From positions 1 to 64,000 of the forward strand of contig DAIDHS010000010.1 of the NCBI GenBank assembly GCA_027451985.1: a DNA stretch of 64,000 bases, written 5' to 3'. Both the position numbers and the translations under genes were made by a program. Position 1 is the first letter of the stretch. The number at the start of each line of letters is the position of its first letter. Positions 1 to 64,000 of this stretch are shown here, one piece after another. The stretch comes from Elusimicrobiota bacterium. GTDB lineage: Bacteria; Elusimicrobiota; Elusimicrobia; UBA1565; UBA9628. Below the pieces are notes generated by a model. That model saw only the letters and a list, made by a program, of their open reading frames with translations, did not search any database and was not told the DNA's origin.

Positions 1-577
1 ACTTGAGGCTCTTGAGCCGGTCGTAATCCGGGTATTGGGAGTTCTCGGAGCCTTCTTCGATAGAGGTGTCGTCGAGATTGGAGATTGCTTCGCCGTTGAT
101 GGAACGGGCCCAGTCGATGGCGGGAGCCTGGATGCCGTCGAGGTAATCGAACTGGACGTTGGCGGCCGATTCTTTGTCCCGTTCGCGCAGGACCAGCTGG
201 ATGTTGTGCTGCGCGCAGACAGCGCGGCCGTCGCTATCAATGTCGCAGGATTTTTGCTCGAGGTAGATGAGGGATCCATCGTCCGGATAATCGGAGGGCG
301 CGGCGGGGGACTTCAGCGCCGCCTTGAGAATCGGATCGGCGATGTCCGCCGCGGTTTTTTCACCCGGGACGCCGAAGACGTGGACCAGCTTGACCTTAAG
401 CACCTGGGAGAGGGGGTAAGAGGTCTCGCGGCCGTCCGCCCTCAAGACGACGGCGGCCGAATCGATGCGGATCACGTCGCCGGAGATTTCTGCGCCGGCA
501 TTGGTGAAGACGATGTCAGCATGTACCAGGCCTGGGGCGAGCGCGGCCAGAATTGCCGCGAGAGCGAGCTTTTTCAT
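1..577 (-). CDS. Secreted DUF3857-like protein (3' end outside window)
   Basis: The reading frame is open from an ATG at 577 to the window edge, about 192 codons, so its C-terminus is not seen. The N-terminus (MKKLALAAIL..., ending near VHA) is a clear signal peptide, so the product is exported. The segment after about residue 100, with charged beta-rich sequence such as IQLVLRERDKE and a region around SNLEDTSIEEGSE, resembles the beta-sandwich found in DUF3857 proteins. Its start overlaps the stop of the transglutaminase-like gene just upstream (ATGA), so the two are translationally coupled and probably act together in the periplasm. Substrate unknown. The DUF3857 assignment is an inference from the pattern and the neighbour. 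Confidence 0.6.
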   Translation of the reverse strand, partial: MKKLALAAILAALAPGLVHADIVFTNAGAEISGDVIRIDSAAVVLRADGRETSYPLSQVLKVKLVHVFGVPGEKTAADIADPILKAALKSPAAPSDYPDDGSLIYLEQKSCDIDSDGRAVCAQHNIQLVLRERDKESAANVQFDYLDGIQAPAIDWARSINGEAISNLDDTSIEEGSENSQYPDYDRLKSLK

Positions 578-2664
578 GCGCCCTCCTTCTTGAGAAAGAC
601 GCGCTCGCGCGTCAAATGGGAGACCTGGTCGAGGAATTTCTTGTGGGCCTGGTACTCCGAGGCGGGGTAAATCAGCTGGGCGCGCTTGAAGTCGGCCTCG
701 CAGTTGAGGCGGCGGCCGCGCGCCTTGCAGTCCAGCGAAAAAGACTCGCCCGGGCCTTTGACCCGGACGGACTTGGGCGCGGATTCGACGCGAAAGCCGG
801 CGGGCAGGCTGATCGCGTAATGGTAGCGTTTTTCCTCAGGCTCATGGTATTCGATGGCGTAAAGGCGTTTGACCAGGGAAACTTCCGGGAAATCCATCTC
901 GAAGTTCGGAAGCTTGAGGATGTAGAGGTCGCCCGCGCGGATGAGGTAGTCCGGAAGGCGGCAGCTCCAGCCGAGCAGGAAAGGTTTGGCGATGTCCTCG
1001 GCGTTCTTCGCCTCGTAGGAGGTCAGGACGGCCGAGGGGCTGATGGCGGAGACCTGCTCCTCGAAGCTGGCCTTCAAATCGCTGGCCTTCAAGCTCTTGT
1101 AGTAGCCGCGCAGTTCGGCCTCGTGCGTGCCGTCGTAACGGGCGGAGAAATCGACCGTCGCGTCGGCGTCCGAGCTCACGGCGACGCCGTACTCGTAGAC
1201 GCTGGCGTTCTGCGAAGGCTTGGGCGTGGGCACGCGGATGATCTTGCGGCCGAAGACGTCTAACACCTTCACGCCGTAGTCCATGGCCGGAATCTGGGGG
1301 TAGCGGAAGTCCTCGCCCACGGAGTCGAGAAACATGCCGCGGCCGTCCAGCGTCACGTGGGTGATGGCATGCTCGAAATCGATGCCGGGAACCTGAAAAT
1401 CATGGACGGCGCTGTAGTTGGTGTCGAGCAGGACAGGAGTCGAACGCACGCCGATGACGCGCAGCATCGTGGTCAGAAGCAGGGCTTTGTCGATGCAGCA
1501 GCCGTAACGCCGCTTCCACGTGAGGTTGGCGTCGTAGCCGCCCCAGCCGGAGGCGACGCCCATCTTGACCGCGATGTAGCGCACGCGCTTCTGGACGTAG
1601 CGGTAGATCGCGGCGACCTTGGCCTGCTGGGTCGGTTCATCCTTGACGAGATTTAGGGTGAACTTCTTAAGCTCGGGGCTGGGCTTGGTCCGCGCATCGT
1701 ACATCTTGGCCAGCCAGGAATAGATGCGGCCCCAGCGGTCGAAGAGGGAGGCCTTGACGTATGGCGAGATGTCCTCGTATTGGACCATCCGCGGCTCGCT
1801 GATGATGGGCGGCAGGTTGCGCAGGCGCCATTCGTAGGTTGTGCGGCCGTGGGCCTTCGTAACGATGGGCTTGGCCAGGCTTTTCCATTTCCCGGAGAAA
1901 TTGCGTGCAGAATAATACAAGGTGCGCCCCTGGGGCACGGAAATGCGCAGGGCCGACTCTTTGACCGGAACCCAGTCCTGGAATCCCCAGTTGGGGAAAA
2001 AGAAGTCCTTGCGGAACGGGTTGTAGGTTTCGGTTTCAACTTCCCATTCGATAATGGATCCGACCTCAAGCTGGGGGAGCTGGTAAGAGGCGACCCGGTA
2101 GTCCTGGAAAAACAACGATTCGGCTTGCGGGCTGGTGACTCGGATTTTGGAGCGATCCAAGGGATAAACTCGTCCGTCCGGCTCGTAGACCGTCGCCTTC
2201 AGGATGTTCACGCGGCTGCGGCCGTCTTCGAAAGAGCCCGAGACCTGCCCCCAGGAGCTTTCCAGCCCTTCCTTTAATATCTGGCCGATGAAGAGTTGGC
2301 GCTCCACGCGCGTGCCGTCGGGCCGGAGAACGATGTCGTCGTCCTCGGCCAGAGCCGCGCCGTCGACGCCGGGATAATTCTTCTCGAACGCCGCGGCTTG
2401 GCGGAAAAGTTCTGTTCCGCGCGCGGCCAGAGCCGGGTTCGCCGCCGCGGAAGCCTGTTCGGGGAGGGCGGCTTGGGCGAAGCGGATCTCCTCAACGGCC
2501 TCGCGCGGCAGGACTTTGCCGTCCGGGAGGATGACGCCGGCTTTGTCAACGAGAACGGGGGAAGCGTTTTTTTCTCCGCCCGCGCGCAACTTCAAGACGG
2601 CCGCGGACGATACGGCAGAAAAACTCAAAATGACGGCGATGACGGCGGACAGGACTCGGGGCAT
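574..2664 (-). CDS. DUF3857 / transglutaminase-like secreted protein
   Basis: This 696-residue exported protein has a signal peptide (MPRVLSAVIAVIL...SSA), a beta-rich DUF3857 region at roughly residues 50-320, and a transglutaminase-like cysteine-protease fold near 350-450. The triad is visible: Cys in YGCCIDKALLL (about 387), His in FEHAITHV (about 431) and Asp in LDSVGEDF (about 446). A C-terminal beta domain follows. The ATG at 2664 is preferred over an upstream in-frame start because GGGAGG lies just before it and the signal peptide begins there. It is coupled by ATGA to the next gene downstream. Proteins of this architecture are common in diderms, but their substrates are mostly unknown. 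Confidence 0.85.
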   Translation of the reverse strand: MPRVLSAVIAVILSFSAVSSAAVLKLRAGGEKNASPVLVDKAGVILPDGKVLPREAVEEIRFAQAALPEQASAAANPALAARGTELFRQAAAFEKNYPGVDGAALAEDDDIVLRPDGTRVERQLFIGQILKEGLESSWGQVSGSFEDGRSRVNILKATVYEPDGRVYPLDRSKIRVTSPQAESLFFQDYRVASYQLPQLEVGSIIEWEVETETYNPFRKDFFFPNWGFQDWVPVKESALRISVPQGRTLYYSARNFSGKWKSLAKPIVTKAHGRTTYEWRLRNLPPIISEPRMVQYEDISPYVKASLFDRWGRIYSWLAKMYDARTKPSPELKKFTLNLVKDEPTQQAKVAAIYRYVQKRVRYIAVKMGVASGWGGYDANLTWKRRYGCCIDKALLLTTMLRVIGVRSTPVLLDTNYSAVHDFQVPGIDFEHAITHVTLDGRGMFLDSVGEDFRYPQIPAMDYGVKVLDVFGRKIIRVPTPKPSQNASVYEYGVAVSSDADATVDFSARYDGTHEAELRGYYKSLKASDLKASFEEQVSAISPSAVLTSYEAKNAEDIAKPFLLGWSCRLPDYLIRAGDLYILKLPNFEMDFPEVSLVKRLYAIEYHEPEEKRYHYAISLPAGFRVESAPKSVRVKGPGESFSLDCKARGRRLNCEADFKRAQLIYPASEYQAHKKFLDQVSHLTRERVFLKKEGA

Positions 2665-2756
2665 CAAAACCTCCCGAAAAGTGTGCTGTCCGCACGATAG
2701 CATACTCTTGCTTGAGGCGCAACCAAAGCGGCGCTGGACGCCGGGATTTTCGACAC

Positions 2757-2772
2757 GGGCTAAAGCGTTGCA
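2757..2772 (+). promoter_or_regulatory. Predicted sigma-54 promoter of the sulfur cassette
   Basis: GGGCTAAAGCGTTGCA contains GG (2758-2759), exactly ten bases, then GC (2770-2771) inside TTGCA. This is the -24/-12 spacing of RpoN promoters. The expected start of transcription near 2783 leaves about 32 bases before the ATG at 2815, with room for the GGAGG ribosome site. It is one of about ten sites of the same design in the first 28 kb. Confidence 0.55.
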
Positions 2773-2814
2773 TAAATAAAAAGGCGTATGCCGGATTCCG
2801 AATGCGGAGGTGCT

Positions 2815-3219
2815 ATGGCGGAGAAATTCTCAGTCATCATGTTCAGCGGAACGGCCGATAAATTCATCCCGCTGGGAGTCTTGACGCAGGCAGCGGCGGC
2901 CATGGAGATGGAGGTCAGCGTCTTTGTAACGGGTTTCGCTTTGGGGGCTTTCGCAAAAAAACACATGGAGCCTCCGTTTCCCGCCGAATTCGCGGCCATG
3001 GCCCCGGCGTTGGCAAAAGGGCTCAAGGCGGCCAAGGTTCCTTCTTGGGAGGAAATGCTGCGCCAAGCGAAGGATCTGGGCGCCAAGGTTTATGCCTGCT
3101 CCATGATGAGCGAGGTCATGGGGCTGAAGAAGAGCGATTTCAGCGACTTGGTCGATGATGTGGTGGGGGCCGCCACATTTTTGGAGAAGGCTGAAAACGG
3201 GCAAACCATCTTTATCTGA
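2815..3219 (+). CDS. DsrE-family (DsrE2-like) sulfur-carrier protein
   Basis: This 134-residue cytoplasmic protein has the Rossmann-like DsrE/F fold pattern: an N-terminal strand KFSVIMFSGTAD, a glycine-poor helix, and a conserved late cysteine in VYACSMMSEVMG (about residue 94), the likely persulfide carrier. DsrE2-type proteins pass sulfane sulfur to TusA-like partners. Here a TusA-like gene follows three bases after the stop and a flavoprotein follows that, the usual context for this family. The start at 2815 was chosen because GGAGG lies 5-6 bases upstream; the longer frame from 2788 lacks this. A sigma-54-type promoter precedes the gene. Confidence 0.8.
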   Translation: MAEKFSVIMFSGTADKFIPLGVLTQAAAAMEMEVSVFVTGFALGAFAKKHMEPPFPAEFAAMAPALAKGLKAAKVPSWEEMLRQAKDLGAKVYACSMMSEVMGLKKSDFSDLVDDVVGAATFLEKAENGQTIFI

Positions 3220-3222
3220 GCT

Positions 3223-3468
3223 ATGGACGCCGGAGCAACGCGCCGCAGGGTGGTCGACGCCAGAGATAAGTCTTGCCCCGGGCCGATCACGGACTTGGCT
3301 TTGGCCTATAGGCGCTCCAAGATCGGCGACGTTATAGAGCTGTGGGCGACTGATCCGGGCGTGCGGGCCGACGTGCGCGCCTGGGCCGCCAAAACGGGAA
3401 ACGAACTTGTTTCCCTGGAAGACAAAAGCGGCGCCATCGTGAGCGTGTTGCGTATACTAAGGAGATGA
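3223..3468 (+). CDS. tusA: TusA/SirA-like sulfurtransferase
   Basis: This 81-residue protein has the TusA fold signature: the CPGP motif with the sulfur-accepting Cys18, followed by an amphipathic helix (DLALAYRRSK) and a strand with GDVIELWATDPG. TusA-like proteins relay persulfide sulfur between enzymes. It sits between the DsrE-like gene and the FAD oxidoreductase with gaps of only a few bases, so the three are one transcription unit for sulfide or sulfane-sulfur handling rather than tRNA thiolation. The name is by family; a stand-alone biosynthetic role is not excluded. Confidence 0.85.
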   Translation: MDAGATRRRVVDARDKSCPGPITDLALAYRRSKIGDVIELWATDPGVRADVRAWAAKTGNELVSLEDKSGAIVSVLRILRR

Positions 3469-3469
3469 T

Positions 3470-4669
3470 ATGGGCGGTGTGCTGATTCTGGGCGGCGGCA
3501 CGGGCGGAACGTTGCTCGCCAACATGCTCGCGCGCCGCGGCATTGAGATTACCGTGGTCAGCGAGTCGCCGGAGCACCTCTTCCAGCCGGCCCTCCTCTA
3601 CATCGCCCTGGCCGGCGCTGGCGCGGACATCGTCCGGGACGAGCGCGCTCTGCTCGCCAAGCGCGTTCGGTTCGCACGGGAGCGGATTGTGCGGGTGAAT
3701 CTCGCCGCCCATCGGGCAGAGGCCGCCTCCGGGGCTCGTTTCGATTATGACTCCTTGGTTGTGGCTACCGGTGCGCGGGCGGAACCGGCGCAGATCCCCG
3801 GCCTAGCAGAAATCGCGGAGCGCTACGGCAACTACCACTCCGGAATAACCGCGGCGCAAAAACTTTGGAAGGCCCTCGACTCCTTTCGCGGCGGCACCGT
3901 GGCCGTGGGTCAGGCTTCTCCGATCTGCGTGTGCCCGCCGTCGCCGGTCGAGGGCGTTCTGCTCATCGACAAGCTTCTGCGCCGAAGGTGGCTTAGAAGC
4001 AAGTCTCGCCTGATTTTCTTCACACCTTTTCCGCGCACATATCCGGCCGAACCGATTAATGAAATTGTGGAACCGCTTCTCAAAGCCCGCGGCATTGAAG
4101 TTAAGACTTTTTTCGACGTGGACCGCGTGGAACCGGCGTCCCGCACCATTTTTTCCATCGAGGGCGAGCGCATCGACTGCGACCTGCCCATCATCGTTCC
4201 GCCCGTTTGCGGCGCGGACGTCGCTTACGAGCCGGACGGCGCGCTCAACGCCGATCGTTTCATCGCAGTCGACAAGAAGACGCTGCGCATCAAGGATACA
4301 GACTCCGCCTACGCCATCGGCGATGCCACGGATCTGCCGACCTCGAAGGCCGGCGCGGGCGCCCATCTTCAGGCGAAGACGGTTTTCAGGGAGCTGATGG
4401 GGGAGCCGGCGGAATTCAACGGCCGCACGCATTGCGCCTTCGATCTCGGAAACGGCACGGGAACTTTCGTCATCAGCTCCTACTCCGCTCCGGCCGTGCG
4501 GTACCCACCGACGCGCATCAAGCGCCTCATGAAGATGCTTATGGGCCGCGTTTACTGGCTGAGCCTCAGCGGGCTTTTCGAGACGATTTTCAACTGGTAC
4601 TTTTCCTGGACCGCGCCTGAGCGTCTCGCGGCGCGTTGGCCTAGGTTTTGGAGGCGCGCAAATCGATGA
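3470..4669 (+). CDS. FAD-dependent oxidoreductase, sulfide:quinone reductase-like
   Basis: This 399-residue protein opens with a dinucleotide-binding motif (LILGGGTGGTLLAN, residues 5-18) and has a second nucleotide segment with VVATGARAEP, typical of the SQR/NDH-2 family. Cysteines near 152 and 154 (SPICVCPPSP), 246 (PPVCGAD) and 321 could form the redox disulfide or polysulfide site of SQRs. The C-terminal 50 residues are hydrophobic and amphipathic (LSGLFETIFNWYFSW), fitting monotopic membrane attachment. AAGGAG precedes the start. With DsrE and TusA upstream it probably oxidises sulfide or persulfide and feeds electrons to the quinone pool. Its 3' end overlaps the convergent ligase gene by 29 bases. 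Confidence 0.75.
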   Translation: MGGVLILGGGTGGTLLANMLARRGIEITVVSESPEHLFQPALLYIALAGAGADIVRDERALLAKRVRFARERIVRVNLAAHRAEAASGARFDYDSLVVATGARAEPAQIPGLAEIAERYGNYHSGITAAQKLWKALDSFRGGTVAVGQASPICVCPPSPVEGVLLIDKLLRRRWLRSKSRLIFFTPFPRTYPAEPINEIVEPLLKARGIEVKTFFDVDRVEPASRTIFSIEGERIDCDLPIIVPPVCGADVAYEPDGALNADRFIAVDKKTLRIKDTDSAYAIGDATDLPTSKAGAGAHLQAKTVFRELMGEPAEFNGRTHCAFDLGNGTGTFVISSYSAPAVRYPPTRIKRLMKMLMGRVYWLSLSGLFETIFNWYFSWTAPERLAARWPRFWRRANR

Positions 4670-5921
4670 TGCGCCGCAGCTTGCCCGTGCGGGGGTTGGT
4701 TTCCAGTTCTCCGGGCGCGCGCCACTCCACCCGAAGCGGGTGGATTTTGTCTTCCCCAACGAAGCGCCGCAGCATGGGCTGGCGGATGTGGAGGGCTTGG
4801 ACGATGCGGCGTTCGAGCGGTTTCCTTTCTTTCGGCGGGACGCGGGCGGCGACGCGCAGGGCTAATCCGTCTTTGCCGCCGCGGTGTTCCATGACCATCT
4901 GCAGCTGGATGGGGCCTGACCGTGGCAGGGACTCCCTGACCGTCTTGAAGGCCTCATCGAAGCCCACGGACAGGGAGGCGACGCGGGCAGAGTCTTCCGA
5001 GCGTCCAAGAAGCCGGTACTTGCGGTTGGACGCTCCTTTAGGCTCAATCCACATCGCCCGATCGCCCACGGGATAGCGGATAATCGGCATCAACCGCCGC
5101 GTTAGGGAGGTGACGAACGCGAGCCCCTCGCGGCCGGGCTCGGCAAGGGGATCACCCGTCTTTTCGTCCAAGATTTCATAGACGGAATGCCCATCGCAAG
5201 AGCGAAACTCGTTGGGCCCGCAGCCGGGGTCCGCGTAACCCAGCATTCCCGCGTCGTTGCTCGCGTAGCCGATGGAGCGGATGCGGGCTTTAGGGAAGGC
5301 CGCATGGGCCTGAAGGCGCTGATCGGGTTGCATGGGTTCGCCCGCAAAAAGGATGAGCCTTATCTTGGGCAGGCAAAGCCCGCGAGTTTTGAGGAGTCCG
5401 GCCAGGGCCGAGATCGTGCTCGGCAGCCCCGCGAGCACGCTAGCTTCGTGCTCTTTGAGGAGGGAAATCGTGTCGGGCGGCGGCGTCGTGCCCGTGATGG
5501 GCAGTTGGAGCGTACGCACGGGGCATTCCTCAAGCACTTTGTGGGTGAAGAGGAACGAGCCGTAGAGGGCCCCTGAATAGAAGAGGTTTGCGACACGATC
5601 GCCGTTCCGAAGACCGCTCAAGGCCAGCTTGCGGGCGAAGTAGGCGGAAAATTCGTTCCATTCGTCGCGGGAGAAGACGGAAAATTTCGGCTTTCCGGTC
5701 GTCCCGCCGCTGCGCAGCAGAATGCCGTCCCTGATGGGTCCGGTCAGGAGCCGGTTGCCGCGGTAGGAATTGGCCCGCCAGAAGTTTTCTTGGCGTACGG
5801 CGGGGAGGGACACAAGCGAATCGATTTTTTGCGGAAGGCCGCGGTAAAGTTGGCGGTAAAACGGGGAGCGCTTGCGCGCGAAGGCGATGAGCGCCGCAGC
5901 GGTCTTGCCTGGGTGTGCCAT
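4641..5921 (-). CDS. PaaK-like acyl-adenylate-forming ligase
   Basis: This 426-residue enzyme is of the ANL superfamily, closest in pattern to phenylacetate-CoA ligases. It has the phosphate-binding loop RSGGTTGKPKFS (about residue 71), the SIGYASNDAGMLGY region and the RYPVGDRA motif that contacts AMP. It should activate a carboxylic acid as acyl-AMP. It is the last gene of the luxE/luxC-type operon and starts one base inside the stop of the preceding fusion gene (TGATG). It resembles the ligase half of that fusion, so the operon encodes two paralogous ligases. Substrate unknown. Confidence 0.75.
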   Translation of the reverse strand: MAHPGKTAAALIAFARKRSPFYRQLYRGLPQKIDSLVSLPAVRQENFWRANSYRGNRLLTGPIRDGILLRSGGTTGKPKFSVFSRDEWNEFSAYFARKLALSGLRNGDRVANLFYSGALYGSFLFTHKVLEECPVRTLQLPITGTTPPPDTISLLKEHEASVLAGLPSTISALAGLLKTRGLCLPKIRLILFAGEPMQPDQRLQAHAAFPKARIRSIGYASNDAGMLGYADPGCGPNEFRSCDGHSVYEILDEKTGDPLAEPGREGLAFVTSLTRRLMPIIRYPVGDRAMWIEPKGASNRKYRLLGRSEDSARVASLSVGFDEAFKTVRESLPRSGPIQLQMVMEHRGGKDGLALRVAARVPPKERKPLERRIVQALHIRQPMLRRFVGEDKIHPLRVEWRAPGELETNPRTGKLRRIIDLRASKT

Positions 5922-8443
5922 CAGCGTTTGCGCTCGTCGATCACGCGCAGCAGTTTTCCGCTGGCGGCACTGCGCTTAAAGCCGGCGCCGGGCGTTTCTT
6001 CGGCGCCAAAAAGCAGGGTCTTATCATTCAAGACTACTTCCGCCAGATCTCTGTAATGCTCGAGGCAGGACTTCACGCACTGGGCGGCGCTCAGGCCGGC
6101 GCCCTTGGAGACGCGCAGCAGAATTTTTTCTCGGCGGTTTTCCTCGCGCAGACAGATTTGCAGCTCTCCCGCGTACCCGGCGTGGGTCGAAAGGATTTGC
6201 GCGAATTTCTGGTAGTTGAAGAAGGCCGTCCCGATTCGAAAAATGTCACCGACGCGGCCCAGGAGCTTGAAGCGGGGGGAAAGCCGCCCGCAGGGACAGG
6301 GTTCTCCGGGCTTGCCCAGCACCCAATGGCCCATGTCGCCGATGGCGTAGCGCGGAGGCTTGCCGGACCCGGGCTCGCGCGGCGAGAACACCAAGCGCCC
6401 GACTTCTTCGCCCGAGACCGGACGGTCCTCATCGAGTTTTAGGATCTCAAGATGATGGAGTCTTTGCTGCAAATGGTGCACGCCGTCGGCGCAGCGCCCG
6501 CACTGGAATCCCATTGGGCCGATGTCAACGCTGCCGTAGGCCGCGGAGCGGATGAGGCCTACGCCGAAGCGCTCCATCAGGCGCCGCCGCTGGGCTTCGG
6601 TGAAGTGCTCGCCGCCGTAGAAAATCTTCGCTACGCCGCGGTAGCGCCCGAGCAGCGCGGCGTTCTCCTCGAAGAGATTCATGAGGTAGGAAGGCATGCC
6701 CAGAAGCGCGTTGACCTTGTAATCGACGATGGCCTGCGCGACCATCTTGAGATCTTGATGGGCGGCCATGGGAAACTGGGCAACGCGCAGCCGCTCCAAG
6801 GCGGAAAAGATGCTGATGAAGCCCCCATAAAGCCCGCCGCAAAAGAACAGGTTCATGACACGATCCTTCTCCGGGTCGAGTCCGGCGGCGTAGAGCCCTT
6901 GCGCCCCGAAGAGCATGTCATCGTCGTATTGGTCGTAGGTGAAGGTCGAAAGCTTGGGCTTGCCAGTGCTGCCTCCACTCTTGAAGAACAGTCGCGCTTG
7001 CGGATTCTCAGAGGAAAACTTTTCCTTGGCAGTAATCTTGGGGAGAGACGGCCAGGGCGGAGGCGGGTAAAGGGTCAGCTCGTCGAAAGCGGAAATGCCT
7101 CGGCTCGGTACGGGCGTCTGCGCAGAGACGCGGCGGCAATAGCGCTGCAAGGCATAGAGCCCGTCGTGGGGCTCGCCGGAGTAGCTGCCAGTCATCGTGC
7201 CTAAGCGGCGCACTCGAGTCGCGCCGGCCGAAATCAGCCGCTGATTCAGCTCATAGACGTCCGCGGCGCCGCAAGCGAGGCCGACGGTCTGCAAATAGGC
7301 TTTCATCGGGCGCAGGACCCGGACGATGTCTTGCCGCGGCAATGGCTTGACCCAAACGGTGCGGTAAAGCGGCGAGGGCGTCAGCGCGGGCCGGGCATCG
7401 GCCAGGACGCGCCAAGCGCCGTCTTGAGCGGCAAGGACCCGGGCCTTTCCGAGGCAGGACTCCAGCTCCTGGCACTGCGCGACCATGCTGATTTCGGCCG
7501 CGGCCGCGTCGTCTGGCGCAAGGCGCGGCATGGTCTTGGAGACGCGGGCCAAAGTCCCGGCTAAATTCTCGGCCAACCGATTTGCGGCGCCCCATTCTGC
7601 CGCATCGACATAGACGCATTGCGGACTGGAGCAGGAGAGCTGCTCCAGACGGCAGCACTCTCTCGCTACCTCGTCAAGCGTTTCGGAACGGGAAGCGGAC
7701 TCTTTAGAAAGGTAGATGAAGGAAATGCGGTGTCCCCACTCGACGATGCGCGCGCTTGCGGGCGCCATTGTCCGGATGGAGGCGATGGCGCTCTCGCCGC
7801 CCCATGCCGCGATGCCGTCGGCGGCGGCAAAAACTTTGGACAGCAGGTCCCGCCGCTTCGACGGGATGCACGCGGCAATGAGATAGTTGTTGAGGGCGCC
7901 CGAGGAGTCGTTGCGCGCAAGAGCCTCCAGCAGGATTTGCGCGAAGCCGCAGTCGTCCGCTCCGGTTTTGACGAAATTGACGTTTCCCGACAGCAGCCCT
8001 TCGACCGCGCTCATGGCTCCGGTAGCGAAGGAGTTTTGCGGCGAGACGTGGACTAGGAGCCCCAGCGGCGCCCAGGCCTCGAAGAGATCGTCCTGGTAGG
8101 AGACGCGATTGAGCAGGAAAGGGCGCTTGGATCCCAGTTCGCGCTTCAGTTTGGCTTCGAGCGCCTCGCGTCCCAACATACCCGCGATTTCGGACAAGGC
8201 TGGCGCGATGTCCGTCCGGCGCGCCGCGCCGGACATCAGGAGCGTTTCTTCCAGCCGCCGGCGCAGCGGGGAGCGTTTGTCTAAAAGGGCCAGCGCCGTT
8301 TTGCCGCACGCGTCTAAGACCGCGGCGGTCGCCGCGGGTTCCGAGGGGATTGAGAGCGCGCCCAGGGCGGCGACGCGCTTTTCCAGTTCCTCGTCGTTGA
8401 TCCACTCGCCGCGCCAAAAGTGGGGCTTCATGCCGCGCGTCAT
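5921..8443 (-). CDS. Fused LuxC-type acyl reductase and PaaK-like ligase
   Basis: This 840-residue protein joins two enzymes. Residues about 1-445 match LuxC acyl-CoA/acyl-protein reductases: an aldehyde-dehydrogenase-like fold with the acyl-accepting Cys in EQLSCSSPQC (about 269), and an NADPH-site segment around VHVSPQNSFATGAM. Residues about 460-840 form an adenylating ligase with P-loop KSGGSTGKPKLS (about 486), SAAYGSVDIG, YAIGDMG and a CPCG knuckle. The ATG at 8443 overlaps the luxE stop (ATGA); the longer frame from 8551 has no such support. It would reduce an activated acyl group to an aldehyde. The fusion suggests substrate channelling between activation and reduction. Confidence 0.8.
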   Translation of the reverse strand: MTRGMKPHFWRGEWINDEELEKRVAALGALSIPSEPAATAAVLDACGKTALALLDKRSPLRRRLEETLLMSGAARRTDIAPALSEIAGMLGREALEAKLKRELGSKRPFLLNRVSYQDDLFEAWAPLGLLVHVSPQNSFATGAMSAVEGLLSGNVNFVKTGADDCGFAQILLEALARNDSSGALNNYLIAACIPSKRRDLLSKVFAAADGIAAWGGESAIASIRTMAPASARIVEWGHRISFIYLSKESASRSETLDEVARECCRLEQLSCSSPQCVYVDAAEWGAANRLAENLAGTLARVSKTMPRLAPDDAAAAEISMVAQCQELESCLGKARVLAAQDGAWRVLADARPALTPSPLYRTVWVKPLPRQDIVRVLRPMKAYLQTVGLACGAADVYELNQRLISAGATRVRRLGTMTGSYSGEPHDGLYALQRYCRRVSAQTPVPSRGISAFDELTLYPPPPWPSLPKITAKEKFSSENPQARLFFKSGGSTGKPKLSTFTYDQYDDDMLFGAQGLYAAGLDPEKDRVMNLFFCGGLYGGFISIFSALERLRVAQFPMAAHQDLKMVAQAIVDYKVNALLGMPSYLMNLFEENAALLGRYRGVAKIFYGGEHFTEAQRRRLMERFGVGLIRSAAYGSVDIGPMGFQCGRCADGVHHLQQRLHHLEILKLDEDRPVSGEEVGRLVFSPREPGSGKPPRYAIGDMGHWVLGKPGEPCPCGRLSPRFKLLGRVGDIFRIGTAFFNYQKFAQILSTHAGYAGELQICLREENRREKILLRVSKGAGLSAAQCVKSCLEHYRDLAEVVLNDKTLLFGAEETPGAGFKRSAASGKLLRVIDERKR

Positions 8444-9609
8444 CGTCCGGATCCCAAAAGTTCGGCGGCCGCCAGCGCGCAGCTTTTGTTCTTGGATGTG
8501 CCGGCGCGTCCATGCACGACGAAGTACGGGCTCGTGATGCCGCAGCCGCATCCGGCGCCGGGATGGAGGGAAGCCAAGTCGCCCATCAGGACGCTGTGCG
8601 CAGGGATGGAGGTGAGAAACGGGGTCAAGAATTGCAGGAAGCCCGGCTTGCCCATGCCCAAGGGCTCCAAGCTTCGCACGTCACGGATGACGGCCTGCGA
8701 CCAGACGGGGACGTGAAAATGGTGTCGGGAGCATTCCGCGTAGGGGATTGGGTGCTCGACCGCGCCAAAGCTGTCGCGGATGCGGGCTTGCGGGATACCT
8801 AAAAGCTCTTCCGTAAGGGCATAGAGCTCCTCCTTGGGCACGGCCTCATCGGCGTGGCCCTTCCATCCGCCGCCCAGGAACGCAAGAGACTTGGGAGAAA
8901 GGCGGAGGCCTTTGATTTTAAGATCGCGCATGCGCTTTAAGGTGAAGAACAGAAAAGCGGGAAATCCAAAAATGCGCACCGGTAGTCCTTGGGCCTCGTA
9001 GTGCTGCAGGCTGCGGATGCAGCCGAAGACGTCGAACTCGTGCGACCCCGTCCCGGTCCGACGCAGCGCGTGGAAGACGCCCTTGACCGGAGCGTACTTG
9101 CAGAGATAGTTGTCGGTGTAGGCGGTGCCTAGGGATGATTCGAGCTCGGTTTCATAGCTGTAGAGCAGATAGTTCGTCTTGGTTTCAGGCGCCACGAAGC
9201 CGAAATACTCGAAGACCCGGTCGACCATGCGCTGCCCTGCTGAGAACGACCAGCGGTCGAAGAATATCTGGGATTTCTGTCCGGTGGTACCCGAAGACGT
9301 GAAATGCGCGAAAACTTCGCCTCTTGGGATGGAAAGGAGCTCGTGCGTCTTGAAGATATTCGCGGGAATGAAGGGAAGGCGGGCGCAATCCGCAAGGGTT
9401 CGGACCGAGCCCGGAGCGAACCCGCGCAGCTTGAGGAGGCGGCGATAAAACTCGGAGCGCTTCGCGTGCCAGCGCGCGCACTCGCTCATGGCTTTGGCGA
9501 AAAGCTCTCCGTGGCCGGCCGCAAACGAATAGGGGTCGGCCAAGTCCGCGACGGCCTGCACCGCCGCGAGCGCTTTGGGATCGGGAACGCGGGGCTGCGC
9601 GGGTTTCAC
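8440..9609 (-). CDS. luxE: LuxE-type acyl-protein synthetase
   Basis: This 389-residue protein matches LuxE, which adenylates a fatty acid and transfers it to its own C-terminal cysteine before reduction by LuxC. Seen here: the adenylation loop SSGTTGQKSQ (about 106), DSFGAVEHPIPY, MGDLASLHPGAGCGCG, and a cysteine 13 residues from the end (SKNKSCALAAAEL, Cys377), where LuxE carries its acyl group. I place the start at GTG 9609 because it overlaps the MFS stop as GTGA, like the other joints of this operon; a longer frame would begin at 9672. No luxA/luxB lies nearby, so light emission is not implied. Confidence 0.85.
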   Translation of the reverse strand: MKPAQPRVPDPKALAAVQAVADLADPYSFAAGHGELFAKAMSECARWHAKRSEFYRRLLKLRGFAPGSVRTLADCARLPFIPANIFKTHELLSIPRGEVFAHFTSSGTTGQKSQIFFDRWSFSAGQRMVDRVFEYFGFVAPETKTNYLLYSYETELESSLGTAYTDNYLCKYAPVKGVFHALRRTGTGSHEFDVFGCIRSLQHYEAQGLPVRIFGFPAFLFFTLKRMRDLKIKGLRLSPKSLAFLGGGWKGHADEAVPKEELYALTEELLGIPQARIRDSFGAVEHPIPYAECSRHHFHVPVWSQAVIRDVRSLEPLGMGKPGFLQFLTPFLTSIPAHSVLMGDLASLHPGAGCGCGITSPYFVVHGRAGTSKNKSCALAAAELLGSGR

Positions 9610-10808
9610 GCGGCGCGCACTCCGGGATAAAAAGAGGTCATGCCTGCCAACGCCAGCAGAACGCAGGCGCAAGCCAGAGCCAGCTTCCCTAAATTCGCAC
9701 TTTCGATGAGGCCGCCCATGAAGGCCATGGAAACGGGAATGGCGCCGACGCTGATGAGATTGACCCAGCCCATGACCGCGGGTACGTCCTCTTCCAGCGG
9801 TCGGGCTTGGAACAAGGTCAGGAGAGTGACGTTTAAGACTGAAAGCGCGGCGCCCAGCGCCAAAAGCGCCATGCAGGCGAGGGCGGGGGTTCGGTTGAGG
9901 GCGAAAATCAGATACATGAGCGAAATGGAGAACAGGCTTGCGATAATCCGAGTTCCCGCTTTCCCATGCGCGCTCAGGAGCGAAAGGACGAGGCTGCCGC
10001 TGGCCATACCCAAGCCCAGCGAGGTTTCCATCGCGGAGAGAGTTCCGATGCCGCCGTTGAAGCGATATTTGGCGAAGAGCGGCAAGAACGCAAGGATGGG
10101 AGTGAAGGCCATGTTCATGAGGGAAAAAGCGGCCAGAAGAAAGCGCACGAGCCCGTCTTCCTTAAACGGGATACGGGGTTTCACCTCATCGTCGGCCGCG
10201 GAGACGGGGGATTTCTTCGGGTTTGGGGCCGAAGCTGCCTTTATCCGCGACTCCAGAAACGCGGCCAGGAGGTAGCTTGCCGCGTTGGCGAGAAAAAGCC
10301 CACCCAAGCCGAGCCAGGGGTAGAGCGAGGCGGCTGCGATTGGTCCCGCGATATTGCCCATGGAAAAACAGGAGTCGACCATGGCGGTCAACTGGCCCAG
10401 AAGACCTTCTTTCGAGCGCGGTAGGCTCGCGGGCAAGGACATGATCGCGGGATTGAAGAGCGCGGAGGCGCAGTTCGCCAAGAAAGTGACGCAGAATAGA
10501 ACCGCCATTTTGGGCCAGAGAGCCCAGGCCGCCCCGGCGGCGGCGTAGACTAGGGCGCGCGCCACGTCCGTTGCGACTACGGTCTTGAGGGCACCCAGCT
10601 TTCCAATCCATTTTGCGGCTGGGCGGGAGAAAAGGAGATGGGGCAGCGCGCCCGCAGCCAAAAACCAGGGGACCAGGCGCAAGGAGCCCAGGCTCGCGAT
10701 GACCCAGACTAAGCCTACCGTCATCATCTTGTCGCAGATTTGCGAGATGGCTTGTCCGGAAAATATTTTGGCGGCGTCGGCGTCCTGGAAGACTGTGAGG
10801 GAAAACAT
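9606..10808 (-). CDS. MFS transporter (EntS/MFS_3-like)
   Basis: This 400-residue protein has about twelve hydrophobic helices and the MFS_3-type layout of small-molecule exporters, beginning FQDADAAKIFSGQAIS. There is a soluble loop near residues 195-215 (KAASAPNPKKSPVS). It starts three bases after the GNAT-like gene stops and overlaps luxE by GTGA, so it belongs to the lux-type operon. The likely role is export of the operon's product, or of a related metabolite. A similar but separate MFS_3 gene lies at 45805-47043. Confidence 0.75.
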   Translation of the reverse strand: MFSLTVFQDADAAKIFSGQAISQICDKMMTVGLVWVIASLGSLRLVPWFLAAGALPHLLFSRPAAKWIGKLGALKTVVATDVARALVYAAAGAAWALWPKMAVLFCVTFLANCASALFNPAIMSLPASLPRSKEGLLGQLTAMVDSCFSMGNIAGPIAAASLYPWLGLGGLFLANAASYLLAAFLESRIKAASAPNPKKSPVSAADDEVKPRIPFKEDGLVRFLLAAFSLMNMAFTPILAFLPLFAKYRFNGGIGTLSAMETSLGLGMASGSLVLSLLSAHGKAGTRIIASLFSISLMYLIFALNRTPALACMALLALGAALSVLNVTLLTLFQARPLEEDVPAVMGWVNLISVGAIPVSMAFMGGLIESANLGKLALACACVLLALAGMTSFYPGVRAA

Positions 10809-10811
10809 CCG

Positions 10812-11969
10812 TCAATCCATCAAGTTTGGGCCTAGGAAGATGTCCCGCCAGTTTCGGTAGTACTCGCGAAGAAACTTCTTGTTTGTTCCGGCCAGCTGGG
10901 CGCCTTGGAAATCGAGGATTTCGAAGGTTTTGCTCAGGACCGCGTAGTCGTAGCGCATTTTATCATGAAGCTGGAAGGCGGGAAAATAAGCGCAGGGAAC
11001 GAAGCGGGCCTGGAGGATGCCTTCGACGGTCTTGAGCTTGTCCGCACGCGCAATAGTCTCGATGTAGCGCACGCCGCGGCGGTGCAGGAGCTCGGAGGCC
11101 TTGGACAGTACCTGGGCGAAGAGGATGTCGTCCGGCTTGTGGATGCCGACCAAAGTGCAGTATTGATCGGCGGGCGCCAGGAAGGCGAAAATTTCGACCT
11201 TGCGGCACGGCGAGGCGATGATGATGTTGGGCTGATGAAAAGGGTAGAAATGAAAGGGGATTTTTCGATCCTCCTGAAGGTTGCGGAAACGGTGCAAAGT
11301 AAAGAGGGGCGCGTCGATGATTTCCAGCGCGGGGATTTTGGCCGGAGTTGTTTGGGAAACGGAATATTCGGAAGGTTTGGCGATGGGAATCTTGGGGATG
11401 CCGATTTCGCTTCGGACAATGTCGACTAAGCCCGCGAACTTGGGGTGCAACTTGAAGTCGGTGAAGCGCTGGGCAAGCGAGCCATCGAAGAAAAAGGCGG
11501 TCAGGCAGTGGGTTTCATAAGCGTCGGTGCGGTGGATGTTGGGAAAGATGCCCAACTTCTTGTAGCCCAGCTTTTCCGCGACAATTTGCGGCGCCTGACT
11601 CGTGGTTCTGGTGGTCGCGTAGATGACGTCCACGCCGCCTTTGCCGGCCCGCAGGCGTTGGGCACCGAACGTCATGGATTTTTCAAGGAGGTCGGCGCCG
11701 CGGTGCTCCGGAAGGACGACTCCGCCGAAGACCTTGGCGATCCGGTTACGCTCGTCTGTCTCCCACGCGACCGAACCGACGATGGAACCATTCCTCTCCG
11801 CGACCACCCAGACGTTGGCGGGTTCGGAGAGAAAGGCCGTGAGCAGTCCTACGTCCCGCATGAGGGGATCGGTATAGGTTCCGTTGTAGACCCGGTGGTA
11901 GAGGAGCGTAATTTCAAGCGCGTCCTCCGGCGTCGCCAGGCGGATGCGGTATTCCGTCGTCTTAGCCAT
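10812..11969 (-). CDS. GNAT-like acyltransferase, probably with two GNAT domains
   Basis: This 385-residue cytoplasmic protein starts with a GNAT fold: YRIRLATPEDALEI, then VGSVAWETD and the acetyl-CoA loop region VVLPEHRGADLLEKSM near residue 90-100. The second half (residues about 200-385) has another acyltransferase-like pattern with EIFAFLAPADQYC and LLHRRGVRYIETIA, so a tandem arrangement is likely. It is the first gene of the operon ending at 4641. Such an enzyme could acylate an amine to make or modify the operon's product. The second domain is an inference. The gene is divergent from the ABC transporter at 12063, and the gap has no clear promoter. Confidence 0.6.
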   Translation of the reverse strand: MAKTTEYRIRLATPEDALEITLLYHRVYNGTYTDPLMRDVGLLTAFLSEPANVWVVAERNGSIVGSVAWETDERNRIAKVFGGVVLPEHRGADLLEKSMTFGAQRLRAGKGGVDVIYATTRTTSQAPQIVAEKLGYKKLGIFPNIHRTDAYETHCLTAFFFDGSLAQRFTDFKLHPKFAGLVDIVRSEIGIPKIPIAKPSEYSVSQTTPAKIPALEIIDAPLFTLHRFRNLQEDRKIPFHFYPFHQPNIIIASPCRKVEIFAFLAPADQYCTLVGIHKPDDILFAQVLSKASELLHRRGVRYIETIARADKLKTVEGILQARFVPCAYFPAFQLHDKMRYDYAVLSKTFEILDFQGAQLAGTNKKFLREYYRNWRDIFLGPNLMD

Positions 11970-12062
11970 GCAAGTGCAATTGTAATAAATAAGGCGGGAA
12001 AGCGGCCTTGACGGGGATCAACGCCCGCGAAATTTGCCAAAATCGAAAGCGATCGGCTGTTT

Positions 12063-12767
12063 ATGGAAAAAATGCTTGAAGTTCGGGATTTGCGCAAGAC
12101 GTTTGGCGCCGTTGCGGCCGTGGACGGCATTTCCTTTGAGGTCTCTCCCGGGGAAATTGTGGGACTCTTGGGCCCCAACGGAGCCGGCAAAACCACGACC
12201 ATCAGCATGATTCTGGGCATTCTCGAGCCCAGCGGCGGGGAAATCCTTATTGAGGATCGCGGACATATGAATTTCGCGGCGGTCTACGCGCCCTTGCCCG
12301 GCAACCTGACCGTGGCGGAAAATCTTAGGGTATTCGGACTCATATACGGCGTGGAGAACTTCCGCGAGCGGCTAGAAGAACTTCTAAAGCAGTTCGATCT
12401 GGCCAAGTACCGGAATACGAAGGCGGGGCTTTTGTCCTCTGGCGAGCAGACGAGACTCTGCCTTGCCAAGGCGATGCTCAATAAACCCCAGTTGCTGCTT
12501 TTGGATGAGCCCACGGCCTCGTTGGATCCGTCCATCGCGCGCGAAATCCGCGCGGAAATAAAGGACTTCACGGTGCGGGGGCGCGGCGCTGTGCTTTGGA
12601 CCTCGCACAACATGCACGAGGTCGAGGAGGTGTGCGACCGGGTGCTTTTCCTCTCGCACGGCAAGATCCTCCTAGAGGGCGACCCCAAGGTCTTGCCGCA
12701 GCGTCACGGCAAGAAGACGCTGGAAGATCTTTTCGTCGCCGTCGCGCGGGAGCCTCTGTCCTTGTGA
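12063..12767 (+). CDS. ABC transporter ATP-binding protein (ABC-2 type)
   Basis: This 234-residue ATPase has Walker A (GPNGAGKTT, about 41), a signature loop written LSSGEQ rather than the usual LSGGQ, Walker B (LLLLDEP) and the H-loop TSHNMHEVEE. The sequence after Walker A is short, and the Q-loop region reads VYAPLPGNLTV, without a clear Gln. It belongs to the drug/polysaccharide-exporter class whose permease is a separate ABC-2 protein. The permease gene follows with a GTGA overlap. Substrate unknown. Confidence 0.85.
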   Translation: MEKMLEVRDLRKTFGAVAAVDGISFEVSPGEIVGLLGPNGAGKTTTISMILGILEPSGGEILIEDRGHMNFAAVYAPLPGNLTVAENLRVFGLIYGVENFRERLEELLKQFDLAKYRNTKAGLLSSGEQTRLCLAKAMLNKPQLLLLDEPTASLDPSIAREIRAEIKDFTVRGRGAVLWTSHNMHEVEEVCDRVLFLSHGKILLEGDPKVLPQRHGKKTLEDLFVAVAREPLSL

Positions 12768-13567
12768 ACCCGAAGCGCCTTTACGCCGTGGTGCTGAGGC
12801 AGTTCTACCTGATGCGGGGAAGCCTCTCGCGCGTCCTGCCGCTCTTCGCCTGGGTCACCGTCGACATCGCTCTTTGGGGTTTCCTGACGCGCTACCTTAA
12901 TTCCGTGGCGGACTCGGGCTTCAGCTTCGTCACCACACTTCTGGGCGCGGTGCTTTTGTGGGACTTTTTCATGCGCGTCATGCAGGGCGTGACCATGGCA
13001 TTCTTCGAGGACGTCTGGTCGCGCAATTTCCTTAATTTCTTCGCTTCGCCGCTGACCATCTGGGACTATTTGGGCGGCTTGGTCGCCAGCAGTATTGCGA
13101 CGAGTTCCATCGGTTTGGCGGCCATGCTGCTGCTGGCGGGTCTGGCCTTCGGGCTTTCCTTTGCGGCCTACGGGGTGATGTTCGTTCCCTTCCTGCTGAT
13201 TCTTTTCATCTTCGGCATCGCTTTGGGCGTGATGGCGACGGCTTTGGTCTTGAGACTCGGCCCGGCCTCGGAGTGGTTCGTCTGGCCCATCCCGGCCCTT
13301 ATCGCGCCCTTCGCCGGGGTCTTCTATCCGGTCGCGGTTCTTCCGCGCTGGATGCAGCTTTTCGCGCGTGTTCTTCCGCCGGCCTACGTGTTTGAGTCCA
13401 TGCGCACCATCGTCCTGCACCGCTCGCCCGGCGCGTGGCCGGTCCTGGCCGGGGCCGGCTTGGCCGTGCTTTATCTTGCGGCCGGCTGCTGGATTTTCGC
13501 GCGCACCTACCGCTATGCGGTGCGCACAGGCCTCATCGCGCGCTACAGCGCCGAGAGCGTCAGCTGA
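12764..13567 (+). CDS. ABC-2 type permease
   Basis: This 267-residue integral membrane protein has about six helices and the ABC-2 pattern, including the late conserved segment FAGVFYPVAVLPRWMQ near residue 185 and PPAYVFESMR. The start is GTG 12764, overlapping the ATPase stop (GTGA). An in-frame ATG at 12596 lies deep inside the ATPase gene and would add an unrelated arginine-rich stretch, so I reject it. With the ATPase it forms a two-component exporter. Confidence 0.85.
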   Translation: MNPKRLYAVVLRQFYLMRGSLSRVLPLFAWVTVDIALWGFLTRYLNSVADSGFSFVTTLLGAVLLWDFFMRVMQGVTMAFFEDVWSRNFLNFFASPLTIWDYLGGLVASSIATSSIGLAAMLLLAGLAFGLSFAAYGVMFVPFLLILFIFGIALGVMATALVLRLGPASEWFVWPIPALIAPFAGVFYPVAVLPRWMQLFARVLPPAYVFESMRTIVLHRSPGAWPVLAGAGLAVLYLAAGCWIFARTYRYAVRTGLIARYSAESVS

Positions 13568-13573
13568 CGCCCC

Positions 13574-13589
13574 CGGCGCCTGTGTTGCG
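13574..13589 (+). promoter_or_regulatory. Sigma-54-like sequence with no obvious target gene
   Basis: CGGCGCCTGTGTTGCG has GG (13575-13576), ten bases, then GC (13587-13588) within TTGC. It lies in the 40-base gap between two convergent genes and points into the antisense strand of the alcohol dehydrogenase. It may be chance, an antisense promoter, or left over from a deleted gene. Confidence 0.2.
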
Positions 13590-13607
13590 CGCTTAATACT
13601 GCGCGGC

Positions 13608-14636
13608 CTAAGGCGTGACGACGATGCGTCCCGCGACGCCGCCCCGTTTAAGGCGCTCGCACACTTCGTTGATGCGGTCCAAAGGCGCGAATTCGGTTTC
13701 TTCGAGGCTTAGGGTCTCGTTTTCGGCCAGCGCCGTGACTTCCCGCAGTTCTTTAAGCGTTCCCCACAAGGTCGCTTCGAAGGCCACTTCGAACCGGCTG
13801 TTGGCCAGAACTTTAAGGTTCGCCGTCCCGCCACCCAATCCCACCTGGGTCACTTTACCCAAAGAACGGGTGACCGAGACGGCCGCGGCCAGGGTCTGAT
13901 CGCTGCCCACGAAGTCAAAGGCGGCGCAGACGCCCTTGCCGTTGGTCAGGTCCATGACTTTTTCTCTTAGATCCGGATCACGGCCGTTGAGCGTGTGCTC
14001 GGCCCCGTCATTGCGCGCGATTTTCAGCTTTTCGTCGCTGATATCGACGGCGATGAGCTCGCAGCCGCTGAGAATCTTGAGGAACTTGACGCCGTATTGC
14101 CCCAGACCGCCCAGACCGATGACCAAGGCTTTGTAATCGGGCTCAAGGAACGGCAGGGCCTTCTTCACCGCGCGGTAGGGCGTCAAGGCCGCGTCGGCCA
14201 GGGGCGCGGCGCGGCGCGGATCGAGCCGGCTGAGCTTCACGAGATAGCTTTCCTTGGGAACCAGAATGTCCTCGGCATAGCCGCCGTTCCACTTGGAAAG
14301 CCCCGCCCACTGGGGACTGTCGCAGAGTTGCTCGTGACCTGAGACGCAGGGGCCGCAGGCTTCGCAACCCCAGCCTCCGAAAATAACGACCGCGTCGCCT
14401 TCTCGGACCATGGTCACGCCCTTGCCGACGGCCGCAACGTAGCCGGCATTTTCGTGGCCGAGAGTCAGCGGCAGAGGTAGGGGCAGTTCGATTTCCTTGT
14501 CAATGACGTGCAGGTCGCTATGACAAAAGCCGGAGCCCGCGATTTTGACCAGAACCTGCCCGGGGCCGGGCGTCGGCGTAGGCACCTCCTCGACGGTCAG
14601 CGGCTTCTTGTACTCGTGCAGCCGTGCGGCTTTCAT
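13608..14636 (-). CDS. Zinc-dependent alcohol dehydrogenase (MDR family)
   Basis: This 342-residue enzyme of the medium-chain dehydrogenase family has catalytic-zinc ligands in GFCHSDLH (about 38) and GHENAG (about 61), a structural-zinc cluster GCEACGPCVSGHEQLC (about 90-106), and a Rossmann motif VIGLGGLGQYG. It should interconvert alcohols and aldehydes with NAD(H) and could reoxidise NADH in fermentation. The ATG at 14636 is preferred over GTG 14645 because GAGGTG lies 6-7 bases upstream. A sigma-54-type promoter sits about 55 bases upstream, inside the 3' end of the next gene. Cofactor preference cannot be read with certainty. Confidence 0.85.
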   Translation of the reverse strand: MKAARLHEYKKPLTVEEVPTPTPGPGQVLVKIAGSGFCHSDLHVIDKEIELPLPLPLTLGHENAGYVAAVGKGVTMVREGDAVVIFGGWGCEACGPCVSGHEQLCDSPQWAGLSKWNGGYAEDILVPKESYLVKLSRLDPRRAAPLADAALTPYRAVKKALPFLEPDYKALVIGLGGLGQYGVKFLKILSGCELIAVDISDEKLKIARNDGAEHTLNGRDPDLREKVMDLTNGKGVCAAFDFVGSDQTLAAAVSVTRSLGKVTQVGLGGGTANLKVLANSRFEVAFEATLWGTLKELREVTALAENETLSLEETEFAPLDRINEVCERLKRGGVAGRIVVTP

Positions 14637-14641
14637 AATGT

Positions 14642-15094
14642 TCACCTCGCGGACGAATTCTCTGGCGGCAAATGTCCTAGCGTGGGACTCGCAACGTTTT
14701 TTCCGGCATCCGCGCCATTCTGCGCCCGATCGGCGGGGCCTTCCCGGCTGGAGTTAAAATCTTCGTGTCCCTGCAGCCGACGGTGCGAGAGATATGCGGT
14801 CAAGCCGCCGATAAAAACAAGGCACGACGCCCAGGCGATAGGCCCCGCGCTCGCGATGACGACGGCATAAAGGATAACGCCCGCGCCCGAGGTCGCGGCC
14901 AGTCCTCCGATGTCCCGCGCCCGTTCAAGCCGTTTGGTTTCTTCCGGCGTAAGCCACGGAACCGTCACGACCAAGGGGGCGAGTTCGGTTTCCGTAGCCG
15001 TTGAGAGGGGAACTTCCGGAGCTGTTTTTGGATGGGTTTGGCTCCAAGAGGGCGAAACTAATGCGAGCGAGAGGGCGGCGGCTATAATATTCAT
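14642..15094 (-). CDS. Hypothetical small exported membrane protein
   Basis: This frame of 150 codons starts with a signal-peptide-like segment (MNIIAAALSLALVSPSWSQ), then a proline/threonine-rich linker, then two hydrophobic helices around GVILYAVVIASAGPIAW and CLVFIGGLTAYL, and a polar tail. I recognise no family. The start at 15094 is chosen because the signal peptide begins there; the ribosome site is weak. Its 3' end overlaps the promoter of the alcohol dehydrogenase. The organised signal peptide and helices favour a real gene, but this is not certain. Confidence 0.5.
   Translation of the reverse strand: MNIIAAALSLALVSPSWSQTHPKTAPEVPLSTATETELAPLVVTVPWLTPEETKRLERARDIGGLAATSGAGVILYAVVIASAGPIAWASCLVFIGGLTAYLSHRRLQGHEDFNSSREGPADRAQNGADAGKNVASPTLGHLPPENSSAR
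14690..14705 (-). promoter_or_regulatory. Predicted sigma-54 promoter of the alcohol dehydrogenase
   Basis: On the minus strand CGGAAAAAACGTTGCG has GG, ten bases and GC within TTGC (plus-strand GC at 14691-14692 and CC at 14703-14704). The expected transcript start near 14680 precedes the ATG at 14636 by about 44 bases. The site lies within the 3' end of the small membrane-protein gene upstream. Confidence 0.5.
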
Positions 15095-15135
15095 GGCCCG
15101 ATTCTCGTTCTTAAATACCGCATCGTTTCGGCCAT

Positions 15136-15151
15136 GGGCAGAAGCGTTGCA
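15136..15151 (+). promoter_or_regulatory. Predicted sigma-54 promoter of the cytochrome c gene
   Basis: GGGCAGAAGCGTTGCA has GG (15137-15138), ten bases and GC (15149-15150) within TTGCA, and is followed by an A/T-rich stretch. The expected start near 15162 supports translation from ATG 15185 rather than from the in-frame ATG at 15134, which would lie inside the promoter. Confidence 0.55.
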
Positions 15152-15184
15152 TTTAAAAATATTTTGGAACGGCGGCAAACGGCC

Positions 15185-15811
15185 ATGCTGATTAGAGGTA
15201 AGGGCAAAGCAAGGGTTGGGGTGTGGATCGGAGTTCTTTGCGCAGTCTTGGCGGCCTTGGCCGTCGGTTGTCTTCCCCGCTGGCAGGGGTACCCGCCGCA
15301 GCCTTTGACACTCCCCAAAGGCTCCTTTAAGATTCAGCGCCAGGATACGAGCGAAGCGGCGTCCGGGCGGACGGAACTGCCGGTGGCCGATCCGGATAGC
15401 CGGAACGCGCGCTACTACAGCGACCTAGGTCCTGACGTCGTTGACGTATCCAGTTATCCCGCGCAGCAGCGCTACAACTACCGGGTCTACGCCGAGGTCT
15501 GCTCCCGCTGCCATACCTTGGCCCGCTCGATCAACGCTCCGGTGGCCAGCCGAGAGTTTTGGGAGTTCTACATGCTGGGTATGCGCACCGCCAACCGAAT
15601 CGACGAAAAGCCTCCCATCACCGCGCAGGAGCGCAAGGCTATCTTGGATTTTCTCGAATATGACTCGCGCGTCCGAAAAGTCGAGCACGCGCGGCAATTC
15701 GAAGCACAAACTGAGGAGTTGAAGCGCCGCTACGGCGCTTATCTGCGTGATCGCTTGCGCCGGCTGCAGCAGGGTTCCCAGCCGGTGATTTTACAACCCT
15801 CGGGGCATTAG
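15185..15811 (+). CDS. Lipoprotein c-type cytochrome (monoheme)
   Basis: This 208-residue protein has a membrane-targeting N-terminus ending in a lipobox (LAVGC, Cys about 29), so it is probably lipid-anchored on the periplasmic side. A single haem-attachment motif CSRCH lies near residue 106, with a possible distal Met ligand in EFYMLGMR. The C-terminal third is a charged helix (QAQTEELKRRYG...). It is a small electron carrier and may link the quinone pool or a dehydrogenase to a terminal reductase. The start was chosen because the sigma-54 site overlaps the alternative upstream ATG. Confidence 0.75.
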   Translation: MLIRGKGKARVGVWIGVLCAVLAALAVGCLPRWQGYPPQPLTLPKGSFKIQRQDTSEAASGRTELPVADPDSRNARYYSDLGPDVVDVSSYPAQQRYNYRVYAEVCSRCHTLARSINAPVASREFWEFYMLGMRTANRIDEKPPITAQERKAILDFLEYDSRVRKVEHARQFEAQTEELKRRYGAYLRDRLRRLQQGSQPVILQPSGH

Positions 15812-15824
15812 GAAACTCGGCGCA

Positions 15825-16277
15825 TCATCGCCGCCGGGACCATTGCGGCAAACCATCCGCGTTTCTAAACTGCAGGACGCTTTTCCCAACGCGGATTTCG
15901 CGCGCCACTAAAGCGGGTTTCCCGTTAAAGGCGATGCGGGAGCCCTTGACTTCAATCCGATCGTTCACGGCAAGCTTGGTTGCTTGCGCATCGACGTACC
16001 ACGAGGGTCCAAGATGGACGGGGATGGTCTCCTTATCCGTCTGAAGCGTTATAAGCACGCCGGTAGACATCCCGCGCTCCGGAATGAAATTTTCAATGCC
16101 GCTAATGACGCCGGATGCCGTTTCAACCGTTTTGGGGTCGTACATCCGGCAATAGACGGACCGCGGTCCCCATCCGCGGCCGCCTCCCCGACCCCGTCCG
16201 TATCCGCGTTGAGCCCAGACTGTTCCAGCTGCCGCGAAAGCAATGAGAGAAAGTGCGACGGCGACTATTTTTTTCAT
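15825..16277 (-). CDS. Secreted Gly/Arg-rich protein with a predicted OB-fold
   Basis: This 150-residue exported protein has a signal peptide (MKKIVAVALSLIAFAAAG...VWA), a short GRGRGGGRGWG segment, and a beta-rich domain (TASGVISGIENF, GVLITLQTDKETIPVHLGPSWYVD, VNDRIEVKGSRI) that looks like a small OB-fold barrel. The start at 16277 follows a strong GGAGG site and the signal peptide. It is transcribed divergently from the nitroreductase from a back-to-back pair of sigma-54-type promoters. Ligand unknown; a metal or haem accessory role would fit the redox context but is only a guess. Confidence 0.7.
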   Translation of the reverse strand: MKKIVAVALSLIAFAAAGTVWAQRGYGRGRGGGRGWGPRSVYCRMYDPKTVETASGVISGIENFIPERGMSTGVLITLQTDKETIPVHLGPSWYVDAQATKLAVNDRIEVKGSRIAFNGKPALVAREIRVGKSVLQFRNADGLPQWSRRR

Positions 16278-16316
16278 GTGTTCCTCCATAGGAGAAGTTT
16301 CATGCCTTGGGAATGG

Positions 16317-16332
16317 AGCAACGCGATTGCCA
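16317..16332 (-). promoter_or_regulatory. Predicted sigma-54 promoter of the OB-fold gene
   Basis: On the minus strand TGGCAATCGCGTTGCT fits the RpoN consensus TGGCAC-N5-TTGCW closely: plus-strand GC at 16318-16319, ten bases, CC at 16330-16331. The expected start near 16307 is 30 bases before the ATG at 16277. It lies 8 bp from the divergent site at 16340. Confidence 0.65.
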
Positions 16333-16338
16333 AACGGT

Positions 16339-16354
16339 GGGATTTTCTGTTGCA
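16339..16354 (+). promoter_or_regulatory. Predicted sigma-54 promoter of the nitroreductase
   Basis: TGGGATTTTCTGTTGCA has GG at 16340-16341, ten bases and GC at 16352-16353 within TTGCA. The predicted start near 16365 precedes the ATG at 16403. It is back to back with the OB-fold promoter. Confidence 0.6.
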
Positions 16355-16357
16355 AAG

Positions 16358-16372
16358 AGTGACGATGTCACT
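16358..16372 (+). promoter_or_regulatory. Perfect inverted repeat at the nitroreductase transcription start
   Basis: AGTGACGATGTCACT is a perfect 6-bp inverted repeat around a 3-bp centre. It covers the expected transcription start of the sigma-54 promoter just upstream. It could be an operator for a dimeric repressor or a CRP/FNR-family protein; the half-site spacing differs from the classical TGTGA-N6-TCACA. Confidence 0.4.
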
Positions 16373-16402
16373 TAAATCGTCCTCTCTTGTTAAGGGGGAG
16401 CC

Positions 16403-16837
16403 ATGTCGAAACTGCAGGAGACTTTGTCTACGGTCGGTTCGGAACTGAGCGTGACGGAAGCCATTTACCGGCGGCGCGCCGTGCGCGAGGAACCCTGGGC
16501 CTTCGTCGTAGTGCAGGATCGCGCCGCGCTCAAGCGGCTCTCCGACGACGCGAGAAAAACCACTCACGATCAGGAACGGAACGTCCATCTGCCGGGAGAG
16601 GCGAAGCACCACTTCCGCATCCCGGAGAACTTCATGCTCGCGGCCTGCGCGATGGGGTTGGGCACCTGCGTCATCGGGCTGGCGGTCAAGGCTCTTAACG
16701 ATCCCAAGTGGAAGAAGGAGTTCAATGTCCCGGCGGGCATGATCGCCTACGCGCCCATTATCGTGGGGATTCCGAAGGGGGAAGCGCCCGCCGTAGAGCG
16801 CCGGGAGCCGGAAATACTCGCGTGGAAGTCCGCTTGA
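16403..16837 (+). CDS. Internally shortened nitroreductase-family protein
   Basis: This 144-codon frame keeps family landmarks: the N-terminal EAIYRRRAVRE, the middle EPWAFVVVQDRAALKRLSD, and the C-terminal MLAACAMGLGTCVIGLA with PAGMIAYAPIIVG. Family members usually have about 180-190 residues. Here roughly 25 residues are missing between RRAVR and EPWAF (where FMN-contact and substrate segments normally lie), and another stretch is missing before MLAACAMG. The frame is intact and a strong GGGGGAG site precedes the ATG, so it is transcribed and translated at least in principle. FMN binding is doubtful. It could be a decaying gene or a minimal variant. Confidence 0.7.
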   Translation: MSKLQETLSTVGSELSVTEAIYRRRAVREEPWAFVVVQDRAALKRLSDDARKTTHDQERNVHLPGEAKHHFRIPENFMLAACAMGLGTCVIGLAVKALNDPKWKKEFNVPAGMIAYAPIIVGIPKGEAPAVERREPEILAWKSA

Positions 16838-16853
16838 ACGGGCGGAAGCGAGA

Positions 16854-16988
16854 GTGAAAAAACGCGCACTTAGGCTTGAAGGCGTTTACCGCCTGCTGGA
16901 GCCGGGCCCGGTCGTCCTAATTTCCACGGCGCGGGAGGAGAAAGCCAATATTATGAAGTGGGGGAACGGTCAAAGCGCGAAGGTTTGA
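16854..16988 (+). pseudogene. 5' remnant of a flavin-reductase-like gene
   Basis: A short frame begins at GTG 16854 and reads VYRLLEPGPVVLISTAR, then KANIM. This matches the N-terminus of flavin-reductase-domain (FMN-binding) proteins, where PGPVVLV-TTAR--KPNVMT is typical. It diverges after NIM and stops at 16986-16988, within the 3' end of the opposite-strand beta-CASP gene. About 44 codons survive of a family normally near 180. It follows the damaged nitroreductase directly, so two flavoprotein genes are eroded side by side. Confidence 0.55.
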
Positions 16989-18352
16989 CCGATCGTCGGC
17001 GCCTTGCTTTCGGTGCGCGCCAAGCGCGGAGCCAGGGCGTTCATGGCTTTTTCCTCGCCGTGCACCAGAAAGGTGAGTTCCGCGCGGGTCCGGGCGTGCC
17101 AAGCCAATAGCTCGGCCCGATCGGCGTGGGCGGAAAAGCCGCCGATGGTGTGGATGTGCGCCCGGACCGGGATTTCCTCTCCGAATAAGCGGACGGTCTT
17201 GGCCCCATCGATGATGCGCCGCGCAGGAGTTCCCTGGGCGGCGTAACCCACGAAAACAACGCCGCACTCCGGCCTTGCGAGGTTGTTCCTGAGATGATGG
17301 CGCACCCGTCCGCCCGTGCACATCCCGGAGCCCGCCATAATGACGGCTCCGCTGCGAATCTCGTTGATGGCCTTGGACTCGGCGGCTTCCCGGCAGAAGC
17401 GCAGGTGGGGGAGTTGGAACGGATCTTTGCCTTCCTTAAACATGGCGCGAGTCGCTTCCCCGTAGCATTCGGGGTGACTCTGGAAAATGCGCGTCGCGGA
17501 AATGGCCATGGGGGAGTCGAGAAATACGTGGCGCAACTCGGGCAAGCGGCCTTGTTCGACGCCCTCGCGGAGGAAATAGAGGAGCTCTTGCGCGCGCTCT
17601 AACGCGAACGTCGGAATGATGACGTTGCCGCCGCGACTAAATGTCGCGCTGATGGCTTCGTAGAGCTCGGCTACGGATGAATCGAGGGACCTGTGGCGCC
17701 GGTCTCCGTAGGTCGTCTCCATGACCACCGCGTCGGCTAGCCCAGCTTCGGGCGCGCGCAGGAGAGGTCGTCCAGCGTTGCCCAGATCGCCGGAGAACAA
17801 GACGCGCCGGGACTTTCCTTTCTCCTTTAGTTCCAGTAGGACGCAAGCCGAGCCCAGGATGTGGCCGGCGTCGATGAAGGTGGCCCTAATTCCGGGCGCC
17901 AGATCAAGCGCGCGGCCATAGGCCGCTACGCGGCCAAAATAATCGAGACTGTTGAGGGCATCAAGGGTTTGATAAAGCGGGAGCGGATGGCCGGGACCAC
18001 CGCTTTTTGCAGTTTTGCCCATGCGGTAAAGGGCCTCCTCTTCCTGCAAGTGGGCGGCGTCGAGCAGGACGATTTTAGCCAGCTCCCGGGAGGCTGCGGT
18101 GGTGATGACTTCCCCGCGGAAGCCCCTTTTGACCAGAAGCGGCAGGCGTCCGCAGTGATCAAGATGGCTGTGGGTGAGAAGGAGAAAATCAACGGCGGCC
18201 GGATCGAAGCCGAAAGGCTCGGCGTTCTCCTGCTCAAGCTCGCGGCTTCCTTGGTACATGCCGCAGTCCACGAGCACGCGTTTGCCCGCGCACTCGATCA
18301 TATGGCAGGAGCCCGTGACTCCGCAGTCCGCGCCGTGAAAGGAGATGTTCAT
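16970..18352 (-). CDS. Beta-CASP metallo-beta-lactamase-fold RNase
   Basis: This 460-residue protein has all hallmarks of the beta-CASP nuclease family: HSHLDHCG (about 62), GHILGSA, SGDLGN, a beta-CASP insert (IPTFALERAQELL, GSGMCTGGRVRHHL), then GFSAHAD and the late FLVHGE histidine. Two zinc ions should bind and cleave RNA. Bacterial members resembling the Ysh1/CPSF class often sit in stress islands beside Usp and dehydrogenase genes. I chose ATG 18352 over TTG 18364. It is divergent from cydA and shares a back-to-back sigma-54 promoter pair with it. Its target RNAs are unknown. Confidence 0.85.
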   Translation of the reverse strand: MNISFHGADCGVTGSCHMIECAGKRVLVDCGMYQGSRELEQENAEPFGFDPAAVDFLLLTHSHLDHCGRLPLLVKRGFRGEVITTAASRELAKIVLLDAAHLQEEEALYRMGKTAKSGGPGHPLPLYQTLDALNSLDYFGRVAAYGRALDLAPGIRATFIDAGHILGSACVLLELKEKGKSRRVLFSGDLGNAGRPLLRAPEAGLADAVVMETTYGDRRHRSLDSSVAELYEAISATFSRGGNVIIPTFALERAQELLYFLREGVEQGRLPELRHVFLDSPMAISATRIFQSHPECYGEATRAMFKEGKDPFQLPHLRFCREAAESKAINEIRSGAVIMAGSGMCTGGRVRHHLRNNLARPECGVVFVGYAAQGTPARRIIDGAKTVRLFGEEIPVRAHIHTIGGFSAHADRAELLAWHARTRAELTFLVHGEEKAMNALAPRLARTESKAPTIGQTFAL

Positions 18353-18383
18353 AGTGTTTGGCAACTCCGTTTCTTAAATGTAC

Positions 18384-18399
18384 AGCAACGGTTAGGCCA
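18384..18399 (-). promoter_or_regulatory. Predicted sigma-54 promoter of the beta-CASP RNase gene
   Basis: On the minus strand TGGCCTAACCGTTGCT has GG-N10-GC (plus-strand GC 18385-18386, CC 18397-18398) with TTGCT at -12, close to the RpoN consensus. The expected start near 18374 lies about 22 bases from the ATG at 18352. Confidence 0.65.
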
Positions 18400-18408
18400 A
18401 AATATAAA

Positions 18409-18424
18409 CGGCAAAATTGTTGCC
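18409..18424 (+). promoter_or_regulatory. Predicted sigma-54 promoter of cydAB
   Basis: CGGCAAAATTGTTGCC has GG at 18410-18411, ten bases, and GC at 18422-18423. The expected start near 18435 gives a leader of about 47 bases before the cydA ATG at 18482. The -24 elements of this and the divergent promoter are 11 bp apart. Confidence 0.65.
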
Positions 18425-18481
18425 CGGATGAACTAGAGCCGACTTTATCTAGGCTCGGCAGTTATATATATTGGAACGAGC

Positions 18482-19906
18482 ATGCACTTCAATGTCGTGG
18501 CGCTCTCCCGCCTGCAATTCGCGCTCACGGTCATGTTCCATTATCTGTTTCCGCCGCTCTCCATCGGTCTCGGCGCGCTCATGGTTATTATGGAGGGGGC
18601 TTACCACTGGACGGGGGACAAGGAGTGGGAAACGCTGGCGCGCTTCTGGACCAAGATTTTCGCGGCCAACTTCGCCATGGGCGTGGCCAGCGGCATCGTC
18701 ATGGAGTTCGAGTTCGGTACGAATTGGGCGACCTACTCGCGCTTCGTGGGCGACATTTTCGGCTCGGCTCTTGCCGCGGAGGGAATTTTCGCGTTCTTCC
18801 TGGAATCGGGATTTTTGTCCGTACTCGTCTTCGGCTGGGACCGGGTTTCCAAGCGCATGCACTTTGTGTCGACCTGCCTGGTCGCCTTGGGCGCCTTATT
18901 TTCGGCCGTCTGGATCATCGTAGCCAACTCCTGGCAGCAGACTCCTGCCGGCTACGTCCTAGTCTCGCACAATGGAATTATGCGAGCCCAAATCACCAAT
19001 TTTTGGGCCGTGGTGTTTAATCCCTCGAGCGTGCAGCGCTTGGTACACACTGTTTTGGGCGCCTATATGATGGGTGCTGCCTTCGTGGCCAGCGTGTCCG
19101 CCTATTACGTGCTCAAAGGACGGCACGGCTCTTTGGCGCGCAAGTCTTTGGCTTTGTCCGTCATTTTCGGCGCGCTCGCGGCTTTCGCAATACCTGTTTC
19201 TGGCGATTCCCAGGCGCGCGAGGTCGCGCGCTACCAGCCGGCCAAGCTGGCCGCCTTCGAAGGGCTTTATAAGACCCAAGCAGACGCCTCTCTGACCCTC
19301 TTTGGAATTCCTGACGACGCCCGCCAGGAACTGCGCGCGGCCGTGGGCGTACCGGGCCTCTTGAGCTTTCTGGTGCATGGAAAGACGAGCGCGCCCGTGA
19401 CAGGCCTTGACGCTTTCGCAGCCGACGACCGCCCTCCGGTCGCAGCCTGCTACATCCTGTTCCACGCGATGGTCGTGCTGGGAATTGTGTTGGCCGCATT
19501 ATTCGGTTTTTCCTTGTGGCGCCTGCGCGGCGGCAAACTCTATGAGGATAAGTGGCTGCTTAAGGGGCTGATAGGCTCCGTCCTTCTCGCGCTCCTGGCC
19601 AACCAGATCGGCTGGTGCGCGGCGGAAGTCGGGCGCCAGCCCTGGATTGTTTACGGGTTGTTGCGCACCAAGGACGCCGTCTCGCAGGCGGTGCCGGCCA
19701 ATGATGTGCTCACCTCCATTATTCTTTTCTCCATCATTTACGCTATGCTCGCCGCAGTCTGGCTCTACATCATCGATGAAAAAATAAAGAGAGGGCCGGA
19801 GGAAGAACCCGGGGCGCAGTCACATGAGCGCGGCTGGCTTCAAGCCGCGGGCCAGCTGGCCAACCCTTCCGGCGGGAAGCTCTCGGAGGGCGAGGAGCGG
19901 GCCTGA
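18482..19906 (+). CDS. cydA: Cytochrome bd oxidase subunit I
   Basis: Subunit I (474 residues) of the bd-type quinol oxidase reduces O2 to water with quinol electrons in the inner membrane. Seen here: His20 in [10 protein letters not shown] (a haem ligand), His about 187 in [12 protein letters not shown], Met near 330 in FHAMVVLG, and the GRQPWIVYG motif near 383. The length and short loop between helices 6 and 7 fit the short-Q-loop type rather than the E. coli long-loop form. It overlaps cydB by one base (TGATG) and is preceded by a sigma-54-type promoter. This fits induction under low oxygen. Confidence 0.95.
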
Positions 19907-20922
19907 TGGATTTGCGCGTTCTGTGGTTCGTGCTGCTGGGCGTCCTGCTCTCAGGCTACGCCATTTTGGACGGCTTCGATTTGGGCGTAGGCATCCTTCA
20001 TTTGGGGGCGCGCAATGATGAGGAGCGGCGCATCTTCCTCAACTCCATCGGCCCTTTGTGGGACGGCAACGAGGTCTGGCTGGTGACTTTCGGCGGTGCG
20101 CTTTTCGCCGCTTTTCCGGACGCCTACGCAACGGCGTTCTCGGCGTTCTATCTCGCCTTTATGCTTCTGCTCTTCGCGCTCATCTTTCGCGCGGTGTCCA
20201 TGGAGTTCCGCAGCAAGCGCGAGTGGGCGTGGTGGCGCCGCGGCTGGGACGTCGCGTTTTCGGCCGCCAGCTTTGTCGCGGCGCTTCTTTTTGGGATGGC
20301 CGTGGGCGACTCCATGCTGGGCATCCCAATCGGTGCCAACCATGAGTATGCCGGAGGTTTTTTCAACCTGCTTAGGCCCTACGCTCTCTTGGTCGGCGCA
20401 CTCAACGTTTCTCTGTTCGCTCTTCACGGAGCCATCTACCTTAACATGAAGACCCACGGCGAACTGCAGCGCCGCGTGCGCCGCTGGATGTGGCACGCCT
20501 TTGGGATTTTTCTGACGCTTTATATGTTCACGACCATCGTCACGCTCGCGGAGGTGCCGCGCGCGCTGGGGAATTTTCAGCGGATGCCCTGGCTTTGGGC
20601 GCTGGTCGGCGTTAACGTTCTTGCTTTGGCCAACATTCCACGCTCGCTATTTCTGCGCCGGCCGGGGCAGGCTTTCGCGTCCTCGGCCGCGGCCATCGCG
20701 GCGCTTATCGCGCTTTTCGGCGCCGCGCTCTACCCCAATCTCATCGCTTCAAGCCTCAATCCGGCCTGGAGCCTGACGGTCGCCAATGCTTCCTCCTCGG
20801 CCAAGACGCTACGCATCATGGCGATCATCGCGGCCTGCGGCATGCCCTTCGTGCTGTCCTACACCGCGGTGATTTATTGGATTTTCCGCGGCAAAGTCGA
20901 ATTGGGTAAGCTCAGCTACTAG
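19906..20922 (+). CDS. cydB: Cytochrome bd oxidase subunit II
   Basis: This 338-residue partner of CydA has about eight to nine hydrophobic helices. It begins with the conserved GYAILDGFDLGVGILHL (about 17-33) and contains GPLWDGNEVWLVTFGGALFAAFP (split by the family's conserved Trp and Glu), typical of CydB. No cydX-like small gene or cydCD is visible after it. The gene ends against remnants of two unrelated genes on either strand. Confidence 0.95.
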   Translation: MDLRVLWFVLLGVLLSGYAILDGFDLGVGILHLGARNDEERRIFLNSIGPLWDGNEVWLVTFGGALFAAFPDAYATAFSAFYLAFMLLLFALIFRAVSMEFRSKREWAWWRRGWDVAFSAASFVAALLFGMAVGDSMLGIPIGANHEYAGGFFNLLRPYALLVGALNVSLFALHGAIYLNMKTHGELQRRVRRWMWHAFGIFLTLYMFTTIVTLAEVPRALGNFQRMPWLWALVGVNVLALANIPRSLFLRRPGQAFASSAAAIAALIALFGAALYPNLIASSLNPAWSLTVANASSSAKTLRIMAIIAACGMPFVLSYTAVIYWIFRGKVELGKLSY

Positions 20923-21013
20923 CCGGAAATCCGATTGTAGAGCCAAGCGAGGAGGGCGCCTCCCATGCCGGCATCGGCCAGCCCGTAGAGTGTGCCGATG
21001 AGCACGCCGGCGG
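20919..21013 (-). pseudogene. C-terminal remnant of a small holin-like membrane protein
   Basis: On the minus strand the last 30 codons read GVLIGTLYGLADAG, then MGGALLAWLYNRISG and a TAG stop. This matches the end of a widespread family of about 70-residue membrane proteins, often annotated as bacteriophage-holin-like, that end G-G-x-x-x-A-W-L-Y-N. Upstream of about 21013 the frame runs into sequence belonging to a deacetylase gene on the other strand. The N-terminus is therefore gone and the junction marks a deletion or rearrangement. The family name is from memory of the pattern. Confidence 0.5.
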
Positions 21014-21518
21014 CGCATCGCGGGCTTCTGCTACTTCAACAACCTCGCCGTCGCTTGCGAGAAGATGATTAAAGAGAAAAAGATCGGGCGCGCAGCCATT
21101 CTGGACGTCGACGTCCAGAATGGCGACGGGACCGAGGATATTTTTCCGGGCGGCCCGGAATTATTTACGCCTGCTGCACCAAGCGCCCCTTTATCGAGGT
21201 ACGGGTCTCGTTTTTCGTGGCAACTGTCTTAATTTTCCTCTTCCGCAAGGAGCCAAGGAAGCGCGGGATTTGGAGATTTTAGAAGGCGTTATTGAGCATC
21301 TTTTAGACGCCAAACCCGATATCTTAGCGGTGTCGGCGGGCTTCGATACCTATAAAGAGTGTTCCATCGCGGGTCTGGAGCTTGAGAAAAAATCTTACCG
21401 ACGCATCGGCACCCTGATCGGGCAAACCGGTCTTCGGCGTTTCGCGGTCCTTGAGGGGGGATATGCCGCTGATTCGCCGATTCTAATCGAGAATTTTTTA
21501 GACGGATTTCTGGTTTAA
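21014..21518 (+). pseudogene. Truncated, frameshifted histone-deacetylase-family gene
   Basis: From 21014 one frame reads IAGFCYFNNLAVACEK, then AAILDVDVQNGDGTEDIF, which matches the catalytic core of class II deacetylase-like enzymes (FCYFNN; D-x-D-x-H with His replaced by Gln). Near 21140-21155 homology moves to another frame, giving LRLLHQAPLYRGTG, then RGNCLNFPLP, DILAVSAGFDTY and VLEGGYAADSP, to a stop at 21518. About 120 N-terminal codons are missing. The gene is dead twice over (5' truncation and a frameshift), and the metal-ligand His is also lost. The family deacetylates acetyl-lysine or small amines. Confidence 0.75.
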
Positions 21519-21544
21519 GTCCGCGAATCTTGCGCCGCCTGCGG

Positions 21545-21560
21545 TGGCGGCAGTGTTGCA
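21545..21560 (+). promoter_or_regulatory. Predicted sigma-54 promoter of the glucan phosphorylase
   Basis: TGGCGGCAGTGTTGCA aligns base for base with the RpoN layout TGGCAC-N5-TTGCW: GG at 21546-21547, ten bases, GC at 21558-21559. The expected start near 21571 makes the ATG at 21571 nearly leaderless and favours the ATG at 21595. Confidence 0.6.
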
Positions 21561-21594
21561 TTTATTAAAAATGGAGGTCTCGGCGCCTCCGCTT

Positions 21595-24105
21595 ATGCGC
21601 AACAATCCCTTCCCCTGCGAACTTCCTCCGGAACTGAGCGGTCTCGACGAACTGTGGATCGACCTGCGTTGGATTTGGAATCACTCGGCGGACCGTCTCT
21701 GGCAGGCGATCGATGCGGACATGTGGCAAAGGACGGAAAATCCCTGGCTTATCCTCCAAAGCGTCTCCCAGCAGCGGCTTGAAGAATTGGGAAAAAATCG
21801 GGAATTCCGAGAGCAACTGGCGGAGGTCCTTCGGACACGCCACGAATATTATGGAGAAAAGACCTGGTTTAAGACCGCTTTCCCCGGATCCACGGGTCTG
21901 CGCGCCGCCTATTTCAGCATGGAGTACGGCATCGGAGAAGCTCTGCCCTTGTATTCCGGCGGCTTGGGAATTTTGGCGGGGGATCATCTCAAGGCGGCCA
22001 GCGATTTAGGCGTTCCTTTGACGGCGGTCGGAATCCTCTATCAAGAAGGCTACTTTAGGCAGATGGTCGACGCGGAAGGCCGGCAGATGGAGTTCTATCC
22101 CAACAACAACGCCGCGGATCTACCCATTTTGCCGGTCCGCGATGCGGCGGGCGCGTGGCTGCGCATTCCCGTGCGGCTGCCGGGCCGGGCCGTGTCGCTG
22201 CGCGTATGGCTGGCGAAAGTCGGACGCGTGAATCTTTATCTTTTGGACAGCAACGATCCTATGAACACCCCGGCTGACCGGGGCGTGCTCGCCAAGCTTT
22301 ATCCCGAGGACCGGCAAACGCGGCTCATCCAGGAAATTCTTCTGGGCATCGGAGGCTGGCGCACGCTCGAGACGTTGGGCATCAAGGCGGAGGTCTGCCA
22401 CATCAACGAAGGGCATGCCGCATTCGCCGTTTTGGAGCGCGCGCGGGAGCTTATGCAGGCAGGTAAGCTGAGCTTCGGCGAGGCGCTCTGGATTGGCCGC
22501 GCCGGCAATGTCTTCACAACGCATACGCCGGTTAAAGCAGGTTTCGAGGTTTATTCGGAGAATCTGCTGGCCAAATACATGAAGGATTACGTTGAGGAAT
22601 TGGGCCTAACCTTGGACGAGTTTTTGGACTTGGGACGCCGTGATCGCAGAACGTCCAGGGAAGATTTCAACATGGCTTATTTCGCCATGCGGACCTGCGC
22701 GCGCGTCAACGCGGTCAGCGAGGCGCATGGGGAGCTGAGCCGCCGCATTTTCCAAGACCTTTATCCGCGCTGGCCCAATGATGAGGTGCCCGTGGCTCAC
22801 GTGACCAACGGAGTGCACGTTCCGTCCTGGGATTCGCCCTTGGCCGATCGGATATGGACCGACGCCTGCGGCAAGGAGCGGTGGATGGGGCGGCACAAAC
22901 TTCTGCGCGAGGCCATTGAGAAAATCGACGACACCGCGTTCTGGGCGTTCGCCGGAGGGAAAAGGCGCATTCTCGTGGACTATGCCCGCGAGAGGCTGGC
23001 CAAGCAGCTGAGCCAACGCGGCGCCGATGCGGCTGTCGTGTTTCGCGCCGAGAGCGTCCTTGATCCCAATATCCTGACGCTGGGCTTCGCGCGGCGCTTC
23101 ACCGATTACAAGCGTCCCGATCTCCTTTTGCGCGATGCGGAGCGATTTTCCCGGATTCTGACCAACCCGCGGATGCCCGCGCAGATCATCGTCGCGGGCA
23201 AGGCCCATCCTCAGGATGAGCCCGGAAAGGCCGCAGTGCGGGCCTGGATGGATTTTGTGCGTCGGCCCGAGGTTCGGGCGCACGCGGTGTTTCTGGAAGA
23301 CTACGACATCGCGCTTGCCCAGAAACTGGTTCAGGGCGTGGACGTGTGGATTAACACCCCTCGCCATCCTTGGGAGGCCTGCGGAACCAGCGGCATGAAG
23401 GTTCTGGTTAACGGCGGGATCAATTTGTCCGGCCGCGAAGGCTGGTGGGCCGAAGCTTATTCGCCTGAGCTCGGCTGGGTTCTGGGCGCTTCGGGAGACG
23501 GCGCCGTCAGCGACGAGCGGGATTCGGAGGAACTCTACGAAATCCTGGAAAAGCAGGTGGTTCCGCAGTTTTATGACAGGGACGCAGGGGGAATTCCGCG
23601 GCGCTGGGTCGGTCTCATGCGGGGCGTCATGGCGCGGCTTGCGCCGCAGTTCAGCAGCAGCCGCATGCTCACGGAATACGTTGAGGAGTTCTATCTCCCC
23701 GCGGCCGCGGAATTCGCGCGTCGCTTCGGAGCCGGAGGGAAAGCGGCCAAGCGCCTTTTGGACTGGGAAATCGCGCTGCGCCGGCGCTGGGGCGGCGTGC
23801 ACATTGGAGGCACGGTGGCCAAAAACGAGAGCGAGCACCGAGTGCTGAGCGTTCCTGTTTATTTTGGGGATTTGGATCCGGACGCCGTGCGCGTGGAGAT
23901 TTGCGCCGACGCCGTTCGCGGCGAAAATGCCCTGCGGCAGGAGATGGAGCGCGGCGAAAAGATCGCGGGAGCCGCTAACGGCTACATTTATCGTGCGCGC
24001 GTCCCAGCCACGCGGCCGATGAGCGACTATACCTCCCGAGCCGTTCCTTTTTTCCCGGGGGTACGCGTGCCTGCGGAGTTACCCTTGATTTTATGGCAGA
24101 AGTAG
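21595..24105 (+). CDS. glgP: Alpha-glucan (glycogen) phosphorylase
   Basis: This 836-residue enzyme belongs to the subclass with an N-terminal DUF3417 domain (residues about 1-110: NPFPCELPPEL, WIWNHSADRLW). The phosphorylase core follows: YFSMEYGIGEALPLYSGGLGILAGD, NDGHAAF-like NEGHAAF, GFARRFTDYKRPDL, and the PLP lysine in SGMKVLVNGG (about 601). It releases glucose-1-phosphate from glycogen or maltodextrins. Family homology begins at about the ATG at 21595, and the promoter position agrees; ATG 21571 is the alternative. It stands alone but is preceded by a sigma-54-type site, which fits glycogen mobilisation when respiration fails. Confidence 0.9.
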   Translation: MRNNPFPCELPPELSGLDELWIDLRWIWNHSADRLWQAIDADMWQRTENPWLILQSVSQQRLEELGKNREFREQLAEVLRTRHEYYGEKTWFKTAFPGSTGLRAAYFSMEYGIGEALPLYSGGLGILAGDHLKAASDLGVPLTAVGILYQEGYFRQMVDAEGRQMEFYPNNNAADLPILPVRDAAGAWLRIPVRLPGRAVSLRVWLAKVGRVNLYLLDSNDPMNTPADRGVLAKLYPEDRQTRLIQEILLGIGGWRTLETLGIKAEVCHINEGHAAFAVLERARELMQAGKLSFGEALWIGRAGNVFTTHTPVKAGFEVYSENLLAKYMKDYVEELGLTLDEFLDLGRRDRRTSREDFNMAYFAMRTCARVNAVSEAHGELSRRIFQDLYPRWPNDEVPVAHVTNGVHVPSWDSPLADRIWTDACGKERWMGRHKLLREAIEKIDDTAFWAFAGGKRRILVDYARERLAKQLSQRGADAAVVFRAESVLDPNILTLGFARRFTDYKRPDLLLRDAERFSRILTNPRMPAQIIVAGKAHPQDEPGKAAVRAWMDFVRRPEVRAHAVFLEDYDIALAQKLVQGVDVWINTPRHPWEACGTSGMKVLVNGGINLSGREGWWAEAYSPELGWVLGASGDGAVSDERDSEELYEILEKQVVPQFYDRDAGGIPRRWVGLMRGVMARLAPQFSSSRMLTEYVEEFYLPAAAEFARRFGAGGKAAKRLLDWEIALRRRWGGVHIGGTVAKNESEHRVLSVPVYFGDLDPDAVRVEICADAVRGENALRQEMERGEKIAGAANGYIYRARVPATRPMSDYTSRAVPFFPGVRVPAELPLILWQK

Positions 24106-24125
24106 CGAGGTGCCGGCACACTTGA

Positions 24126-24141
24126 TGGACGCAGTGTTGCG
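24126..24141 (+). promoter_or_regulatory. Predicted sigma-54 promoter of the hemerythrin-korAB unit
   Basis: TGGACGCAGTGTTGCG has GG at 24127-24128, ten bases and GC at 24139-24140. It shares the run GCAGTGTTGC with the phosphorylase promoter. The expected start near 24152 is 19 bases before the ATG at 24171. Confidence 0.55.
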
Positions 24142-24170
24142 CCATATACTTGAAGAGAGTTGAGGCGGCT

Positions 24171-24701
24171 ATGGACATGATTGACGGTTTCGTGGAAAAG
24201 CACGGAGAAATCCGCCGCCTGATGGAGGTGCTGGCCCGGTGCCTCCCTGCCGACTCCTCCGGAGAGGAGGAATTTCAGCCGGAAATGCTCCATAAATTCA
24301 AGGAGACGGCGGAACTTCTCAGCGTCAAGCTGCAAGCGCACGAAGCTCTTGAGCGGCGATTTTTGGCCGTAGCCGCAAAAGAGATGGGACCGGACGGAAC
24401 GCCTTGCTTGTCCGTGGTCGATGAAGATCATGCGGCCATCAACGACATCATCCATATCCTGGAATCGATTTGCTGCTTGGCCGGGAATGCCCGCGCCTAT
24501 TCTTTCCGCTTCTCCGTCTCCAGCCTTTCCTATCGGCTCGAGAGGCATCTGAACTATGAAGAGAAAGAGGTTTTTCCATGCGTGAGGCGTTTGCTCAACC
24601 CGGCGCGTATGGCGGAGGTGGAGCGGGCGGCGGGAGTCTCGCAGCGAATGGAGCCAAGGAGGGAACCATGGGCGAAATGGAAGATGCCGTCAGGAAAATA
24701 G
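24171..24701 (+). CDS. Hemerythrin-like domain protein
   Basis: This 176-residue four-helix protein has the ligand pattern of the hemerythrin-like family: His in VEKHGEIRRL (about 15), HEALERRF (about 62), DEDHAAIND (about 86), and HLNYEEKEVFP (about 128). It should bind a di-iron centre and sense or store O2 or NO, or protect against them. GAGGCGG precedes the ATG at 24171. The C-terminal tail overlaps the next gene by 34 bases. It heads a unit with DUF4404 and korAB, so it may protect the oxygen-sensitive ferredoxin oxidoreductase. Confidence 0.8.
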   Translation: MDMIDGFVEKHGEIRRLMEVLARCLPADSSGEEEFQPEMLHKFKETAELLSVKLQAHEALERRFLAVAAKEMGPDGTPCLSVVDEDHAAINDIIHILESICCLAGNARAYSFRFSVSSLSYRLERHLNYEEKEVFPCVRRLLNPARMAEVERAAGVSQRMEPRREPWAKWKMPSGK

Positions 24702-25006
24702 AGCAGTCCGTACGCCGAATCGACTCCCTAGACGCGGGCAAAAAAACGGAGCTGCTGCGGCGGCTCAAGGTCTTGAAGACGGAATTAGCCGGATTGTCCA
24801 AGACCCACAAAGAAGATTCCCGGAGCATCGCAGGCTTCGCTCAGGTGGCGGCCGAGGAAGCGGCACGGCGCGAAAAAGCGCCGCATCTTTTAAAAAGCGC
24901 CTTGGACGGGCTGGCCATGACAGTCAGAGGCTTTGAAGCCTCTCACCCAAAGCTGACGGAGACCATCAATGACATCTGCGCCATGCTGGCCCAGATGGGC
25001 GTTTAG
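24668..25006 (+). CDS. DUF4404-like coiled-coil protein
   Basis: This 112-residue soluble protein is mostly helical, with a charged coiled-coil N-terminal half (VRKIEQSVRRIDSLD, LLRRLKVLKTELAGL). It ends FEASHPKLTETINDICAMLAQMGV, the pattern that closes DUF4404 proteins (HPxLT...ALxxxGI). A strong GGAGGG site precedes ATG 24668. It overlaps the hemerythrin gene and stops eight bases before korA. Function unknown; the fixed place between a di-iron protein and korAB suggests an accessory role. Confidence 0.65.
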   Translation: MGEMEDAVRKIEQSVRRIDSLDAGKKTELLRRLKVLKTELAGLSKTHKEDSRSIAGFAQVAAEEAARREKAPHLLKSALDGLAMTVRGFEASHPKLTETINDICAMLAQMGV

Positions 25007-25014
25007 GGGGAATT

Positions 25015-26766
25015 ATGAGCGGGATTGCGGAAGCGGGCACGAAAGCGGCGTCATTCAGGCTTTGGATCGGAGGCGCGGCCGGCGACGGCATCGCGGCCGC
25101 CGGGCAAAGCTACATTAAAGCGTGCGCCCGCTCCGGCCTTCAGGTCTACGCCTATAATTCTTACGAGTCCGTCATTCGGGGCGGACATGTCCTGTTCATG
25201 GCAGAGGCCGGCACGCAAAAGCCCTGTCTCCAATCCTCCTCCTGCGACATCCTCATTGCCTTGAACCAGGAGACCATCGACCGAGAAGGACCGCGGGCGG
25301 GAAAAGGAGTGCTCTTCAACAGCGACAGGCTGCGCGTCGATTCGAGCCGGCTTCAATCGGGCGCGCGCGCCCTCGGCCTTCCCTGCGGCCAGCTTGCTCA
25401 AAATCCGCTCATGCAGAACTCCGCGGCCCTGGGGGCTGCGGCATTTCTTGCGGGTCTTGATATGGATGTCCTTGCGGAGTTGCTGCGCGAGACTTTCAAG
25501 AAAAAAACCACGGCCGTCATCGAAGGCAATATCTTGGCGGCACGCGCGGGACATGGCTACGCTGTGGCGCATTTCGGCGATTCTGCGGTCCCGGTATCCG
25601 GAGACGGCAAGCGGCGCATGGTTTTGAGCGGCAACGAAGCGATGGCCTTCGGAGCCGTGGCCGCCGGCTGCAAGTTCTTCTCGGCCTACCCGATGACGCC
25701 GGCGTCTTCCATCATGCATTGGCTGGCGCCCCGCGCTGCGGCCTACAGCATGGTCTTCAAGCAGACGGAAGACGAGATCGCGGCGATCAATATGGCCATT
25801 GGCGCTTCCGTGGCCGGCGTTCGAGCCATGACCGCGACTTCGGGCGGCGGCTTCGCCCTCATGACTGAAGGCTTGGGGCTTTCCGGTATGATCGAGGCGC
25901 CGCTCGTGGTGGTCGAGGTTCAGCGCGGCGGTCCCTCGACCGGACTTCCCACTCGTTCGGAGCAGGGTGATTTGTTCCAGATCCTGGGAGCGAGCCAGGG
26001 AGATTATCCGAAAATCATTTTGGCTCCCACCGGTGTGGAGGATGCTTTCTATACGATGGGCGAGGCCTTCAACTTGGCGGAGCGTTTCCAACTGCCGGTG
26101 GTGGTTCTCTCGGACCTCATTTTAGCCGAGCACCGCGAGACGGTCGATGATTTGAACGCCGCTTTGCCTATAGACCGCGGCGTGTGGGCTCAGAATTCGG
26201 GGTCCGGGCAGGATGGTTTTAAGCGCTATGCCGTTACTTCCAATGGAGTTTCACCGCGCGCGGCGCCGGGGCAGGCGGGCTTCATCCACGTTGCCGCCTC
26301 GGACGAACATGATGAAGAGGGGCGGCTCATCTCGGACGTTCATCCGGACCCGGCGATGAGGAAAGCCATGATGGACAAACGCATGCGCAAACTCGATTCT
26401 GCGGCCGAGGCCTTGAGGCCGGAGGTTCTGGAGGGCCCTGCGGACGCGGATTTGACCCTAGTTTCCTGGGGTTCATCGTGCGGCGCGGCTCGGCATGTCA
26501 TGCGTTGCTTGAACGAAGGCCGCAAGACGCGGGTCAATTTCCTGCCCATCCGCAACCTTCATCCCTTTCGGAGCGAAGAGGTGCTCGCGATACTCAAGCG
26601 CGCCAAGCGGGTTATGGCCATTGAAGAGAACTATACGGCGCAGCTTTGCCGCCTCATCCGGATGGAAACCGGCTTTGACATCGTTAGGCGCTGGCTCAAA
26701 TACGACGGCGATCCTTTCGATCCGGAGGCGTCGGTGCGCCGCGCAGAGGAGGCCCTCCATGACTAG
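25015..26766 (+). CDS. korA: 2-oxoacid:ferredoxin oxidoreductase, alpha subunit (gamma-alpha fusion)
   Basis: This 583-residue subunit has an N-terminal gamma domain (about 1-190: WIGGAAGDGIAAAGQ, SVIRGGHVLF) fused to the pyrimidine-binding alpha domain (MVLSGNEAMAFGAVAAG, YPMTPASSIMHWL, EDEIAAINMAIGASVAG). The enzyme oxidatively decarboxylates a 2-oxoacid to acyl-CoA and reduces ferredoxin, or runs in reverse, and is generally oxygen-sensitive. GGGGGAA precedes the start. The beta subunit follows with an 8-base overlap. A 2-oxoglutarate or pyruvate preference cannot be decided by eye, so the symbol is by architecture. Confidence 0.85.
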   Translation: MSGIAEAGTKAASFRLWIGGAAGDGIAAAGQSYIKACARSGLQVYAYNSYESVIRGGHVLFMAEAGTQKPCLQSSSCDILIALNQETIDREGPRAGKGVLFNSDRLRVDSSRLQSGARALGLPCGQLAQNPLMQNSAALGAAAFLAGLDMDVLAELLRETFKKKTTAVIEGNILAARAGHGYAVAHFGDSAVPVSGDGKRRMVLSGNEAMAFGAVAAGCKFFSAYPMTPASSIMHWLAPRAAAYSMVFKQTEDEIAAINMAIGASVAGVRAMTATSGGGFALMTEGLGLSGMIEAPLVVVEVQRGGPSTGLPTRSEQGDLFQILGASQGDYPKIILAPTGVEDAFYTMGEAFNLAERFQLPVVVLSDLILAEHRETVDDLNAALPIDRGVWAQNSGSGQDGFKRYAVTSNGVSPRAAPGQAGFIHVAASDEHDEEGRLISDVHPDPAMRKAMMDKRMRKLDSAAEALRPEVLEGPADADLTLVSWGSSCGAARHVMRCLNEGRKTRVNFLPIRNLHPFRSEEVLAILKRAKRVMAIEENYTAQLCRLIRMETGFDIVRRWLKYDGDPFDPEASVRRAEEALHD

Positions 26767-27649
26767 TCCAAGCCCGGCCGCCGTGAAAGCGGAGGATTTT
26801 CGCTCGGAGACCAAGCCGGATTGGTGCCCGTCTTGCGGGAACTTCGGCGTGCTCAACGCCGTGGAAAAGGCCTGTGCAGCCCTGGGTCTGGCCAACAAGG
26901 ACGTGCTCTGCGTCTCGGGCATCGGTTGCTCCTCGAATCTGCCGGGATTTCTCAAAGCTTACGGCCTCCACGGAATCCACGGCAGGGCGCTGCCGCTGGC
27001 GACCGGCGCCAAGTTGGCCAATCCGGCGCTGACGGTCATCGCGGTCGGGGGGGACGGGGACGGCTACGGCATCGGCATGGGGCATTTCATCCACGCCATG
27101 CGCCGCAACCTGAACTTGACTTATTTAGTGATGAATAACGAAATCTACGGTCTGACGACCGGCCAAGCATCTCCGACCACGATGAAGGGCACTATGACCA
27201 AGTCCACACCCGAGGGTTGCATCGAAAATCCCATCAACCCCATCGCCCTGGCTCTGGCTGCGGGTGCGAGCTTCGTGGCGCGCGCCTTCTGCGGCGACAT
27301 CGCGCACATGGCCTCTCTGGTGACCCAGGCGATTGAACATAAAGGATTTTCCCTGGTGGATTGCCTCTCCCCTTGCGTAACCTTCAACAAAGTGAATACC
27401 TATCCGTGGTTCCGGCAACGGGTTTATAAGCTCGAAGATTCGGGCCACGACGCGTCGAACTTTTCCGCGGCCATGACCCGGGCGATGGAGAGCCCCGGGC
27501 GGTTTCCCATTGGAGTTTTCTATCGGTCCAGCGGCATCCGAGCCTACGAAGATCTGGATTCGACATTATCTCGCGGCACTACTCCGGCCGCGGCGAAGCT
27601 TTCTCTTAGCGGCAAAGCGAGCGAGGCGATTAAGGAATCTTTTCGGTAG
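26759..27649 (+). CDS. korB: 2-oxoacid:ferredoxin oxidoreductase, beta subunit
   Basis: This 296-residue TPP-binding subunit has the KPDWCPSCGNFGVLNA cysteine motif (about 20), CVSGIGCSS, and the TPP/Mg motif GGDGDGYGIGMGH with VMNNEIYGLTTGQ. A further conserved cysteine for the 4Fe-4S cluster lies near CLSPCVTFN. GAGGAGG lies 6 bases before ATG 26759; the longer in-frame ORF from 26621 lies inside korA and is rejected. With korA it forms the complete two-subunit enzyme. No separate delta (ferredoxin) subunit is present. Confidence 0.9.
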   Translation: MTSPSPAAVKAEDFRSETKPDWCPSCGNFGVLNAVEKACAALGLANKDVLCVSGIGCSSNLPGFLKAYGLHGIHGRALPLATGAKLANPALTVIAVGGDGDGYGIGMGHFIHAMRRNLNLTYLVMNNEIYGLTTGQASPTTMKGTMTKSTPEGCIENPINPIALALAAGASFVARAFCGDIAHMASLVTQAIEHKGFSLVDCLSPCVTFNKVNTYPWFRQRVYKLEDSGHDASNFSAAMTRAMESPGRFPIGVFYRSSGIRAYEDLDSTLSRGTTPAAAKLSLSGKASEAIKESFR

Positions 27650-27660
27650 GCCTTAGGGCC

Positions 27661-27980
27661 ATGGCAGAAATCGGCTCCGCGATGCGGGAGATGGTTCTTG
27701 AGACTCCCGGGTGGCCTCTGCAAATGATGGGGATACCCGTGCCGGCAATCCGACCCGAGGACATCTTGATTCGCGTCGACGTCTGCGCCGTCTGCCGGAG
27801 CTGAGCTTCAGCTTATTTTCGGCCATCAGATCGTGAGTGTAGTGTTAGAGACGGGTAAAAGAGTCGCATGATTCAGAGTCGGAGATTGCGCGGGAGGTGC
27901 CTTGGTTGGGGAGGACCTGCGGAATGTGCGCTTATTGCTTGTTGGGCCGCGAGAATCTTTGGGATGCCTTAGGAATGGAA
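27661..27980 (+). pseudogene. Decayed zinc alcohol dehydrogenase (AdhA-like)
   Basis: The start at 27661 reads MREMVLETPGWPL, then IRPEDILIRVDVCAVCRS and a stop at 27802-27804. It matches the N-terminus of zinc alcohol dehydrogenases (normally ...VCGVCRTDLHV). After a deletion, 27830-27900 reads FGHQIVSVVLETGKRVA, then an in-frame stop, then FRVGD. A frameshift follows, then REVPWLGRTCGMCAYCLLGRENLWDAL, the family's structural-zinc loop. Homology fades after about 27980. It is unlike the intact dehydrogenase at 13608, so the island once held two. It lies 11 bases after korB. Confidence 0.75.
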
Positions 27981-28131
27981 AAGTTTGAGGTGCGGCTAGA
28001 ATCATGGCGGCGACGCCGGTCTCTTCGCGGGAAACGGACGTAGCCCTGCGACGCCTGGCCGTCGAGGCCGCCTGTGTTGAGGAGACTTCTGATTTTTCGC
28101 CATCGGATAATTCTGCGAAATTTTCGCTAAG
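27981..28131. other. Intergenic stretch with no supported gene
   Basis: This continues the degraded segment after the dehydrogenase remnant. A minus-strand frame of 110 codons (27826-28158) crosses it, but the composition (Arg/Ser/Pro-rich, no start context) is that of a shadow. At 28115-28127 the 13-base sequence GCGAAATTTTCGC forms a short palindrome. Confidence 0.5.
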
Positions 28132-28158
28132 GTGGCGGACGAAGAAGTCGTCCGCCAC
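28132..28158. repeat. Perfect 11-bp inverted repeat (hairpin)
   Basis: GTGGCGGACGA, a 5-base loop AGAAG, then TCGTCCGCCAC form a perfect G+C-rich stem-loop. No T-run follows on either strand, so it is not a standard intrinsic terminator. It stands between the pseudogene and the A/T-richer leader of the stress operon and could block read-through, protect an RNA end, or be the target of a mobile element. Confidence 0.6.
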
Positions 28159-28334
28159 ATGGAGAAAAGCGCTTTACTAGGCGCGCGCAGCCACGCTGGC
28201 TGACATAGGGCGCCGTTTAATTATTTTCCAGCCATTCGTAGATTTGGAGTGGACGGGAATATCATGATAATAGCTCATGACGAAATCTCCATGGACATTG
28301 CGTTTATCGCTATAAAATGCAACGTTCTGGTGCA

Positions 28335-28350
28335 AGGCAGTTTTGTTGCT
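28335..28350 (+). promoter_or_regulatory. Predicted sigma-54 promoter of the stress/efflux operon
   Basis: AGGCAGTTTTGTTGCT has GG at 28336-28337, ten bases and GC at 28348-28349 with TTGCT at -12. The expected start is near 28361. A TATAAT hexamer (28356-28361) just downstream may be an overlapping sigma-70 -10 element, although no convincing -35 stands in front of it. Confidence 0.6.
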
Positions 28351-28379
28351 ATTGCTATAATCAATAGGGGATAAAGCCT

Positions 28380-28520
28380 GTGTGGGAATTCCATCATTTT
28401 AAGTCTTCTGATATATGGAAAGTACTATTGGGTGTGTTAGTGGGCTTACTGATTGCCAGCGTCGCTTTTGGAATTTCCTATGGCGGCAGATGGGGCTGGC
28501 CTATGTTTTTGCGGCCGTGA
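28380..28520 (+). CDS. Possible 46-residue single-helix membrane protein
   Basis: A GTG frame reads VWEFHHFKSSDIW, then a strongly hydrophobic helix VLLGVLVGLLIASVAFG, a glycine/tryptophan segment, and a stop at 28518-28520. AGGGG lies about 9 bases upstream, and the sigma-54 site at 28335 would place it first in the transcript. The helix is convincing but the frame is short, so it may be a small membrane peptide or chance. Confidence 0.35.
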   Translation: MWEFHHFKSSDIWKVLLGVLVGLLIASVAFGISYGGRWGWPMFLRP

Positions 28521-28561
28521 CTGGAATTTGGGGCGTGGTGTAAGACTCTAGGAGGATGAAT

Positions 28562-28756
28562 ATGTTCAAAGCAAACGTGGGTTCGTGGGATCGGTGGATT
28601 AGGATCGTCGGCGGCGCGCTCATCGTCTCCTTAGCTTTTTGGGGACCTAAAAGCGTATGGGCGTGGCTGGGCCTCGTGCCTTTGGCCACGGGAGTCGTCC
28701 GCTATTGCCCGGCCTACGACATCTGCGGCTTGTCGACCGCGAAAAAAGGGTCCTAA
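28562..28756 (+). CDS. DUF2892 (YgaP-like) small membrane protein
   Basis: This 64-residue inner-membrane protein has the DUF2892 pattern: N-terminal NVGSWDRWIRIVGG, two helices (LIVSLAFWG, WAWLGLVPLATGVVR), and the terminal CPAYDICGLST with conserved cysteine and proline. The second of two close ATGs (28562) is chosen because AGGAGG lies six bases before it. DUF2892 domains often accompany rhodanese or redox proteins. This gene opens the Usp-OsmC-TolC-RND operon, and another DUF2892 gene lies near its end. Confidence 0.8.
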   Translation: MFKANVGSWDRWIRIVGGALIVSLAFWGPKSVWAWLGLVPLATGVVRYCPAYDICGLSTAKKGS

Positions 28757-28783
28757 AGAGTGGCTGTCTCTTGGGAGTCCGCG

Positions 28784-29641
28784 ATGAGCTTGGAGGAGGG
28801 GTTTTCGCCACCTAAAAAAATTCTCGTGGCTGCGGATTTTAGCGCCGCGTCGGCCGCGGCCGCACGCTACGCCCGCCTTTGGGCGGACCTTTTCGGCGCG
28901 TCCCTGGCGTTGGTCCATGCGCAGCACTTCGAGTTTCCGCCCTATTTCACCCAGGTGCAGATGAAGTCCATCCTGCGCGAGACCGCCCGCGCCCAGCGCC
29001 GCGCCGAAAATCACGCCGCCGCCTGGATGCGCCGCTCGGGAGGCGGCCAAGCCAAAGTCCTCATCAGAGAGAAGCCTCCGGTCGAGGCCGTTTTGCGCGC
29101 GGCGCGGGATGAAAAGGTGGATTTGACCTTCATGGGAACCCACGGCCGCACCGGCGCGGGACGCTTGTGGATGGGCTCGGTGGCCGAGGGCGTGGTGCGC
29201 GCCGCCGCGGGACCCGTCATGATCGTGCGGCCGCAGGCGTCGGTTAAGCCACCGCGCCTGGTCTTGTGCGCCATCGGCGAGGACGGCGCGGGCCTGCGCG
29301 CCCTGGCCTACGCCGCGGGTTTGGCGCGCGCGGCCGGGGCTAAGCTTTTGTCTGCGCGATTGGGAAAGCCCGCGCGCGGCGGGAAAGCCGCGGGGCTGCA
29401 GTCCTTTCCCGAGCGCATCGAGAGCATCCCGGTCAAGGGCGATCCGGCGCGGGGCGTTTTGAAGCTGTGGGAGGAGCGCCAGGCCGACTTGATCGTCATG
29501 GAAACCGAGCGCCGCCCATCTTTCTTGAGGTCGGTCTTCGGCACCGCGGCCGAGAAGGTCATGCACGGCGCGCCGGTCCCTTTTTTGGCCGTTCCGGAGT
29601 TTCTGCCGGAGCGCGCAAAGGAAAGCCGAAGCGATGGCTGA
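28784..29641 (+). CDS. Universal stress protein with two Usp domains
   Basis: This 285-residue protein is a tandem UspA. Domain 1 (about 10-150) has KKILVAADFSAASAAAARYA and the ATP-binding loop GTHGRTGAGRLWMGS. Domain 2 (about 155-285) starts PRLVLCAIGEDGAGLRAL and has a weaker loop around METERRPSFLRSVFG, so only the first domain is clearly nucleotide-binding. Tandem Usps are induced by oxygen limitation or stasis in many bacteria. The ATG at 28784 is preferred over GTG 28760 because of GGGAG upstream. It overlaps OsmC by 8 bases. Confidence 0.85.
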   Translation: MSLEEGFSPPKKILVAADFSAASAAAARYARLWADLFGASLALVHAQHFEFPPYFTQVQMKSILRETARAQRRAENHAAAWMRRSGGGQAKVLIREKPPVEAVLRAARDEKVDLTFMGTHGRTGAGRLWMGSVAEGVVRAAAGPVMIVRPQASVKPPRLVLCAIGEDGAGLRALAYAAGLARAAGAKLLSARLGKPARGGKAAGLQSFPERIESIPVKGDPARGVLKLWEERQADLIVMETERRPSFLRSVFGTAAEKVMHGAPVPFLAVPEFLPERAKESRSDG

Positions 29642-30065
29642 ACTGCCCTACCGCTACGAGACGTGCCTCAAGTGGAAGGACGAGGCCCAAGCCGGGCTTT
29701 CGGCCCAAGGCAAGCCCGATCTCTTGGTGGGGCCGCCGCCCGAATTCGGGGGGCAGGACTCCTGGTGGAGCCCGGAGCACCTCTTCGTCGCCGCGGTAGA
29801 GGCCTGCCTCATGACCACCTTCTTCGCCGTGGCGCGCAAGTCCAAGCTCGCCGTGCTGGGCTATGAAAGCCGCGCCGAAGGCACACTCGACAAGACGGCC
29901 GAGGGCTTGCTCTTTACCGCGGTCACGCTGCGGCCGGTCGTGAAGGTCGCGGCGCAGGACGCGGAGCGGGCCGGGCGCCTCATCGAACTCGCCAAGAAGC
30001 ACTGTCTGGTGTCCGCGAGCTTGAAGACCCCGGTCGCGGTGGAAGCTTCCGTTTTGGGCGCTTGA
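29634..30065 (+). CDS. OsmC-family peroxidase-like protein
   Basis: This 143-residue protein has the OsmC/Ohr fold with the two redox cysteines in AAVEACLMTTFFAVAR (about 62) and LAKKHCLVSASL (about 123), and the family's WSPEHLFV segment. It should reduce organic hydroperoxides using a thiol partner. It overlaps the Usp gene and is followed at once by tolC, so it is part of the stress operon. Compared with Ohr it lacks an obvious extended N-terminal strand and is closer to the general OsmC group. Confidence 0.85.
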   Translation: MAELPYRYETCLKWKDEAQAGLSAQGKPDLLVGPPPEFGGQDSWWSPEHLFVAAVEACLMTTFFAVARKSKLAVLGYESRAEGTLDKTAEGLLFTAVTLRPVVKVAAQDAERAGRLIELAKKHCLVSASLKTPVAVEASVLGA

Positions 30066-30067
30066 GC

Positions 30068-31456
30068 ATGAAAAGAGAAAAAAGAAGCGCCGCGCGGATT
30101 CTGACGGCGTCGGCCTTGGCCTTGGCGGCGCTTTTCTTCATCCGCTCCGCGACGGCCCAATCGTTCACGCCTTCGGAAGCCGTCGCCGCGGCTTTGGCGC
30201 ACGACCCGGGGTTGCGCGCCGCGCGGGCGGACGTGCGCTCGGCCGACGCCGCGGTCGGCGCGGCTCTGACCCGTAGCCTGCCCCGGCTCTCCGCGGACGC
30301 CTCCGCGGTGCGGAGCGACAACCCGGTCTACGCCTTCGGTTCGCTTTTGGAGCAGGGGCGCTTTAGCGCGCAGGATTTCGCCGTCTCCAAGCTCAACCAG
30401 CCGGGCTACCTCACCAACATCAACGGCTCGCTCAACCTCGATTTGCCCGTGTTCACGGGCTTTGACTTGGAGCACGGGCGGCAATTGGCCGGCCTGGGCC
30501 TGGCCGGGAGCGAGATGGCCGAACAGGGGCAGATGGAGGAAGTCCGCTACCAAGCGCTGGCGACCTGCCTGCGCGTGTTTTTGGACCAAGCTTTTATTGG
30601 AACGCTGGACGAGCGCATCGCCTCGTCCGAAAAGGAAGTCGCGGACGCGCAGAAGCTCGAGGAAAAAGGCCTCATCCTGGGCTCGGACTACTACGCCGCG
30701 CAGGCCATTTTGGGCCAGATGCGCGCCCGCTTGGTGGGCGCGCAGGGCGACTTGTCCGCGGCGCGCGCGAGCCTTGCCGTCTTGATCGGCGCGGACGCCA
30801 AGGCCCTGTCTCTCTCGGGCGGCTTGGGCCATGCCGGCTACGCGCCGGCTTCAGAACAGGACCTGGTGCAAGACGCCTTGTCCGTCCGGCCGATGATTCG
30901 GGAAGCCGCGCTTGCGGCGCAGGCGGCCGAGATCAAGCGCCGCGGCGCGCAGGACAGCCTTTTGCCGCGCCTAGACGCCTTCGCGTCCCTGCAGACCAAC
31001 ACCCCCGACTTTTCCAGCAGCCCGTCCAACCGCATGATCGGCGTCGAGGCGAGCCTGCCCTTCGGCGATCCGACCTACTTTTTCCGGCAAAACCAGGCCC
31101 GGGCCGAGGTGGAGTCGAGCCGCGCGCGGCAGGCGGCGGCCGAGGAAGCCGTGCGCGTCGAGGTGTCCCAGGCCTACGAGGCCTATCAAACCGCGTCGCA
31201 GAGCCTGCCGGTGCTAAGCAAGGCCGTGGCGCAGGCGCAAAAATCCTTGGAGCTCTTTAGGCCGCTCTATCACGAGGGCCGGCAGAGCATCATGGAGGTG
31301 CTGCGCGCGGAAAACGCCGCGGCCCAGGCGCAGGAGGGCTACGCGCAGGCGCTCTACGGCGCGCAGATGAGCTACGCGCGGCTCCTGCTCTCCGCGGGCA
31401 AGCTCAGCGGCTCGTCCGTCAACGCGATGAGCGCCGACCTGGAGGCCAAACCGTGA
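30068..31456 (+). CDS. TolC-family outer-membrane efflux protein
   Basis: This 462-residue exported protein has a signal peptide (residues about 1-30, ending SATAQ) and the repeated TolC helical-barrel halves: FTPSEAVAAALAHDPGLRAARADV early and a second half near VRPMIREAALAAQAAEIKRRG. Alanine-rich coiled coils run through both. It forms a trimeric outer-membrane channel for the adjoining RND pump. It starts two bases after OsmC and overlaps the RND gene as GTGA. The start is ATG 30068; a TTG two codons earlier is less likely. Confidence 0.85.
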   Translation: MKREKRSAARILTASALALAALFFIRSATAQSFTPSEAVAAALAHDPGLRAARADVRSADAAVGAALTRSLPRLSADASAVRSDNPVYAFGSLLEQGRFSAQDFAVSKLNQPGYLTNINGSLNLDLPVFTGFDLEHGRQLAGLGLAGSEMAEQGQMEEVRYQALATCLRVFLDQAFIGTLDERIASSEKEVADAQKLEEKGLILGSDYYAAQAILGQMRARLVGAQGDLSAARASLAVLIGADAKALSLSGGLGHAGYAPASEQDLVQDALSVRPMIREAALAAQAAEIKRRGAQDSLLPRLDAFASLQTNTPDFSSSPSNRMIGVEASLPFGDPTYFFRQNQARAEVESSRARQAAAEEAVRVEVSQAYEAYQTASQSLPVLSKAVAQAQKSLELFRPLYHEGRQSIMEVLRAENAAAQAQEGYAQALYGAQMSYARLLLSAGKLSGSSVNAMSADLEAKP

Positions 31457-34400
31457 AGGATTCCGAGCGCTCCTTGGGCGTGGCTGGGCACTTGGCCCGG
31501 GGCTTCATCCATTCCAAAATCACCTTGCTTTTGGCCCTGGCCGCGATTCTGGCCGGAGTTTTCGCGATTTTAAAGCTCCCGCGCGAGGAAGACCCGCAGA
31601 TCAACGTCCCCATGTTCGACGTGATGGTGCCTTTCCCGGGGGCGAGCGCACTGGAGACCGAGAAGCGCATCGTGGACGTGGGCGAGCGGAAGCTCTGGGA
31701 GATTCCCGGCGTCAAGTACATCTACTCGACCGCCAACCCCGGCTCGGCGCTCTTCATCGTGCGCTTCAAGGTGGGCACCGATCCGGAGCAGGCCATGACC
31801 CGGGTCTACTCCAAGGTCTTCGCCAACCTGGACCTTCTGCCGCCGGGCGCGGGCCGGCCCTTGATTAAGCCGCGCTCCATCAACGACGTGCCCATTTTGA
31901 CCTTGACCTTGTGGGGCCAAGGCATGGACGGCCTGGCCCTGCGCCAAGACGCCGCGGACCTGCGCCAAGAAATTGCCGCGGTCGACGACGTCTCGGACGT
32001 GGGCATCATCGGCGGGCGGCGCCGGGAGTTCCTGGTCCATTTTAATCCGGCGGCGCTGGCGCGGCACCGCCTGACGCCGCTCGAGGTCCTGGGCATCATC
32101 CAAGCCTCCAACGCGCGCCTGCCCGCGGGGCGCTACAACCAGGGCGGCAAGGCGACGCTGGTCGAGACCGACTCCTTCATCCGCACCGCGCAAGAGCTGG
32201 GAGACGTGGTGCTGGGCGTTTCGGGCGGGCGCGCGATTGAACTCAAGGACGTCGCCAAAGTGACGGACGGGCCGGACCAGGAAGAGCGCGACGTGCGCAC
32301 CTGGGGGGCCGCGGGCAAGCTTCAAGATGTTCCCGCCGTCACTTTGGCCGTGTCCAAACGCCGGGGTTCGAACGCCACCGATGTGGCGCAAGCCGTCTTA
32401 AAGCGCGTCGCAGCCCTGCGCCCGACGCTCGACCCGGCCTTGAAGATTTCCATCACGCGCGACTACGGCAAGACAGCCAAGGATAAGTCGAACGAGCTGC
32501 TCTTCCACATGCTGCTGGCGACCATTTCAGTCGCCATCTTCATCGCGCTGGCTTTGGGCCTGCGCGAGGCCGCCGTGGTCCTGGTCGCCATCCCCGTCAC
32601 CCTGTCCTTGACGCTCCTGGCCTATTTTCTCCTGGGCTACACGCTCAACCGCATCACGCTCTTCGCGCTCATCTTCTCTATCGGCATTTTGGTCGACGAC
32701 GCCATCGTGGTGGTGGAGAACATCCACCGGCACTATTCCATGAAGGACGGCCGCTCGATTTGGGTCCTGGCCGTGGAGGCCGTGGCCGAGGTGGGCAACC
32801 CCACCTTCCTGGCGACCTGGACGGTGGTCGCGGCGATTCTGCCCATGGCCTTCGTGGGCGGCTTGATGGGCCCCTACATGCGGCCCATTCCCGTGGGCGC
32901 GTCCTTCGCGATGCTTTTCTCCGTAGCCGTGGCCTTTATCGTTTCGCCTTGGGCCTTCGCGCGCATCATCGAGGCCTGGCCGCCCAAGGAGCATGAAAAG
33001 TCCGCCGGCGAGGGACGCTTGGACCGGCTCTACCGGAGCTTCATGCGTCCCCTGCTGGAGAACAAGCGCGCGCGCTGGTGGTATTTCGCCTCGATGCTGG
33101 CGCTTCTGGGCGCGGCTGCGGCGCTCATTCCTCTGAAGATGGTCGCGGTCAAGATGCTGCCCTTCGACAACAAGGACAGCTTCGACGTGGTGCTGGACAT
33201 GCCCGAGTGGAGCTCTTTGGCGCGCACTAACCAAGCGGCCGGGGACATGGCCCAGGCCTTGAAGGCCATCCCCGAGGTGCGGCGCGTGACCGCCTACGTG
33301 GGCACGGCCGCGCCGTTTAACTTCAACGGCCTGGTGCGGCACTACTTCCTGCGCCACATGCCCTACCAAGCCGAGCTGACGGTCAATTTGACCGATCACC
33401 GCGAGCGCTCGCGGCAGAGCCACGCCATCGCGACCCAGGCGCGCGAGATTTTAAAGCCCGTCGCGGAGAAATACGGCGCGCGCTTCCAGGTAGCCGAGGT
33501 GCCGCCCGGCCCGCCGGTGCTCTCCACCTTGGTCCTGGAAATTTACAGCTCCGACTTGAAGACCCAGGCCAAGCTCGCGCGCCGCATCGAGGCGCTGCTG
33601 CAAAAGTCCGAGGGCATAACGGATGTGGACACCTACGTGCCCGACCCCGAGCCCTTGGACCGCCTGGACGTCGACCGCCGCAAGGCGACCTTGAACGCCA
33701 TTCCCGCCGCGCGCATCGCCCAGACCGTGAGCCTGGCCTTAAATGGCGAGACGGCGGGCCTGGCGCACGTGGCCGAGCAAAAAGAGCCCGTGGACATCAT
33801 ACTGCGCCTGCCCAAGGCCGACCGGCATGGCTTGGCCGCGGTGAAAAGTATCGAGATGCCCTCGGCCAACGGCACCATGGTGCCTATCGGCGCCTTGACC
33901 CGCGTGGAGCCGCGGCTGGCCGACCCGCCTATCTACCACAAGAACTTGATGCGCGTGGCCTACGTCATCGCGGACGTATCGGGGCGTCTGGAAAGCCCGG
34001 TCTACGCGATTCTGGCCTTGCGGGGGAAAATCCAGGCGCTGGCCAAGTCCATGGGCGTGAACCTTGTGCAGTACTACGCGCACCTGCCGCCCGATTCCCT
34101 GCAGACGGCGCTCAAGTGGGACGGCGAGTGGCAGATCACCTACGAGGTCTTCCGCGATCTGGGCGCGGCCTTTCTTTTGGCGCTCGTGCTGATTTACGTG
34201 CTGGTGGTCTACTGGTTTGAGTCATTCAGCGTGCCCCTGGTCATCATGGCGCCCATTCCGCTCACCTTGGTCGGCATTTTGCCCGCGCACTGGCTCATGG
34301 GCGCGTTTTTCACCGCGACCTCCATGATCGGCTTCATCGCGGGCGCGGGCATCGTGGTGCGCAACTCCATCATCCTGGTCGACTTCATCCAGCTGCGCCT

Positions 34401-34638
34401 GCGCGAGGGCATGCCATTGGAGGAAGCCGTCATCGACGCGGGCGTGGTGCGCTTTCGGCCCATTTTGCTGACCGCCGCGGCCGTGGTGGTGGGCGCCTCG
34501 GTCATCCTGTTCGACCCCATCTTCCAGGGCCTGGCCTTGTCCCTGATGGCGGGCGAGCTGGCCTCGACGGCCTTGTCGCCCGTGCTGGTGCCCGTGCTGT
34601 ACTACCTGCTAGCCAAAGGAGGCCGCCATGAACCTTGA
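31453..34638 (+). CDS. RND-family efflux permease (AcrB/HAE1-like)
   Basis: This 1061-residue inner-membrane pump has the twelve-helix RND layout: N-terminal helix, a large periplasmic loop, then helices 2-7, and the same again. The proton-relay Asp pair is seen in GILVDDAIVVVENIHRH (about 414), and the second half has AGAGIVVRNSIILVDF, with Arg where AcrB carries its helix-10 Lys. It probably expels organic compounds or metals through the TolC partner. No membrane-fusion protein gene is found before, between or after, which is unusual. The GTG start overlaps tolC by four bases. Confidence 0.9.
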   Translation: MKDSERSLGVAGHLARGFIHSKITLLLALAAILAGVFAILKLPREEDPQINVPMFDVMVPFPGASALETEKRIVDVGERKLWEIPGVKYIYSTANPGSALFIVRFKVGTDPEQAMTRVYSKVFANLDLLPPGAGRPLIKPRSINDVPILTLTLWGQGMDGLALRQDAADLRQEIAAVDDVSDVGIIGGRRREFLVHFNPAALARHRLTPLEVLGIIQASNARLPAGRYNQGGKATLVETDSFIRTAQELGDVVLGVSGGRAIELKDVAKVTDGPDQEERDVRTWGAAGKLQDVPAVTLAVSKRRGSNATDVAQAVLKRVAALRPTLDPALKISITRDYGKTAKDKSNELLFHMLLATISVAIFIALALGLREAAVVLVAIPVTLSLTLLAYFLLGYTLNRITLFALIFSIGILVDDAIVVVENIHRHYSMKDGRSIWVLAVEAVAEVGNPTFLATWTVVAAILPMAFVGGLMGPYMRPIPVGASFAMLFSVAVAFIVSPWAFARIIEAWPPKEHEKSAGEGRLDRLYRSFMRPLLENKRARWWYFASMLALLGAAAALIPLKMVAVKMLPFDNKDSFDVVLDMPEWSSLARTNQAAGDMAQALKAIPEVRRVTAYVGTAAPFNFNGLVRHYFLRHMPYQAELTVNLTDHRERSRQSHAIATQAREILKPVAEKYGARFQVAEVPPGPPVLSTLVLEIYSSDLKTQAKLARRIEALLQKSEGITDVDTYVPDPEPLDRLDVDRRKATLNAIPAARIAQTVSLALNGETAGLAHVAEQKEPVDIILRLPKADRHGLAAVKSIEMPSANGTMVPIGALTRVEPRLADPPIYHKNLMRVAYVIADVSGRLESPVYAILALRGKIQALAKSMGVNLVQYYAHLPPDSLQTALKWDGEWQITYEVFRDLGAAFLLALVLIYVLVVYWFESFSVPLVIMAPIPLTLVGILPAHWLMGAFFTATSMIGFIAGAGIVVRNSIILVDFIQLRLREGMPLEEAVIDAGVVRFRPILLTAAAVVVGASVILFDPIFQGLALSLMAGELASTALSPVLVPVLYYLLAKGGRHEP

Positions 34639-34828
34639 GCGCCGCATTCGCCTCATCGCCGGAAGCTTCATCCTGATTAGCTTGGCCTTGGCCTACTGGA
34701 TCAGCTGGCAGTTTCTGTGGTTTACTGCCTTCGTGGGCGCCAACCTGGTGCAGTCGTCCTTCACGCGCTGGTGCCTGATGGAGGACATATTAAGGAAGTT
34801 GGGATGGGACGGGAAAAACAGCCCGTAG
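34628..34828 (+). CDS. DUF2892 small membrane protein (second copy)
   Basis: This 66-residue protein has two helices (RLIAGSFILISLALAYWI, LWFTAFVGANLVQSSF) and the DUF2892 ending with a cysteine (TRWCLMEDILRKLGW). It overlaps the RND gene by 11 bases and the methyltransferase by 25, so it belongs to the same operon. Like the copy at 28562 it is only distantly similar in sequence. It may assist the pump or the quinone/thiol balance of the membrane. Confidence 0.8.
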   Translation: MNLERRIRLIAGSFILISLALAYWISWQFLWFTAFVGANLVQSSFTRWCLMEDILRKLGWDGKNSP

Positions 34829-35421
34829 AGGGCTCGCGGGCGGGGGCCAGGCAGCCGGAGCGCTTTAATCCCGCCAAGGCCGTGGCCCTAGACGACGAGT
34901 CGCGCTTTGCCTACCTGCCGCCGAAAGACGCGCTTGAATTGCTCTCGCCCGGGCAAGGCGCGCTCGTGGTGGACTTCGGCACGGGCACCGGCGCCTACGC
35001 CCTGGCCTTGGGCCGTCTGCGGTCGGATCTTAAAATCGCGGCCTTGGACGAGCAGAAGGAAATGCTCGAAAAGCTCAAGGACAAGCTCAAGCGCCGGCCG
35101 CAACCAAACGTCGTCCCGGTTTTGTCGGGTACTGTGGAGGCGCGCGGCCTGGCCGGCCAAGCCGCGGGCGTCTTGGCCTTGAACGTCCTGCACGAGTTGG
35201 GCGACGAGGCCCTGCGGTCCCTCATGTCCCTGCTCGCTCCGGGCGGCCGCGCGGTGTTCATCGATTGGAACGCGGCGGTGGAGCGCCCGGTCGGCCCGCC
35301 CAAGGACCACGTCTACGCTCCGGATGAAGCCCGCCGGCGCTTGCGGAATTTCGGCTTCAGGCTTTTGCGCCGCCGTCTCTTCGCCTATCATTACGCTTTC
35401 GTGTGCGCTGGGCCGCGATAA
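34804..35421 (+). CDS. SAM-dependent methyltransferase (class I)
   Basis: This 205-residue enzyme has motif I VVDFGTGTGAYALAL (about 59), an acidic second-strand end LKIAALDEQKEM, and LALNVLHELGDEALRSL, typical of the Methyltransf_11/25 fold. The ATG at 34804 has AAGGAAG six bases upstream; the longer in-frame start 34717 lies inside DUF2892 and is rejected. It is the last gene of the stress/efflux operon. A substrate such as a thiol, metalloid or quinone precursor is possible, and none is visible. Confidence 0.8.
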   Translation: MGREKQPVEGSRAGARQPERFNPAKAVALDDESRFAYLPPKDALELLSPGQGALVVDFGTGTGAYALALGRLRSDLKIAALDEQKEMLEKLKDKLKRRPQPNVVPVLSGTVEARGLAGQAAGVLALNVLHELGDEALRSLMSLLAPGGRAVFIDWNAAVERPVGPPKDHVYAPDEARRRLRNFGFRLLRRRLFAYHYAFVCAGPR

Positions 35422-35485
35422 TAGCCCTTCGTCCAGATCTCCTAAAACTCGTATAATAAGCGCCTATTCCGCGTGGGAGATGGCG

Positions 35486-36493
35486 ATGAAAAAGGCGTGC
35501 GGGACGACTCTTCCCTTCATAATGCTGCTCTTGCTCTGCGCCCAGGCGGCCCTGGCCGCGCCCTATGGCATGTTCCGGGTCGTCCATGGCGGCCTCCAGC
35601 CGGAGTTCCCGCCTCTTAATTTCGCGGCCGCGAGACCTCGTCTTGTGCGTTATTACGGCGGGCCGGTGATTTCCCAGGCCACGGTCTACGTGATCTTTTG
35701 GGGACAAAACGTCGACGCCCAAACCCGCGCCAAAATTGGTCCGTTCTACGCCAACATCCTCAACAGCGGCTACCTGGACTGGCTTTCGGAATACGACACG
35801 AACGTCCCGGCGGTCGGCGGCCGGGCGGGCACCGGACAAATTATCAGCCGCGGGCGCTACGCCGGCGCGACGACGATTATCCCGGAGAACAAATCAAAAA
35901 GCCTCAGCGACGCGGCGATTGAGCGGGAACTCTCCGCGCAAATCGCGGACGGGCGCCTGCCGCCCGCGAATGCGGACGCTCTTTACATGATCTATTTCCC
36001 GTCCGGCATCAGCGTTTCTCTGCCGGACGGCAGCCTGTCCTGCCAGGATTTCGAGGGCTATCATGAAGGGTTCGCCGCCAAGAGCGGAGTGCCCGTCTAT
36101 TACGGCGTGTTTCCCGACTGCGCCACCGGCTTCGAGGACTTGAGCGTCACGTCCTCTCATGAAACTTTGGAAGCCATCACCGATCCGTTCCCGACCAACG
36201 GCACTCACCCGGCGTACCCGCAGGCCTGGAATTCTGAAACTGGGGACGAAATTTCGGATCTCTGCGACGGAGTAGACACCTCCTATGTGACCGGCCCGGG
36301 GGGCTTGGTCAGCGAGGTGGAGCCGGGATGGAGCGACTTGGCCAATGCCTGCAACATGGGCCCCTGGACCACGGCGGGCTCGGCCGTTTTGCGTTCGTCT
36401 CTGGCGGCTTCGACGCGCCGGTCCGAATTGGGGCCCATCAGCGCTTTCCTTGCGCGGATAAAGCCCGCGTCAATTCTTTGGGACGGGCGCTAG
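35486..36493 (+). CDS. Secreted protein with an HExxEAxTDP-type motif
   Basis: This 335-residue exported protein has signal peptide MKKACGTTLPFIMLLLL...ALA. The mature part has YYGGPVISQATVYVIFWG, GQIISRGRYAGATTIIPE, ADALYMIYFPSG and SSHETLEAITDPFP, then ETGDEISDLCDG. The motif HExxEAxTDP with a later D-x-C occurs in a group of secreted bacterial and fungal proteins of unknown activity. The HE pair and downstream acids could bind a metal, but the classic HExxH is absent. GGGAG precedes the ATG. It may be a secreted hydrolase or binding protein. It stands alone with a TATAATA-like sequence near 35452. Confidence 0.6.
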   Translation: MKKACGTTLPFIMLLLLCAQAALAAPYGMFRVVHGGLQPEFPPLNFAAARPRLVRYYGGPVISQATVYVIFWGQNVDAQTRAKIGPFYANILNSGYLDWLSEYDTNVPAVGGRAGTGQIISRGRYAGATTIIPENKSKSLSDAAIERELSAQIADGRLPPANADALYMIYFPSGISVSLPDGSLSCQDFEGYHEGFAAKSGVPVYYGVFPDCATGFEDLSVTSSHETLEAITDPFPTNGTHPAYPQAWNSETGDEISDLCDGVDTSYVTGPGGLVSEVEPGWSDLANACNMGPWTTAGSAVLRSSLAASTRRSELGPISAFLARIKPASILWDGR

Positions 36494-36559
36494 CCTGGAC
36501 GTGGCTCTTCTGATTTTCTCCGACTTCGCTTGCAATTCCATGCGTGAGGATCGCCGCCC

Positions 36560-38737
36560 ATGAAAAATCTTCGTCTTGTACTTGCCGCCGTCATTCTGGC
36601 GCTTCCCGCCGCCGCGCGGGCGCAGACGGCCGCAAAAGCTTCGGCCGCGGCGGCTCACAAAATTTCCGTGCCTCCGGACCCTTATTTGTGGCTGGAGCCT
36701 CTGCATTCGCCGCACGCTCTGGCCTGGGCCAAGGCGCAAAACGGGAAAACTTTGGCCGTGCTGGCCGGCGATCCGCGTTATGATGCGCTTAGGAAGGACA
36801 TCGGCCGGATTCTAAAGTCCAAGAGCCGCATCCCGCAACCGACGCTGCGCGGCGATTGGGTCTACAATTTTTGGCAAGACGGCACGCATGTGCATGGACT
36901 TTGGCGCCGCGTGCGTCTGGCCGATTACGCCAAACCCAACCCGCCCTGGCAGACGGTGCTGGATTTGGACGCCCTGGCGAAGAAGGAAAAACAGAATTGG
37001 TTTTGGCAGGGCGCCGACTGCCTGCCGCCTAAGAACGACCGCTGCCTTCTTTCTCTTTCGCGCGGCGGCACGGACGCCTCGGTCGTGCGGGAGTTTGACG
37101 TCGCGACGGGGTCCTTCGTTAAGGGCGGCTTCGACGTACCCGAAGCCAAGTCCGACGTCGACTGGCTGGATCAAAACCATCTTCTGGTCGCGACCAATTT
37201 CGGGCCCGGATCGCTGACGACCTCCGGCTATCCGCGCGAAGTCAAAATCTGGACGCGCGGCACGCCCTTGTCTCAGGCGCGCCTGATCTTCTCCGGAAAA
37301 CCAAGCGACGTGGAGGAGTCCGCCCAGACTTTCTTCTGGCCCGGAGGCCGGGCCAGCATCGTGACGCGTGGAATGACGTTTTTTACCTCGCGCGAGTACC
37401 TGCTCAAGCCGAGCGGGAGGCTTGAGCGCATCCCGCTGCCGCCCGGCGCCGAAGTCCAGGGTGTTTTCCACGGGCAAATAGTGGCTCTCCTGCAAAGCGC
37501 CTGGAAGACCGGCGGGCGCTTTTTCGCGCGCGGGGCTTTGGTCTCTCTGTCGCTGGATAAAATTTCCGCGCCTGATTTCGGCAAGCACGTCCGCCTGGTT
37601 TACCTGCCCGACCGCGCTTCGGCTTTCGTGGACCTGAGCGTCGCCAAGGACGTCCTCTACATGGATGTGCTGCACGATGTTTCCGGCCGCGTGCTCGCGA
37701 TGCGCCTGGGGCCCAGGGGCTGGACCGCGCGCGTCATCCCGCTGCCGGACGAGGGCAGCACTTCCGTGGCGGGTTCCGATCCGTTCCAGAACCGCGCGCT
37801 TATCAGCTACGAGAGCTTCCTGGTGCCGCCCACGCTCTACGAGGTGGATGGCGACGCCCCAGGCCGAAAGCCGCGCGCCATCAAGCGCCAGTCGGCTATT
37901 TTCGACGCTTCCGGGATGGCGGTAGATCAACACTGGGCAAAGAGCGCCGACGGCACGATGATCCCCTATTTCCTTGTGCACCCGAAGAACATGAAGCGAG
38001 ACGGAAAAAACCCGACGCTTCTCTACGCCTACGGCGGTTTCGGACTGCCCATGGTGCCGGCGTACATGCCCTATTATTCGCCCGTCATCGGCAACGAGTG
38101 GTTCGCCAAGGGGGGCGTCTTCGCCATGGCCAACATCCGCGGCGGGGGCGAGTTTGGTCCCAGCTGGCACGAAGCCGCGCTCAAGACCCACCGGCAAAAG
38201 GCTTACGACGACTTCATTGCGGTGGCCGAACGGCTCATCAAGACCGGCGTCACCTCGCCGCGGCGCCTGGGCATCATGGGGCGCAGCAACGGGGGGCTTT
38301 TGGTCGGCGTGGCCTTCACCGAGCGGCCGGACCTATTCCATGCGGTCATCTGCGAAGTTCCGCTTCTGGACATGATGCGCTATATCCATATCGGCGCCGG
38401 AGCGTCATGGGAGGCCGAGTACGGCAATCCGGCCAATCCCAGAATGGCCGCGGCCATCCTGCGCTACTCTCCCTATCAAAATGTCAGGCCCGGCGTGCAC
38501 TACCCCAAGGTCTTTTTCGTCACCTCTTCGGACGACGACCGCGTGGAGCCCGCGCACGCGCGCAAGATGGCGGCTAAGATGGAGGCCATGGGCGACCCGG
38601 TCTATTTCTACGAAAGCCCTGAGGGCGGGCACGAGCGAGGCGAGGCCTCTCTCAACGGGACCACGAAGACGATGGCGCTGGAATACATCTACCTCTACCG
38701 CCGGCTTATGGACGGAGCCGCGGCCGGCGGACGCTGA
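36560..38737 (+). CDS. Prolyl oligopeptidase-family serine peptidase
   Basis: This 725-residue secreted peptidase of family S9A has signal peptide MKNLRLVLAAVIL...ARA and an N-terminal seven-bladed propeller (about 60-440). The alpha/beta-hydrolase domain has catalytic Ser in MGRSNGGLLV (about 575), Asp in SSDDDRVEP (about 658) and His in EGGHERGEA (about 690). It should cleave short proline-containing peptides in the periplasm. The gap before PlsC is only 13 bases, so the two may be co-transcribed. No regulatory site was seen. Confidence 0.9.
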   Translation: MKNLRLVLAAVILALPAAARAQTAAKASAAAAHKISVPPDPYLWLEPLHSPHALAWAKAQNGKTLAVLAGDPRYDALRKDIGRILKSKSRIPQPTLRGDWVYNFWQDGTHVHGLWRRVRLADYAKPNPPWQTVLDLDALAKKEKQNWFWQGADCLPPKNDRCLLSLSRGGTDASVVREFDVATGSFVKGGFDVPEAKSDVDWLDQNHLLVATNFGPGSLTTSGYPREVKIWTRGTPLSQARLIFSGKPSDVEESAQTFFWPGGRASIVTRGMTFFTSREYLLKPSGRLERIPLPPGAEVQGVFHGQIVALLQSAWKTGGRFFARGALVSLSLDKISAPDFGKHVRLVYLPDRASAFVDLSVAKDVLYMDVLHDVSGRVLAMRLGPRGWTARVIPLPDEGSTSVAGSDPFQNRALISYESFLVPPTLYEVDGDAPGRKPRAIKRQSAIFDASGMAVDQHWAKSADGTMIPYFLVHPKNMKRDGKNPTLLYAYGGFGLPMVPAYMPYYSPVIGNEWFAKGGVFAMANIRGGGEFGPSWHEAALKTHRQKAYDDFIAVAERLIKTGVTSPRRLGIMGRSNGGLLVGVAFTERPDLFHAVICEVPLLDMMRYIHIGAGASWEAEYGNPANPRMAAAILRYSPYQNVRPGVHYPKVFFVTSSDDDRVEPAHARKMAAKMEAMGDPVYFYESPEGGHERGEASLNGTTKTMALEYIYLYRRLMDGAAAGGR

Positions 38738-38750
38738 CGGTCCGGACGTC

Positions 38751-39410
38751 GTGATTAAGCGGCTCATCAGGCGTTTTCTCGCTTTCGGCCAGCACGCGGT
38801 CTACGCCTGGTTTTTCTCCGTGGAAGTTCAGGGGAAAGAGCACGTTCCTAGCCGGGGCGGACTCATTATTGCGGCTAACCATACCAGCCATTTGGACATG
38901 GGGCTCGTTAAGCACGCCATGGGCCCAGCGGGATGCGGCTTGGTATCTTTGGCCGCGCAGGACTATTTCTTCAGCAATGCGCTCCATCGCTGGTACTTTG
39001 GCAACTTCACCAACCTGCTACCCTTCAATCGTTCTAAAAGCTTGAAAGAATCTTTGCTTGCGGCCGGGCGCGTCCTCAAGGATGGGCGCAACCTGCTCAT
39101 TTTCCCGGAGGGCACGCGCACGAAGGACGGCCGCATGGGCGCGTTCAAGCCCTCCCTGGGCTACATGGCGCTCAATTTTGACGCCGACGTCCTGCCGGTT
39201 TATATTTCCGGAGCTTTCGAAGCTCTGCCCAAGGGAAAGCTTGTGCCTCGCGCACGGCGGTTGAAGGCCGCCTTCGGCCCAATCATCGCTTCGACGGCGC
39301 TCAAACACGCCGTAGAGGCCGCGGGCGGGGAAGATGCCAACCGAACCGCGACGAAAGTCGTGGAGGACGCGGTCCGGGAGCTTGAGCGCCAGAACAGGGG
39401 GGAGCGCTAA
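38751..39410 (+). CDS. plsC: 1-acyl-glycerol-3-phosphate acyltransferase (PlsC-like)
   Basis: This 219-residue membrane-associated acyltransferase has the catalytic NHTSHLD motif (NHx4D, about 42), a substrate-binding FPEGTRTKDGR (about 118) and the neighbouring LPFNRSKSLKES segment. The reaction adds an acyl chain to lysophosphatidate, although PlsC-like lysolipid or ornithine-lipid enzymes look the same. The start is GTG 38751, just after the peptidase stop; an in-frame longer ORF lies inside the peptidase gene. It converges on the Bax-inhibitor gene with a 4-base overlap. Confidence 0.75.
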   Translation: MIKRLIRRFLAFGQHAVYAWFFSVEVQGKEHVPSRGGLIIAANHTSHLDMGLVKHAMGPAGCGLVSLAAQDYFFSNALHRWYFGNFTNLLPFNRSKSLKESLLAAGRVLKDGRNLLIFPEGTRTKDGRMGAFKPSLGYMALNFDADVLPVYISGAFEALPKGKLVPRARRLKAAFGPIIASTALKHAVEAAGGEDANRTATKVVEDAVRELERQNRGER

Positions 39411-40108
39411 TCTTCGCGCCGGCCCATGATCTGGAGGATGTCCAGAAAGAGGTTGATGAAATCAAGGTAGAGCGCCAAGGCGCCGGAGATGGCTTCTTTG
39501 GTCTCCTCATCGGTTCCCTCGTCCGAGGGATTCAAAAGTCCCTTGATCTTCTGCGTGTCGTAGGCGGTCAGGCCCGTAAAGATGAGAACTCCTGCGTAAG
39601 TCGTAATCCAATAGATTGTGGAGTTCCTGAAAAACAAATTGGCGAAGGAAGCGATCACCAGGCCGATGAGCGCCATAAAAAGAAAATTCCCCATCGACGT
39701 CAGGTCGGTTTTGGTGAGCCATCCGTAAAGGCTCATCGCCGCGAACGTCCCCGCCGTGACGAAGAAAGCGTTCGCGATGGACGATTGGGTGTAGACCAGA
39801 AAAATGGAGGAGAGCGTCACGCCGTTTAGGGCCGCGTAGCCAAGAAAGACTAGAGACGCGGTTGTTGAGGACATGCGGCGCACAAAGGCCGCCAAACCGA
39901 AAACCGCCAGCACTTCCGCGATAAGAAGGCCGTAGAAGAGAATCGGATTGGCCGTCAGGGCGCGGATGCTTTCGGGGTGCGCGGCCATGTAGAGGGCCAC
40001 GCCGCCGGTTAGGGCCAGGCCGCCCGTCATCCAGCGGTAGACTTCAAGGATGAAGGCCCGCTCCTCGGCCTCGTCCGCCGAAATGGGAAAGCCGCCCGCG
40101 CCGGTCAT
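39407..40108 (-). CDS. Bax inhibitor-1 / YccA-family membrane protein
   Basis: This 233-residue integral membrane protein has seven hydrophobic helices and family landmarks: the N-terminal FILEVYRWMTGGLALTGG, SIFLVYTQSSIANAFFVTAG and the late TGLTAYDTQKIKGLL with its acidic residues. BI-1 proteins act as pH-sensitive Ca2+ leak channels, or interact with the FtsH protease (YccA). It starts inside the stop of the FIST gene (ATGA), so the two are coupled, an unusual pairing. Confidence 0.85.
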   Translation of the reverse strand: MTGAGGFPISADEAEERAFILEVYRWMTGGLALTGGVALYMAAHPESIRALTANPILFYGLLIAEVLAVFGLAAFVRRMSSTTASLVFLGYAALNGVTLSSIFLVYTQSSIANAFFVTAGTFAAMSLYGWLTKTDLTSMGNFLFMALIGLVIASFANLFFRNSTIYWITTYAGVLIFTGLTAYDTQKIKGLLNPSDEGTDEETKEAISGALALYLDFINLFLDILQIMGRRED

Positions 40109-41307
40109 CGGATGAACGCCAAGCTTGCGGTGTAGCCGTGGATGTGGTTTTTTCCGGCGATGGGCCCGAACTCGCCGTTGGCGAAGAACCCAGCTAGGGG
40201 CAGGGGGCCACGCAAGGACTGGATGAGGCCGATGTCATGGTCGGGCGCGCCGTAGAGCCCGCGGCCCCGGCCGCAGCAACTGAACAGGAGCGCCGCGTGG
40301 GCGGCGCTCTTGACCCCGGGATTGTGGAGAAGCGCTTCCAAATCTTCGGTGGAAGTCTTGGCGTCGCGCAGTTGGAACTGGAGAGTCTGTCCCGGGCGCA
40401 GGGGCGCGCCGATCATCAAAGCGCCTTTTTCAGGATCCGAACCCATGATGTTGCGGATAAGGAAATCGCCCCTCTTAAAACCCGATTGGTACTCGTTCAT
40501 CACCAGGCCTGCGAGCAGAGAGTGCCGCGCGAGTTCCCGGTCGTGGGGGGAAAGATTCTCGATGGTCTCCAGGAGCACTTCGACGGCCGGGCGGCTGGCC
40601 AGGGCATAGAGCACGTGCCCGTCGGCTTTGGTGACGATGAAGGGTTCTCCGATGGGCCGGCAGCCCTGCGAGACCACGGTTTCAAAGGAAATTTCGCCGG
40701 AAAGGGCGAGGCCGCAGGCCGCCACGGGCTCGGCGTCGCCGCCCAAGGCCAGCCAGCTTCGCAGGCCCACGGCCGGTCCGCTGGCCATGCCGCCGACCAC
40801 GGGGCGCTCGGGATATCCTGTATTGAAGAGCCCTAGGAGCTTCTCCACGTCGCAGAGCATGGGATCGGCGAGGCAGAGAAAATTGGGTTTTTCCGTGGGA
40901 TAGAGGTCCAGCGTCCGCACCAGATCCGGACCAGAGGCGAGCGACGCGATGTCGGCCTCGGAAAGGGAAAAGGGAGAGATTTTGACGTCCGGCAGGCTCA
41001 TGGCCAAGAGGGAAATGGCCGGTTCCATTTCGATTTCACGGTCTTGCCCGATGACGCCGCTGGCGTTGCAGCCCAACAGGGCGGGAGTGCCCAAGGCTTT
41101 AGAGAGGAGAGACGAAAGCTCCGCGGGATCTAAGCCGGGATAAGGCTCGGAAACGAAGAAGAGCGCGCAATCGCAGGGACGGCCGGAGAGTCCCGCTTTG
41201 GCCTTCTCGGCGGCCTCTTGCGCGGCTTGGCGCCAATCCTTCTTTTTGGAAATCGCGGATGAAAAAACTTTGTCTTTTTGGGCCACCGGGGCGCTAGGCT
41301 TCTTCAT
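40105..41307 (-). CDS. FIST-domain sensory protein
   Basis: This 400-residue soluble protein has an N-terminal FIST_N region (about 30-200: CALFFVSEPYPGLDPAEL, LLGCNASGVIG) and a FIST_C region (about 215-380: GEPFIVTKADGHVLYALASRP, FFANGEFGPI). FIST domains are thought to bind small ligands such as amino acids and usually feed histidine-kinase or cyclic-di-GMP circuits. Here no such output domain is present; it is coupled to a BI-1 membrane protein instead. The N-terminal lysine/alanine-rich tail (QKDKVFSSAISKKKDW) has no known function. Confidence 0.8.
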   Translation of the reverse strand: MKKPSAPVAQKDKVFSSAISKKKDWRQAAQEAAEKAKAGLSGRPCDCALFFVSEPYPGLDPAELSSLLSKALGTPALLGCNASGVIGQDREIEMEPAISLLAMSLPDVKISPFSLSEADIASLASGPDLVRTLDLYPTEKPNFLCLADPMLCDVEKLLGLFNTGYPERPVVGGMASGPAVGLRSWLALGGDAEPVAACGLALSGEISFETVVSQGCRPIGEPFIVTKADGHVLYALASRPAVEVLLETIENLSPHDRELARHSLLAGLVMNEYQSGFKRGDFLIRNIMGSDPEKGALMIGAPLRPGQTLQFQLRDAKTSTEDLEALLHNPGVKSAAHAALLFSCCGRGRGLYGAPDHDIGLIQSLRGPLPLAGFFANGEFGPIAGKNHIHGYTASLAFIR

Positions 41308-41392
41308 GGCCTGATTTTACAACATCCGGGCTGATTTTTAGAGCGTGAGTTTTTTGCGGCCTAGGCCCGTCCCGGGCGATATCTGATAGGAT

Positions 41393-41872
41393 ATGCGCAT
41401 GAAAACAAAGCGGCCGCACTGCGTCGCAAATCTCCGCGATATCGCCCCCGAGCGATATGCAGACTTCGGATTCGCTGGAATCTCATGGGACCTGGGCCGG
41501 GCCACGGGAACGCGTCGCTTGGGTATAGACGTCACGGAAATTCCGCCGGGAAAAAGCGCGTCGCGGTTTCATTGTCACAGCCGCAAGGAGGAGTTTTTCT
41601 TCGTTCTCTCGGGGCGCTGCCGCCTGCGTTTGGGAGCGCGTACCCACGAACTGCGGGCGGGTGATGCCGTCAGCCGTCCCGCCGGCACGGGTGTCTGCCA
41701 TCAGTTCCAGAACCCGTACAGCAAGCCCTGCAGGGTCCTGATGCTGGGGGTGCAGACGGGCCGGGGGCTTTCCGACAGGGTGGAGCGTCCGGAAGAGGGA
41801 GAGATTCTTGTCATTGGAGCCGACGGCTCACGGAAAATCATGCGGCACACGCCGCGGGCGCAAAGGCGCTGA
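41393..41872 (+). CDS. Cupin-domain protein
   Basis: This 159-residue protein has one cupin barrel: motif 1 PPGKSASRFHCHSRKEEFFFVLSG (the H-x-H...E metal ligands) and motif 2 RPAGTGVCHQFQN. It may bind Fe, Mn or Zn and act as an isomerase, dioxygenase or sugar-binding protein. It sits five bases before the nitrilase gene, so the pair is probably one unit. ATG 41399 is an alternative start two codons in. Confidence 0.7.
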   Translation: MRMKTKRPHCVANLRDIAPERYADFGFAGISWDLGRATGTRRLGIDVTEIPPGKSASRFHCHSRKEEFFFVLSGRCRLRLGARTHELRAGDAVSRPAGTGVCHQFQNPYSKPCRVLMLGVQTGRGLSDRVERPEEGEILVIGADGSRKIMRHTPRAQRR

Positions 41873-41877
41873 ATTCG

Positions 41878-42684
41878 ATGACTCCAGAGACTTCTCGGAG
41901 CCCCTCGCGGCCGCTTAAGCTCGCGCTGGTCCAGATGCAAGTGGGGGACGAGGAAAAATCCGTACGGCTTGAGCGCGCCGAGAGGCTGTTGGGAGAAGCC
42001 GCGGGAGCGGATCTCGTGATTCTGCCGGAATTGTGGAACGTGGGCTATTCCGCCTTCGACCGCTACGCCGAAGACGCCGAGCCCATTGACGGCGTGACCG
42101 TCCGGCTGCTTCGCGCCAAGGCTGCGGAACTAAAGGCCCTGGTAATGATGGGCAGTTTCCTTGAGAAAAGCGCCGAAGGGCTTCACAATACCTCGGTCCT
42201 GATCGACGAGCGCGGAGAAATCGCCGCCGCGTACAGGAAGATTCATCTTTTCGGTTATAAATCCCAGGAGCGAAGCCTGCTCGTTCCTGGAAAAGACGTC
42301 GTCACGGCCGCGACGACGCGAGGCGTCTTCGGGCTTTCCACCTGTTTTGATTTGCGTTTCCCGGAGCTTTACCGTCGGCTCTTAGACGCGGGGGCTGAAA
42401 TGTTCTTGGTCGCCTCGGCATGGCCGCTTTCCCGCTTGGAGCACTGGCGCGTGCTGACCCGCGCCCGAGCCATCGAGAATCTGTGCTTCCTCGCGGCGGC
42501 CAACTGCGCCGGCGCCAGCCGCGGCAGCCGTGCCGGGGGACACAGCGTCGTGCTCGATCCGTGGGGCAGGGTTCTTGCCGAGGCGAGCGAGAAAGAAGAA
42601 GTTCTCCGCGCGGAAATCGATTTGGGAGAAGTCGCTCGGACGCGGGCGGAGTTCCCCGCGATAGCGTCCCGCGTCCTTAAGTAG
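41878..42684 (+). CDS. Carbon-nitrogen hydrolase (nitrilase/omega-amidase-like)
   Basis: This 268-residue enzyme has the Glu-Lys-Cys triad: VILPELWNVGYS (Glu about 50), YRKIHLFGY (Lys about 121) and GLSTCFDLRFPELYR (Cys about 156). The sequence around the Cys and the length fit the Nit2/omega-amidase branch, which deamidates 2-oxoglutaramate-type amides, though the substrate is not proven. It follows the cupin gene closely and overlaps the convergent pseudouridine synthase by 8 bases. Confidence 0.85.
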   Translation: MTPETSRSPSRPLKLALVQMQVGDEEKSVRLERAERLLGEAAGADLVILPELWNVGYSAFDRYAEDAEPIDGVTVRLLRAKAAELKALVMMGSFLEKSAEGLHNTSVLIDERGEIAAAYRKIHLFGYKSQERSLLVPGKDVVTAATTRGVFGLSTCFDLRFPELYRRLLDAGAEMFLVASAWPLSRLEHWRVLTRARAIENLCFLAAANCAGASRGSRAGGHSVVLDPWGRVLAEASEKEEVLRAEIDLGEVARTRAEFPAIASRVLK

Positions 42685-43225
42685 CCGGCGCCGTCTCGGC
42701 GCGCCGCCACTGGCCGGGCGCGAGCGCTCCGAGAGAAAAGGGACCGTGGCTCGCGCGGATGAGGCGCAGCGTCGGATGTCCTACGGCGGCCGTCATCCGG
42801 CGGACCTGCCGGTTTCGTCCCTCCGTCAAGGTAATCTCCAGCCACGCGGTCGGCACGTTTTTGCGAAAGCGCACGGGCGGCACGCGCGGAAAGCGCGTCG
42901 GTTCTTTCTCTAGGATGTGAACTTCGCAGGGGCGGGTTGGCCCGTCCTTTAGGACGAGCCCTTTACGGATACGGGAGATTGCCGCCGCGTCCAGAACTCT
43001 CTCCACCTGAGCCCAGTAGGTCCGAGGGACCGCGAAGCGCGGTTCGCACAGCCGGCTTTGCAGGCGCCCATCGTCGCTTAAGATCAGAAGCCCTTCGCTG
43101 TCGTGATCGAGCCGTCCGCAGGGATAAATTCCTTTGGGCAGTCCGAACGCGGCCAGGGTCTTTTTGCCGCGCAGCGGCGTGAACTGAGAGACGACGCCGT
43201 AAGGCTTGTAGAAAAGGACGTTCAT
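42677..43225 (-). CDS. rluE: RluE-like 23S rRNA pseudouridine synthase (RsuA family)
   Basis: This 182-residue protein has no S4 domain and begins at once with the catalytic domain: MNVLFYKPYGVVSQFT, then the catalytic Asp in GRLDHDSEGLLILSDDG (about 40), and LTEGRNRQVRRMTAAVGHPTLRL. This is the RluE form, which isomerises U2457 in 23S rRNA (E. coli numbering). It overlaps the RluA-family gene upstream by four bases (ATGA). The exact rRNA target is inferred from the family. Confidence 0.85.
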   Translation of the reverse strand: MNVLFYKPYGVVSQFTPLRGKKTLAAFGLPKGIYPCGRLDHDSEGLLILSDDGRLQSRLCEPRFAVPRTYWAQVERVLDAAAISRIRKGLVLKDGPTRPCEVHILEKEPTRFPRVPPVRFRKNVPTAWLEITLTEGRNRQVRRMTAAVGHPTLRLIRASHGPFSLGALAPGQWRRAETAPAT

Positions 43226-43953
43226 GAGGCGGCGCCGCGGCCTTCGGCGCGCAGGAGGGAGAGCAGGCGGAGAAATTCATCGTCCGGCTCGGCGCGCAGG
43301 ACCAAGGGCGGGCCATGATCCGCTCCCGGAAGCCGGAGTTCCAAGGCATGCAGCATGAGCCTGGGGAATCCCCCGACCGGGCGGGGCGGCCGGCCGTAAA
43401 GCGGATCGCCGAGGATGGGGGTTCCGAGACTAAAAAAGTGGATGCGCAATTGATGGCGGCGGCCCGTTAGGGGGAAGGCCTCCACCAGGGCCGCTCCTGC
43501 AAAACGCTCGAGCATCTTGTAGCGCGTGAGGCTCGGCTGGCCTTTTGAATCGGCGACGCCCATGCGTCCGGAGCCGAAAAGGCGCAGGGGCTTGTCGATG
43601 GTCCCCGTGGGAGCGGGCGAACCCAGAAGCACGGTCCAATAGGTTTTTTGCGCGCGGCGGGCTTCGAAATCCCGGCAGAGCCTCTGGTGGGTCCGCGGGT
43701 TCTTCGCGAAGATTACGAGTCCGCTGGCTTCGCGATCAATGCGGTGAACGGTGAAGATTTTTTCGCCGGTGTGCCGCTGCGCTTGAAGGCAGAGAGGTTC
43801 TTCGGAAAGGCCGCGCCCCGGAATGACGGCCTGTCCGGCGGGTTTGTCGACAGCGAGCATCTCGCCATCCTCAAGGATGACGCGCAAGGGGGAACTCAAG
43901 AGCGGCCCGGGCGGGGGCTCGGCTAGGCGTGTTCCCCGGATCCGCCTCCGCAA
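43222..43953 (-). CDS. RluA-family pseudouridine synthase
   Basis: This protein of up to 243 residues has the RluA-family catalytic motif VHRIDREASGLVIFAKN (Asp about 72) and FPLTGRRHQLRIHFFSLG. It lacks the N-terminal S4 domain, like RluA/TruC-type enzymes. The start is uncertain: the frame opens with TTG at 43953, overlapping the small membrane protein, and homology begins only at about residue 22 (LRVILEDGEML). A later TTG may be used. It is coupled to the RluE-like gene by ATGA. The RNA target (tRNA or rRNA) is not resolved. Confidence 0.8.
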   Translation of the reverse strand: MRRRIRGTRLAEPPPGPLLSSPLRVILEDGEMLAVDKPAGQAVIPGRGLSEEPLCLQAQRHTGEKIFTVHRIDREASGLVIFAKNPRTHQRLCRDFEARRAQKTYWTVLLGSPAPTGTIDKPLRLFGSGRMGVADSKGQPSLTRYKMLERFAGAALVEAFPLTGRRHQLRIHFFSLGTPILGDPLYGRPPRPVGGFPRLMLHALELRLPGADHGPPLVLRAEPDDEFLRLLSLLRAEGRGAAS

Positions 43954-44036
43954 AGCTCGATGCCGATGACTGCGACCATAATGGCCGCGACGGCGCAGAC
44001 CAGGCCGATGAATGCCGCGAAATATTCCATTCCCAT
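43923..44036 (-). CDS. Small single-helix membrane protein, 37 residues
   Basis: The frame reads MGMEYFAAFIGL, then VCAVAAIMVAVIGIEL and a short CGGGSGEHA tail. A strong AAGGAG lies 7 bases before the ATG at 44036, and the single helix is well formed, so I think this is real. It sits 10 bases after the dienelactone hydrolase stop and overlaps the RluA-family frame. Function unknown; it could be a membrane anchor or a leader peptide. Confidence 0.6.
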   Translation of the reverse strand: MGMEYFAAFIGLVCAVAAIMVAVIGIELCGGGSGEHA

Positions 44037-44046
44037 ATAACGCTCC

Positions 44047-44811
44047 TTATGCGTCCGAAAGATTCGATCGGAGAAAATCAAGAACCATGGGCCACGCCAG
44101 CTTGGAGGCTTCCGCGTTGTAGCTGGCGCGTTCGTCGCAGAAGAATCCGTGGTCCGCATAGGAGAACTCGACGCTGGCGAATTTCTTGCCAGCCTGGGCC
44201 AGCGCGTCGGCCACTTGGCGATGGTGGTCTCTGGTGATATTTTTGTCCTGCCCGCCCCAGAAAAGCAGCAGCGGCCCGGATATGCGAGGCGCGCGATCCA
44301 GAAGCCCAGGGTTGGAGATCAGTGCGGTTTTGACCGGGGCGATGCCGCTGCCGTAAAAAGAGACCGCCGCGCGCAAGGGGCAAGCCGCCGCGGCCAAAAA
44401 GCTCGTGCGTCCGCCCATGCAGAAGCCGATGGCCCCCACACGGCCGGGGGCGACGCGGGAGTCCTTTGTCATGAAATTGAACGCGGCCTTGACGTCTGCC
44501 TCCAGCCCCTCGTTGGTCAAGGCGCGGACGTGCGGCATGACGGCGCTAAAATCGGTATAGGAGCCCTCGAATCCGGGAGCGCTTCGGTGAAACAACTCCG
44601 GCGCCAGGGTGAAATAGCCTTCCCGTGCCAGACGATCGGCCATCCCGCGTATGTAGTGGTTGAGGCCGAAGGCTTCCTGAAACACGAGCAGCCCGGGGGA
44701 AGGCCCCGCGCCCGAGGGCCGCGAGGCGTAAGCGTTCATGGACGTGCCGTCGGCGACTTTGAGGGTAACCGTCTCAGTTTCGAGATTGGGCGAGGCTTCA
44801 AGTCTGGTCAT
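44047..44811 (-). CDS. Dienelactone hydrolase-family protein
   Basis: This 254-residue alpha/beta-hydrolase has catalytic Cys in GFCMGG (about 131), Asp in GGQDKN (about 186) and His in YADHGFFCD (about 219), the C-D-H triad of the family. It cleaves ester or lactone bonds, perhaps of aromatic breakdown products or endogenous esters. The N-terminus (LETETVTLKVADGTSMNAY) is the usual beta-hairpin. It lies upstream of the pseudouridine synthases in a loosely packed minus-strand cluster. Confidence 0.8.
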   Translation of the reverse strand: MTRLEASPNLETETVTLKVADGTSMNAYASRPSGAGPSPGLLVFQEAFGLNHYIRGMADRLAREGYFTLAPELFHRSAPGFEGSYTDFSAVMPHVRALTNEGLEADVKAAFNFMTKDSRVAPGRVGAIGFCMGGRTSFLAAAACPLRAAVSFYGSGIAPVKTALISNPGLLDRAPRISGPLLLFWGGQDKNITRDHHRQVADALAQAGKKFASVEFSYADHGFFCDERASYNAEASKLAWPMVLDFLRSNLSDA

Positions 44812-44851
44812 CGCGCGATATTCTGGATTTTACCAAAATTCGCGCGTCCGA

Positions 44852-45718
44852 TTAAAAGCGGCGGCAGGGCGCGCCGGCGCAGGGCAGGACGCGGGGCCGG
44901 TGAGCGCGAGGCCAATGAGACAGAAGCAGAAAATTATGCGTTGCGCCTTCGACGTTGGCTCCGGTTTTGCCGGCCAGCAGGCCGTCGGCGATCCAGCGCA
45001 GGACACGGTGCTTTTTACCCGCGCGGTGGAGCAGGATGGCCGCGGTCGTAACCACCGCTTGGCCGACGAGCATCGAGGTGATCACTCCTTTTTCGTTTTT
45101 GTTCCCAAATGCGGTGTAAAGGGGATCCATTTCGTAGCCGCCCTTGCCCAGCACCTTAGCCGTGCTGTACGCATCCAAAGCCGTCGCGGCCCAGCTGGCG
45201 GGAAGCAACGTGCGATAAAAATAGTCCGGCTTGGAATGGCGCTTAATATTGGGTTTGGGCGCATCAGGCAGAGAGGGCGCGGGCGGTATGGTCAGGGACG
45301 AGCTTTCCGCCGCTTTTTCGGGTTCAGGAGCCCGCAAAGCCGGCGTTTCAAGGGCGTTCTCGGCGCCGGCCGCGGCGGAGACTGGAGACGCCGCGCGGTT
45401 TCCGGATCCGGCGGACGAGGCGTCGAAAAAATCCTCCAGGCTGCTGGAAACGGCGGAACGGTCTTCTCCGGGCTTGGCCAGGGCGGCGTCTAATTTTTGC
45501 AGACGGGGCAGAACTCGGGCGCGTGTGGAGCGGCCTTTTTGCGCGTCGGCGCAGGCGCCGTATTGCGGCGAACCTTTCGGGAACATGGCAGAGCAAGAGC
45601 ACTGCGGCGACCGGCTTTGAGGATTCGTACAAGGTGCCAGCGCCTTGGCGCGAGAGGGGAGCGCAAAAGCCGTTAGGGCGAAGGCGAAGAGCCAGCCGCA
45701 CGAGGTTTTTTGTTCCAT
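44852..45718 (-). CDS. Hypothetical secreted protein
   Basis: This 288-residue frame begins MEQKTSCGWLFAFAL...ALPSRAKA, a signal peptide. It has a cysteine cluster CTNPQSRSPQCSCSAM (about 29-44), a low-complexity Pro/Ala/Ser-rich middle, and a hydrophobic C-terminal region (ALDAYSTAKVLGKGGYEMDPLY, ITSMLVGQAVVTTAAILL) that looks membrane-associated. I do not recognise the family. The start at 45718 is chosen because the signal peptide begins there; the longer frame from 45847 does not look like an N-terminus. Confidence 0.55.
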   Translation of the reverse strand: MEQKTSCGWLFAFALTAFALPSRAKALAPCTNPQSRSPQCSCSAMFPKGSPQYGACADAQKGRSTRARVLPRLQKLDAALAKPGEDRSAVSSSLEDFFDASSAGSGNRAASPVSAAAGAENALETPALRAPEPEKAAESSSLTIPPAPSLPDAPKPNIKRHSKPDYFYRTLLPASWAATALDAYSTAKVLGKGGYEMDPLYTAFGNKNEKGVITSMLVGQAVVTTAAILLHRAGKKHRVLRWIADGLLAGKTGANVEGATHNFLLLSHWPRAHRPRVLPCAGAPCRRF

Positions 45719-45804
45719 GCTAGAAGGGTAAGGATATTCGGCGGTTTCCGCAGGGGTCCGGAGGCTCACCAAATAAGGGACTAAAGGCCCATGCGCACGA
45801 TGCG

Positions 45805-47043
45805 CTATTTGGCGGGCAAATCCATCCGGCGCAGATCTCCCGACCATAGCGTCGCCGCGGCAGCCGTGACGAGCGTTACGGCGCCGCCCAAGAGGACGCT
45901 GGGCACCGTGCCCATGAGCTGGGCTAGAAGCCCGGATTCGAAGGCGCCCAGCTCATTGGACACGCTGATGAAAATAGAGTTGACCGCCGAGATGCGGCCG
46001 CGCATGTCGTCAGGCGAGTGGATTTGAATCATAACCGAGCGGATGACCATGCTTATGGAATCGAGCGCGCCGCCGGCCGCCAAAAAAGCTGCGGATAGAA
46101 TGAAGCTTGTCGAAAGAGCGAAGCCGAGGATGGTCAGACCGAAGCCCGCGACGACGGCTAAAAGGACGGCTCCGGCGTTGCGCTGGATGGGCTTCTTGAC
46201 GAGCCAAGCGCTGGCCGCGAGAGCTCCCACGGCAGGCGCGGCACGCAGCCATCCCAATCCCGCGGGACCGACATGGAGGATGTCCTTGGCAAAGACGGGC
46301 AGGAGCGCGGTGACGCCTCCAAAGAGAACCGCGAACATGTCGAGTGAGAGGGCGGGCAACAGAAGCGTGTGCCCGAAAACGAAACGCAGGCCCGCCAGCG
46401 CGGCGCTGCCAGTGCTTTCCTTGTTAGCGGTCGCGTAGGAGGGAGCGGCGGCCGGAGCCGTGATGGGCGCGATGAGGACCAAGCCTGCGGCCAAGAGCGC
46501 CGCGTCCACCGCGTGCGGCGCTCGCCCGCCCAGCCAGGCAAAGAGCAGTCCGCCCGCTAGAGGGCCCGCGATGGCGGCCGTGTGGATGGCGGAGACCGTC
46601 CAGGCCGAGGATTCGTGGTAGAGTTCGCGGCCGACCAGCCGCGCGATGAGGGTTCCGCGGGCTGGCATGGCGAATCCTGCGCCCACGCCGCTGACGAAGC
46701 TGGCCGCGTAAATCCAGGCCACGCGCGCTCCGGTGGAGAGCCCGAAGCCCCCACCCGAAACGGCGGCGAGAATCAGGGCGGAGACGATGCTTAAGCGCAG
46801 GACCCAGCGGTAGATTCCCATGGGTTCGGTGCGGTCGACGATGTGTCCCGCGAAGAGCGCCAACACGATGGCCGGAACGGCCTGCACCAGCCCGATGATG
46901 CCCAGGGCGAGCTTGGAGCCGGTCAGTACGTAAATCTGCCAGCCCACGACCAGGGCCTGGATTTGCTGGGAGAACTCGTAGAGCAGTCCGGCCTGGGTGA
47001 AGAGGAGGAAATTGCGGCGTCCGGCGGCAGCATTCGCGCTCAT
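45805..47043 (-). CDS. MFS transporter (EntS/MFS_3-like)
   Basis: This 412-residue protein has about twelve helices and MFS_3-type motifs (FAGHIVDRTEPMGIYRWVLRL near residue 60, DMRGRISAVNSIFISVSNELGAFESG near 345). It probably exports a small molecule such as a siderophore or drug. Its pattern is close to that of the exporter in the lux-type operon, but no biosynthetic genes adjoin it here. Its promoter region faces alanine dehydrogenase on the other strand. Confidence 0.8.
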   Translation of the reverse strand: MSANAAAGRRNFLLFTQAGLLYEFSQQIQALVVGWQIYVLTGSKLALGIIGLVQAVPAIVLALFAGHIVDRTEPMGIYRWVLRLSIVSALILAAVSGGGFGLSTGARVAWIYAASFVSGVGAGFAMPARGTLIARLVGRELYHESSAWTVSAIHTAAIAGPLAGGLLFAWLGGRAPHAVDAALLAAGLVLIAPITAPAAAPSYATANKESTGSAALAGLRFVFGHTLLLPALSLDMFAVLFGGVTALLPVFAKDILHVGPAGLGWLRAAPAVGALAASAWLVKKPIQRNAGAVLLAVVAGFGLTILGFALSTSFILSAAFLAAGGALDSISMVIRSVMIQIHSPDDMRGRISAVNSIFISVSNELGAFESGLLAQLMGTVPSVLLGGAVTLVTAAAATLWSGDLRRMDLPAK

Positions 47044-47157
47044 GCAACGGCGAGTTTAGCAAATCAGCCCGGAGGGGATTGGAGTAAAACGGGCTTAAAT
47101 TGGTATAAGAGAAGCGAGATGCCCGCTAGGGCGCGACAACCACGGAGGAATTTTAAA

Positions 47158-48270
47158 ATGATCATCGGAGTTCCCAAAGAAATCAAGAACAGAGAGCATC
47201 GCGTCGGCCTCGTCCCGGGGGGCGTCAAGGCGCTCATCAAAGACGGGCACAAGGTTCTTATTGAGAAAAACGCCGGGGTCGGTTCCGGCATTACGGACGC
47301 CGAGTACAAGGATGCGGGGGCCAAGATCATCCCGGACAAGCAGGACCTGTTCGACCAATCCGAGATGATCATCAAGGTCAAGGAGCCCTTGGCCGAGGAG
47401 TTCGAATATTTTCACGAGGGCCAGGTCCTTTACACCTACCTGCACTTGGCCGCGGTGCCGGAACTGGTGCGCTTTTTGCAGAAGAAGAAAATCAAGGCGG
47501 TGGCCTATGAGACCATCCAGAAGGACGACGGCAGCCTGCCGCTCTTGACGCCCATGAGCGAGGTCGCCGGCAAAATGTCGGTGCAGCTGGGCGCTCAGTT
47601 TTTGGAGAAGCACTACGGCGGTCGCGGCATCCTTTTGGGTGGCGTGCCGGGCACCGTGCGCGGCGTAGTTACCATTATCGGCGGCGGCGTGGTCGGCATC
47701 AACGCGGCTAAAATCGCGGTGGGCATGGGCGCGCGTGTGAACATCCTCGATATTTCCGCCTCGCGGTTGGCTTATTTGGACGACGTTTTCGGCAATGCGG
47801 TCACCACGCTCATGAGCCACGAAGAGAACATCACCGCCTCTGTGGTGGGCGCGGACTTGGTCATCGGCGGAGTCCTCATTCCTGGCGCCAAGGCCCCCAA
47901 GCTCGTCACCGAGGCCATGGTCAAGAAGATGCGCCCCGGCTCAGTTATCGTAGACGTGGCCGTGGACCAGGGCGGATGCGTCGAGACCTGCGAGGTCACC
48001 AGCCACGACAAGCCCGTGGTGGTCAAGCACGGCGTGCTGCACTACGCGGTACCCAATATCCCCGGCGCGGTGCCTTACACCTCTACCTACGCGCTGACCA
48101 ACGTGACGCTCAAGTACGCGCGCGACATCGCGAAGCTGGGTCTTGAGGCCGCCATCCGGCGCGACCAATCCTTGGCGCGCGGCGTCAACATCTACGGCGG
48201 CAACATCACCTGCGACGCGGTGGGCAAGGCCGTGGGAGAAAAGACCAAAGAACTCGCGGCGCTGCTTTAA
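47158..48270 (+). CDS. ald: Alanine dehydrogenase
   Basis: This 370-residue enzyme interconverts L-alanine with pyruvate, NH4+ and NADH. It has the expected catalytic residues Lys75 (VKEPLAEEF) and His96 ([12 protein letters not shown]), the N-terminal [18 protein letters not shown], and a Rossmann motif [12 protein letters not shown]. The ATG at 47158 has GGAGG seven bases upstream; the longer frame from 46843 is rejected. It could dispose of pyruvate and NADH when oxygen is scarce, pairing with the aminotransferase at 58660, although the two genes are not linked. Confidence 0.95.
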
Positions 48271-48275
48271 CGGCC

Positions 48276-49076
48276 TCAATCGCCGGAGCGGGGTTCAATC
48301 GGGGCGAGGTAAAAATCGACCTTTAGCGGGCGTGCCCCCAAACCTTGGAGCGGATAGGGCCCAAGGAGCGAACCGTTGAGGGAGCGGATGATGCGCCGCC
48401 GTTCATCGAGCGGCATGCCCATCACACCCTCGGTCTGGGGATCGAGATAAGACCGGGCGTATCCTTTGCTGAGGATGCGGACTGCGTAGGCGGCGCCTCC
48501 GCTTAAGAAGGGGACGCGCAGTCCGTAACGTCCGTTTGCGTCGGTCTTGGTTCGAAAGCTGTGTTTTATGTTCTGCGAGGAGAAGATGAGTTCCGCCGCG
48601 GGCACGGGTCTAAGGCTCTCCAAATTAAAAACCGTGCCTTCGAAAATCCACCCCGAGCGTTGCGTCGGTCCTCTCCTAGGCGTGATGACGGTCACGGCGT
48701 CTCCCTCGTCGCCTCCGCTGTAGATGTCTTTGGGCTTGAGATACGTGGTCCGGGTGTGGACGCCATCCCATGGATAGGCTCCGGGCCTTGGCTGGCCGGC
48801 GCTGCTGGGCTGGGAGGCGCCGCCTGAAAGGCCGAAAAGATCGTTTCCCGCGACGGTGGCGCTGCCGTAGCGCAGCACGAAGCTCAAGGCGTTCCAGCCG
48901 CCCCAACCCAAGGCTAAAAGCGCCGCCAGCCACACCGCCAGCTTAACGAAAGAGGGGATTCGGGAAGCTCGTGCCCGCTCCGCGTCTTCGTCAGATTCAA
49001 AAGACATGGGGCAATAAGGACAAACTGTGGTGCCCGGCGGCACCGGTTTTTTACAAGCGGGACAGCGTTCGGGCAT
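48276..49076 (-). CDS. Zinc-ribbon membrane protein with carboxypeptidase-regulatory-like domain
   Basis: This 266-residue protein starts with a zinc ribbon (CPACKKP...CPYCPMSF, four cysteines in CxxC pairs), then a single membrane helix near 45-65 (VKLAVWLAALLALGWGG), a Gly/Ser/Pro linker, and a periplasmic beta-rich domain. The last part resembles the carboxypeptidase-D regulatory fold (IFEGTVFNLESLRPVPAAELIF, TKTDANGRYGLRVP). The ribbon stays in the cytoplasm. It ends the ABC-transporter operon, so it may link the exporter to the cell surface. Function unknown. Confidence 0.6.
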   Translation of the reverse strand: MPERCPACKKPVPPGTTVCPYCPMSFESDEDAERARASRIPSFVKLAVWLAALLALGWGGWNALSFVLRYGSATVAGNDLFGLSGGASQPSSAGQPRPGAYPWDGVHTRTTYLKPKDIYSGGDEGDAVTVITPRRGPTQRSGWIFEGTVFNLESLRPVPAAELIFSSQNIKHSFRTKTDANGRYGLRVPFLSGGAAYAVRILSKGYARSYLDPQTEGVMGMPLDERRRIIRSLNGSLLGPYPLQGLGARPLKVDFYLAPIEPRSGD

Positions 49077-49086
49077 AGGTGTTCTT

Positions 49087-49761
49087 TCAGCGAGCGCCCA
49101 GCTTTTCGATCATGAGCTGCGCCAAGCGGCGGTAGCCGGCGTCGGTCGTGGTTGCGAGGATGTCGCGATAGAGGGCGACGGCTTCCCGTTTTTTTCCGAT
49201 TTGCGCGTTGAGGAAGGCGGCCATGCTTTTGAGGAACGTGGGGCAATCCTTTGAGGCGAGAACCGGCGCGAGGAATTTGAGGATTTGCTCCGTGTCGGCG
49301 CGGTTCCTCCGGTTTTTGACGCCCACGGCCGCCAGGAGCGCATGGAAGCGGACGCTGCCCGGATTAAGCGCGATGGCCTCGTTCAAGAGTTCGACGGCTT
49401 CATTGGTCCTCTTCAGATTGAAGGCCAACGAGCCCGCCGAATAAATCACGGCGTATTCAAAATGAGGATCCAGATTGAGGATTTGTCGGGCGCGGGGTAG
49501 GATTTCCGGATAATCGCCGCCGCCGTTCTCAACGACATTTTCCGGCAGACCCGCTTGAGGCGTCCCGTAGTAAAGCATAAGGTGTATGAAGCCCAGGTCC
49601 GCCGCATCGCGGCGCATGCCCAAGCTCAGGAATCCTGCGTCCGAGAGAACATCGTTTTCTGCGGAAACGATGCGGACATCAATGGGCGGAGGCGGGGGCA
49701 GAACTTGACGTGTGGCGCCGTTTAAGGCCGCGCAGGCGGCCAGGGCCCACAGGAGTTCCAT
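49087..49761 (-). CDS. Secreted TPR-repeat protein
   Basis: This 224-residue protein begins with a hydrophobic start (MELLWALAACAALNG), probably a signal peptide or a short lipoprotein-like leader (AACAAL). It continues with helix pairs in the TPR pattern (FEYAVIYSAGSLAFNLKRTNEAVELLNEAIALNPGS, AFLNAQIGKKREAVALYRDIL). TPRs bind partner proteins. It begins one base past the permease stop, so it is part of the ABC operon and may be an accessory subunit of the exporter. Confidence 0.65.
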   Translation of the reverse strand: MELLWALAACAALNGATRQVLPPPPPIDVRIVSAENDVLSDAGFLSLGMRRDAADLGFIHLMLYYGTPQAGLPENVVENGGGDYPEILPRARQILNLDPHFEYAVIYSAGSLAFNLKRTNEAVELLNEAIALNPGSVRFHALLAAVGVKNRRNRADTEQILKFLAPVLASKDCPTFLKSMAAFLNAQIGKKREAVALYRDILATTTDAGYRRLAQLMIEKLGAR

Positions 49762-49762
49762 G

Positions 49763-50518
49763 CTAGAGTTCGCGGCGCGAGAAAAGCCTGGCCGCGCAGG
49801 TCAGCCAGATTCCTGAGTAAATGGCGCAGTAGGAGCCCCAGAGCGCCAGGGGCGGGACGGCCGTGGAGGCCAGGTTGTCGCGCCAGTTCAAGAGCCCGAG
49901 GTTGGGGATGACATAGGAAACGGCTTTCAAAAACCAGATCGCGGATCCGGGAGTCCGCCCAGCTAGGAATCGGATTTCCGGGATGAAGTGGCCGAGAGTC
50001 CATAGGATCCCGGAGATAAGCAATGCCGTCAGTGCCGAACTGAAGAACAAAGACAAAAACAATGCGACGCTCGTGGTGACGAAGATCGCCAGGAAGGATC
50101 CGAGCAGGGCCCAAAGATAGGCGCCGTTCCACGCCCAGCCTTTGCAGAGAAGGAGCGCGACGTGGAACGCCGCCATGAGGCACATGGCGGCCAGGACCGA
50201 GGCCATCAGGCCGGCAAAACGGCCCAGAAGGTAGTGCGCTCTGGCGATGGGCCTGGTAAGAGCCAGGTAAACCGTTTTGCTTTCAATTTCGCCCAGCAAA
50301 CCCGTGGCTGCGCCATAGACGGCCACCGCAAGGCCTGCGAGTTCTATGAGACTTAAGCCGAAATCCAGAAGGATGCGGACTTGCTGCTCCTGCGCAAGAA
50401 TGCCCAAGAGCATTCCAGTGTAGACCAAGACCACGCCGAAGATGATGCAGATGGCGAAAAACCGGCTGCGGGCGTTTTCCCAAAAGGAATTCCAAGCGAC
50501 CAGCGCCGTATTTTTCAT
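49763..50518 (-). CDS. ABC-2 type permease
   Basis: This 251-residue integral membrane protein has six hydrophobic helices in the ABC-2 layout, with LLGEIESKTVYLALTRPIARAHYLLGRF near residue 75. That segment is typical of the coupling region in ABC-2 permeases of the NosY/gliding type. It is coupled to the ATPase (ATGA, 50515-50518) and followed by a TPR protein. The substrate of this minus-strand exporter is unknown. Confidence 0.85.
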   Translation of the reverse strand: MKNTALVAWNSFWENARSRFFAICIIFGVVLVYTGMLLGILAQEQQVRILLDFGLSLIELAGLAVAVYGAATGLLGEIESKTVYLALTRPIARAHYLLGRFAGLMASVLAAMCLMAAFHVALLLCKGWAWNGAYLWALLGSFLAIFVTTSVALFLSLFFSSALTALLISGILWTLGHFIPEIRFLAGRTPGSAIWFLKAVSYVIPNLGLLNWRDNLASTAVPPLALWGSYCAIYSGIWLTCAARLFSRREL

Positions 50519-51285
50519 GGCCGCACCGTTTCCACGAAGAGCCCTTCAAGGCCTCCGGGTGAATTGCGCCAATCCTTCTGTTCCAGCAGCCTGATGAGCC
50601 GGCCTTCCTTCATGATGCCGACTCGGTCGCAGAGTTTTTCCACTTCCGAAATGCCGTGCGAGGAGATGAGCAGGGTCTTGCCCTGATCTCTGAGTCCAGC
50701 GAGCAAATCCCGTATGTCCTTAATGGCCAAGGGATCGAGCCCGCTGGAGGGCTCGTCTAGGATGAGCAGGTCGGGCTCGTGTAGGATGGCTTGGGCTAGG
50801 CCTAGGCGCTGAACCATGCCTTTGGACATTTCCTTGATGCGGGTTTTTCGGGCGGCTGCCAGCCCTACGTCAACTAAGGTGTCGGTGATTTTTTGTTCCA
50901 GGGCGCCGGACGCGAGTCCTGAGAGTAGTCCGTAAAAGCGGAGGCACTCCTCGGTCGTCGCGAAAGCGGGAAAGCACGGCAGTTCGGGCAGGTAACCGAC
51001 GCGCGCGCAGACGCCGAGACTGCCGGGAGTCTTCATAAAGACGGCGGCGTCCCCGTGCGTCGGCCGGATGAGACCCAGGATGAGCTTGAAGGTCGTGGTT
51101 TTCCCGCTGCCATTCAACCCCAGAAGGCCGAAGGCCTCGCCGGGGAATATCTCCAAGTTCAAGCCCTCGACGCCGCGCGACTCTCGGGAACGGATAAAGC
51201 CGGGGCGGCGGTAAATCTTGGTCACCGCCCGCAGAACGACGGGCGCCGCTTTCCCGCCGGAGTCAACGCCGGAGCCGTGCTTCAT
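50515..51285 (-). CDS. ABC transporter ATP-binding protein
   Basis: This 256-residue ATPase has Walker A GLNGSGKTTT (about 54), signature MSKGMVQRLG (a variant of LSGGQ), Walker B LLILDEPSSGLD and the H-loop SSHGISEVEKL. The variant signature is common in ABC-2 exporters. The start at 51285 is chosen because the longer frame (to 51579) runs into sequence of another gene. It is the first gene of a four-gene operon with the permease, TPR and zinc-ribbon proteins, and is divergent from the histidine kinase. Confidence 0.85.
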   Translation of the reverse strand: MKHGSGVDSGGKAAPVVLRAVTKIYRRPGFIRSRESRGVEGLNLEIFPGEAFGLLGLNGSGKTTTFKLILGLIRPTHGDAAVFMKTPGSLGVCARVGYLPELPCFPAFATTEECLRFYGLLSGLASGALEQKITDTLVDVGLAAARKTRIKEMSKGMVQRLGLAQAILHEPDLLILDEPSSGLDPLAIKDIRDLLAGLRDQGKTLLISSHGISEVEKLCDRVGIMKEGRLIRLLEQKDWRNSPGGLEGLFVETVRP

Positions 51286-51372
51286 TCTTTTTCCGGACCT
51301 ATTGTAGCACAAGCGCCCGCAGGCTTTTCCCAGTAAATTGCCAAGAAGGAAAAAAACGGGTTTAATCGATGA

Positions 51373-53037
51373 ATGCTCAGGTATTTTAAGCGCAGCATCA
51401 AAGCACAAATCGGCGCGAGTTTCGGCCTTGCCGCCATTTTCCTGATCATCCTGGGAGCCCTGGCGGTCTGGAGTTCCTTTAAGCTTACAGATACAGAAAA
51501 ATGGGTATCCCACACCCACAACGCCATGGGTGCCATTAACGATTTTAATGTCAGTTTGGAAGAAGCGATAGACGCTCAAAGGTACTACATCTTTACGGGA
51601 AAGGATAAGTATTTCCGACGCTATCGCGCTTTGGCCCGGCTTATTCCAGGGCGCATCGACTTTTTAAGTATTCTGGCTTCGGACAATGCCGTTCAGCGTC
51701 ATCGGATTGCCGCCCTAAGACGCGCGGTTTCCTTGCGGATCGCCGCAGCCGATAGGACCGTGGCACTTCGCCGGGCCAAGGGAGAGCAGGCTGCGGCCAG
51801 GCATATCGCTCGCGGCGCAGGCGAAAATAACATGGCGGAAATTCGGAGAATACTGGCGGCCATGGAACTGGAAGAAAGAGGCCTGCTCTTGATTCGGGGC
51901 CGCGACGCCGCCGAGTTCGGAACCGTCGCCGAGCTTGTCGCCCTTCTGGGAGGCTTCGCCGCCATCGCCATGCTGTTGGCCGCCGTTCTGGTCATTCTGC
52001 GAAGCTTCGACCGGCTGAGGGAAATTCAGGAGGAACGGGACCGCTTCTTCAATACGTCTGCGGACATGCTCTGCATCTTGGGCGTGGACGGGAGGTTCCG
52101 TCAGCTCAACCCTTCCTGGGAAAAGACGCTGGGATTTCCTCCCGAGGCGCTGCGGGGCAAATCTTTGCTGGACATCGCTCATCCCGATGATCGCGATGCC
52201 GCGGCCAAAGTGGTGGCGAAGCTGGCGCAGGGGCGCTCTCTCGACGGTTTTGAGAACCGCTGCCGGCGCAATGACGGCGGCGTGGTCTGGCTGCGCTGGA
52301 GTGCGGCCGAGGCGAAACAAGAACTTGTTTACGCAGGCGCGCGGGACGTTACGGCCCAAAAAAATGCCGAACGGATGCGGGACGAAGTCATCTCCATGGT
52401 CAGCCATGAATTGCGGAACCCTCTGACCGTCATCCACAGCTCGTTCGTGCTCATCGAGCGCGCCGCGCAGAGCCTTCCGCAAGAGATTCGCGAGCTTTTG
52501 AGCATGGCGCAGATTAATACGAACCGGATGCTGCGGCTTATCGAAGATTTCTTGGACATGAAGAAAATGGAGTACGGCCAGCTGGAATTCGACATGGAAT
52601 CGGCGGCCATATCTGAATTGCTCCAAGAGGCCGTTTCCTCGCACCAAGCCTACGCGCAGAGCCGCAGCGTCGGCCTCTCTTTGTCCTCTCCCCAAAACGG
52701 AATCCGCGTGAAAGTCGATCGGGCCCGCGTTCATCAGGTTCTAGCCAACCTCATTTCCAACGCGATCAAGCATTCTCCCAAGGGCGCCGCGGTCGAAATC
52801 CTTGCAGAGCCTGCTGGGGCGTCCGTCAAAATTTCGATCCGGGATCGCGGGCCTGGAATTCCGGAAAATTTTAGGGATCGCGTGTTCCAAAAATTCGCCC
52901 AGGCGGGTTCTGCGGTGGGTGGCACGGGCTTGGGCCTGAGCGTGGCCAAAGCCATCGTGGAGCGCCTGGGAGGGAGCATCAGCTTTGAAACTTCTTCGGC
53001 CGGGACGACTTTTTATTTTACTCTGCCGACGGTTTGA
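51373..53037 (+). CDS. Sensor histidine kinase (orphan, PAS-containing)
   Basis: This 554-residue kinase has helix 1 (about 13-35), a periplasmic four-helix region resembling CHASE3 (KWVSHTHNAMGAINDF, QRYYIFTGKDKY), helix 2 (about 195-215), a PAS domain (about 230-330, ADMLCILGVDGRFRQLNPSW), a dimerisation H-box SHELRNP (His about 344), and an ATPase domain with N box NLISNAIKHS, G1 DRGPGIP and G2 GTGLGLS. No response regulator lies next to it. It may control the adjoining exported-protein cluster, which starts 33 bases later, or the divergent exporter. The stimulus is unknown. Confidence 0.9.
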   Translation: MLRYFKRSIKAQIGASFGLAAIFLIILGALAVWSSFKLTDTEKWVSHTHNAMGAINDFNVSLEEAIDAQRYYIFTGKDKYFRRYRALARLIPGRIDFLSILASDNAVQRHRIAALRRAVSLRIAAADRTVALRRAKGEQAAARHIARGAGENNMAEIRRILAAMELEERGLLLIRGRDAAEFGTVAELVALLGGFAAIAMLLAAVLVILRSFDRLREIQEERDRFFNTSADMLCILGVDGRFRQLNPSWEKTLGFPPEALRGKSLLDIAHPDDRDAAAKVVAKLAQGRSLDGFENRCRRNDGGVVWLRWSAAEAKQELVYAGARDVTAQKNAERMRDEVISMVSHELRNPLTVIHSSFVLIERAAQSLPQEIRELLSMAQINTNRMLRLIEDFLDMKKMEYGQLEFDMESAAISELLQEAVSSHQAYAQSRSVGLSLSSPQNGIRVKVDRARVHQVLANLISNAIKHSPKGAAVEILAEPAGASVKISIRDRGPGIPENFRDRVFQKFAQAGSAVGGTGLGLSVAKAIVERLGGSISFETSSAGTTFYFTLPTV

Positions 53038-53070
53038 CTTCACTCGTTTCTTATGCTTGAATCGTCCCTC

Positions 53071-53910
53071 ATGAAGCGTTTCTTTCGGGCTTTTACGCCG
53101 GCGGCCCTGATTCTTTTTGGCGCCGGGTGCACCTACTACAGCGTCAATCCTCAGGGTGTTCCCAGCGTGCCGCGCGAGGCTTCTGCCCTGCCGCTGAGCG
53201 TGGGCATCGCTTGGACTCCGCCGCAGAAATGGAAAGCGTATCCGTTCCTCGCGATGAGTCCCATGGCCGACGACGAGTACGGTAACTGCAAAGCAACGGG
53301 AATCCCGAAAGACGTGTGTGATGAAAGATATAAGGAATGGATTGCAAACGAGCATTGGAATCCGAATCACCATCGCTTCGGAGAGATTTTCGCCAAAAAG
53401 CTCAAAGAGGCTCATTTATTCCAGAACGTCATTTTTCCCGTTTCCCCGAGCCTGGCGGCGAGAGCGCCGGTCGATTTGATGATTCGCGTGGAGCCGGTTC
53501 AAGAATCTTTCCTTTCCCAAGATTTGGGCATGGAGCTTTTTATTCCGCTGACGGTTCCTCTCTGCGATCCTTTTTTAATCGGTTGCCCATTGGTCACCAC
53601 CACCGACACCTTCGGCACCTCAGTTCGCGTGACGGTGACAGATCGCGCTGGGCGAGAGCTTAAGAGTTATACGGAACAGGAGAAAGTAGATACAGTTTTC
53701 CCTGACTTCAACGCTCCGCCGCTTCCCGGCGCGGCGGACAAGGACGCCTCGGGCGAATCGGACGAGCGCTTGGCCGCCGATTTGGTGGGAGCTTTGGCCG
53801 GGGATAAATCGTATTTCGCGGGACTTGGCGGCGGAGCGGTCTCTCACGCTACGCCCGAGTCCGCTCCGGCTGCGCCGGCGGGAGGGCCTGCGCCTTGGTG
53901 GCAGCAATGA
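53071..53910 (+). CDS. Lipoprotein of unknown function ending in PWWQQ
   Basis: This 279-residue protein has a lipoprotein signal (MKRFFRAFTPAALILFGAGC, lipobox LFGAGC, Cys about 20). The mature part has no recognised domain; there is a hydrophobic strand pattern and a 'PLTVPLCDPFLIGCP' cysteine-bearing segment near 170, and the C-terminus is an Ala/Pro-rich linker ending APWWQQ. It is the first of six closely packed exported-protein genes and overlaps the next by ATGA. The start at 53071 fits the signal peptide; no strong ribosome site is seen. Confidence 0.6.
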   Translation: MKRFFRAFTPAALILFGAGCTYYSVNPQGVPSVPREASALPLSVGIAWTPPQKWKAYPFLAMSPMADDEYGNCKATGIPKDVCDERYKEWIANEHWNPNHHRFGEIFAKKLKEAHLFQNVIFPVSPSLAARAPVDLMIRVEPVQESFLSQDLGMELFIPLTVPLCDPFLIGCPLVTTTDTFGTSVRVTVTDRAGRELKSYTEQEKVDTVFPDFNAPPLPGAADKDASGESDERLAADLVGALAGDKSYFAGLGGGAVSHATPESAPAAPAGGPAPWWQQ

Positions 53911-54650
53911 GGGGCTTGAGTTTGACGATTCCCCGCATCGCACTGGGAGCGGTCTGTTGTTGTGTGCTTTTTTCCGGCTGCACGACTCTCAGCCATGACG
54001 TCCGGGTCGGTGATGAAGTGACGATCAAGCAGAAACTTGATTCGGGAGAAAACGTCAATTCACCCGATGAGGACGTTGGAACGCCGGGCGATTCCTCAAT
54101 CCTCGCGATGGTGCCCAGCGCCGTGGCCCAGAATGACGGCAACGTGCCGCTGCATTGGGCCGCGCTTAACGGATACGCGGATATAGCCCAGCTTTTGATT
54201 AAACATGGCGCGCAGGTCAACGTGCAGAACGGGGGAAAAGACACGCCCTTGCATTGGGCGGCCTTGGGCGGGCATGCCGATCTCGCCCGAATCCTTATTA
54301 ATGCCGGAGCGGACGTCAATGCCCAGGACGACTCTTTGGACACTCCGTTGCACTTCGCGTCCGATGTGGGCTCTCTTGACACGGTCAGCGCGCTTTTGTC
54401 CGCGGGCGCTGACCCCAACATGCGGGATGCTTACGGATTCTTGCCCTCCGATTATGCGTGCGCGGAATGGGATTTGTCGTCACCCTGTCCCAAGGCCAAA
54501 ATTCTTGAGGCTCTTCAAAATGCTCCGGTCAGGCCGACATCTGGCAACGGTTCTGGGCTTCAAGGGGAAAACTCGATGGCTCCCGTCCCGGCGCCCGCCG
54601 CTGCTCCGGCGAATAACGCCCAGCCTCAGAGTCCGTGGTGGCAGCACTAA
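53907..54650 (+). CDS. Ankyrin-repeat lipoprotein ending in PWWQH
   Basis: This 247-residue lipoprotein has lipobox LFSGC (Cys about 25), then three to four ankyrin repeats (GNVPLHWAALNGYADIAQLLIKHGAQVNVQ, KDTPLHWAALGGHADLARIL, LDTPLHFASDVGSLDTVSALL). A Pro/Ala/Asn-rich tail ends SPWWQH, matching the end of the preceding protein. Ankyrins bind other proteins, so it may hold together a periplasmic or surface assembly. It overlaps the previous gene by ATGA and is followed three bases later by the next lipoprotein. Confidence 0.75.
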   Translation: MRGLSLTIPRIALGAVCCCVLFSGCTTLSHDVRVGDEVTIKQKLDSGENVNSPDEDVGTPGDSSILAMVPSAVAQNDGNVPLHWAALNGYADIAQLLIKHGAQVNVQNGGKDTPLHWAALGGHADLARILINAGADVNAQDDSLDTPLHFASDVGSLDTVSALLSAGADPNMRDAYGFLPSDYACAEWDLSSPCPKAKILEALQNAPVRPTSGNGSGLQGENSMAPVPAPAAAPANNAQPQSPWWQH

Positions 54651-54653
54651 GCC

Positions 54654-55961
54654 ATGAATAAAAGCGGTCCGCGAATTTTTCTGCCCGCGCTGCTTGCTGG
54701 CCTGCTTCTTTCCGGGTGTGCCCTCAACCAGGATTTCCAGAAAGCCCAGGTTGAAAACAGCCTGCAGGGCTGGGCTGAATTTACTCAGAAGTATCCCGTG
54801 GCGAACCATCCCAATTGCGACGAGTGCAAAATCGCGCAGCAAAACTACGAGGCGGCCTTGGCCTCGCAGAAGGCGCAATGGAGTCAGGTCAGCGAAGAAG
54901 ACACCCCTGCCGCATACCTCCGTTTTTTAAACGCGAACTCTCCGGATAATTCTCATTACGCCGAGGCGCGGGAAAAAGCTCTTTCGGAGCTTGAGGAAGG
55001 CCGCGGAACCAGCCAGGACTATGCGAGATACTTGTCTCTTTATCCGGAAGAGCCTGCTGCATCCCAACTGCGGCGAGTTCTCTCCAAGTTGCGCTATAAA
55101 AAAGCCCTGGACTCTGGATCTTCTGCGGCTGAAACTCTTTTTGTGGAGGAGTATCCGGGTACATCCCTGGGAAAGGAAATGGGGCGCCATCTGGAAAGCG
55201 CCGAATTTAAGAACGCACGCCAGTTGGACACGCGGCTCGCGTACGAATTTTTCCTCAAACGCTTTCCCTCGGCGCCCCAGCGCGCCGAGGCCGAAGCCGC
55301 CCTGTCCAGCCTGCCGGCGGCCGTCCGATTGGTCGATGACGGCGCGGATTTGAGCCTGCTTCCCAGGCTGCGTGAGGCATCGCCGGCTTTGCGCGGCCTT
55401 GAATGCTCGTCTCTCTTTAGGACGTTGATGGAACGCGCGGGCAATCCCTACGGCGCCATGGCCGAGGGTATCCGGAGCGAATTTTTTGCCGGAAATCAAT
55501 CGAGTGGTGGTCTTCCGGTAATTTGCGCGGATACCAAGATGATTGTCCCTGGAGAGAACCGTGTGCTGGTGTCCTCCGCGCTCAAGGCCTTGGCCCGACT
55601 GGCGCAGCGGGAACAGACTTTTTCCCAGAGCATCTCCAATCCGTCCGTCACGGTGGACAAGGCCAAGGAGATCGGGAAAAGCGCCGATATCCTCGCCCAA
55701 CAGGCCGAATCTTTTGATCTAGAGATGCAGGCGTTTTACGGCTATATGCCGGCAGATCCGGACAAGCCCTCGGAAAAAGCCTCAAAAGACGCGAAGGAGG
55801 CAGAGCGGCGGGCCAAGCGGGCTTTCGAAATCGCCAGCCTTAATGAGAATAATTTTAAAAATACGGGGGCGGGCGCCGTGCTTTCCCTCATGGAGCGCCA
55901 AGCGGATCTGCTGACCCGAATCATCGCTTTTTACGAAAGACCTGAGAGGACGGCGCAGTGA
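54654..55961 (+). CDS. Lipoprotein with helical repeats, unknown function
   Basis: This 435-residue lipoprotein has lipobox LLSGC (Cys about 22). The mature part is mostly helical with repeat-like segments ending in similar sequences (GWAEFTQKYP, RFLNANSPD, RYLSLYPEEP, LFVEEYPGTS, FFLKRFPSAP). This suggests short helix-turn-helix or TPR-like units of about 30-40 residues. The C-terminal third is charged and coiled-coil-like. I recognise no family. It overlaps the next gene by one base. Confidence 0.65.
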   Translation: MNKSGPRIFLPALLAGLLLSGCALNQDFQKAQVENSLQGWAEFTQKYPVANHPNCDECKIAQQNYEAALASQKAQWSQVSEEDTPAAYLRFLNANSPDNSHYAEAREKALSELEEGRGTSQDYARYLSLYPEEPAASQLRRVLSKLRYKKALDSGSSAAETLFVEEYPGTSLGKEMGRHLESAEFKNARQLDTRLAYEFFLKRFPSAPQRAEAEAALSSLPAAVRLVDDGADLSLLPRLREASPALRGLECSSLFRTLMERAGNPYGAMAEGIRSEFFAGNQSSGGLPVICADTKMIVPGENRVLVSSALKALARLAQREQTFSQSISNPSVTVDKAKEIGKSADILAQQAESFDLEMQAFYGYMPADPDKPSEKASKDAKEAERRAKRAFEIASLNENNFKNTGAGAVLSLMERQADLLTRIIAFYERPERTAQ

Positions 55962-56656
55962 TGGTGCCCAAAGGACGGAAGGTTCTGCTCCTAGGCTGTC
56001 TGGCTCTTGGCTTCTGCGCCGGCGCGTGGGCGCAATCGGACTCCATGGATCCTTTGGACGTCAAGCAAATCCTAAGCGAAGCCGCGGACTATAGGCACCG
56101 GGCCGCTGTGCTTAGAAAGCTTATCGGCGTGCGCGAGCAGAAAATCAGCAGCATGCAGCAGCAGGCTAACGAATTGATTGCGCAGGCTCAAAATGCCGCG
56201 GCCGCACAGGAGCAGGCCGCGGCCCAGGCGCAATCACAAGCCCAGTCGGATAATGCCGCATTTGGTGGCGCCGCATCCTTCATCGGTAATTTCATACCCG
56301 GCGGCGACAGCTTCGTTGGGCAGGTGACCCAAAGCGCGCTGACGGGAATGGGCAGTGCGGAAGTGAGCAATGCCAATGCCCAGGCGCAGCAGGCTCAGAC
56401 TGTGGGCGGTTCCGAGGAAAGCCAAGCGCAGAAGGACGCCGATTCCTTGATGGCGCAGGCGCAGAACTTCCAAGGTGAAAAAAAGAAATTGGCCTACAAG
56501 GCCAGGCAATACGAGCAGCTGGCCGACGCCAAGGATTTGCTGGCTGCGGCTGAGATTTTGCGGTTGCAGGCCAGGAAAGAGTCGGACACGGTGGGACAAA
56601 CCGAGCAGGCCGCGGCCGAGCAGAAAAAATTCGTGCAAAGCATGGACATTTGGTAA
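55961..56656 (+). CDS. Secreted Ala/Gln-rich coiled-coil protein
   Basis: This 231-residue exported protein has signal peptide MVPKGRKVLLLGCLAL...AWAQ. The mature region is alanine- and glutamine-rich with long coiled coils (AAVLRKLIGVREQKISSMQQQ, QAQNAAAAQEQAAAQAQ) around a small glycine-rich patch (FIGNFIPGGDSFVGQ). Such sequences form extended or fibrous shapes. The ATG at 55961 overlaps the previous stop (TGATG). Function unknown; part of the six-gene exported cluster. Confidence 0.6.
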   Translation: MVPKGRKVLLLGCLALGFCAGAWAQSDSMDPLDVKQILSEAADYRHRAAVLRKLIGVREQKISSMQQQANELIAQAQNAAAAQEQAAAQAQSQAQSDNAAFGGAASFIGNFIPGGDSFVGQVTQSALTGMGSAEVSNANAQAQQAQTVGGSEESQAQKDADSLMAQAQNFQGEKKKLAYKARQYEQLADAKDLLAAAEILRLQARKESDTVGQTEQAAAEQKKFVQSMDIW

Positions 56657-56673
56657 ACCGGCGGCAGGCAGAC

Positions 56674-57762
56674 ATGAAAATCTGCGCTTTCGGTGTAGTG
56701 CTAAGTCTGATCGCCTTCTTGCCATCTGCCGTCCGTTCCCAACTATCTGCATCGGATATTCCGACTCCGCCATCCTCCTGCGCTGACGCTTACTGCAACT
56801 GCAACGGCCGTCAGGTTGAGGTCGGTTGCGCAAATCAGAATGCGGATTGTCGTTGCATTTGCGGCTACAGCAGTTGTCCGCAGAAGAGCGCAGGAGCGGA
56901 GTCCGGGAGCGGAACCGTTGCTCGCGATGCGGGAAACGCCGCCATGATGGGGAGCGTCGCCCACGGTCTTGGCGGCATGCTGGGCGCCGCGCTTGCGCCT
57001 GCGCCGCCGCCGCTGCCGTCGTATACTCCTCCGAAGGTCGTGATCCCTCAGAATATAGACGATAATCCGGCGGCCGACGCTTCTATCAATAGCGGCGTCG
57101 GCGCGGCTCAAGACATCATCAACGGGTATGCGGATTCGACTCCGGCCGCAGAAAAGCCTTCGGGTGAAGAGGGAGGCGTTCCGGCGCTTTTGCGCGGCGA
57201 CCCGATGAAGGACTGCCAAGGAAAGAATCTCATTTATAACCCTGAATGCGCCGATATCAGCCTGGATACTCCAGCTTTGCGCGCTAACACGGCTGAGAAT
57301 CAAAAGGCGCTCGCTGACGGCGCAGCCTTCCAAAGCGACATTGATGCCGACGCGCAGGCGCAGGAAGATGCCGATTCGATGCAAGACATGATTACGGATT
57401 ATTTGAAGGACAAGACGACGGATAATTTGGAGGACATCGGAAAGGAGCTTGGCCTCCCGGTCGATGCCATCAAAAGGGTCGAAGAAGGGGGCGGCACCCT
57501 TAAAAATTATGCGACAAATACTCTAAATAATTTTGACGGTGAGTCTTCCAACGCCGCCTGTGCGCTGGGTGCGGGGAGCGCGGCCTGCATGGATGGCTAT
57601 CATGACGCGGAAGCAAACCAGCAGGGGAGCACAAAGAAGCTGGATCAGGATACCTATAAGTTCGTCGGTGAGCAGTTCAATGTCAAACCGGCGGAGGGCG
57701 GCGAGGACAGCGGCGGAAGCAACGACTCTGGAGGCAATAATTTTTTCTCCATCTTCAAATAA
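56674..57762 (+). CDS. Secreted cysteine-rich protein, unknown function
   Basis: This 362-residue exported protein has signal peptide MKICAFGVVLSLIAFLPSAV. Directly after it is a cysteine-rich patch with ten cysteines between about residues 35 and 70 (CADAYCNCNG, CANQNADCRCICGYSSC), probably disulfide-linked. The rest is acidic and repetitive (Asp/Ala/Gln-rich, residues about 200-300) with no known domain, ending SGGNNFFSIFK. The start at 56674 is the signal-peptide Met. It lies between the coiled-coil and propeller-like genes. Confidence 0.6.
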   Translation: MKICAFGVVLSLIAFLPSAVRSQLSASDIPTPPSSCADAYCNCNGRQVEVGCANQNADCRCICGYSSCPQKSAGAESGSGTVARDAGNAAMMGSVAHGLGGMLGAALAPAPPPLPSYTPPKVVIPQNIDDNPAADASINSGVGAAQDIINGYADSTPAAEKPSGEEGGVPALLRGDPMKDCQGKNLIYNPECADISLDTPALRANTAENQKALADGAAFQSDIDADAQAQEDADSMQDMITDYLKDKTTDNLEDIGKELGLPVDAIKRVEEGGGTLKNYATNTLNNFDGESSNAACALGAGSAACMDGYHDAEANQQGSTKKLDQDTYKFVGEQFNVKPAEGGEDSGGSNDSGGNNFFSIFK

Positions 57763-57766
57763 AGCC

Positions 57767-58663
57767 ATGCTGACACTCATGCTTTTTCTGTCGTTGGCGG
57801 TCCTTCCTGGCGCGGCCCTTCGGGCGCAGGCTGTCGCTTTGCCGCAAGGCGTTAAACTGGCGCTGCCTGAAAAGGGCATTCAGGTCCGGTGGCTTTTGCC
57901 TCCCTCGTTGGCTGGAACTTCCAAAATTCCCGTTGCCCTCTCTGTGGACCCGCGCGGGGAGGTATGGCTCGTTCGCGGACATCAAGTGATTTTTGTTCCT
58001 CGCGAAAATGCCTTCTTTAAGTCCGACCGACCTTTCCAGCAGATGGCGTGGCTACCTGCGGGGGCGAATCTGATCCGCTCCGGTGAAGTTCTGGGGACAT
58101 TTACATTCGGCGGCAAGAAACCGGGAAGAGGTCTACCGGAGATTCATTTGAAGCCTTTGACTACAGTCGCCCTAAATCCTTGGGGAATGGCTCCAGCCGG
58201 CCGAGACGGCCTCTACATCATCGGCTACAATCCCCGGAAACAACTTTCCCAAATTTGTCTGTTGGCTCCTGCGGCGCAAGGCAAGAGGCTAGCGGTGCTC
58301 TTTCGCACGTCGGCGCAGATTTCGGACGTCGCGGGTGATGGTCGTGTCACCTACTTCTCTTCCGGACCGTCTATTTGGAAGCTGACGGCGAAGGGAGCCA
58401 AACTTGTCTATGCCCGCCGAAGGGGAGACATCCGCCGACTTATTTACGCCCCGGGAGTGGGCCTTTTCTTTGCAACGGATAAGTCTGTGGGCTTTGCTCG
58501 TGACGGCGATGGTTTTGACTTTGTCCAGGCGCCAAGGCCCCAAATTGCCCTCGCTCAGGGAGAGCTTTACGTAATGCTGGGAGGTCTCTCGCAGGGCGTA
58601 CTGCGCATCGGCGGGCTTTCGCGCTTTTCCGGCGTCATTAGGGCTTGGCGCAGAAAAGGCTAG
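57767..58663 (+). CDS. Secreted beta-propeller-like protein
   Basis: This 298-residue exported protein has signal peptide MLTLMLFLSLAVLPGAALRAQ and a repeated beta pattern with turns such as DPRGEVWLVRGHQVIFV, PAGRDGLYIIG, DGRVTYFSSGPSIWKLTAKG and GVGLFFATDKS. This suggests a short propeller or beta-barrel. It may bind a ligand at the surface. The ATG at 57767 follows the previous stop by four bases. The gene ends the exported cluster, overlapping the convergent aminotransferase by four bases. Confidence 0.6.
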   Translation: MLTLMLFLSLAVLPGAALRAQAVALPQGVKLALPEKGIQVRWLLPPSLAGTSKIPVALSVDPRGEVWLVRGHQVIFVPRENAFFKSDRPFQQMAWLPAGANLIRSGEVLGTFTFGGKKPGRGLPEIHLKPLTTVALNPWGMAPAGRDGLYIIGYNPRKQLSQICLLAPAAQGKRLAVLFRTSAQISDVAGDGRVTYFSSGPSIWKLTAKGAKLVYARRRGDIRRLIYAPGVGLFFATDKSVGFARDGDGFDFVQAPRPQIALAQGELYVMLGGLSQGVLRIGGLSRFSGVIRAWRRKG

Positions 58664-59757
58664 GCTGCCTGAACCTCCGCCAGCCTTTTCTCCAGCGCCA
58701 CGAATCCCGCGTCTAAATCAGCCCTTGAAATGTAGCCCATGTGCGCGATGCGAACGATTTTCCCTTTGAGGCTCAATTGTCCATCGGCGATGGAGATGCC
58801 TTCCTCGCGCAGGATTTCGGCGAGCATGGCGCTGCCATCGACGCCCTCAGGCAACCTCACGCCGGTCAGGATGTGGGCCGGGTCCTTGGCGAAAATGGCC
58901 AGCCCGTTTTTCCGTGCCCACGTCCGAGTGTAATCGGCTAATTCGGCGGTCCGCTTCCACATGCCCTCCAAGCCGATCTTTTCGATGAGCTTGAGGGCTT
59001 CCGCTTGCGCCGCGACCATGGCGACGGCCGGAGTATAAGGCGTTTCGCGCGCCTTGAGGGACCTGTCGTAAGTCTTCCAATCAAAATAAAACTTGGGCAA
59101 CCGGGCGGATTGGACCAGGGTCCAGGCGCGCTCTGAAATGGCGGCGAAAGCCAGCCCCGGGGCGTTCATGAGCCCCTTCTGTGAGGCGGTCAGGGTCACG
59201 TCGACGCCCCATTCGTCCATTCTAAATTCCTCCGCAGCCAAGCTCGAGACCGCGTCCACCACGATGACGGCTTGCGAGTTGGCGTGCACTGCCGCGGCCA
59301 AGTCTTTGATGTCGTTCAAGACCCCTGTGGAGGTGTCGGTGTGCTGCAGAAAAACCACCTTGGTCTTCGGGTGCCGCTTCAAGGCATCGGATATCTTCTC
59401 CGCCTTGGCGGCGTGGCCCCATTCCTCCGAAATCACGACGGGAGAAAGCCCGTAAGCCTTTAGAATGGCGGCGAAGCGGTCCCCGAAAGCTCCCGTTGAG
59501 TAGACCAGCGCCTCGTCTCCCGGAGAAAGCAGATTAACGACGGCAGACTCCATGGCGCCGGTGCCGGAGGCCGAAGCCATGAGGACGCGATTTTTGGTCA
59601 TGTACGCGCGTTGCATGGCGTCTAGGACGAACTGAAACATCTCCCCGAAGGCTTCGGTCCTGTGGTGCAGAATAGGCCGGGAAAGAGCGGCGAGAACCTC
59701 CGGAGGCAATGGCGTCGGGCCCGGCGTGAGCATGATGTTTTGTTTCGTCTTGGTCAT
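58660..59757 (-). CDS. Class V aminotransferase (alanine-glyoxylate/serine-pyruvate type)
   Basis: This 365-residue PLP enzyme has MLTPGPTPLPPEVLAALSRP, the PLP-phosphate segment SASGTGAMESAVVN, HTDTSTGVLND and the PLP lysine in TASQKGLMNAPGLAF (about 192). The family transfers amino groups from serine or alanine to glyoxylate or pyruvate, or in some members acts as phosphoserine aminotransferase. The ATG at 59757 overlaps the lon stop (ATGA). Why it follows lon is unclear; the linkage may simply be operonic. Confidence 0.8.
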   Translation of the reverse strand: MTKTKQNIMLTPGPTPLPPEVLAALSRPILHHRTEAFGEMFQFVLDAMQRAYMTKNRVLMASASGTGAMESAVVNLLSPGDEALVYSTGAFGDRFAAILKAYGLSPVVISEEWGHAAKAEKISDALKRHPKTKVVFLQHTDTSTGVLNDIKDLAAAVHANSQAVIVVDAVSSLAAEEFRMDEWGVDVTLTASQKGLMNAPGLAFAAISERAWTLVQSARLPKFYFDWKTYDRSLKARETPYTPAVAMVAAQAEALKLIEKIGLEGMWKRTAELADYTRTWARKNGLAIFAKDPAHILTGVRLPEGVDGSAMLAEILREEGISIADGQLSLKGKIVRIAHMGYISRADLDAGFVALEKRLAEVQAA

Positions 59758-62213
59758 GACAGGCCTCCGGGAGGATTCGGCGGAACAATGGAAGGTTTTT
59801 CGTCCATCCACTTGGCGCCTTTGGGACCGGCGGTGCGAGACGCCTTGGGCAAACGCTGGCCGGAGGAGGTTTCTTCCAGGGCCAGCGCCAGAACTTCGTT
59901 GAAATGCTTGACGGGCACCATTTTAATTTGAGCCAGCACTTCTTTGGGGATTTCTTCCAAATCCTTCTGGTTTTGATCAGGGTAAATCACGATTTTCAGG
60001 TTTTCGCGGTGCGCGGCGAGAATTTTCTCTTTCAATCCGCCGATGGGCAACACGCGTCCCCTGAGGGTGATTTCTCCGGTCATGGCGATGCCGGGGAGGA
60101 CCGCGCGCCCGGTCATTAGGCTGGCCAAGGCCGTGGCGATGGCGATGCCGGCCGAGGGGCCGTCCTTGGGCGTAGCGGCTTCCGGCACATGGACATGGTA
60201 GTCGTAGTTTTTAAATTTATCTGCGGTGACGCCCAGGGCGCCCGCGATGGACTTGATGTAAGACAAGGCGGCCTGAGCCGACTCGGACATGACGGAGCCG
60301 AGCTTTCCGGTGAGCTTTAAACCGCCCTTGCCGTGCACGGATACGGCCTCGATGGCCATGGTCACGCCGCCGACCTCGGTCCAGGCGAGGCCCGTCGAGA
60401 CTCCAATGCCGTTGAACGAGTTCTTTTCCTGATGGAATTTGGGCACGCCCAGGAACCCGTGGACGTCCTCGGCATCCACGGAAACGATTTCCACGGATTT
60501 TTCAACCAGACGCATGACGGATTTCCGGCAGAGAGAAGCGAGTTCCCGGTCCAAATTGCGCACGCCCGCTTCGCGGGTATACTCCTCTATGATGCGGTCC
60601 ATGGCGGAGTCGCTGACGGAAAGCTTGCCCGCTTTAATGCCGTGCTCCTTCATTTGTCGAGGGAGCAGGTGGGTCTGGGCGATGAGCCGCTTTTCCGCGT
60701 GGGTATAGCCGGAGTATCGCAGGATTTCCAAGCGGTCCTGGAGGCTCACCGGAATGCCTTCAAGGGTGTTGGCCGTGCAGATGAACATGACTTCTGAAAG
60801 ATCGAACTCTGCGTCCAAATAGTGATCCAGAAACGTCGCGTTTTGCTCGGGATCGAGAACTTCCAAGAGCGCGGCGGCCGGGTCGCCGCGCCAGTCCATG
60901 CCCATCTTGTCGATTTCGTCGAGCAGGAACACGGGATTGCGGCTGCCGGCCTTGCGCAGGGACTGGATGATGCGTCCCGGCAGCGATCCGATGTAGGTGC
61001 GGCGATGGCCGCGGATTTCGGCCTCGTCTCTCACGCCGCCCAGGGACATGCGCACGAACTTGCGGCCTACCGCCTTGGCGATGGAGCGGCCCATGGAGGT
61101 CTTGCCGACTCCGGGAGGACCGACGAAGCAGAGAATGGGGCCTTTGAGGCCCTTGGTCAGCTTGCAAACCGCGAGATACTCTAAGACGCGGTCCTTGATT
61201 TTCTTCAAATCGTAGTGTTCGGCGTCCAGGATTTCTTGAGAACGTTTCAAATCGATGCGATCGCGCGTGCGCACGGACCAGGGCAGGTGCGTCATCCAGT
61301 CGAGGTAGGTGCGCGCCACGGTCGACTCGGGAGAGTAGGGCATCATCTTCTCGAGCCGGGCGAGCTCCTTAAGGGCCGCTTCCTCCGCTGCCTTAGGCAT
61401 CTTGGCCTCGGCCACGGATTTCTTAAGCGCGTCGATTTCCTGGTCGAAGTCGTCCTTCTGCCGGAGCTCTTTTTGGATGGCTTTCATCTGCTCCGTCAGG
61501 TAGTACTCTTTTTGGGTCTTTTCGATTTGGCTGCGCACCCGGCCATGGATTTTTTTCTCCAGGCCGATAATTTCGATTTCAGCGCCCAGGATTTCCGCCA
61601 CACGCTCTAGGCGCGCCTTGGCGCTTAGAATTTCCAGCACGGACTGACGATCGGCGGGTTTGGAGAGAGCGTTGGCCGCGATGACGTCGGAGAGTTGGGA
61701 GAGGTCTTCCAATCGGGAAAGAAGCGCCGAAACTTCGGGAAGGGAGCGGCGGGAAAGCTTTAGGTGGTCGTTGAAGAGGTCCACGGCGTGGCGCATGAGC
61801 GCCTTGGTTTCCGCGTCTTGGGCCGTTTCCGCCGGCTTTTCAGGGTACTGGCAGTCGGCCCGCCAGCATCCGGTCTGATCGTCGAGGCTGACGGTCTTAA
61901 GGCGCAGGCGGGCCGCGCCGCGCAGGAAAATCTTGAGCGTGCCATCCGGCATCTTGACGGACTGGGAGACCTCAGCTAATGTTCCCATCTGATGAAGATG
62001 TTCAGGCTTGGGGTCCTCAATTTGGGCGTCCTTTTGGGTCACGACGGCGAGAAGCTTGTCCGCGCTTTTGAGGGCCGCCTCAATGGCCGCGACCGATTTG
62101 GGTCTCCCAACGGAGATGGGCAGGACCATGTGAGGGAAGAGGACGACGTCCCGAACCGCCAAAAGAGGAAGCTGTGCCGGCCGGTTTCGGGGGAGAGGAG
62201 GATCCGCGCTCAC
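59754..62213 (-). CDS. lon: ATP-dependent Lon protease
   Basis: This 819-residue protease has an N-terminal substrate-binding LON domain (about 10-210), an AAA+ module with Walker [12 protein letters not shown] (about 369), Walker [10 protein letters not shown] and arginine fingers, and a C-terminal peptidase domain with catalytic Ser in [11 protein letters not shown] (about 687) and Lys in GGLKEKILA (about 729). It degrades misfolded and regulatory proteins. It overlaps clpP by four bases (ATGA) and is coupled to the aminotransferase downstream. No heat-shock promoter is visible because it lies inside the clpP unit. Confidence 0.95.
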
Positions 62214-62815
62214 GGTTTGAAGGGATCGATGATCGAGTCGACAATCCCGTAGTCTTTGGCTTCTTGAGCGCTCATGTAGTAGTTGCGCTCCATGTCCGCG
62301 GCGAGCTTTTCTTCGCTCTGCCCGGTGTGTAGGGATAAAATCGAGATGAGCTTCTTTTTCGTGTGGGCGATTTCCTTGGCGGAGATGATGATGTCCGTCG
62401 CCTGCCCCGAGACGCCTCGGGTGAGCGGCTGGTGGATCATAACGCGCGCGTGGGGCAGGATGCTGCGTTTACCCTTGGCGCCCGCGGCCAGCAGTACCGC
62501 GCCGAAGGACATGGCCATGCCCATGCACATCGTTGAAACGGGGGCGCGGATGAACTGCATGGTGTCGTAGACTGCCAAGCCTGCGGAGACCATGCCGCCC
62601 GGAGAATTGATGTAGAGGCTGATTTCCTTGGTCGGATCCTCGGCATCTAGGTAGATGAGCTGCGAGATGATGAGGTTGGCCGAATCCGTGGTGACGGCTC
62701 CCTCCGCACCGCCCGCGAAAATGATGCGCTCCTTGAGCATGCGCGAGAAAATGTCGTAGCCCACGGCCGCGCCCTGATTCCACTTCTCGAGGATGGTCGG
62801 GACGAAAAGCGCCAT
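62210..62815 (-). CDS. clpP: ATP-dependent Clp protease proteolytic subunit with Asn at the catalytic Asp position
   Basis: This 201-residue protein has ClpP landmarks: [23 protein letters not shown], the catalytic Ser in [17 protein letters not shown] (about 103) and His in MIHQPLTRG (about 128). At the third triad position, where ClpP normally has ERDxxxSAxEA, this gene has [11 protein letters not shown], so Asp is replaced by Asn (codon AAC at 62282-62284). Some ClpP paralogues such as Listeria ClpP1 carry the same Asn and show low activity alone. It should work with a Clp ATPase, but none is encoded here. It is transcribed after tig. Confidence 0.9.
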
Positions 62816-62830
62816 AATCGGGGCCGCGGC

Positions 62831-64000
62831 CTACGCGATGGCCGCCTTCTCGCGGATGAAAGCCAGGGTCTTGCGCTCGCGCAGCATGGCGGCGATGTCC
62901 TCGCGGCGGTGTGCGTAAAATTTCTTGATCTCCTCGGCGTCCGCCGGCGTTTTAGCCTGTCCGAGGTCCTTGTCCAATTCGGACTTGATGTCCTCGTCCG
63001 TCGCCGCGATCTTCTCTTTTTCCGCGACGGCCGCGAGGATGTAGCCCATACGTAGTTCGCTTTCGACCAGCGGCCGGACTTTCGCCTCAAGTTCTTTGGC
63101 CATTTTCCCGGCCCACTGCTCTTCCGGAATTCTCATCTGGTTCTTGATGCGCTCAAGCCGATGCTCGAGCCGATGAGAGATCATGGACGGCGGGAGGGGG
63201 AACTTGTTGGCCTCCAAGAGAGATTTTTCGATTTGGGCCGAGATTTCCTCCTCGGTTTTTTTGCGGCCTTCCTCCTCGATAACTTCCTTAATCTTTGCCT
63301 TTAGCTCATCGAGGGAAGCGAATCCCATGTCCTTGGCGAACTCGGTGTCAAGTTCCGGCAGGACTTTTTTCTTGATTTCCCGTATCGTTGTGGAAAGAGA
63401 CACGGCGCGGTCTTGGATTTTAACTGAAATCTCCTTGGTTTCGCCGCGCTTCATGCCTAGAAGCCCCTGCGCCAGCCCTTCGGTCAGCTGCTCCGAAGAG
63501 AGATCGACGAGCTCGGCCTCGCCCTTGATGTCCGGCGACGGTTTGCCGTTTTGGATGCCCTGGTAATCGATGACCGCGTAATGTCCCGCTCCAACGATCT
63601 CTTCGTCCGCCTTTTCGAGGCGGGAGTGCGCTTCCCGGAGATCCGTCAGCCGCTTGACGATAGATTCCTCATCCGCGGGATGGGGGGTCTTCTTCACGGA
63701 GATTTTGGCGTAATCCTTGGGGACGAAGCGCGGCGGAATCTCGATCTTGATTTCAGCCTTGAAAGGCTTGCCGTCCTCCAGGGAAATTGAGGTCGCGACC
63801 GGGGTGGCGACGGGCTCGAGCGAAAGCTCTTTGAGCGCGGACGGAAGATGCTTCTCCAAAAGGTCCTCGATGACTTCCTGGCGCAGGCGTCCTTCGAGAT
63901 TTTTCTTGACGATATCGAGAGGGGCCTTGCCCGGCCTGAAACCTGGAAGACGCGCGCGCTGCTGCAGCCGCGCCAAGGCGCTGTGCTGGGCGTCCTGAGC
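62831..64000 (-). CDS. tig: Trigger factor (5' end outside window)
   Basis: About 390 codons of trigger factor are visible; the N-terminus lies past the window edge. The ribosome-docking signature GFRPGKAP is present, then a PPIase (FKBP-like) domain around GHYAVIDYQG...GEAELVDLSSEQ, and the long C-terminal helical chaperone arms (about 210-380: EEGRKKTEEEISAQIE, LEHRLERIKNQMRI). It binds nascent chains at the ribosome exit. It is followed 15 bases later by clpP. Confidence 0.9.
   Translation of the reverse strand, partial: AQDAQHSALARLQQRARLPGFRPGKAPLDIVKKNLEGRLRQEVIEDLLEKHLPSALKELSLEPVATPVATSISLEDGKPFKAEIKIEIPPRFVPKDYAKISVKKTPHPADEESIVKRLTDLREAHSRLEKADEEIVGAGHYAVIDYQGIQNGKPSPDIKGEAELVDLSSEQLTEGLAQGLLGMKRGETKEISVKIQDRAVSLSTTIREIKKKVLPELDTEFAKDMGFASLDELKAKIKEVIEEEGRKKTEEEISAQIEKSLLEANKFPLPPSMISHRLEHRLERIKNQMRIPEEQWAGKMAKELEAKVRPLVESELRMGYILAAVAEKEKIAATDEDIKSELDKDLGQAKTPADAEEIKKFYAHRREDIAAMLRERKTLAFIREKAAIA

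Follow-up and report, generated by a model that had tools for sequence, protein, structure and literature searches.

The window, a 64,000-nucleotide stretch of a contig from an Elusimicrobiota bacterium, carries a five-gene operon on its minus strand (4641-11969) which, judged from its sequence, very probably serves to produce and export a small peptide aldehyde, N-acylated and inhibiting serine and cysteine proteases, most likely leupeptin (acetyl-Leu-Leu-argininal) or a close analogue. Leupeptin itself is a small, protease-blocking peptide aldehyde. The genes run head to tail in the order GNAT acyltransferase, MFS exporter, LuxE, LuxC fused to a PaaK-like ligase, and stand-alone PaaK-like ligase (Table 1). 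For this uncultured bacterium, an unknown "lux-like" operon becomes the testable prediction of a leupeptin-type protease inhibitor. The leupeptin-type pathway is already known; the window adds a new member to it, in a phylum for which no earlier report of such an operon was found in the literature, and a three-gene, one-ligase version of it is more novel. Literature on LuxC/LuxE together with GNAT yielded nothing relevant; the relevant papers are those on leupeptin. The prediction extends the non-NRPS route described in Gammaproteobacteria to Elusimicrobiota and other phyla.

Organization of the operon

All five open reading frames of the original prediction were found on the minus strand, and its gene labels agree with Pfam and NCBIfam (Pfam E-values of 2.6e-5 for Acetyltransf_1 in the GNAT, 1.3e-19 for MFS_1 in the exporter, 7.1e-32 for LuxE and 4.7e-90 for LuxC). 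Genes were called with a codon-usage caller, because calling by longest ORF produced spurious shadow genes at this high GC content. The overlapping joints that had been described hold for three of the four, GTGA at MFS/LuxE, ATGA at LuxE/LuxC and TGATG between the fusion and PaaK, but not for the GNAT/MFS joint, which reads as a TGA stop, a 3-base gap and the MFS ATG. The joints support starts at 9609 (GTG) for LuxE and 8443 (ATG) for the fusion, and longer ORFs are not supported. The GC content is close to that of the surroundings, and base composition gives no sign of horizontal transfer. A scan of the gap before the divergent ABC transporter gene for sigma-70-like sites returned none that passed, and an Rfam scan of the window gave no match.

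Table 1. Features of the predicted leupeptin-type operon and the basis of each assignment
Feature	Position	Strand	Basis or predicted role
GNAT acyltransferase, 385 aa, tandem-GNAT layout, leupD counterpart	10812..11969	-	Acetyltransf_1; predicted N-acylation of first amino acid
MFS exporter, 400 aa, counterpart of transporter adjoining leupABCD	9606..10808	-	MFS_1, TIGR00900
LuxE, 389 aa, GTG start, leupA counterpart	8440..9609	-	PF04443; predicted activation of peptide acid, cysteine carrier
Codon of predicted LuxE acyl-carrier cysteine C377	8479..8481	-	Does not vary in alignment A2; lines up with the C-terminal cysteine conserved in 7xc6 LuxE
LuxC-PaaK fusion, 840 aa, leupB counterpart: acyl reductase and AMP-forming ligase	5921..8443	-	PF05893 and PaaK-like AMP-binding domain in one ORF
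LuxC reductase domain of fusion	7133..8323	-	PF05893, 305 bits
Codon of LuxC catalytic cysteine C271 of fusion	7631..7633	-	Invariant in alignments A1 (19 rows) and A5 (24 rows), motif QxxCSSPQ
PaaK-like ligase domain of fusion	5930..6994	-	NF041878/TIGR02155 matches; conserved SGGSTGKPK loop and lysine of the C-terminal SGKL
Stand-alone PaaK-like ligase, 426 aa, leupC counterpart	4641..5921	-	NF045666, TIGR02155
93-bp gap before divergent ABC transporter gene	11970..12062	.	Expected place of operon promoter, by position only

The window LuxE aligns with PDB 7xc6_E, and its ATP loop (SSGTTGQKS) and C377 are conserved in 21 relatives. The best structural match of the fusion model is LuxC (7xc6_A), followed by PaaK structures, and the nearest solved structures to the stand-alone PaaK are also PaaK ligases. 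In the alignments the catalytic cysteines and ATP loops of the window proteins are intact. The LuxE and LuxC chemistry is shared with the bioluminescence operon luxCDABE (PDB 7xc6), from which the window differs in lacking luciferase and LuxD, in having LuxC fused to a ligase, and in its acid substrate, for which a peptide is predicted in place of a fatty acid. As had been proposed, luxA, luxB and luxD were absent from the flanking window genes examined; the operon is not one for light production and has the look of a biosynthetic cluster for a small, exported aldehyde. Antipain and chymostatin, which are made by NRPS, and livipeptin belong to the same product class of peptide-aldehyde protease inhibitors (PMC10548850). 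In contrast to these systems, the window has neither NRPS nor tRNA-dependent transferase and instead has stand-alone AMP ligases; Pfam and NCBIfam detected no NRPS condensation, carrier or terminal reductase domain in its five proteins.

Correspondence to leupeptin operons

A leupeptin operon composed of leupABCD and a transporter was reportedly described by Li et al. in 2020 in Klebsiella michiganensis, Photorhabdus and Xenorhabdus. The published primers leupA_f and leupB_r, which give a 1,235-bp product (PMC8283571), match the K. michiganensis locus without mismatches at 7708-7728 and 8942-8923, giving a product of exactly 1,235 bp. They lie inside the LuxE and the LuxC-PaaK gene, respectively; PaaK and GNAT then follow, and MFS precedes. 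The window LuxE, LuxC-PaaK, PaaK and GNAT correspond to leupA, leupB, leupC and leupD, with the MFS gene as the adjoining transporter. The original prediction had named membership of its homologues in a known pathway as a finding that would count against it, and this is what the comparison shows. Xenorhabdus bovienii uses individual AMP-dependent ligases together with a reductase to make leupeptin, and no NRPS (PMC11212599); the same genes are present in its locus. Streptomyces roseus ATCC 31245 is a leupeptin producer, and Streptomyces leupeptin has been ascribed to NRPS (PMC10548850). The S. roseus genome holds the complete five-gene operon, linked to the product by association, and in none of its contigs does an NRPS condensation domain occur together with a PF07993 reductase match.

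The window contains LuxE, the fusion, a separate PaaK, GNAT and an adjoining transporter in one cluster, its LuxE and both ligases group with characterized or producer operons, and its proteins retain the catalytic residues needed to adenylate the acid, transfer the acyl group and reduce it. It lies inside a 30-row LuxE clade with Streptomyces and Gammaproteobacteria (support 100/100), inside the corresponding clade of the fused PaaK (29 rows, support 100) and inside the leup-type clade of the stand-alone PaaK (28 rows, SH-aLRT 100). Measured against the characterized operons, the LuxE, reductase and ligase proteins are each only about 36-56% identical, and GNAT and MFS less than that, which counts against the assignment. 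Full-length matches of the fusion reach 42-47% in Streptomyces and 37-41% in Gammaproteobacteria. The Gammaproteobacterial operons (~36-52% identity) have the same five parts, with LuxE, fusion and PaaK in the same order, but their GNAT is of another subfamily and stands last rather than first. The S. roseus operon also has the same five parts, with 54% identity to the window for LuxE, 44% for LuxC, 49% for the fused PaaK and 42% for PaaK, and lower values for MFS (25%) and GNAT (29%); its order, PaaK-MFS-GNAT-LuxE-LuxC/PaaK, is shared with 40 further actinobacterial loci and is unlike that of the window.

The profile matches of the window GNAT are amino-group N-acetyltransferases. Its model (pLDDT 87.9) matches ArsN/phosphinothricin N-acetyltransferases; tandem GNATs, histidine acetyltransferase 9emd among them, match it from end to end. 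In the tree it forms its own long branch outside the Streptomyces GNAT clade. Gammaproteobacterial leupD also has a GNAT fold, of a subfamily to which neither the window GNAT nor the Streptomyces GNATs belong. Because known leup operons themselves differ in GNAT, the leupD subfamily was not treated as defining. The window GNAT is best read as the N-terminal capping enzyme of a leupeptin-type pathway.

Predicted pathway and alternative products

The best reading of the sequence is a product of the form acyl-aa1-aa2-aa3-al, the leupeptin identity of residues and cap being a prediction. With acetyl-CoA as donor, the GNAT would acylate the first amino acid, which in leupeptin is Leu, as its amino-acid N-acetyltransferase fold suggests. 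The two PaaK-like ligases, the stand-alone protein and the C-terminal domain of the fusion, would then adenylate the acyl-amino acid and the acyl-dipeptide, in an assignment we infer, joining amino acids 2 and 3; the separate AMP-dependent ligases published for Xenorhabdus leupeptin are the basis for this step. LuxE would adenylate the finished peptide acid and pass it through C377 to C271 of LuxC for reduction to the aldehyde, as suggested by the conservation of the catalytic residues and by the complex that LuxC forms with LuxE. The MFS protein would export the product. This enzyme order draws on secondary statements and general knowledge of these enzyme families. The earlier proposal of acid activation, transfer to the LuxE cysteine and LuxC reduction agrees with the leupeptin-type reading. 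Two of its parts find no support: addition of an amino group to the aldehyde, and an undefined acid as substrate. In the leupeptin pathway reduction is read as coming last, and the most fitting role for the PaaK-like proteins is that of ligases forming peptide bonds.

Within the preferred explanation, it is a little short of an even chance that the same chemistry yields an N-acyl tripeptide aldehyde unlike leupeptin in its residues or its acyl cap, directed at other proteases or at signaling, for example as a pyrazinone precursor. The window ligases are 36-50% identical to their relatives, several leup-specific positions are changed, and known leup operons also yield Lys and homoarginine variants and pyrazinones (PMC11480411). 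The window GNAT stands apart from both known types, which leaves room for a different N-terminal cap or a different first residue. Against this, most clade-specific positions of the ligases are kept. Such positions, here also counted in LuxE and LuxC, are those invariant in Streptomyces and Gammaproteobacteria but seldom seen in one-ligase cassettes. The window retains 17/25 of them in LuxE, 18/23 in LuxC, 19/22 in the fused ligase and 12/14 in the stand-alone ligase, against just 7/25, 5/23, 8-9/22 and 5/14 in three extended Elusimicrobial cassettes; these counts also speak for the leupeptin-type reading as a whole.

A fatty- or aryl-aldehyde pathway in which the GNAT and the ligases turn an aldehyde-derived compound into amides or esters, a view close to the original prediction, would fit the homology of LuxE and LuxC to fatty-acid reductase subunits and the joint reduction of an aryl acid by GriC and GriD in Streptomyces griseus (PMC10179220). 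It is highly improbable given that the window proteins fall inside the leup clade and that the gene set with its LuxC-PaaK fusion is that of leupABCD. GriC/GriD, compared by its description in that paper, serves as precedent only, and the fatty-aldehyde and flagellin/polysaccharide LuxC-LuxE clusters (Dickeya, PMC4522980) differ in gene content. That the operon is acquired and decaying or silent, without a product, is scarcely to be expected: its occurrence in the family is patchy, being absent from the one other genus genome searched and from most family genomes, but all five reading frames are open, the joints tight, the catalytic residues conserved and the base composition like that of the surroundings.

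Distribution and one-ligase cassettes

The five components recur together far beyond chance: 41 actinobacterial loci share one fixed order, and a second order occurs at 9 loci, 8 of them proteobacterial and one in a genome of the window's own family (G023). Only for these two patterns is the PaaK label reliable, because a PaaK query picks up the fused domain as well. An apparent LuxE-free variant in genomes G026 and G019 was rejected when whole-genome search located LuxE elsewhere (65% identity); the operon is therefore split, not reduced. In G019 the separate LuxE adjoins the MFS gene, and the window MFS is 41-46% identical to the MFS genes beside LuxE in G023 and G019. The fused LuxC-PaaK offers a clean marker for finding further such clusters, and the varied ligase and GNAT layouts form a natural series on how peptide length and capping are set.

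A one-ligase cassette, GNAT-LuxE-LuxC/PaaK, occurs in other Elusimicrobiota and in Riflebacteria and Armatimonadota MAGs. Like the window it has GNAT, LuxE, LuxC-PaaK, tight joints and conserved catalytic cysteines, but it has no second ligase or MFS at the locus, lies outside the leup clade and shares ~30-40% identity. This three-gene version may make dipeptide aldehydes. Speculatively, and we think rather unlikely as a whole, leupeptin-type assembly could be an old, modular non-NRPS route to peptide aldehydes in which ligase number sets peptide length, the cassette of one related Elusimicrobial family serving a core function, inherited vertically, by making N-acyl-dipeptide aldehydes, and the window representing the tripeptide, exported form. 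If so, these dipeptide aldehydes would have a core role such as control of the cell's own proteases, or signaling. The cassette is present in most genomes seen of that family (f14), often at a conserved site.

Genes of the window operon and their match to leup

Within a genome of 2.4 Mb, the operon consists of five ORFs on the minus strand, running from 11969 down to 4641 in the window. Pfam and NCBIfam bear out the gene identities originally predicted, namely a GNAT, an MFS transporter, LuxE, a fusion of LuxC with a PaaK-like AMP-ligase domain, and a further ligase of the PaaK type. Successive joints are a 3-base gap, GTGA, ATGA and TGATG; the last gene shares 29 bases with the end of a convergent oxidoreductase gene, 93 bases separate the start of the first from a divergent ABC transporter gene, and base composition resembles the surroundings. 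A sulfur metabolism unit convergent with the operon holds DsrE-like, TusA-like and sulfide:quinone-reductase-like genes in a row, the last scoring under its curated cut-off, and a protein with DUF3857 and a transglutaminase core is encoded nearby.

The taxonomic distribution of relatives suggested leupeptin. A fusion alignment was searched against 84,980 species genomes and the best 80 of 360 relatives retained. Three Elusimicrobial-type loci head these 80, followed by full-length fusions at 42-47% identity from Streptomyces, its kin and one Bdellovibrionales MAG, and at 38-41% by Pedobacter, Photorhabdus, Xenorhabdus, Klebsiella michiganensis, Pseudomonas, Chromobacterium, Iodobacter and others. 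The order PaaK-MFS-GNAT-LuxE-fusion occurs in 41 of the best 80, all actinobacterial, and MFS-LuxE-fusion-PaaK-GNAT in nine (eight proteobacterial loci and the near relative G023). Independent annotation names the same genes on one Streptomyces and one Salmonella plasmid.

Published leupAB primers for K. michiganensis give a 1,235 bp product (PMC8283571). Both match the locus of K. michiganensis DSM 25444 with zero mismatches and at a spacing of 1,235 bp, with the forward primer inside the LuxE gene and the reverse inside the LuxC-PaaK gene; these positions identify leupA as LuxE and leupB as LuxC-PaaK, while gene order gives leupC as PaaK and leupD as GNAT. The locus shares the make-up of the published cluster, four genes and an adjacent transporter. 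Products reported from leup operons include leupeptin itself, variants with Lys or homoarginine, and pyrazinones (PMC11480411), and Xenorhabdus bovienii makes leupeptin by a non-NRPS route that uses separate AMP-dependent ligases together with a reductase (PMC11212599). Streptomyces leupeptin has been attributed to an NRPS in work using the producer S. roseus ATCC 31245 (PMC10548850). The five-gene operon is present in this strain, and none of its condensation-domain contigs also carries a reductase match, which favours the operon over an NRPS as the source of S. roseus leupeptin, short of proof.

Salmonella enterica plasmids CP054717.1, typed as conjugative IncF, and CP053580.1 carry a leup-type operon whose genes encode an acyl-protein synthase, an AMP-binding fusion, PaaK and a GNAT. 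On the Streptomyces plasmid NZ_CP108162.1, three peptidase inhibitor family I36 genes lie directly downstream of the five-gene operon, a grouping of protease inhibitors.

Clade membership and the predicted route

In each of the trees for LuxE, the fused ligase and the stand-alone ligase, the window falls inside a clade that also holds the operons of Streptomyces and of Gammaproteobacteria; long branches with full support set it apart from the one-ligase and extended Elusimicrobial cassettes. The window's proteins mostly retain the clade-specific residues. The exception is the GNAT, which sits on a long branch and belongs to a different subfamily from Gammaproteobacterial leupD, the likeness lying mainly in the N-terminal GNAT domain. 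Its model resembles ArsN and phosphinothricin N-acetyltransferases, enzymes that acetylate the amino group on analogues of amino acids; along its full length it also matches a tandem histidine acetyltransferase. These matches are consistent with a free amino acid being N-acylated. The model of the fusion resembles LuxC as it occurs in complex with LuxE, and also PaaK ligases.

Sequence comparison establishes the gene set, intact catalytic residues and clade membership of the window operon. In published relatives, ligases and a reductase yield leupeptin-family products without an NRPS. For the window operon we infer the residues used and a route in which acetylation would come first, followed by two ligations, loading onto LuxE, reduction by LuxC and, last, export; a protease-inhibitor function would follow from the product class.

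Layouts in the phylum

The LuxC-PaaK fusion recurs across a set of 57 near-relative genomes, the window's own included, and neither the LuxC catalytic cysteine C271 nor the predicted LuxE acyl-carrier cysteine C377 varies among the sequences aligned. Neighbourhood maps reveal three layouts. The two-ligase window type is also found in G023, and in G019 and G026 it is split between two places, with LuxC-PaaK, PaaK and GNAT apart from LuxE (loci L033, L034, L145, L146); in G019 the MFS gene accompanies LuxE at the second place. The second layout is the tight-jointed one-ligase cassette GNAT-LuxE-LuxC/PaaK (e.g. L036-L039, L045, L052, L053). The third, extended, comprises a papain-like secreted protein, PaaK, a HATPase-GNAT-like protein, LuxE, LuxC/PaaK, MFS and one or two GNATs.

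Positions of neighbouring genes and of features in related loci
Feature	Position	Remark
DUF3857/transglutaminase-core protein	window 574-2703 (-)	
Sulfur metabolism unit	window 2788-4669 (+)	
Peptidase inhibitor I36 genes	NZ_CP108162.1 (L180) 10241-11608	three genes
Leup-type operon, Salmonella plasmid	CP054717.1 (L179)	
Primer-matched locus, K. michiganensis	L114	
One-ligase cassette	L161:5539-10570	example
Extended cluster	L040, L047, L050, L177, L178	
Papain-like secreted protein	L040:10672-12204, L048:17216-18268, L050:944-2020, L177:5243-6262	
HATPase-GNAT fusion	L050:3438-4922, L132:2292-3686, L177:7622-9175	clear Pfam matches in L132

A match to the fusion profile occurs in 121 of 341 genomes of the phylum, a count that takes in weak matches to single domains. 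The window's class includes family f14, with 54 matching genomes, nearly all with a full-length fusion; the number of f14 genomes searched, about 59, is estimated from their numbering, which makes "near universal" a provisional description. The 18 loci inspected (16 from f14 and two from family f12; L159-L176), all with full-length fusions, are one-ligase cassettes, complete save where a contig end cuts the GNAT gene. Many f14 loci share a site, with an NHL/TPR-repeat gene upstream and an M29 peptidase gene downstream, and the cassette looks like a core function of this family.

In the extended clusters, the papain-like protein resembles one with a signal peptide, and its C, H and D residues are conserved in an arrangement like that of papain or protein-glutaminase, its Gln_deamidase_2 match being weak and under cut-off; it could be a target of, or a resistance factor against, the peptide aldehyde. 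Between PaaK and LuxE, an RsbW-like HATPase domain and a GNAT domain are joined in one protein, whose GNAT part is closely related to Gammaproteobacterial leupD.
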